IMG/VR virus record: IMGVR_UViG_3300021952_000043
Span: 1 to 21,970 of that record
From: a virus
Length of the DNA: 21,970 nucleotides
Direction: 5' to 3' (one strand)
A program made the position numbers and the translations under genes. A model generated the notes under the pieces. The model was not told where the DNA came from, ran no database searches, and saw only the letters and a list, made by a program, of their open reading frames with translations. This document shows positions 1 through 21,970 of the stretch, piece after piece; within the stretch, counting starts at the first letter, position 1, and every line of letters starts with the position of its first letter.

Positions 1-176
1 TGGGGGCGCTTGCGCATGCCGGCCACGACGTGGGCGGCATCATCCATGGTCTTGACCTTGTCCACGCCGGACGAGATCCGCGTGACCAGGGAGTGTTCGA
101 TGAACTGGTCCAGGACGGCGTCGGAAAGGCCGAATTTCTTCATCTGCTCGCCGGATAGGCGGCCGAAAGACCCGGG
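1..176 (-). repeat. Second copy of the pre-JAB module at the window edge (residues about 961-1018)
   Basis: LSGEQMKKFGLSDAVLDQF...MDDAAHVV...RKRPQ lines up with VSQDLLARVGLTRAVLSQF...NADDVAAL...RKQPQ at residues 432-485 with one single-residue gap. By eye about 15 of 53 positions are identical, including GLxxAVLxQF, DD and RKxPQ. In the first copy the catalytic Glu and the JAB domain follow immediately after PQ. Here the window ends at the same point. Confidence 0.65.
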
Positions 177-3056
177 CGTGGTATCCAGGGTGCGCGGGAA
201 GTCATGAACGCCGGCGTCGCCGGCGATGGCCTTCTTGGCGCGAGGCTTGCGGGTCTTCTTGATGATCGGTTCGGCGGGGGCTCCGGCAGCCGGAGCTTCC
301 TGGGCCTGGCCTTCGGAAGCCGGCGCCTGTTCACCCTCAGGGGCAGTTTCTCCGGTTGGCTCCTGGGTGCCTTCAAGGCCCTGGCTGACGACGTCGCCCA
401 GGGACTGCGGAGCTTCGCGCTCGATCGGGGCTTGGTCGCCTTCGCCTTCGGATCCGTATTCGGTGCCAGGTTCGTTGAACCCGGTGCGCTCGCCGGTGCT
501 CATGCGGCCGCCGGTCGTGTATCCGGTTCCATAGCCAATCCCGAAATATGAAGCATCGCCGTGTTTAGGAGATACGAGATGTCCAAAATTCTTCTTATTA
601 TTGATGACATCAAGGATCTCCACCTTGCTGCTGCTGACGCGAAGGATCGCCTTTTGTAGGTTCGTGACGGCGTTAGTCCTGGTGTCGTTCCCGGAGGTGC
701 CTACGTCATTAGGGCCAATGCTGATGATAACGCTCTCGGCGTTGGATCGCTCAAGCGCAGCCATAAGCATGGCAAGCGGATTGTTCCAGGCCCCTTCTCC
801 GGCGTCCCTGCCAAAATCGGTGCGCTTGTAGGTGCGCACGTCCTGGCCGCCCGGGGCGCGCTCATCTTCGTTTCTGATGTAGTCGCGGGCCTGGCCTTGC
901 TCCTGATAAATGATCGATCCAGCTGACGATACGTTTCGCATTTCGCCAATGCTCATTTGGATAACGCCGATCAGGCGTCCGGCCTTGTCGAGCATGGCTA
1001 CGCCGGGGAGATTGCCGAGCAAGGGGGGGATCTGCTCGACGGCGTCCTTGGGGTCGGCGATCCTGGGGAAAAGCGCGTCCTTTCGGACCTCAAACATGCG
1101 CTCAACGACCTGGATCTTGGCCATCGTGGGAAGGCCGCCTTCTTCGCCGGGAAGCATGGAGCTTTCGCCCGGGCGATCGTCGAACGGGATCACGTTGTGG
1201 ACGGCCCTTGGGTCGGTTTGCTTGTCGCCTTCAGCGTTGTTGGACACCGCCGCCGGCTTGTGCTTTACGAGCTCGCCGCCAGGGTGGAAAATGTACTTGG
1301 GGATCATTGTCCCCGCATGCGCGTCACCATCGGTGACGACCAGGGAACCGCCAAAGCGAAGACCGATTGGCTCCATGGTCTTGGAGATGGCCTGGGCGGC
1401 CATCACGTCGGCGCTAGAAAAACGGGTCGTTGTCGACGGGTGGTTGTGGACCATGTACACAGTCCGGGCGCCTCGGGTGCTGGCGGCCACGCCGGCCAGA
1501 ACGTGCGGCACAAAGCTTGCGCTGGAAATGGCGCCGAGCTGATGGCGCAGGATCTGGAGCGGACGGCCCTGGCCGTCCAGGATCACAAGCATCAGGTTTT
1601 CCTGGGGCTGCTTGCGGAGGTATTCGTAGGCCAGGGCGGCGACATCGTCGGCGTTGTCCATCGGGCGATCCGGGACAGTCATTTCGCCGATCACGGCGCG
1701 ATCCACAAACTGGCTTAGGACGGCGCGCGTCAGACCTACGCGGGCGAGGAGATCCTGGGAGACGCCCTTGCCACCCGAGAAACGTCGACCATCTCGTCCA
1801 ACGATCACAAGGTCGCCATTATTGATCGAAGACTCAGCCGGCCGGGTGTTCTGAAGGGGGGAGCCGGAAAACGCGGGCTCAAGCTCGGGTTCGGCCGGGA
1901 CTTCGGCCGGCTGCTCCTGGGGCTGCTCGATCGGCGCCGGTTCGTCCGGGCGCTCGTAGGGCGCCGGGCTGTACGGGCGTCCGGGGTCGTTGCCGGTATC
2001 GCCGTCGGCGCGTTGATTGGCGCGGCGAGCGGCCAGGGCTTCCGGAAAATCCTCCTGGGGATTGACCGCATTGGGATCGGTTTGCAGCGGAGCACCGCGG
2101 CGAGCCGGCTGCTGCCGAGCTGGAGCGGGCGCTACGGGCGCGGGGGCGGGAGCCGGAGCAGCCTGTTGAGCAGGAGCCGGAGCGGCCGGAGCAGGGGCTG
2201 GCGCGGGCGCTGGGGCGGCGGCGAGAGGGGCGGGGGCGAGGGCGAAAGGGGCGGGAACCGGCGGTTGATACGCAGGAGCCTGGGGCTGCTGGAACGGGGT
2301 TTGTCCATAAGGCTGTTGCGGAGACTGGACGGCCGCAGCAGGAGGCGCAAACAAAGACGCCATGCCCTGAGGGGCAGCCGGGGCGGCTGGCTGGGCGATC
2401 CCTGGGGCCTGGGGGAAAGAAGCCTGTGGCGATCCAAAAGCCCCCTGGGGAACGGCCTGGACGGGCGCCTGGGGCATCGCCTGGGCAAACGGGTTGGCAG
2501 CCAACTGGGGGATCTGCTGTTGGATCGCCTGGGGCTGGCCACCCAAGCCGCGGGAAACGAGCTCACCCAGGGTCGTAGCCCCGGTGATCCCCTGGCCCTG
2601 AGCCTGGCCCATGGCCAGCTGCGGGGGGACCTGGGGCTGAGCAAACGGATTAACGGACGGCGCCATGGTCGGCGCCATATCGGGGCTGTACCCAGGAAGG
2701 CCGGCGCCCAGATCGGGCGACGACATGGGGCTGATCTGCTGCTGGGTAATTGGACCGAGGCCGGCAGTCCCCATGCCGAACAGGGAAGACAGATCCGTGG
2801 GCGCGCCCTGAGGAACGCCCTGGGGCTGGACAAACGGGTTCAGGATCGTGTCGACGCCGCTGGTCGGGAGATCCGGAATACCGCGCTGAGCTGCGCTCTC
2901 AGCTTTAACGCGTTCGGCAATACCGGCCGCAATAGAAGTATCACCAGGCAGGGCTAGCGAAGCGCCGCTTTCGGGAGCGATCCCGCTTTGAGCCGTAGAG
3001 GTTTGAGGAGCGACCTTATTATTTAGAAAAAGTCTCGGATTTACCTGTGTGGACAT
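1..3056 (-). CDS. Giant polyvalent-type phage protein with RadC-like JAB domain (partial, C-terminus outside window)
   Basis: The frame opens at the ATG at 3056-3054 and has no stop to base 1, giving 1018 codons of an incomplete protein. Residues 1-60 are unremarkable. About 60-360 are rich in Pro, Gln and Ala and probably disordered. About 431-590 form a RadC-type JAB domain with E486, H537, H539, S547/S548 and D550. About 640-830 form a second globular region containing SIGPND (779-784). About 840-950 are a Glu/Pro/Ala linker with a basic KKTRKPRAKK patch. Residues 961-1018 repeat the module that precedes the JAB domain. The gene is last in the virion operon, at the place of the ejected gp16 of T7-like phages, so I infer an injected multi-domain effector. 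A cytoplasmic late protein is the alternative. No Shine-Dalgarno sequence is visible. Existence and frame are secure; function is inferred. Confidence 0.88.
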   Translation of the reverse strand, partial: MSTQVNPRLFLNNKVAPQTSTAQSGIAPESGASLALPGDTSIAAGIAERVKAESAAQRGIPDLPTSGVDTILNPFVQPQGVPQGAPTDLSSLFGMGTAGLGPITQQQISPMSSPDLGAGLPGYSPDMAPTMAPSVNPFAQPQVPPQLAMGQAQGQGITGATTLGELVSRGLGGQPQAIQQQIPQLAANPFAQAMPQAPVQAVPQGAFGSPQASFPQAPGIAQPAAPAAPQGMASLFAPPAAAVQSPQQPYGQTPFQQPQAPAYQPPVPAPFALAPAPLAAAPAPAPAPAPAAPAPAQQAAPAPAPAPVAPAPARQQPARRGAPLQTDPNAVNPQEDFPEALAARRANQRADGDTGNDPGRPYSPAPYERPDEPAPIEQPQEQPAEVPAEPELEPAFSGSPLQNTRPAESSINNGDLVIVGRDGRRFSGGKGVSQDLLARVGLTRAVLSQFVDRAVIGEMTVPDRPMDNADDVAALAYEYLRKQPQENLMLVILDGQGRPLQILRHQLGAISSASFVPHVLAGVAASTRGARTVYMVHNHPSTTTRFSSADVMAAQAISKTMEPIGLRFGGSLVVTDGDAHAGTMIPKYIFHPGGELVKHKPAAVSNNAEGDKQTDPRAVHNVIPFDDRPGESSMLPGEEGGLPTMAKIQVVERMFEVRKDALFPRIADPKDAVEQIPPLLGNLPGVAMLDKAGRLIGVIQMSIGEMRNVSSAGSIIYQEQGQARDYIRNEDERAPGGQDVRTYKRTDFGRDAGEGAWNNPLAMLMAALERSNAESVIISIGPNDVGTSGNDTRTNAVTNLQKAILRVSSSKVEILDVINNKKNFGHLVSPKHGDASYFGIGYGTGYTTGGRMSTGERTGFNEPGTEYGSEGEGDQAPIEREAPQSLGDVVSQGLEGTQEPTGETAPEGEQAPASEGQAQEAPAAGAPAEPIIKKTRKPRAKKAIAGDAGVHDFPRTLDTTPGSFGRLSGEQMKKFGLSDAVLDQFIEHSLVTRISSGVDKVKTMDDAAHVVAGMRKRP
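597..1010 (-). other. Second globular region of the giant protein: SGNH-hydrolase-like or degenerate JAB
   Basis: Residues 683-820 contain a strand-turn GVAMLDKAGRLIGVI, a polar stretch, a helix (LAMLMAALERS), then SVIISIGPNDVG and a helix followed by the strand VEILDVI. SIGPND followed by helix and strand is like block III (GxND) of SGNH/GDSL hydrolases, but I find no clear GDS block I or DxxH block V. The first half also resembles the start of the preceding JAB domain (ILDGQGRPL against MLDKAGRLI), so a decayed JAB copy is the alternative. A domain is likely; its family is uncertain. Confidence 0.4.
1287..1766 (-). other. RadC-like JAB/JAMM domain within the giant protein (residues about 431-590)
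   Basis: A helical lead-in (431-485) ending RKQPQ is followed by E486, a strand ending ILD, the segment RHQLGAISSAS, a helix, then YMVHNHPSTTTRFSSAD. This order matches RadC-family JAB domains, where the HxH pair and a downstream Asp bind zinc and an upstream Glu is catalytic. All four polar positions are present, so the site looks intact. The usual RadC ending DHxI is replaced by a GSLVVTDGDAH segment. RadC-like domains are known in phage and plasmid multi-domain proteins, where their substrate is generally unknown. Confidence 0.82.
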
Positions 3057-3118
3057 GGTTGGATTTTCTTTCGGTTAAATGCCTAAGCAATTCATTTTAA
3101 TACCACATTTAGTAGGTG
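3057..3118 (-). promoter_or_regulatory. AT-rich intergenic leader before the giant gene
   Basis: This 62-base gap is 34% GC by hand count, in a genome whose other late-operon gaps are mostly 1-39 bases. On the minus strand it reads TGTGGTATTAAAATG, a weak extended -10-like element (TGnTATTAA), followed by an AT-rich leader to the ATG. There is no convincing -35 box and no Shine-Dalgarno sequence. I infer a possible separate promoter or translational leader for the giant gene. No terminator hairpin is visible. Confidence 0.3.
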
Positions 3119-5638
3119 TTATTTCTTACGACGGCTTTCGACTTCGTTGTATTTGGCTTCGGCCTTGTTGAACGCGTCTAGGGCTGCTTTGACCTCCGGG
3201 TGATCCAGGTTGTTTTGATACTCCTGTAGGGCGTATTGGTAGGCCTTCCCGGCCTCCTTGAGCTCCAGGTAGGCCGCGAAGCTTTCAGACTCTAGATCAC
3301 GCGCTCGCTGGTAAGCAGCCGTTTCTTCGTTAAAGGAGTCCCGGCGAGCTTGTTCGGCGGCATCCTTGGCAGCCTGTTCTTTGGCGTCTTGTTCGACACG
3401 GGCACGGGCTTCTTCCGCTTCCTTCTGCAAGGCCTTAATTTCATCCTCGGATGATCTGGCGGCGGGTGGCGGCTGAACATTATCCGGCAATTCAAGGGCC
3501 GGAAGATCGCTTTGGCCTGTCCGGTTTAACCGGTTCCACAGGCTGCCGTGTCCTTCCAGGATCATGATCTCGTTAGCCTTGTCCAGGCGCGCGGATGCGG
3601 CCGCGTTTTCCATGTTAGCCAGGGCGATCTCAATCTTCTCGGCGGTGCCAAGTGGCTGGCCTTTGTATTTTTCAGCCAAGGCCTTGGCGGCCTGTGTCCT
3701 GGCTTTTTTGATCAGCGCGGTGTCCGGGTTCCCCTTGCCTGTAAACGCCTTCATCAAGAGGCTCATGTAAGCGCCGATCTGGGCTGCCGCGTTTCGCTGC
3801 TCGGAGTCGGCGTTCGGCTCATCTCCTTTGTATGACTCGATAAGATCTCGCACCTGTTTCTTGGTAGCCTCCCAATACTCATCCCCTTTCTGGACCTGTT
3901 GATCTACGCCCTTGCCAAATCCAACAAACACCTCCGTCAGGTATTCCTCCAGGGCTTCCTTGCCTGTTTCCTCAAGCATGTGAACCACGCGCGGGCCAAG
4001 AACCTGTGAAATGTCCTTATTGCCAAGCTTTTTCAAGGCCTCCAAAACAGATCCTTCCTTGGATCCTGGTATGTGGATTTTTTCAAGGCCTTCATTAAGC
4101 CCGAAAGCCACACCGGCCTCAAGGCCGCCGGCTACGCGCGCGTGATGTACCATGCTTCGGAGCTTATTTGAGAAACCCCTGGGATCCTTTTTGGACATAT
4201 CTACCATCTGCTGCATCACGACTTCCGGATCGTTATTGATATCGATCCCGTTGTCCGCAGCCCATTGATAGATCTGGCTCATGAATTCAGAGTCCGCTGA
4301 AAGCTTGTAGGTAACGGCGGCCGATGCGGCCTTACCCCCCCATGGGCCGCCCGTAGCCAGGCTTCCGAACATGGAAGCGAGCATGGGAGCTGCCGTGGGA
4401 ACGGCTGAGCTAGCCGCTTGCTGCGTGATCTTGGAAAAACTCCAGTCCGGGCTGTAAGCTTCCTTCGTCTGGAATTCGGATGAACCTTCCTTCTTTTCCT
4501 TGTTGATCGCGAAGGCCTGGGCCAACGACTCCTTGGCCTTGTTACTGAAGTATTCGCCGGTGGCTTCATACGCGATTTTCTTTTTTTCATCATGACTCAT
4601 CCCGGCGAGCTGATCGGCCGAATATTTGGATGTGATCAGGTTATTCACAAAGATCGAGATTTCGGACCCGTCTCCAACGTCAGCTGGCTGGGTGTCTTTC
4701 TGGGTGATCCGGCGTGGTTTGACGCGTTGGGAAGCTTCGGCCAGGCCGGTTCGCTTGGCTTCATCTGAAAGATCGATCAATGACTGTCCAAATCCCCACA
4801 TCCTGTCGCCGGATGCCGCATCAAGCGCGCTGCCTTGCGCCGCGTTCCACGCCCCATACAATGTAGGAAGACCTGGCATGTTGAATTGAAGCGCCGGAAC
4901 GCCTGGAACGCCAAACGGGAGGTAATCGGGTAGGACCTTTTGCGCGGGCTTTTCCTGTTCGTTTTCATGAAACACCTGAGCGATGTTTCCCTTGCCGTAA
5001 TGCGCCTCAAGTATCTGGCGCCTCATTTCCGTCACGGCTTTCTTGATGTAATAATCCCGGTTCTGCTCAAAGTCGCTTCCATCATTTTCAAACTTATGGA
5101 TGATCCTGGCGTTAGAAATTACAAGCGGGTCGTTTTCTACATCTTTCAGGTAGTCCGGATTGTATTTCCAATAATTTCCAGGAACGTCCCCTTGAGGAAC
5201 CAGGTAAAATTCCTGGGAGCTGGTCGGTCTTGTACCGGTCCTGTATTGTTCACGGGTGATTTTGTTTCTAACAGTACCAACCGGAAGCAACATCTTCTGA
5301 GTACCTTCGGTGATGGCCCGGCGATCCTTGGCCAGGCGATTTGTGGCTTCATTGGGATCGAACATCCCGTACTCACCGGTATTGGGATTTGAAAAAGTGT
5401 AACCGGAGTCTCCGGATCTTTGAAAATCTAGACCGGAGTCGGCGGCGTTTAGCGATGAAAGCTCGTTTTGGCTCATCGCCGTGATTGGATCTCCTGGCTT
5501 TAGTACAAGCCCTTTCAGGCTGTAATAAGGCATCGTTACCGGTGGGATGATCCTACCATCCGAAGGCGCAAGCGGATCCGTCTTAACTTGTGGATCTCCC
5601 TTTTTATACCATTCGTCGTAATTGAACTGAGCAGCCAT
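3119..5638 (-). CDS. Large helical internal-virion-type protein (839 aa)
   Basis: I place the start at the ATG at 5638, two bases after the TGA of the upstream gene; a TTG two codons earlier is less likely. The protein is mainly helical. A small-residue hydrophobic stretch at about 407-445 (AAPMLASMFGSLATGG) could insert in a membrane or pack in the particle. The last 110 residues or so are a highly charged predicted coiled coil (EEARARVEQDAKEQAAKDA). No catalytic motif is recognised. Size and position, after small gp14-like proteins and before a giant last gene, correspond to gp15 of T7-like phages, which forms part of the ejected core. That is a positional inference, not a sequence match. 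The gene is less GC-rich than its neighbours (42% over 5041-5160). Confidence 0.85.
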   Translation of the reverse strand: MAAQFNYDEWYKKGDPQVKTDPLAPSDGRIIPPVTMPYYSLKGLVLKPGDPITAMSQNELSSLNAADSGLDFQRSGDSGYTFSNPNTGEYGMFDPNEATNRLAKDRRAITEGTQKMLLPVGTVRNKITREQYRTGTRPTSSQEFYLVPQGDVPGNYWKYNPDYLKDVENDPLVISNARIIHKFENDGSDFEQNRDYYIKKAVTEMRRQILEAHYGKGNIAQVFHENEQEKPAQKVLPDYLPFGVPGVPALQFNMPGLPTLYGAWNAAQGSALDAASGDRMWGFGQSLIDLSDEAKRTGLAEASQRVKPRRITQKDTQPADVGDGSEISIFVNNLITSKYSADQLAGMSHDEKKKIAYEATGEYFSNKAKESLAQAFAINKEKKEGSSEFQTKEAYSPDWSFSKITQQAASSAVPTAAPMLASMFGSLATGGPWGGKAASAAVTYKLSADSEFMSQIYQWAADNGIDINNDPEVVMQQMVDMSKKDPRGFSNKLRSMVHHARVAGGLEAGVAFGLNEGLEKIHIPGSKEGSVLEALKKLGNKDISQVLGPRVVHMLEETGKEALEEYLTEVFVGFGKGVDQQVQKGDEYWEATKKQVRDLIESYKGDEPNADSEQRNAAAQIGAYMSLLMKAFTGKGNPDTALIKKARTQAAKALAEKYKGQPLGTAEKIEIALANMENAAASARLDKANEIMILEGHGSLWNRLNRTGQSDLPALELPDNVQPPPAARSSEDEIKALQKEAEEARARVEQDAKEQAAKDAAEQARRDSFNEETAAYQRARDLESESFAAYLELKEAGKAYQYALQEYQNNLDHPEVKAALDAFNKAEAKYNEVESRRKK

Positions 5639-5640
5639 GG

Positions 5641-6768
5641 TCAACGGGACCGCTGGAGAATGTTGATCGGATGGTTGGCGTTGTCGCGGGACATCTTGGC
5701 GACAGCCGCCACGCTGAGATATTTATGCTGGAATGTGACCGATCCATCATTCGGATTTACGACCGGTATGCGGAGAAGCATCCATCTTGGGGCGTTAGCC
5801 GGATCGGTTTGGGCCTGGGTGATGATCTTATCCACCTCGGCCTGGGTCTCGACGGCCGGCGTAGGGGCTTCTTGTTCCTGGATCTGTTTGTTGATATGGG
5901 CGGCGTATATGCGATCAGCCAGATCAAGCACATACGGGTGGTTTGCTGGCAAATTCATCAATGGTGCTAGCTTTAAAGCCAGCTGGTTTTGACCGCTCAA
6001 AAACGTATCGTCTCTGTATCTTACGTTTTCGTTTTCAGCCACATTAGATCCAAGCCCATGCTTGTTCATCCAATCAACCCAGGCATCAGTAATTTTATAT
6101 TCTCTTTTGTTTTCAGGAAGGGCGGCTGTTTCCGGAGTTGCAACGTATCGCTCGCTGGCGGTTCTTGGAGCTGACGCGTTGAAATCGCGAAAGAAATCAT
6201 CCCAGGCCGCGCGAACATTGTAGGTGGCCACCTTGCCGCCGTATTGCCTACGCTTTTCGTACTGCCGGCCTAGATTTTCGTTTTCAGTTTTGGCGGCTTC
6301 GGCTTCGCGCCGTTTCGCAATTTCGGCCTCCTTGATGGCCCTGGCCTCATCAGCCTTGGATTGGACTTCAGCGCGATGATCCCAGGTCCTGTTTTCGCGA
6401 TCAATCGTTGAGTCGATCTGGGCTTGCCAGCGACCAGGCGCGAACGGAATGGCCTGGCGGGCGTCTCCAAGAACGGACATGGCGCGCGTGAAACGCATGA
6501 AATCGCCTGGATTTTTGAATTCACCCCTGGCGCGATCAAACCCTTCACCGGACAACAGGTTTCCGATCTCCTCGTTGGCCAGCTGCTGCCGGATATGCGC
6601 CTGGTTGCGCATCTCGTTGTAATCCTCCTGCTGCTGGCCTCGGCGGGCCTCGGCGGCCTTGGCCGGATCCAGTCCGAAGATATTGGCAATATTGCCGCCG
6701 ATCTGAGCCCAGGCGGCCAGGTTAGGATCCTGCTGGGGGCGTTGAGCGTATCCGGAGTAGTCGGCCAT
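5641..6768 (-). CDS. Helical virion-associated protein of unknown function (375 aa)
   Basis: The gene starts at an ATG two bases after the upstream TAA and its TGA lies two bases before the next ATG, so it is tightly coupled. The N-terminus is Ala/Gln-rich (QDPNLAAWAQIGGNIANIFG). A charged, probably coiled-coil segment lies around residues 130-175 (EARAIKEAEIAKRREAEAA), and a more globular second half contains aromatic residues (ITDAWVDWMNKHGLG). There is no signal peptide, membrane helix or recognisable enzyme motif. Its place among internal-virion-type genes suggests a structural or ejected protein. I do not recognise a family. GC content falls along this gene towards the 3' end. Confidence 0.82.
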   Translation of the reverse strand: MADYSGYAQRPQQDPNLAAWAQIGGNIANIFGLDPAKAAEARRGQQQEDYNEMRNQAHIRQQLANEEIGNLLSGEGFDRARGEFKNPGDFMRFTRAMSVLGDARQAIPFAPGRWQAQIDSTIDRENRTWDHRAEVQSKADEARAIKEAEIAKRREAEAAKTENENLGRQYEKRRQYGGKVATYNVRAAWDDFFRDFNASAPRTASERYVATPETAALPENKREYKITDAWVDWMNKHGLGSNVAENENVRYRDDTFLSGQNQLALKLAPLMNLPANHPYVLDLADRIYAAHINKQIQEQEAPTPAVETQAEVDKIITQAQTDPANAPRWMLLRIPVVNPNDGSVTFQHKYLSVAAVAKMSRDNANHPINILQRSR

Positions 6769-6770
6769 GG

Positions 6771-7685
6771 TTATTTAATGTCGATCTTCGGGAGGGGAGG
6801 GAATGTCATTGGCTTGAACCAATCGACGCTGGCCGAAGGCGCGGGCGCTTTCCAGGCCGGCGCTTCTCCAAAAAGTTTCATGTAGAACGGCTTATTAGCC
6901 CAGTTTACCTGGGCGTTAGTCGCGTAATGGCTCCAATCGATGTCCTTTCCGGGGATGATCTGATTGGTTTGCATGTGCAGATAGTTGCCATCCCCGATGG
7001 GCCGGATAGTCATTCTGCCATCTCCTGAATTGATGAAACCAGCTTCATCCAGGTTGGCGTTCGCAAACGCCTCCTGGTCGGCAAGCGATCCAACGCCGGA
7101 TGATGCAGCCATGCCGGAAAGCATACCGGCCGTTTGAAGGCCGGCGCCGATGTTCTTCATGCTGTCGCCGGCGTGGCTGGCGAAATCCAATTCAGGAGCC
7201 AAGGCCGCGGCAGATCCGGCCATGTTGCCGGCGATGATGCCCTGGCCTAGGCGCATCCGGGCGTTCTTGATCGCGTTCAGCTGGCCGGCGTCGCCAAATC
7301 CGGCGAGCTTGGCCTTGGCAGCCGCCTCAATACCGGCCGAATTCTTGGCTACTGTGTTCCGGACCTTGGACTCATCGGCCACGACCTCGGACTTATTGCC
7401 GTAGGACGATCCGACATCGGCCTTGATGCCGCCGGCCTGGGCCGCAGCGGCGGCTCCCTGGCGCTCCTGGATAGCCTTATCCTCTGCCTGGATCGTATTG
7501 GCCTGGCCTTCGGACCCCAGGGACTCGTTGAACAAGGCGCTGGCCTCGCCCCTGAGCTTCTTTTGACGGGCGTTTTCGGCCTCCTGGGCCTTGCCCATGG
7601 CGCGTTTGGCTTGCTGCTGCCCTTGGATCTGGGCGGCCGTTCCAAGGCCGGTAGCAACCAGGGATGCTGTGGCTAGGTCACACAT
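6771..7685 (-). CDS. Internal virion protein, gp14-like (304 aa)
   Basis: The protein begins MCDLATASLVATGLGTAAQ, a short hydrophobic Ala/Gly/Thr helix, followed by a Gln/Lys/Ala-rich helical region (GQQQAKRAMGKAQEAENA) and a long Ala/Gly-rich middle. The C-terminal 90 residues are more globular and Pro/Trp-rich. A Met-Cys start followed by a small-residue hydrophobic helix is typical of T7 gp14-type proteins, which leave the particle and enter the host envelope to form part of the DNA conduit. The length exceeds that of T7 gp14 (about 196 residues). It starts one base after the upstream TAA and is one of the few genes here with a good Shine-Dalgarno site (AGGA, 7 bases upstream). The family is inferred from style and place. 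Confidence 0.75.
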   Translation of the reverse strand: MCDLATASLVATGLGTAAQIQGQQQAKRAMGKAQEAENARQKKLRGEASALFNESLGSEGQANTIQAEDKAIQERQGAAAAAQAGGIKADVGSSYGNKSEVVADESKVRNTVAKNSAGIEAAAKAKLAGFGDAGQLNAIKNARMRLGQGIIAGNMAGSAAALAPELDFASHAGDSMKNIGAGLQTAGMLSGMAASSGVGSLADQEAFANANLDEAGFINSGDGRMTIRPIGDGNYLHMQTNQIIPGKDIDWSHYATNAQVNWANKPFYMKLFGEAPAWKAPAPSASVDWFKPMTFPPLPKIDIK

Positions 7686-7686
7686 G

Positions 7687-8304
7687 TTAGTTTCCTACAG
7701 TCCTTTCTTTGGACGGGCTGATGGTTCTTACGGGGAGTCCGTAGGCCTGGAGGCCAGGAGCCTGGCGGTTGTAGGCGCCGGCCTGGCTGGCCTGGCCTAG
7801 AAGTCCGGTGGTGTTCTGGAACATCAGGCCTAGGGGGCTGATGGAAGGCTGGGCTGAAGCAATCGACGCGCGCGACAGGGCGCCCTGGGCGGCAGCCTGG
7901 GCGTCTCCGGTGGCGTTCAGCTGACCGATCAGATCGGATCGGTTTTGTTCGACCTGGGTCCGCGCCTGGTTGGCGTAGTCCTGGGCCTGACCGGCGACCG
8001 CGGCCTTGTTTACGTCCATCTGCCGGTTGACCTCGGCCTCGTTTGCAGATCGGACGCTGGAGTCCGTAAGCCCGGATCGGGCCAGGTTGTATTGCAGCTG
8101 CTCCTTGGTCTTCGTCATCTGATCGTTCAGCTGCGGCATCGTGGAGTCCAGGACGGCTTGCTTACGGCGATCGTAGAAATCGGAATTGAATTGCTTGAAC
8201 GTGTTGTCGATGGAGGCCATGCCCTGCTTAATGCGAGCCTGGCGCGCCTCCTCGTCCGCGCGGGCCATCGCGCCGTAGTCTGGCCCTGAGCTTGTGAAAC
8301 ACAT
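7687..8304 (-). CDS. Small helical internal-virion-type protein (205 aa)
   Basis: I chose the ATG at 8304 (MCFTSSGPDYGAMARAD), five bases after the upstream TGA. An in-frame upstream extension would run deep into that gene. The protein is nearly all helical and Gln/Ala/Asn-rich, with a probable coiled coil around residues 20-130 (ARSGLTDSSVRSANEAEVNR) and a Gly/Pro/Gln-rich C-terminus. It has no enzyme motif and no hydrophobic signal. Together with the next gene it forms a pair of small internal-core-type proteins, both starting Met-Cys. It may be the gp14 equivalent itself or an additional core protein. Only a weak Shine-Dalgarno-like sequence precedes it. Confidence 0.78.
   Translation of the reverse strand: MCFTSSGPDYGAMARADEEARQARIKQGMASIDNTFKQFNSDFYDRRKQAVLDSTMPQLNDQMTKTKEQLQYNLARSGLTDSSVRSANEAEVNRQMDVNKAAVAGQAQDYANQARTQVEQNRSDLIGQLNATGDAQAAAQGALSRASIASAQPSISPLGLMFQNTTGLLGQASQAGAYNRQAPGLQAYGLPVRTISPSKERTVGN
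7693..7696 (-). promoter_or_regulatory. Shine-Dalgarno site of the gp14-like gene
   Basis: The minus strand reads TAGGAAACTAACATG, so AGGA lies 7 bases before the ATG at 7685. It overlaps the end of the upstream gene. It stands out because most other starts in the window lack such a site. Confidence 0.6.
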
Positions 8305-8309
8305 GATCG

Positions 8310-8789
8310 TCAGTTTGTTTTCGTTGGTTGTTTGGTCCAGCTGTAAGTGAAGAATGTCTCGCCGTTCTTCCCGTAGCACGGATGTTCCGACTCTTTGTAG
8401 GCGCCGAGCGTTTCAAGCCATCGGTGAGCTTCCTCGTGAGTCGAGATCGACTTACATTCAGCGCGGACGAATTGACCCGACATGATGGAGGGAACCATCT
8501 GCTTAACTACGAATTTCGTGGTATCGAACGAGACCTCGCCCCAGCGATCAGTCGCGAACATGAAGACGGAAAAAACTCCGGGCCACATCTCGTGGGCGCC
8601 TACGACGCACACGGGCTCGCCATCGTCAGCCTGGACGACAACACCTATCGGTCCGACGCTAGCCAGGATCTCGGCCAGGTTCTCGGGATCCTCGCTCCAA
8701 CGGGTGGCGAAGATCTCCTCGCGGTCCTTGGCCCTCATGTTCACGGCCACATGCTTGACGCGATCAGCTGTGATATCGGCCAGGATCAT
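8310..8789 (-). CDS. T7 gp13-like / GNAT-fold acetyltransferase-like virion protein (159 aa)
   Basis: The order of elements fits a small GNAT-like fold: a first helix (ITADRVKHVAVNMRAKDREE), strands around GPIGVVVQADDGEPVCVVG, a strand SVFMFATDRW, a helix, then RAECKSISTHEEAHRWLETL and a final GxxG...FFTYSW. The ending, Arg/Lys-rich strand, helix, LGAYKE, then a paired strand, is typical of GNAT C-termini. Phages of the T7 type carry a similar short protein (gp13/DUF2833) between nozzle and internal core genes, needed for particle assembly. I infer the same role here; acetyltransferase activity is not shown. Its ATG overlaps the upstream stop (ATGA), implying translational coupling. Confidence 0.75.
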   Translation of the reverse strand: MILADITADRVKHVAVNMRAKDREEIFATRWSEDPENLAEILASVGPIGVVVQADDGEPVCVVGAHEMWPGVFSVFMFATDRWGEVSFDTTKFVVKQMVPSIMSGQFVRAECKSISTHEEAHRWLETLGAYKESEHPCYGKNGETFFTYSWTKQPTKTN

Positions 8790-9019
8790 TTGACGATACG
8801 GGAAGACGGCTGGTTGATCGCCGGCGGCATGGTCCCTGGCGATGCCTGGTTGACCCTGGGCGCAGCAGCCGGCTTGGCCGGAGCTGCCGGGGTGATGCCG
8901 GACGGGGCGCCAGGAGGCGTCGAAGCCGGGGCCTGGGCGATCGGCGCTGCAGCCGGGGACGCGGGCGGGTGGATTGCAGGGGGCCTATTGCCCCCGGATG
9001 GGGTGGCGATCACGCACAT
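8786..9019 (-). CDS. Pro/Ala-rich small protein (77 aa)
   Basis: The protein begins MCVIATPSGGNRPPAIHPPA and stays Pro/Ala/Ser-rich to the end, so it is probably disordered. It starts three bases after the nozzle gene's TAA and ends by a four-base ATGA overlap with the next gene. A weak GAGG lies 11 bases upstream of the ATG. A GC-clamped hairpin is present in its early codons. The overlap on one side and close spacing on the other support it as a real gene, though the composition is simple. It may be a small virion linker protein. No family is recognised. Confidence 0.65.
   Translation of the reverse strand: MCVIATPSGGNRPPAIHPPASPAAAPIAQAPASTPPGAPSGITPAAPAKPAAAPRVNQASPGTMPPAINQPSSRIVK
8979..8995 (-). 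other. Short GC hairpin in the early codons of the 77-aa gene
   Basis: The minus strand reads GGGGGC AATAG GCCCCC: a perfect 6-base-pair stem with a five-base loop, starting about eight codons into the gene. No U-run follows, so it is not a normal terminator. It could slow ribosomes or stabilise the message. Confidence 0.35.
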
Positions 9020-9022
9020 AAA

Positions 9023-12000
9023 TTAACCGGCCTCGTGTTTGGAGTGTAGGTCGTCGTAATGGACCAGGAGGTTGGCGATCCGGCAGTAGCCGTTGTGATC
9101 GCTGGTGAGCTTGACCCCTACATGGGTACCGATCCCGGCGGCCGGGATCTTCCCAAGGGCGAAAGACGGCTGGGTAAAGGTGGCGATCTGGTCCTTGGCC
9201 GTAGGGTTGGTATAGTCGAAGCCAAGGCTTACGACCCAGGAGCCTTCACAGGTGATGTCGATCCCGTTGACGGCCTTGAACGTCCCGGGCTTGTTGGCGT
9301 CCAGGTAGGGGAGCTCGACGTCCACATGGCTGTTGTCGTATTCCATGCCGGTCGTGCCGCCGTATCGGTAGATCTTATGGCCGGATCTGACATACACGCT
9401 TCCCTTGAATACGACCATCTCGTCCACGCTGAAGCCGGGGACGTATTCGCTCCAGGCCACGATATTGGACCCCTTGAAACACGACAGTACGAAAAGCCGG
9501 CTGCCGATCGTTACCCAATACCGGCCATCCGTAGGCTCGATGATCGCCCTGGACGTCTTGCGCTGATCTGGCGTCAGGCTTGAAAGCATGGCGATGATGA
9601 TCTCGTCAATCGGGGAGCCGATGTCGTTCGCGTAGGCCGCGTCGGTGTTCTCGCGCGACTGAAGCGACCTGATGCCGTTGTAGGACAGGTAGAAAAGGTC
9701 TACTGCGCCTACGGAAACCACGCTGTCGCCGGCGATGCAGCCGGTGTTATCCAGGACCTGGTGCTGGGAATTAAGGTTCGGATCGGGATCCAGGAACCAG
9801 AGCTGGGAATGTCGCTCCGTGAACACCGCGACGCTGTTCTGGTAGACGCCGGCGCCGGTCAGATCCTCGCGGCCGCCGAAATTGTTGGCCATGTCGATAA
9901 ACCCGGACCCGGTGTCGTAGGTATCCCACTTGGTCGGGTCGTTCAGGGCCGAGAAATACAGGACAGAACCGATCCCGATGTATTGCTTACCCTTGTAGGT
10001 GAAGCAGAACGACGGCTTTTTTCCGGCCATGCGCGTGGCGCCGAATTTGTAGGGCGTTCCAGGCCGGCTTGGATCGGTGATCATGACCCAACACTTGTTG
10101 CCGACCTCCGGGGTGCCCGTGAAATTGACGCGGACGACCTTGGGGATGCCGGCCACATAGTCAGTACCGCCCGTGTATCCCGATTTCCCGGTCAGGATCA
10201 CAGTCCCTTCGGCTCTTACATACATCGGAGTCCGGTTTCCGGCCGTACCCGTGATCGGGCACGAGATGATAACACGGGCGCCGTCTCGCGTGGCCGTATG
10301 GTTATGGCGCGACGACCCGGAATTGATGCTGGTGACGATATCCACGGCCAGCTGCTCGGCGCTGGAGTCGTAATATTGGGCAATATCCGGCTTGGTCGTG
10401 TTTGTATCAGGATCCAGATCGGACAACAATTCGACGCCGTTTGAGATGATCGAGCTTATGCAATTCCTGGCCCCGTTGGACAGGACGTTATCCGTCAAAG
10501 CCGCGATATACCTGGTCGCATCATACGGGCTAACTTGGATAGTGGCAGGATCTATGAATGTCTCCAGCTGGCTAAAATAAGTAGGCTGGTTTGAGAATTC
10601 AACCCACAGGCCGCGACCGGTGTAAGGCGCTCCGTACTTGGACGTCGTGAAAAGACTAAAACTAGCCGGATCATGGCCATGCCAACCGCCTCCGTAATTG
10701 ACGTAGGTAGCCGTAATGCGGCTGTTTACTGAGTTTGAATTCACGACCATCATGATCGCGTAACAAAGCTTTTGGTTAGGATCCCAGGCCGATCCGCTTT
10801 CCAGGCCGTAATAAGGCCAGGCAATCGGAGTCGGGCTTGTCCGGTCTATGCCGGTGATCTCAATTCCGTCAGCCGGATCCATTCTTTCAGGGGTAATAAA
10901 AATGCCGGTGATCGGGGGTAGGTTCCAAGGGTCGATGTACCGAAGGGTATTAGAATACGACGCCTGGCCGTTTGTACCGGATGCGACGACAAAGCTGGCC
11001 GTAGCCGACTTGGCGGCGATCGCGTCCTTGGGCTGCTGCGTGGTCTCGATCGTGTAGGCGCACGGAGAGTCGATAAACGCGTCCACCTTGAAGTCGACGC
11101 CGCCAGGTCCGGTGATCGTCAAGCTGGTGCCGGCTTCCGTCTCGACTGTCGAAACGGAGTATTTCCTGATCTGATCGTCGTTGGAGGTGTCCAATTCGTA
11201 ATTGGACTGGGCCAGGGCGAAGCCATCCTTCATCAATCCGGAGATACTCTCGATGAAATTGTACAGGCTTCCAAATGACTCTCGATAGACGCCGTTAGTG
11301 AACGCGCCTACCAGGACTCCGTCATAAAACGGAAGGACGTCTCCGTTGGCGAATTTAGCCAGGACGAACGACTTGCCGCCATAGACAGTCGAGAAGACAA
11401 TCCCGGTCAGCGCGACGCTATCCGGGTGATCCACCTCGACGACTTTGATGTCCGTGTATGTCGTGGTTATTCTTTTCTTGACGCTTTTTCTGTCCCAATT
11501 GACAGGGTAGGAAATAACCCTGACGCCAACAATATTAGCACCAGAGTCAGTGACGAAGAACGATATTTCGGAGACGCCGCTATTTGTCGGATTGCTGGAG
11601 AAGAATGTTATCGGATATGTGTTACCCGTCTTCGTTCCGCCTGTTGCCACGCCAAGCATGTACTTGGGCACTCCCAACTGAGGAGCTTTCAGGATGCTGT
11701 ATGTGTTGTTTTTCTGGTTGCTAACAGGGCCGACCGGAACCGAGGCTGCAACATTTCCACCCCAATTGTACGAAAAAGTCGTATTGTATGTCTTGTCGAA
11801 ATTAACAAGCATTATGTCTCCGTAATCCAGTACGGATGTATTTACAGGAACAGATCTGCCTTCATTGATTGTACCATTATCTGAAACGATCACGACCTGA
11901 TACTGCGCGTATCCAAGAGTTACATTGAAGTAGTTGGTCAAATACGGGAAAGACAGCGACGGCTGGCTGAAACTTACATCTATCGATGTGCACCCCTCTG

Positions 12001-12430
12001 GTACTAGTATTTGGCCGTCAGTAAGGCTGAGCTGTGGAAGGGTTATTTCATGAATGTCATCCATCTGAGCCCCTGAAAACCTGTAATAAAGTTTATCGTG
12101 TGATATCGTGCCTCCAACCCAATCCCCGGTGAATACATAGGCAAACTTGATCCACTTGCCGGCGTTGTACCAATCGACTGTTTGATAGCTGGTCGTAAAG
12201 ACAGTCACCCCGTCTTCCGTCGTTTCCATGCCGTACGTCCCCTCAAAAGGATGGGTATGTTCGGTGTCCACGCCGGTATCCACGGCAAAAAACGCCTTCC
12301 GCTTTTCCAGCTCGCCGCCGCGCGTGACGTGGACGTTCTGGGCCTTGATCATGGTCCCCGGGGACGAGACCAGATCTGAGCGGCGCTTGTCCAGGCCGCC
12401 CTTGAAGTTTTCGACAACGATGTATGGCAT
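9023..12430 (-). CDS. Tail nozzle protein, T7 gp12 (tail tubular protein B)-like (1135 aa)
   Basis: The N-terminus IVVENFKGGLDKRRSDL, followed by a run listing introduced features (KAQNVHVTRGGELEKRKAF), is the characteristic opening of podoviral nozzle proteins. Later segments such as VYQNSVAVFTERHSQLWFLD, DSVVSVGAVDLFYLSYNGIR and RYWVTIGSRLFVL look like the blades of the nozzle's beta-propeller. The protein closes the short tail and gates DNA exit. At 1135 residues it is longer than T7 gp12 (794). The excess appears to lie in residues roughly 100-330 and 380-800. Codons for residues about 104-323 are only 46% GC, so part of the protein may be an acquired insertion. The start ATG shares one base with the adaptor's TGA. 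Confidence 0.85.
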   Translation of the reverse strand: MPYIVVENFKGGLDKRRSDLVSSPGTMIKAQNVHVTRGGELEKRKAFFAVDTGVDTEHTHPFEGTYGMETTEDGVTVFTTSYQTVDWYNAGKWIKFAYVFTGDWVGGTISHDKLYYRFSGAQMDDIHEITLPQLSLTDGQILVPEGCTSIDVSFSQPSLSFPYLTNYFNVTLGYAQYQVVIVSDNGTINEGRSVPVNTSVLDYGDIMLVNFDKTYNTTFSYNWGGNVAASVPVGPVSNQKNNTYSILKAPQLGVPKYMLGVATGGTKTGNTYPITFFSSNPTNSGVSEISFFVTDSGANIVGVRVISYPVNWDRKSVKKRITTTYTDIKVVEVDHPDSVALTGIVFSTVYGGKSFVLAKFANGDVLPFYDGVLVGAFTNGVYRESFGSLYNFIESISGLMKDGFALAQSNYELDTSNDDQIRKYSVSTVETEAGTSLTITGPGGVDFKVDAFIDSPCAYTIETTQQPKDAIAAKSATASFVVASGTNGQASYSNTLRYIDPWNLPPITGIFITPERMDPADGIEITGIDRTSPTPIAWPYYGLESGSAWDPNQKLCYAIMMVVNSNSVNSRITATYVNYGGGWHGHDPASFSLFTTSKYGAPYTGRGLWVEFSNQPTYFSQLETFIDPATIQVSPYDATRYIAALTDNVLSNGARNCISSIISNGVELLSDLDPDTNTTKPDIAQYYDSSAEQLAVDIVTSINSGSSRHNHTATRDGARVIISCPITGTAGNRTPMYVRAEGTVILTGKSGYTGGTDYVAGIPKVVRVNFTGTPEVGNKCWVMITDPSRPGTPYKFGATRMAGKKPSFCFTYKGKQYIGIGSVLYFSALNDPTKWDTYDTGSGFIDMANNFGGREDLTGAGVYQNSVAVFTERHSQLWFLDPDPNLNSQHQVLDNTGCIAGDSVVSVGAVDLFYLSYNGIRSLQSRENTDAAYANDIGSPIDEIIIAMLSSLTPDQRKTSRAIIEPTDGRYWVTIGSRLFVLSCFKGSNIVAWSEYVPGFSVDEMVVFKGSVYVRSGHKIYRYGGTTGMEYDNSHVDVELPYLDANKPGTFKAVNGIDITCEGSWVVSLGFDYTNPTAKDQIATFTQPSFALGKIPAAGIGTHVGVKLTSDHNGYCRIANLLVHYDDLHSKHEAG

Positions 12431-13131
12431 CAGTAGGGCCGGTCGTCCCGGACGAAGCGACCGCCGACGATCCGAAGGCGCTCGGCACGATCCACGCCGC
12501 CGCCGTAGATGAAGCGATCAGTCTTGAGGCCCATGCCCTTGAGCCGGTTGAAATGGGCCTGGGCCTGGCTGAGCTTGGCCGTGGCGTCGGCCGCCTTGGT
12601 CCTGGCCAGGTATTCCGCGGCCGCGTACAGGACGATCAGCGTGTCGTCCAGGGTGGCCGTGTCTGCCGAATTGATCAGGGGCGCCAGCTTCTTGATGGCC
12701 TTGAACCGGACAGTCTGGTTGTTGGTGGTCGGAACCGGCCACACCTCAAACTGGTTGCCCTCGTAATGACGCCAGCGGACCACCGGTTCGACCTTGGCGC
12801 CCAGGTCGGAGTCGTGGTTGTTGTACTGGGCCGGGCCTACGCCGTAGTCGATCGGATGCCAGATATTGCCGTATTTGACGTAGGCCTCGACGATCCGGTC
12901 GAAATCGATGTCCGGGTCGAAGGTGTAATACCGCTGGCCGGAGATCAGGGGCTCATCGCGTTCGATCAGGCCAAAGGTCCAATCGAAGTCGTTCCACAGG
13001 CGCTGCTGGGTCCGGCGCAACAGGTTATCGAGCTGGTCGATCGTGTTGACGCCCATGGCCACGTTTGGGGAAGCCCCAATCTCGGCCTTCAGCTGGTCGC
13101 GCAGGGCCAGCAAGCTGGTTCCCCTGGCCAT
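12430..13131 (-). CDS. Head-to-tail adaptor, T7 gp11 (tail tubular protein A)-like (233 aa)
   Basis: The N-terminal helical region (LLALRDQLKAEIG, IDQLDNLLRRTQQRLWNDFDW) and the following short beta segments (GQRYYTFDPDIDFDRIVEAY, NQFEVWPVP, VRFKAIKKLAPL), with a closing helix that runs through a lysine/alanine-rich stretch to GMGLKTDRF, match the pattern of podoviral gp11/gp4-like adaptors. These form the ring between portal and nozzle. The length is slightly above T7 gp11 (196). It is directly followed by the nozzle gene with a TGATG overlap, the usual adaptor-nozzle order. It starts three bases after the upstream TAA. Confidence 0.85.
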   Translation of the reverse strand: MARGTSLLALRDQLKAEIGASPNVAMGVNTIDQLDNLLRRTQQRLWNDFDWTFGLIERDEPLISGQRYYTFDPDIDFDRIVEAYVKYGNIWHPIDYGVGPAQYNNHDSDLGAKVEPVVRWRHYEGNQFEVWPVPTTNNQTVRFKAIKKLAPLINSADTATLDDTLIVLYAAAEYLARTKAADATAKLSQAQAHFNRLKGMGLKTDRFIYGGGVDRAERLRIVGGRFVRDDRPY

Positions 13132-13134
13132 GGC

Positions 13135-13452
13135 TTATTCGGCAGCCGCGGCCTTCTTGGCGGGCTTGGTCTCGGTTTTCTGGATCTCAAGGCCGACCTC
13201 CTCAAAGGTCGTCGGGAGCTTGGGGAACGTCCCGGCGTAGACCTTGGAGAAGGCCTGGGCGCCGTATTCGTCCTTCAGGCGGGCGATCTCGGCCGCCTGG
13301 GTCTGCTTGGTCACGACCATGGCCTGGCCGTTGACGACGGCGTCGGCGCCATGGATCTCCCGCAGCAGCGGGACTTCGGCCGCGGTAACGGCCCGGACGA
13401 CTGTGTGTTGGACATTCCCGTTCAACAGGATCTCAGCGATGGCTTTTTGCAT
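13135..13452 (-). CDS. Conserved-looking small protein of unknown function after the capsid terminator (105 aa)
   Basis: I place the start at the ATG at 13452 (MQKAIAEILLNGNVQHTVV). A longer reading would run back through the terminator hairpin and into the capsid gene's tail. The protein looks like a small alpha/beta fold (HTVVRAVTAAEVPLLREIHG, ARLKDEYGAQAFSKVYAGTF) with a flexible Lys/Ala C-terminus (KPAKKAAAAE). Position between capsid and adaptor suggests a head-completion or decoration protein. That is inferred only from the neighbours. No Shine-Dalgarno sequence is seen. Confidence 0.7.
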   Translation of the reverse strand: MQKAIAEILLNGNVQHTVVRAVTAAEVPLLREIHGADAVVNGQAMVVTKQTQAAEIARLKDEYGAQAFSKVYAGTFPKLPTTFEEVGLEIQKTETKPAKKAAAAE

Positions 13453-13487
13453 ACGGGTATGATCGTGCCCGGGCGGCCTATCTGAGC

Positions 13488-13518
13488 AAAAAGAAAGGGG
13501 GCCACTAGGGCCCCCTTT
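13488..13518 (-). terminator. Rho-independent terminator after the major capsid gene
   Basis: The minus strand reads AAAGGGGGCC CTAGT GGCCCCCTTT, a perfect 10-base-pair stem with a five-base loop, followed by CTTTTTG. It begins 23 bases after the capsid stop codon. A terminator at this place corresponds to the Tphi terminator after gene 10 of T7 and would raise capsid mRNA relative to the tail genes, if it is leaky. Confidence 0.88.
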
Positions 13519-13540
13519 GTGTAGGACATCCGGATCCGGG

Positions 13541-14665
13541 TTAGTCGACGATCGCCTGGTAGACGCCACAGCCCGAGAGCTGCTTGGCCACCATGCCGCC
13601 CGTCCAGGTCATCGCCTTGTAGATAACATACTTATCTTCGGGGCGAGCCGGGTTGTGGGTCTTCTTGTCTTCGCCGTCCATGACATACAGCTGGATCGCA
13701 TCGGTATCGATGAGATAGCAGAAGTTGGTCCGGGTGTTGTTGCCTTCCTCGCCGTCGACGTCGCCGTTCTGGGTCGGAGCGTAGCCGGGGAGGTCGTCCA
13801 GGGTGGGGTCGTAGACGAATTCACCGACGCCCAGGAGCTCGGTGGCGCCCATGCCGATCGTGTTCGTGCCCTTGGAGAAGCCGGTCATGGAGTAGAAGCC
13901 CTTGTTATGGATCTCCTTCTCCAGCAGCTCCAGGAAGCCAGAACCGCACAGGATGGTCGTCGGCTTGCCGCCGTAACGCTTCAGCTGTCGGATCTCCTTG
14001 CGGAGGCCATCGATGATGTTGGTCTGGCCGGCGACGTAGGCGAACTGGCCGGAGCGGTTACGCCACAGCGGGTTGGACGCGCGCGACAGGCCGCCGGTCG
14101 TGCCGACGGCGTTCAGATCGACAGTACCGCCGGTGATCTCAAGGCCGGGCTTGATGAAGCTGGACAGGCCGGGGACCTTCTTGGCGTCGGTCGTGCCGTC
14201 CTTCCAGAGCATCGTGTTGAAACCGCGGGCCCAGCCTTCGGTCATGTCGTCGAGCTTGGCCTTGAGGATGTTGGTCAGGACAGTAGCGTCACGGCCGCTG
14301 TGCTTGCTGGTATTCTCGCCGGTCACGGAGTCGGTGACGGAGATGCCGTCGATCTTGAGCTCGGTGAGGGTGACGGAAATACCGGCGTGGATTTCCTTCC
14401 AGGGGTAGAACACCCGGCGGGTGTTCTGCGGGTTGGAGTAGGAAACCTGGTCGTCGCCTTCGTAGCCGGAGATCGCGGGGAGCTCGGACTGGAAAGAGAC
14501 CGGGAGGGAGATGTCGCCCTTGCCGCCCGGGAAGGTCTGCTGGCGCTTGGTGAAGACGCCGATCAGGGGCTTTTCCTGGATGGTCTGCTTGAAGGCGTCG
14601 GACTTCACGTGGAAGTCGAGCGCCGAGGCGACGATGTGGTCGAGGGTGGAGAACGTGGAGGGCAT
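13541..14665 (-). CDS. Major capsid protein (374 aa)
   Basis: Position directly after a scaffold gene, size (T7 gp10A is 344 residues) and a following strong terminator all indicate the major capsid protein. The N-terminal region (LDHIVASALDFHVKSDAF, FTKRQQTFPGGKGDISLP) and a later section (LRKEIRQLKRYGGKPTTILC, GSGFLELLEKEI) show the mixed alpha/beta pattern of an HK97-fold capsid protein: an N-arm, an extended strand pair, then helix-rich A and P domains. I recognise it as capsid from context and general pattern more than from one diagnostic motif. It contains a 9-base-pair hairpin at 14407-14427. No Shine-Dalgarno sequence precedes the ATG. Confidence 0.85.
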   Translation of the reverse strand: MPSTFSTLDHIVASALDFHVKSDAFKQTIQEKPLIGVFTKRQQTFPGGKGDISLPVSFQSELPAISGYEGDDQVSYSNPQNTRRVFYPWKEIHAGISVTLTELKIDGISVTDSVTGENTSKHSGRDATVLTNILKAKLDDMTEGWARGFNTMLWKDGTTDAKKVPGLSSFIKPGLEITGGTVDLNAVGTTGGLSRASNPLWRNRSGQFAYVAGQTNIIDGLRKEIRQLKRYGGKPTTILCGSGFLELLEKEIHNKGFYSMTGFSKGTNTIGMGATELLGVGEFVYDPTLDDLPGYAPTQNGDVDGEEGNNTRTNFCYLIDTDAIQLYVMDGEDKKTHNPARPEDKYVIYKAMTWTGGMVAKQLSGCGVYQAIVD

Positions 14666-14689
14666 GGTAGTATCTGGTTCGTTTTGGGT

Positions 14690-15769
14690 TTAGGAGCCTT
14701 GAAGGCCCATCCGGACCAGGTCCGCGAGGGACTTGGGAGCCGGGGATGCGGAAGCGGACGACAAAGAGCTGGCTGGGGTCCTGAGCGGCATCGTCCTCCC
14801 TGCCAACGGCCGTAGGCGCGCGTTCACGTCGGCCAGGGCGCGTTGTGCGATCTGGATTGCATCCGACGGATTGCGAGCTGGCTGTTGAGCTAGGAGAGCC
14901 TTCACCCGGTCCTGCACCATCTCGTATTTCTGGGACCAATCGGGATCCTTCGCCCGCTCTGCCTGTTCCCAACGCATCACAGCGGCGACCATCTGCTGGG
15001 AGTTGTCGGCCGCCTGTTGGCGGGCGATCATCTCCTGCTCAGCCTGGATGCGCTGCTGTTCTTCCATCTGACGGGCGTATGAAAACTCACGCTCGGCCTC
15101 AAGCTGCGCGAGGCGCTTCGCGGTCTCGGGATCGGTCAAGCCCTCATCGACCTTGGCCTTGAGCTCCGGGGGAAGTACGTCCCCCGTGAACCGGGCCAGG
15201 TTCTGGACATAACCCTGGAGCTGCTGGTAGGCGGCCGCCGGATTAGTCTTCATGAGAGCCATGACAGTCATGCCTTCGGCCATTTCCTGAGGGGTCAGGC
15301 CGTTGGTCTTCATGAATGTCGTGATCTTCCCGTACTGCTCAGCCGCCGGCTTCAAGCTTTCGCGTTCAGCGATCATCGCTTTCCATCGGGGATGGTTGTG
15401 GAACGGCAAGTCGGACTGCACTTCGGAGCCGTCCTTCTGCGCCTGGCTGTCCTTGCCAGGTGCATCGTTAGGCTGTCCCGGTGCGGGAGTCGACTGTACC
15501 TTCGCGGTGGACGGGTCCGCGGGATCCTTGGACTCAAACGCCGTTTTCACGACATCGAGCAGGCTTTCCTTCTTAGCGTCCTTGTCGGCCGCCGGTGACG
15601 AACTGGCAGCACTATCGTTTAGCGTCGGTGCGGTCTCCTGCCCCGTCCCGGTATCGGGGGTCGAAGACTGCGTGACCTCGGCCGGAGCCGAGATCGGTTC
15701 GGTTGTGGCCGGAGCGGACGAGGCTTCGGCGGGAGTAGTTAGCGTCGGGTTGTCCACAGCTCCGATCAT
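14690..15769 (-). CDS. Capsid assembly scaffolding protein (359 aa)
   Basis: The first 100 residues or so are Ser/Thr/Ala/Pro-rich and look disordered. A helical region follows (FHNHPRWKAMIAERESLK, LTPQEMAEGMTVMALMKTN), then a highly charged coiled coil at about 215-265 (LEAEREFSYARQMEEQQR), and a short basic/Ser-rich C-terminal tail (KSLADLVRMGLQGS) of the kind that contacts the capsid protein in other phages. Position between portal and capsid and this acidic, helical make-up are typical of scaffolds. The start ATG at 15769 sits in the loop of a perfect 12-base-pair hairpin, so translation may be controlled. FHNHP here is not a JAB motif. Confidence 0.82.
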   Translation of the reverse strand: MIGAVDNPTLTTPAEASSAPATTEPISAPAEVTQSSTPDTGTGQETAPTLNDSAASSSPAADKDAKKESLLDVVKTAFESKDPADPSTAKVQSTPAPGQPNDAPGKDSQAQKDGSEVQSDLPFHNHPRWKAMIAERESLKPAAEQYGKITTFMKTNGLTPQEMAEGMTVMALMKTNPAAAYQQLQGYVQNLARFTGDVLPPELKAKVDEGLTDPETAKRLAQLEAEREFSYARQMEEQQRIQAEQEMIARQQAADNSQQMVAAVMRWEQAERAKDPDWSQKYEMVQDRVKALLAQQPARNPSDAIQIAQRALADVNARLRPLAGRTMPLRTPASSLSSASASPAPKSLADLVRMGLQGS

Positions 15770-15784
15770 TCGTCGGAGCTGTGG
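15754..15784 (-). promoter_or_regulatory. 12-base-pair hairpin with the scaffold start codon in its loop
   Basis: The minus-strand RNA reads CCACAGCUCCGA, loop CGAAUGA, UCGGAGCUGUGG. All 12 pairs are perfect and the seven-base loop holds the AUG of the scaffold gene. No U-run follows, so it is not an intrinsic terminator. Such an arrangement could either hide the start or present it, and could be opened by ribosomes translating the portal gene upstream. Confidence 0.65.
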
Positions 15785-15803
15785 CTTTGCAATCCGGCCA
15801 CTT

Positions 15804-15818
15804 CCCCCTTATTGGGGG
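15804..15818 (-). other. Five-base-pair GC hairpin around the portal stop codon
   Basis: The minus-strand RNA reads CCCCC AAUAA GGGGG, with the portal's UAA stop inside the loop. It lies 20 bases before the larger hairpin at the scaffold start. The stem is short but all GC. It may pause or release ribosomes at the stop. Confidence 0.35.
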
Positions 15819-17938
15819 GGAGTCGGCAGCCCGTACATCTTTGGCTGAGGCATGTTGGGCACCTGGGGGTTGCCGCCGGCCGGGGCTCCTGGCGCAGCTG
15901 CTTCAGGCGCCGGCATGGGCGCGCCACCCTGGGCGGCCGGCCCGCCGGCCATCTGAGCCTCGCCCATCTGCTTCTGGGCGTTCTGCTGCACGATCGAGGG
16001 GATCGCCGCCTTGACCGCCTCGGCCAGGTCGATGCCGTCGTCCATGCGCTTGATCGCCTCCTTAGCCAGCCAGGTCGGATCTACGCCAGGGATCTGGATC
16101 AGAAGCGGAGCCAGGCGCTCGAAATTGCCGATCTCCGTGGCCTTGTTCGGGCGACCGGAACTGCCGGCCTCGATCTCCAGGTACAGCTCATCGGCGATCT
16201 CCTGGGCCGAAAGGGTCGGCCAGGACGCCCCAGGGCCGGCGATCTTGGTCGCCGTCATGGGGTCCATGTAGGTCAACAGGACCTGACCGGCTGCCTTGGC
16301 CAGATCGCTTAGGAATTCATCCAGGTCGTCGACATGGGAACCCAGGGAGCTCATTCGGCTGGACTCGGCAACCGAGACCTCGGTCGCCGTGTTGCCGGTG
16401 CCGCCGCCCAGGTTGGCTTCCTGGCTGCCGACAACGCGGAACAAGTCTTCCATCAGCATGGAGGTATCGTACAAGGTCGGGTCGATCGGGATCGGCTGCA
16501 TGGGCTGGATCACCTGGTTGACCGCCTGGCCGGGCTGGAGGCTGTTCAGCTGGATCACCTCGTTAGGCTGGCGATCCATGAGCTTCTTGACGTCATTCTC
16601 GGAAAGCATGCCGATCGGCGTGACGTACAGCGGGCGGTTCGCGTTCCGGTGTTCCCGGAGTCGCTGGCGCGCCAGGTTGTATTCCATCTGGATCGGCTTC
16701 AGGAGCCGGACGTCGGACGGAGGGTAGATGTCCCGGTCGTTCTCGACCTCGTTGAACAGGAGGCAGAAGAACGGCCAGAACCGGCGAAGCTTGATGTCCG
16801 GGCAGCTGGGCTCGACCAGGAAGTCAGGATAGCCGTCGGCGATCACATACTTCATGCCGTCCCGCTTGTTGTAGACCTCCCAGATCCGGGCCAGGTCGTC
16901 GGTCGTCTTCTCGGCCATGCCGGACTCCGTGAGCTTCTGTTCCTGGCGCGTGTAGGTCGTGCCCAGGTCGATCCCGTAGACCTCCTTCACCTCGTTACAG
17001 GTCAGGAGGAATTCCTGGGCGACCCATTCGGCGCCGATGAAGCCCTGGAGCTGCCGGCAACGCGTGTCCACGATGATGTTCTGGGACTGGGGGAAATCGA
17101 AGACCAGGCCTTCATCCGTGATCGTCTCGTTCTCCTTCTGCTGCTCGATCAGCTCCTTCATGAGCAACCGCAGCTGCTCTGCCTTGGCGTGGTTCTCGTC
17201 GAACTTCCCGTCCTTCTGATCGAGCTCCAGGCGCTCAAGGACGCGCAGCTGCTCGCTTACATCCGTGATCTTCTCGACATCCTCCGGGCGGTTGCCCAAC
17301 ACGCGGTGATAGCCGATCTTGACGAAGCCGACGCCGGTCACGCACACGCGACGGACCAGCTGCTTCATCTGGATCTTGAAATTCTGGTGCTCCAGGGTGT
17401 GCTTGAACACGATCTCCAGGGTCTCGGCCACCTTGTCCAGCTTGCGGCGCTTCTCGAAACCCTGCTGGACGTCCTGCATGAGCGCCATGGACGCCGGGTT
17501 CGGCATGCCCATGAACATCAGCGACTGATCGTTCGCCACCTTGGCCGACATCAGCTCGCTCGCGTTGCCCTCCCAGATCTGGAAATCCATCCCGCGCCGG
17601 CGCTTCGCCACGGCTTTCGGGTTCTTGGCGTAGAGCGCGGCCACGCGCGTCTGCACGTGGCGCTGCGCCAGGTTCGCCACGTAGCGGTCGTCGTCGCCGC
17701 GGTGGAAGGGCCACTGCTTGCCCATGTAGAAGTCGCTGTCCTCCTTCATCCGGCGGTGCGCGAGCTCCCAATGCTTCTTGGCGCGCATGATCTTGTCGGT
17801 CCATTCGCGCACGAGCGCGCGCCTGGAGGCCCGCAGATCCTCGTCAGGCTGGCGCTTGATCCCGGCCGGCCTGACCTCGCCCTCGGCGGCGTCGTCGGCG
17901 TCGTATTTGTCAGTCTCGATAGGTTCGTTGTTTTCCAT
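15809..17938 (-). CDS. Portal protein (709 aa)
   Basis: I place the start at the ATG at 17938 (MENNEPIETDKYDADDAAEG). A longer upstream reading with Arg/Ser-rich content only overlaps the small gene before it. The body shows portal-like sections: helical stem residues (REWTDKIMRAKKHWELAHRR), FYMGKQWPFHRGDDDRYVAN, the wing segment FKIQMKQLVRRVCVTGVGFV, and RQRLREHRNANRPLYV. The last 55 residues or so are Pro/Ala/Gly/Met-rich, probably a flexible barrel end. The length is near that of P22 portal (725) and above T7 gp8 (536). The portal is the dodecameric vertex ring that takes the terminase and later the adaptor. Position between terminase and scaffold agrees. The family call comes from order and overall pattern. 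Confidence 0.87.
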   Translation of the reverse strand: MENNEPIETDKYDADDAAEGEVRPAGIKRQPDEDLRASRRALVREWTDKIMRAKKHWELAHRRMKEDSDFYMGKQWPFHRGDDDRYVANLAQRHVQTRVAALYAKNPKAVAKRRRGMDFQIWEGNASELMSAKVANDQSLMFMGMPNPASMALMQDVQQGFEKRRKLDKVAETLEIVFKHTLEHQNFKIQMKQLVRRVCVTGVGFVKIGYHRVLGNRPEDVEKITDVSEQLRVLERLELDQKDGKFDENHAKAEQLRLLMKELIEQQKENETITDEGLVFDFPQSQNIIVDTRCRQLQGFIGAEWVAQEFLLTCNEVKEVYGIDLGTTYTRQEQKLTESGMAEKTTDDLARIWEVYNKRDGMKYVIADGYPDFLVEPSCPDIKLRRFWPFFCLLFNEVENDRDIYPPSDVRLLKPIQMEYNLARQRLREHRNANRPLYVTPIGMLSENDVKKLMDRQPNEVIQLNSLQPGQAVNQVIQPMQPIPIDPTLYDTSMLMEDLFRVVGSQEANLGGGTGNTATEVSVAESSRMSSLGSHVDDLDEFLSDLAKAAGQVLLTYMDPMTATKIAGPGASWPTLSAQEIADELYLEIEAGSSGRPNKATEIGNFERLAPLLIQIPGVDPTWLAKEAIKRMDDGIDLAEAVKAAIPSIVQQNAQKQMGEAQMAGGPAAQGGAPMPAPEAAAPGAPAGGNPQVPNMPQPKMYGLPTPPQ

Positions 17939-17939
17939 G

Positions 17940-18215
17940 TTAGAATTGCTTGGAGTATTGGATGCCGTATCGCGGACCCATCGGCGTGGGCTGGACGTTC
18001 GCGTCAAAGCCGCCGGCGCGAAGGCCGACGGACGGCGTGATGATCGGGTTCTTCGCAACCTGGGGAGCGTACAACCCGTTGACCGCGGCGTAAGCCTGGA
18101 GGCCTTTCACGATCTCGGCCATGAGCTGCGCGTTGCCAACGACGCCGCCACCCGGCAATTCGCGCGATGTTGGCAGGAATTCGTAACCTAGGCTGAGATT
18201 TTGCTTATCGTCCAT
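17940..18215 (-). CDS. Small unknown protein between terminase and portal (91 aa)
   Basis: The gene starts 13 bases after the terminase stop and ends one base before the portal ATG, so it is tightly packed into the operon. The protein (MDDKQNLSLGYEFLP...) has a polar N-terminus, one probable amphipathic helix (AQLMAEIVKGLQAYAAVNG) and a Gly/Pro-rich C-terminal half ending YGIQYSKQF. No signal, membrane segment or known motif is visible. Packaging context suggests a small accessory or head protein, but I cannot assign it. Confidence 0.68.
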   Translation of the reverse strand: MDDKQNLSLGYEFLPTSRELPGGGVVGNAQLMAEIVKGLQAYAAVNGLYAPQVAKNPIITPSVGLRAGGFDANVQPTPMGPRYGIQYSKQF

Positions 18216-18228
18216 GGCGTGATGCTTA

Positions 18229-19800
18229 TCAGCTCCAGAACATCCGCAACCTGTTTTCGCCCCACTCCCTCATCTTGGAGGAGTGTTTGACCCAGGCCAG
18301 CGATCCGGTGCGAGGCCCCTTGGTCTCGCTGATCTTCGTCCCGGCCGGCACCTGGAGCGACAGCCCCATGCCGATATGGCTGATCCAGTCGACAAAGTCG
18401 TCATGCCGGGCCGACGGGAACTTCAGGAGCTCCAGCTGCGCGTCAGGCCACCAGGTCGTGAACTTTGGAAAGTAGACCTTGCCCATCGCCATGCGGCCGC
18501 GGATCGCCTGGGCGCGCGTCTGTTTGTCCTTGGCCGGGACGACCTCGTCGATCGCGCAGTAGATCCGCTCCTCCTGCATGCGCTTACGGAGGAACGGGCC
18601 GATCGCCTTCGTGATGTGGCCGTGTTCGGCCCACCAGAGCAGCGGCTTGTTGCGCCGGAATTGATCCAGGAGCCCGTCGCATACCGCGTCCGTCGCCGCC
18701 CGGCGCCAGAACAGGTCCGGCAGCACCCAGATGTTGTCGTCCTCGTCGATCCCGACGCAGCCCAGGCACGTCTTGTCCGCGTCCTGGGCGACCGAGACGG
18801 CGTGGTCCGACGCCCCGTAGATCCGCAGATTGGCCGGCAGCTGGCTCGGGTGATCGTAGGTTTTCAGCCAATCCCGCTTGAAATAGTCGCCATCATCCGG
18901 CGTCGGCTTGCCCTGGTACAGGGCCGAGAACCCCCTGGGGTTGATCCGGCGCTGGGCTTCCAGGACCGGCAGCGGGAACCGCTCCGGCCACAGGGCCTCG
19001 CCTGGCTTACGCCCCATGGCGTCGTCTTCGTCGGCGATCGCCGGCAAGGCCAGGATCTTCCAGCTGGAGGCTTCCTCGGCGTTAAAACACGGGTTCTTCG
19101 GATCCGTCAACCGGCCGATCAGATCGTCCTCATGCCAGCGCGTCATGATGATCACCACCCGGCCGCCAGGCATCAACCGCGTCATGGCCGCCTCGGTGAA
19201 CCAGGCCCAGAGCTTGTCCCGGAGGTTCTTGGAGTCCGCTTCCTCGCGGTCCTTGATCGGGTCGTCGATGATCAGGAGATCGGCGCCGCGGCCGGTAAGG
19301 CCGCCGCCACGGCCGACGAAGTTGAGCATCCCGCCTTCCTCGGTCTGGATCTTGTCGCTGGCCTGGCTGCCCGTCCGCAGCTTGCAGCCAGGGAAGATCT
19401 GCTGGAATTCCGGGGACCGCATGGTCGCGCGGACAGATCGGCCGAAGTCCTGGGCGAAGTCGTCGTTGTAGGTCGAGAAGATCAGCTGCCGGTACGGATC
19501 GCGCCCCATGAACCAGGCCGGGAAACGCCGGCTCGCTAGCTCGGACTTTCCGTGCCGCGGAGGCATCGTGATGATCAGCCTGGGCATGCGCCCGGCTTCC
19601 ACTTCCTCCAGGGCCGCGGCGATCACCTCGTGATGCTTCACCGGTTGATACCGGCTGCGCGAGGTGTCGTCCGGCGCCTCCGGATCAGGGATCGTGAACT
19701 TAGTGAAGCCGATCACGCTCTCGCGCGCCTTGCGCATGCGCAGCATGCGCTCGGCAGCCAGGAGCTGCTGAAGCATCTCATCTGGCTGTTCCTTCGGCAT
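18229..19800 (-). CDS. Terminase large subunit (ATPase-nuclease, 523 aa)
   Basis: The protein packages and cuts phage DNA, docked on the portal. I use the ATG at 19800, which overlaps the fiber stop as TGATG; a TTG four codons earlier is possible. The ATPase domain has a Walker A MPPRHGKSE at 79-87, a Walker B LLIIDD at 175-180 and a coupling motif TRWHEDDL at 220-227, the set typical of the PPRHGKSE terminase group. The RNase H-like nuclease domain shows ASDHAVS with D332, WWAEHG with E392 and HDDFVDW with D468-D471 as candidate metal ligands. All key residues appear intact. No small-subunit gene is seen in this window. Confidence 0.93.
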   Translation of the reverse strand: MPKEQPDEMLQQLLAAERMLRMRKARESVIGFTKFTIPDPEAPDDTSRSRYQPVKHHEVIAAALEEVEAGRMPRLIITMPPRHGKSELASRRFPAWFMGRDPYRQLIFSTYNDDFAQDFGRSVRATMRSPEFQQIFPGCKLRTGSQASDKIQTEEGGMLNFVGRGGGLTGRGADLLIIDDPIKDREEADSKNLRDKLWAWFTEAAMTRLMPGGRVVIIMTRWHEDDLIGRLTDPKNPCFNAEEASSWKILALPAIADEDDAMGRKPGEALWPERFPLPVLEAQRRINPRGFSALYQGKPTPDDGDYFKRDWLKTYDHPSQLPANLRIYGASDHAVSVAQDADKTCLGCVGIDEDDNIWVLPDLFWRRAATDAVCDGLLDQFRRNKPLLWWAEHGHITKAIGPFLRKRMQEERIYCAIDEVVPAKDKQTRAQAIRGRMAMGKVYFPKFTTWWPDAQLELLKFPSARHDDFVDWISHIGMGLSLQVPAGTKISETKGPRTGSLAWVKHSSKMREWGENRLRMFWS

Positions 19801-21959
19801 CAGATCACCCAATCGTTCAACCCGACTTTCACCAGATGCGCGACCTTCTGCTGGATGTAGAACGTCATGCCGCTTCCGTTGATGTTAACTCCCATCCCCG
19901 GATTGATCGGGATCTGGTTCATGGAGTCGCCACCCGTGATCATGACAACCGAACCGATGGCGGCGTCCAACGTGGGCGACTCAGGAAGATACAGGCCGCC
20001 CCAGCCACCGATACCAGGAGCGTGGATGATGTTGTTCATGTCCGACAGCTGGATCGTGTATGACGAATAAGGTGCGCTCTGATCGTTGAGTGTTTTTGCC
20101 GGAGAGCCGGCTGGGCCTTGCGGGCCCTGGGGGCCTGGATCTCCTTGCGGACCAGGAGGGCCACCAGGCGTTCCGGCCTCACCCTGCGGGCCTTGAGGGC
20201 CCGTCGGACCCGGATCGCCCTGGATCCCCTGGGGACCGGTCTCGCCGGTAGCCGCCGAGGTGATCTGCACCCAGGAGCTCATCACGTCACCAGGCGGCGG
20301 CGTTCCATATCCCTGATACGCCGAGCTCATCCAGGCGTAGCCGCCGTAGACGACGACATCCATGGGAACGTAGGTTTGATAATTATCCCACACGCCCCTG
20401 AACACAGTCCCCGTGCCGTTTGCGCCCGTTGCACCGGTAGCGCCCTGGATCCCCTGCGGGCCCTGATCACCCTTGCTTACGACCAACGTCCAGCTACCAG
20501 GGTAGCTGACCGGATCGTAGCCGGCCGCGCCGATGAAGCTTGTCATGACATACGCGCTGCCATCGAACGTGACCGCGTCGCCGACGACGTAGGTCACGCC
20601 ATTGTCGTACGCGCCCAGGTAATTGAACAACATCGAGCCGTTGGTTCCAGGCGGGCCGGCATCGCCTTGCGGGCCGGGATCTCCCGTAGGTCCCTGGATC
20701 CCCTGGGGGCCTTCAGGCCCCTGGATACCTTGATCACCTTGGATCCCTTGGATCCCCTGATCGCCTTGCGGCCCCTGGGCTCCCTGAGGCCCCTGCGGGC
20801 CTTGAGGACCGGTATCTCCGGTGTCGCCTTTAGGTCCCTGGGCGCCTGTCGCTCCGGTGGCCCCGGTAGCGCCTTGAGGGCCCGTAGCCCCTTGCGGCCC
20901 TTGAGGGCCTGTAGCCCCGGTAGCCCCCGTGGCTCCCGTGTCGCCTTTAGGCCCTTGCGGCCCGGTAGCGCCCGTTGCACCCTGGGGACCGGTTGCTCCC
21001 GTAGGGCCGGCAGGGCCCGTTGCCCCCGTGGCTCCGGTCGCTCCCGTCGGACCGGCCGGTCCCTGGGCGCCGATCGCGCCTTCCAGGTTGATCGTCCAGC
21101 TGGTGTGCGTTCCGTTGCCGGTGTGGTTGCTCACTTCGACAACCAACACGCCGGTCGAGCTGTTGTAACTCGTCACAACGCCATGCATGTGGTTGCTGGC
21201 GTCGTAGACGATCGTCAGATCCTGCTGGCTGGTCCACGCCAGGCCGGTCTGCGTGGTCAGGGTCTTGGTTCCGTTGCTGACTGTCAGGCTGGTCGTCGAC
21301 GTTCCCGCGTATTTGTCGCCCTGGGGACCTTGCGGACCCGTAGGCCCTTGCGGGCCGGTGGCTCCGGTTGCTCCTTGAGCCCCTTGTGGCCCCGTAGGCC
21401 CCGCCGGGCCTGTCGCTCCCGTGGCTCCCGTAGCCCCCTGGGGGCCCGTTGCGCCGGTCGGACCGGCTACGCCTTGGGGGCCTTGTGGTCCCGTAGGTCC
21501 AGCCGGGCCTGTAAGGCCGGTTGCACCGGTCGCACCGGTCGCACCCGTGTCACCTTTGTCGCCTTTTAGGCCTCGTGGGCCCGTGGCGCCCGTGGCACCC
21601 GTAGGACCGGTCGCTCCGGTTTCGCCTTGGATACCCTGGACGCCCTGAATTCCTTGTTGGCCTTGCACACCAGGCACACCTTGTGGGCCTTGTGATCCGG
21701 TATTTCCCTTGTCGCCTTTGTCGCCCTTGGGACCAGGCGGCCCGACAGGGCCGACAGTCAATTCTACCGCGGTTTGACGCACCTTTCCGTCGTCTCGCTG
21801 GATCTCGCCAAGCCGGTTGATGGTTGCGTTAAGAGACTCGCGGATCTCGTTAAGCTCCAGGTCGATCTTGTTGCCCGGTTGCGGCGCGTTCGGGTTGGTA
21901 ATTGAGTGATTTGAGAAGTCGTATTGACGCTCGTAGGGATCGGGCGGCGATGTTGGCAT
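19800..21959 (-). CDS. Collagen-like receptor-binding fiber with carbohydrate-binding-type domains (719 aa)
   Basis: The N-terminal 69 residues ([33 protein letters not shown]) are an attachment domain of the kind found on many phage tail fibers. Two uninterrupted Gly-X-Y collagen blocks of 49 triplets follow (70-216 and 294-440), split by a beta domain at 217-293. Two similar domains with YxxGDxVxYxGxxY patterns, at about 441-495 and 513-567, resemble CBM5/12-type carbohydrate-binding modules. A further Gly-X-Y section and a beta-rich C-terminal domain (619-719) ending VGLNDWVI complete the protein. It probably forms a trimeric adhesin that binds host surface glycans. Placement before the terminase gene is unusual. 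Confidence 0.85.
20640..21080 (-). repeat. Collagen block 2: 49 Gly-X-Y triplets (residues 294-440)
   Basis: Every third residue is Gly from [10 protein letters not shown] to GPPGTN without a break. GAT, GPQ, GDT and GIQ triplets dominate. The DNA is therefore a 9-base quasi-repeat, with exact longer repeats prone to slippage. Confidence 0.85.
21312..21752 (-). repeat. Collagen block 1: 49 Gly-X-Y triplets (residues 70-216)
   Basis: Uninterrupted Gly-X-Y from [10 protein letters not shown] to GPQGDK. It is the same length as block 2, with lysine-bearing GPK/GDK triplets near its ends and middle. Confidence 0.85.
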
Positions 21960-21970
21960 GGTGATAAGTT

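Follow-up and report, generated by a model that had tools for sequence, protein, structure and literature searches.

We propose that, at the junction between the portal gene and the scaffold-position gene of an uncultured tailed phage, promoter DNA doubles as an RNA hairpin that hides the scaffold start codon in transcripts reading through from the portal gene, while RNA started at the junction itself would carry that codon free at its 5′ end. Silencing of read-through RNA by a start-hiding hairpin at a leaderless promoter is the best explanation overall of the sequences compared here, and we assign it a probability of roughly 0.55.

Two hairpins separate the portal and scaffold-position genes

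The analyzed stretch of DNA, referred to below as the window (21,970 nt in full), is a 22-kb fragment of the phage. The genes at issue all lie on the minus strand, in the order terminase, a 91-aa open reading frame (ORF), portal, scaffold-position gene, capsid, and adaptor. The features that frame the junction are as follows:

15809..17938, minus strand: portal gene, P22-type (stop codon UAA at 15811-15809)
14690..15757, minus strand: scaffold-position gene, 355 aa
13541..14665, minus strand: major capsid gene
13494..13518, minus strand: near-perfect intrinsic terminator 3′ of the capsid stop, AAAGGGGGCCCTAGTGGCCCCCTTTCTTTTTG

The portal was identified by PHROG 156 (E=2.9e-13), PF16510 (8e-11), and its relatives, and the capsid by PHROG 9953 (E=8.5e-34). 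The scaffold-position gene, which is 29 to 91% identical to its counterparts in relatives, matched nothing in Pfam or PHROG and is named for its place between portal and capsid. Since the terminator after the capsid gene is strong (a 10-bp stem followed by a T-rich tail), scaffold and capsid would make up one transcription unit. Upstream of terminase, the window encodes a collagen-like (Gly-X-Y) protein of 719 aa (19800-21959, minus strand). Relatives were gathered by scanning viral contigs with the portal, which gave 78, and alignment scans with capsid, portal, and scaffold added more. Related portals also occur at loci in Rhizobiales genomes, and these loci suggest an alphaproteobacterial host.

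An earlier sequence-only reading of this DNA described a pair of hairpins at the junction, and we confirmed both on the minus (coding) strand:

15804..15820, minus strand: GC hairpin CCCCC-CCAAUAA-GGGGG, 5 bp, portal UAA in the loop
15773..15784, minus strand: 5′ arm of the 12-bp stem, CCACAGCTCCGA, a perfect inverted repeat
15766..15772, minus strand: hairpin loop CGAATGA, 7 nt, separating the two 12-bp arms
15754..15765, minus strand: 3′ arm of the stem, TCGGAGCTGTGG, containing a GUG codon

The gap between them is 19 nt. The 12-bp stem is the sole perfect repeat of at least 12 bp with a loop of 3 to 10 nt in the window, and no short-loop perfect repeat of at least 12 bp arose in 60 dinucleotide-preserving shuffles of the window, in keeping with the earlier judgment that such a stem is unlikely by chance in 22 kb. 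Perfect repeats of at least 10 bp numbered three, against 0.22 expected from shuffles. The local RNA fold at the stem has an energy of -23.4 kcal/mol (z = -6.2), and stem energies range from -22 to -25 kcal/mol. We refer to the group of relatives that share the stem as the near clade.

Two familiar identities for the stem were rejected. It carries no U-tract (CTGTGG, then ACAACCC) and was not listed by the terminator scan, which argues against an intrinsic terminator; and Rfam gave no match in the window at gathering score, which argues against a known RNA family. The noncoding arm of the GC hairpin shows no variation in the near clade, so covariation cannot probe that hairpin. A stretch directly after the portal, TAAGGGGGAAGTG (15799-15811, minus strand), is mostly noncoding, yet it does not vary among the ten near-clade sequences extending over it; AAGGGGG within it could pair with the anti-Shine-Dalgarno sequence, about 45 nt before the GUG. 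The fold of region 15740-15800 is even more stable on the antisense (plus) strand, where a G-U pair lengthens the stem outwards, than on the sense strand; no antisense gene is evident there.

The scaffold start is most likely a GUG within the stem

Two codons at the 12-bp stem could begin the scaffold frame:

15767..15769, minus strand: in-frame AUG in the loop
15755..15757, minus strand: GUG in the 3′ arm, most likely the true scaffold start codon

The sequence-only reading took the loop AUG as the scaffold start, remarking that no Shine-Dalgarno sequence adjoined it, and saw in the hairpin a translational switch or protein-binding site on a joint portal-scaffold message. The loop AUG is indeed present and in frame in the window and in two relatives (L002 and L007), and we likewise found no Shine-Dalgarno sequence next to it. 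Even so, AAG stands in its place in 8 of the 11 near-clade sequences, and those frames contain no ATG, GTG, or TTG further upstream; we therefore rejected the loop AUG as the start. The GUG is instead homologous to the starts of relatives: M-DNPTLT aligns with M-SETLN (GTG AGC GAG ACG CTA AAT) and M-EETLN of the next clades. Because the loop AUG is unconserved and the GUG is common to the near clade and the next clades, the start codon most likely sits in the 3′ arm. The AUG itself is most likely part of a -10 promoter box, which accounts for its presence, and a hairpin built to display a start codon in its loop is correspondingly hard to credit. If the GUG is the start, gene callers will misplace the scaffold start, in the window at the AUG of the -10 box.

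A promoter layout is locked to the scaffold start across the family

The region that contains the stem also contains the elements of a promoter, missed by the sequence-only reading and found family-wide:

15787..15792, minus strand: -35 box TTGCAA (43 of 45 junctions have a TTG 34 to 37 nt before the start codon)
15771..15786, minus strand: promoter spacer, 16 bp, mostly the 5′ arm of the stem
15765..15770, minus strand: -10 box AATGAT, including the loop AUG (AAAGAT or GAAGAT in relatives)
15757..15758, minus strand: predicted transcription start, leaderless or with a one-base leader, from the spacing to the -10 box

We described this layout as TTGNNN-N16/17-xAxxxT ending 5 to 8 nt before the start codon. 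It was found in 40 of 45 nonredundant portal-scaffold junctions; shuffled upstream regions gave 0.5 on average and never more than 3. At control starts on the same contigs, it preceded capsid in 0 of 60 cases, terminase in 0 of 57, and adaptor in 2 of 44. The pattern was defined on the very junctions counted, after the sequences had been seen, and these gene controls and shuffles therefore matter. The same 40 junctions keep -35 and -10 hexamers at a spacing within the 16 to 18 bp expected of a sigma70-type promoter. Among 23 aligned GTG-type junctions, A at position 2 and T at position 6 of the -10 box are invariant, both having been required for the alignment, and positions 1 and 3 to 5 vary. 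In GTG-type junctions the distance from portal stop to start codon ranges from 34 to 51 nt, with the TTG at -34 or -35 in nearly all. As the TTG keeps its distance from the GTG while the distance to the stop varies, it is the start codon, rather than the portal stop, that fixes the position of the box.

We considered whether the TTG and the A/T-rich box might be kept for some other reason, with no promoter present and scaffold translated only from the long message. A strict consensus promoter scan found none in the region, the window's AATGAT is a weak -10 match, and Shine-Dalgarno sites are scarce throughout the genome, all of which would suit such an explanation. Against it stand a spacing that follows the start codon from clade to clade, whatever the distance to the portal stop; the recurrence of the layout, in 11 of 18 relatives, ahead of the collagen-like gene; and distant relatives that carry a similar element together with a longer Shine-Dalgarno leader. 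We regard the absence of a promoter as highly improbable, and the junction as very probably a sigma70-type promoter with a leaderless GUG start.

Before the collagen-like gene the conserved element reads CTTGC-N-CACTAT-6 nt-ATG (e.g., in L034, L042, L046, and L078), and it is likely another leaderless promoter. Two further matches to the layout lie within the window:

18222..18249, minus strand: putative second promoter, before the 91-aa ORF upstream of portal
3063..3090, minus strand: putative third promoter, before a 1018-aa ORF (pattern match)

The case for the second is weaker, since it overlaps the end of terminase and coding constraint may contribute to its conservation.

The predicted message begins at or next to its start codon

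The distance from the end of the -10 box to the GTG is 7 nt in the window and 5 to 8 nt in the 40 conforming junctions, which puts the start codon at a +1 that is itself predicted. Pairing of scaffold starts with the anti-Shine-Dalgarno sequence is weak (median, -0.8 kcal/mol), with 4 of 45 at -5 or lower, and most genes of this phage are poor in Shine-Dalgarno sites. In the window itself, most gene starts are without a Shine-Dalgarno sequence, and several have AAC or ACC directly before the ATG. Six distant relatives (a Microcystis phage, a Rhizobium phage, three loci in Rhizobiales genomes, and L118) do have one, at -6.0 to -12.2, and in five of these six the promoter-like element ends at least 20 nt before the start. 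Given this more distant placement in relatives with a Shine-Dalgarno leader, the window's family appears to have lost the leader.

A leaderless start would not be unusual for the suggested host. Leaderless mRNAs are common in alphaproteobacteria, making up 9.6% of coding genes in Caulobacter, where they are translated as well as others (PMC4117421), and a 5′-end GUG works in mycobacteria, though poorly in E. coli (PMC4633059). A point against is that our folding model leaves the GUG only 18% unpaired in the leaderless RNA predicted here.

Covariation indicates selection on the stem

The stem alignment comprised 11 near-clade sequences representing 7 distinct variants. All 12 pairs are kept in all 7 variants, so that 84 of 84 cells hold standard pairs, compared with 26 to 39% of cells in control alignments in which the stem was slid. 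Two pairs show compensatory changes on both sides (G-C/A-U and A-U/U-A), covariation in related phages being one of the checks named in the sequence-only reading, and a third changed on one side (G-C/G.U, with the G.U on the mRNA, or sense, strand). Of 500 shuffles, 2 equaled the covariation score. The tree of the scaffold gene requires at least two separate compensated changes at the A-U/U-A pair, a count that recombination could reduce, and 9 of the 12 pairs show no variation, so few change events were sampled. Pairing that survives double changes indicates that the 12-bp stem is under selection.

Selection on an inverted repeat could also act on DNA, and the main rival to read-through silencing is accordingly an operator: a dimeric phage or host protein would bind the dyad and control the scaffold promoter, and RNA folding would be incidental. 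The dyad spans exactly the core promoter (spacer, -10, and +1), and compensated changes would equally keep a DNA dyad. Inverted repeats near the -35 box and spacer also occur in some other clades (TAATAGA-GCTTGA-TCTATTA, for example, in L020, and in L114 CTTTGTC...GACAAAG), but these differ in sequence and position, and many clades have none. In addition, the symmetry of the half-sites, elsewhere kept, is broken at one position in five of the seven variants by a change that keeps only the RNA pair; a G.U on the mRNA strand that breaks the DNA dyad favors RNA over an operator, though at one position only. Half-sites elsewhere in the window are not in excess, so that repeated operator half-sites in the genome were rejected, and a relaxed half-site pattern matches only two other places in a 44-kb relative. 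On balance we consider an operator unlikely, if still the strongest competitor. Apart from this comparison, differing inverted repeats overlap the -35 box and spacer of the scaffold promoter in L113/L114, L020/L022, and L088 and could be operators there; the L020/L022 repeat shows a compensated change (AATAGA/TCTATT versus GATAGA/TCTATC).

Alternatively, the hairpin could be a plain element of RNA stability or processing, belonging to the 3′ end of portal or the 5′ end of scaffold (an exonuclease block or a cleavage site, for example), with the start not hidden. A stable stem shortly past a stop codon fits such a role, and some other clades too have short hairpins past the portal stop. The stem nonetheless lacks a U-tract and an Rfam match, many clades have no hairpin at that place, and its end coincides with the start codon, a placement needless for a stabilizer; we judge this explanation to be improbable, more so than an operator. 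The suggestion in the sequence-only reading that the stem is an RNA cleavage site or a binding site for scaffold or coat protein found no support, with no Rfam match and no conservation outside the near clade.

That conservation is narrow. We found no equivalent stem outside the near clade, where other clades have weaker, differently placed repeats around the -35 box and spacer or none, and a family-wide hairpin was rejected. A DNA pattern scan with GGNTTGCAAAGCCAC for more near relatives yielded, among the matches listed, only known ones and unrelated contigs; one contig with a matching upstream pattern (L087) proved unrelated and was rejected as a relative. An N4-type promoter, in which a hairpin reportedly forms part of the promoter, came into question since the loop is centered about 12 nt before the predicted start; we rejected it, as the promoter is retained in other clades that have no such hairpin.

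A model for silencing of read-through RNA

Read-through silencing would work as follows. A sigma70-type promoter (TTGCAA, 16-bp spacer, AATGAT) would drive the scaffold-capsid unit, and the terminator after capsid would end the message. RNA would start at the GUG or one base before it, yielding a leaderless scaffold-capsid mRNA. Within the clade of the window, that same DNA would also encode the hairpin, with the spacer as its 5′ arm, the -10 region as its loop, and a 3′ arm ending on the GUG. RNA reading through from portal would contain both arms and fold, hiding the GUG and keeping scaffold silent, whereas locally started RNA would be missing the 5′ arm and have its GUG free at the 5′ end for translation. 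Portal messages would then make no scaffold, and the promoter of the scaffold-capsid unit would determine how much of these two proteins is made. The hairpin, its covariation, the promoter layout, the homology of the GUG, and the terminator are seen in the sequences; the RNA start, leaderless translation, and the silencing are inferred from them.

The geometry and folding of the junction are consistent with these steps. The predicted +1 (15758/15757) comes after the 5′ arm (15784-15773), and to the extent that this start is correct, local RNA is without the arm, so the hairpin would form only in read-through RNA. When read-through RNA is folded, the GUG is unpaired with a probability of 0.00 in every near-clade representative, against a median for other clades of 0.38. 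Starting 24 nt past the portal stop codon, the stem is, judging from the size of a ribosome footprint, probably out of reach of a ribosome terminating at that stop and stays folded. Start hiding is restricted to the near clade, and as most other clades leave the start partly free, hiding is not required in general. It is about an even bet, in our estimation, that the lineage uses leaderless promoters for late structural genes and that one clade built a read-through silencer into the promoter itself. If so, the same bases serve both RNA polymerase and an RNA helix, and the 5′ end of the RNA alone decides whether scaffold is translated.

Of the translational switch put forward in the sequence-only reading, a stem under selection that overlaps the translation start is retained and an on/off role is plausible, with the GUG in place of the loop AUG. 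As for the scaffold-to-portal ratio that the switch was suggested to set, a transcription unit of its own for scaffold and capsid is the simpler explanation. A capsid holds about a dozen copies of portal and hundreds of scaffold and capsid proteins. If our model is correct, the phage separates the dose of portal from that of scaffold and capsid by one short element. Such an element would also supply small parts, open to testing, with which read-through transcripts could be silenced wherever a host employs leaderless mRNAs.

Comparison with known systems

We found no literature report of a leaderless phage scaffold gene with a read-through hairpin. In P22, scaffold protein reportedly regulates its own expression; there, as here, scaffold expression is at issue, and the present phage has a P22-type portal, but nothing in our sequence analysis was found to support protein binding to the hairpin RNA as in P22 autoregulation. 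As in the leaderless mRNAs of Caulobacter (PMC4117421) and mycobacteria (PMC4633059), the predicted 5′ end lies at or next to the AUG or GUG and no Shine-Dalgarno sequence would be needed; those are cellular genes with mapped ends, whereas here the end is predicted and the genes form a phage structural operon.

Two systems resemble the proposed silencer more closely. In Bacillus subtilis sigG, a hairpin of more than 20 bp in RNA reading through from the spoIIG promoter has been proposed to block translation (PMC5942855). As predicted for our junction, transcripts from the promoter of the gene itself cannot fold that hairpin, and the start codon is GUG; unlike our case, sigG is a bacterial gene whose leader has a ribosome-binding site and whose stem is longer. 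In phage T4, the late promoter of gene e, and also of soc, 49, and I-TevI, lies within a hairpin by which read-through mRNA made early is silenced, and the RNAs from the late promoter are without the 5′ part of the inhibitory structure (PMC3014915). The predicted likeness to gene e is that only long upstream transcripts can fold the hairpin and that the start region lies in its 3′ strand. T4 differs in hiding the Shine-Dalgarno sequence and/or AUG of leadered mRNAs made from a T4 late promoter, whereas the phage described here would place the start codon of a scaffold gene at the predicted RNA 5′ end, behind a sigma70-like promoter. If our reading is correct, this junction extends the principle of T4 gene e to leaderless translation.
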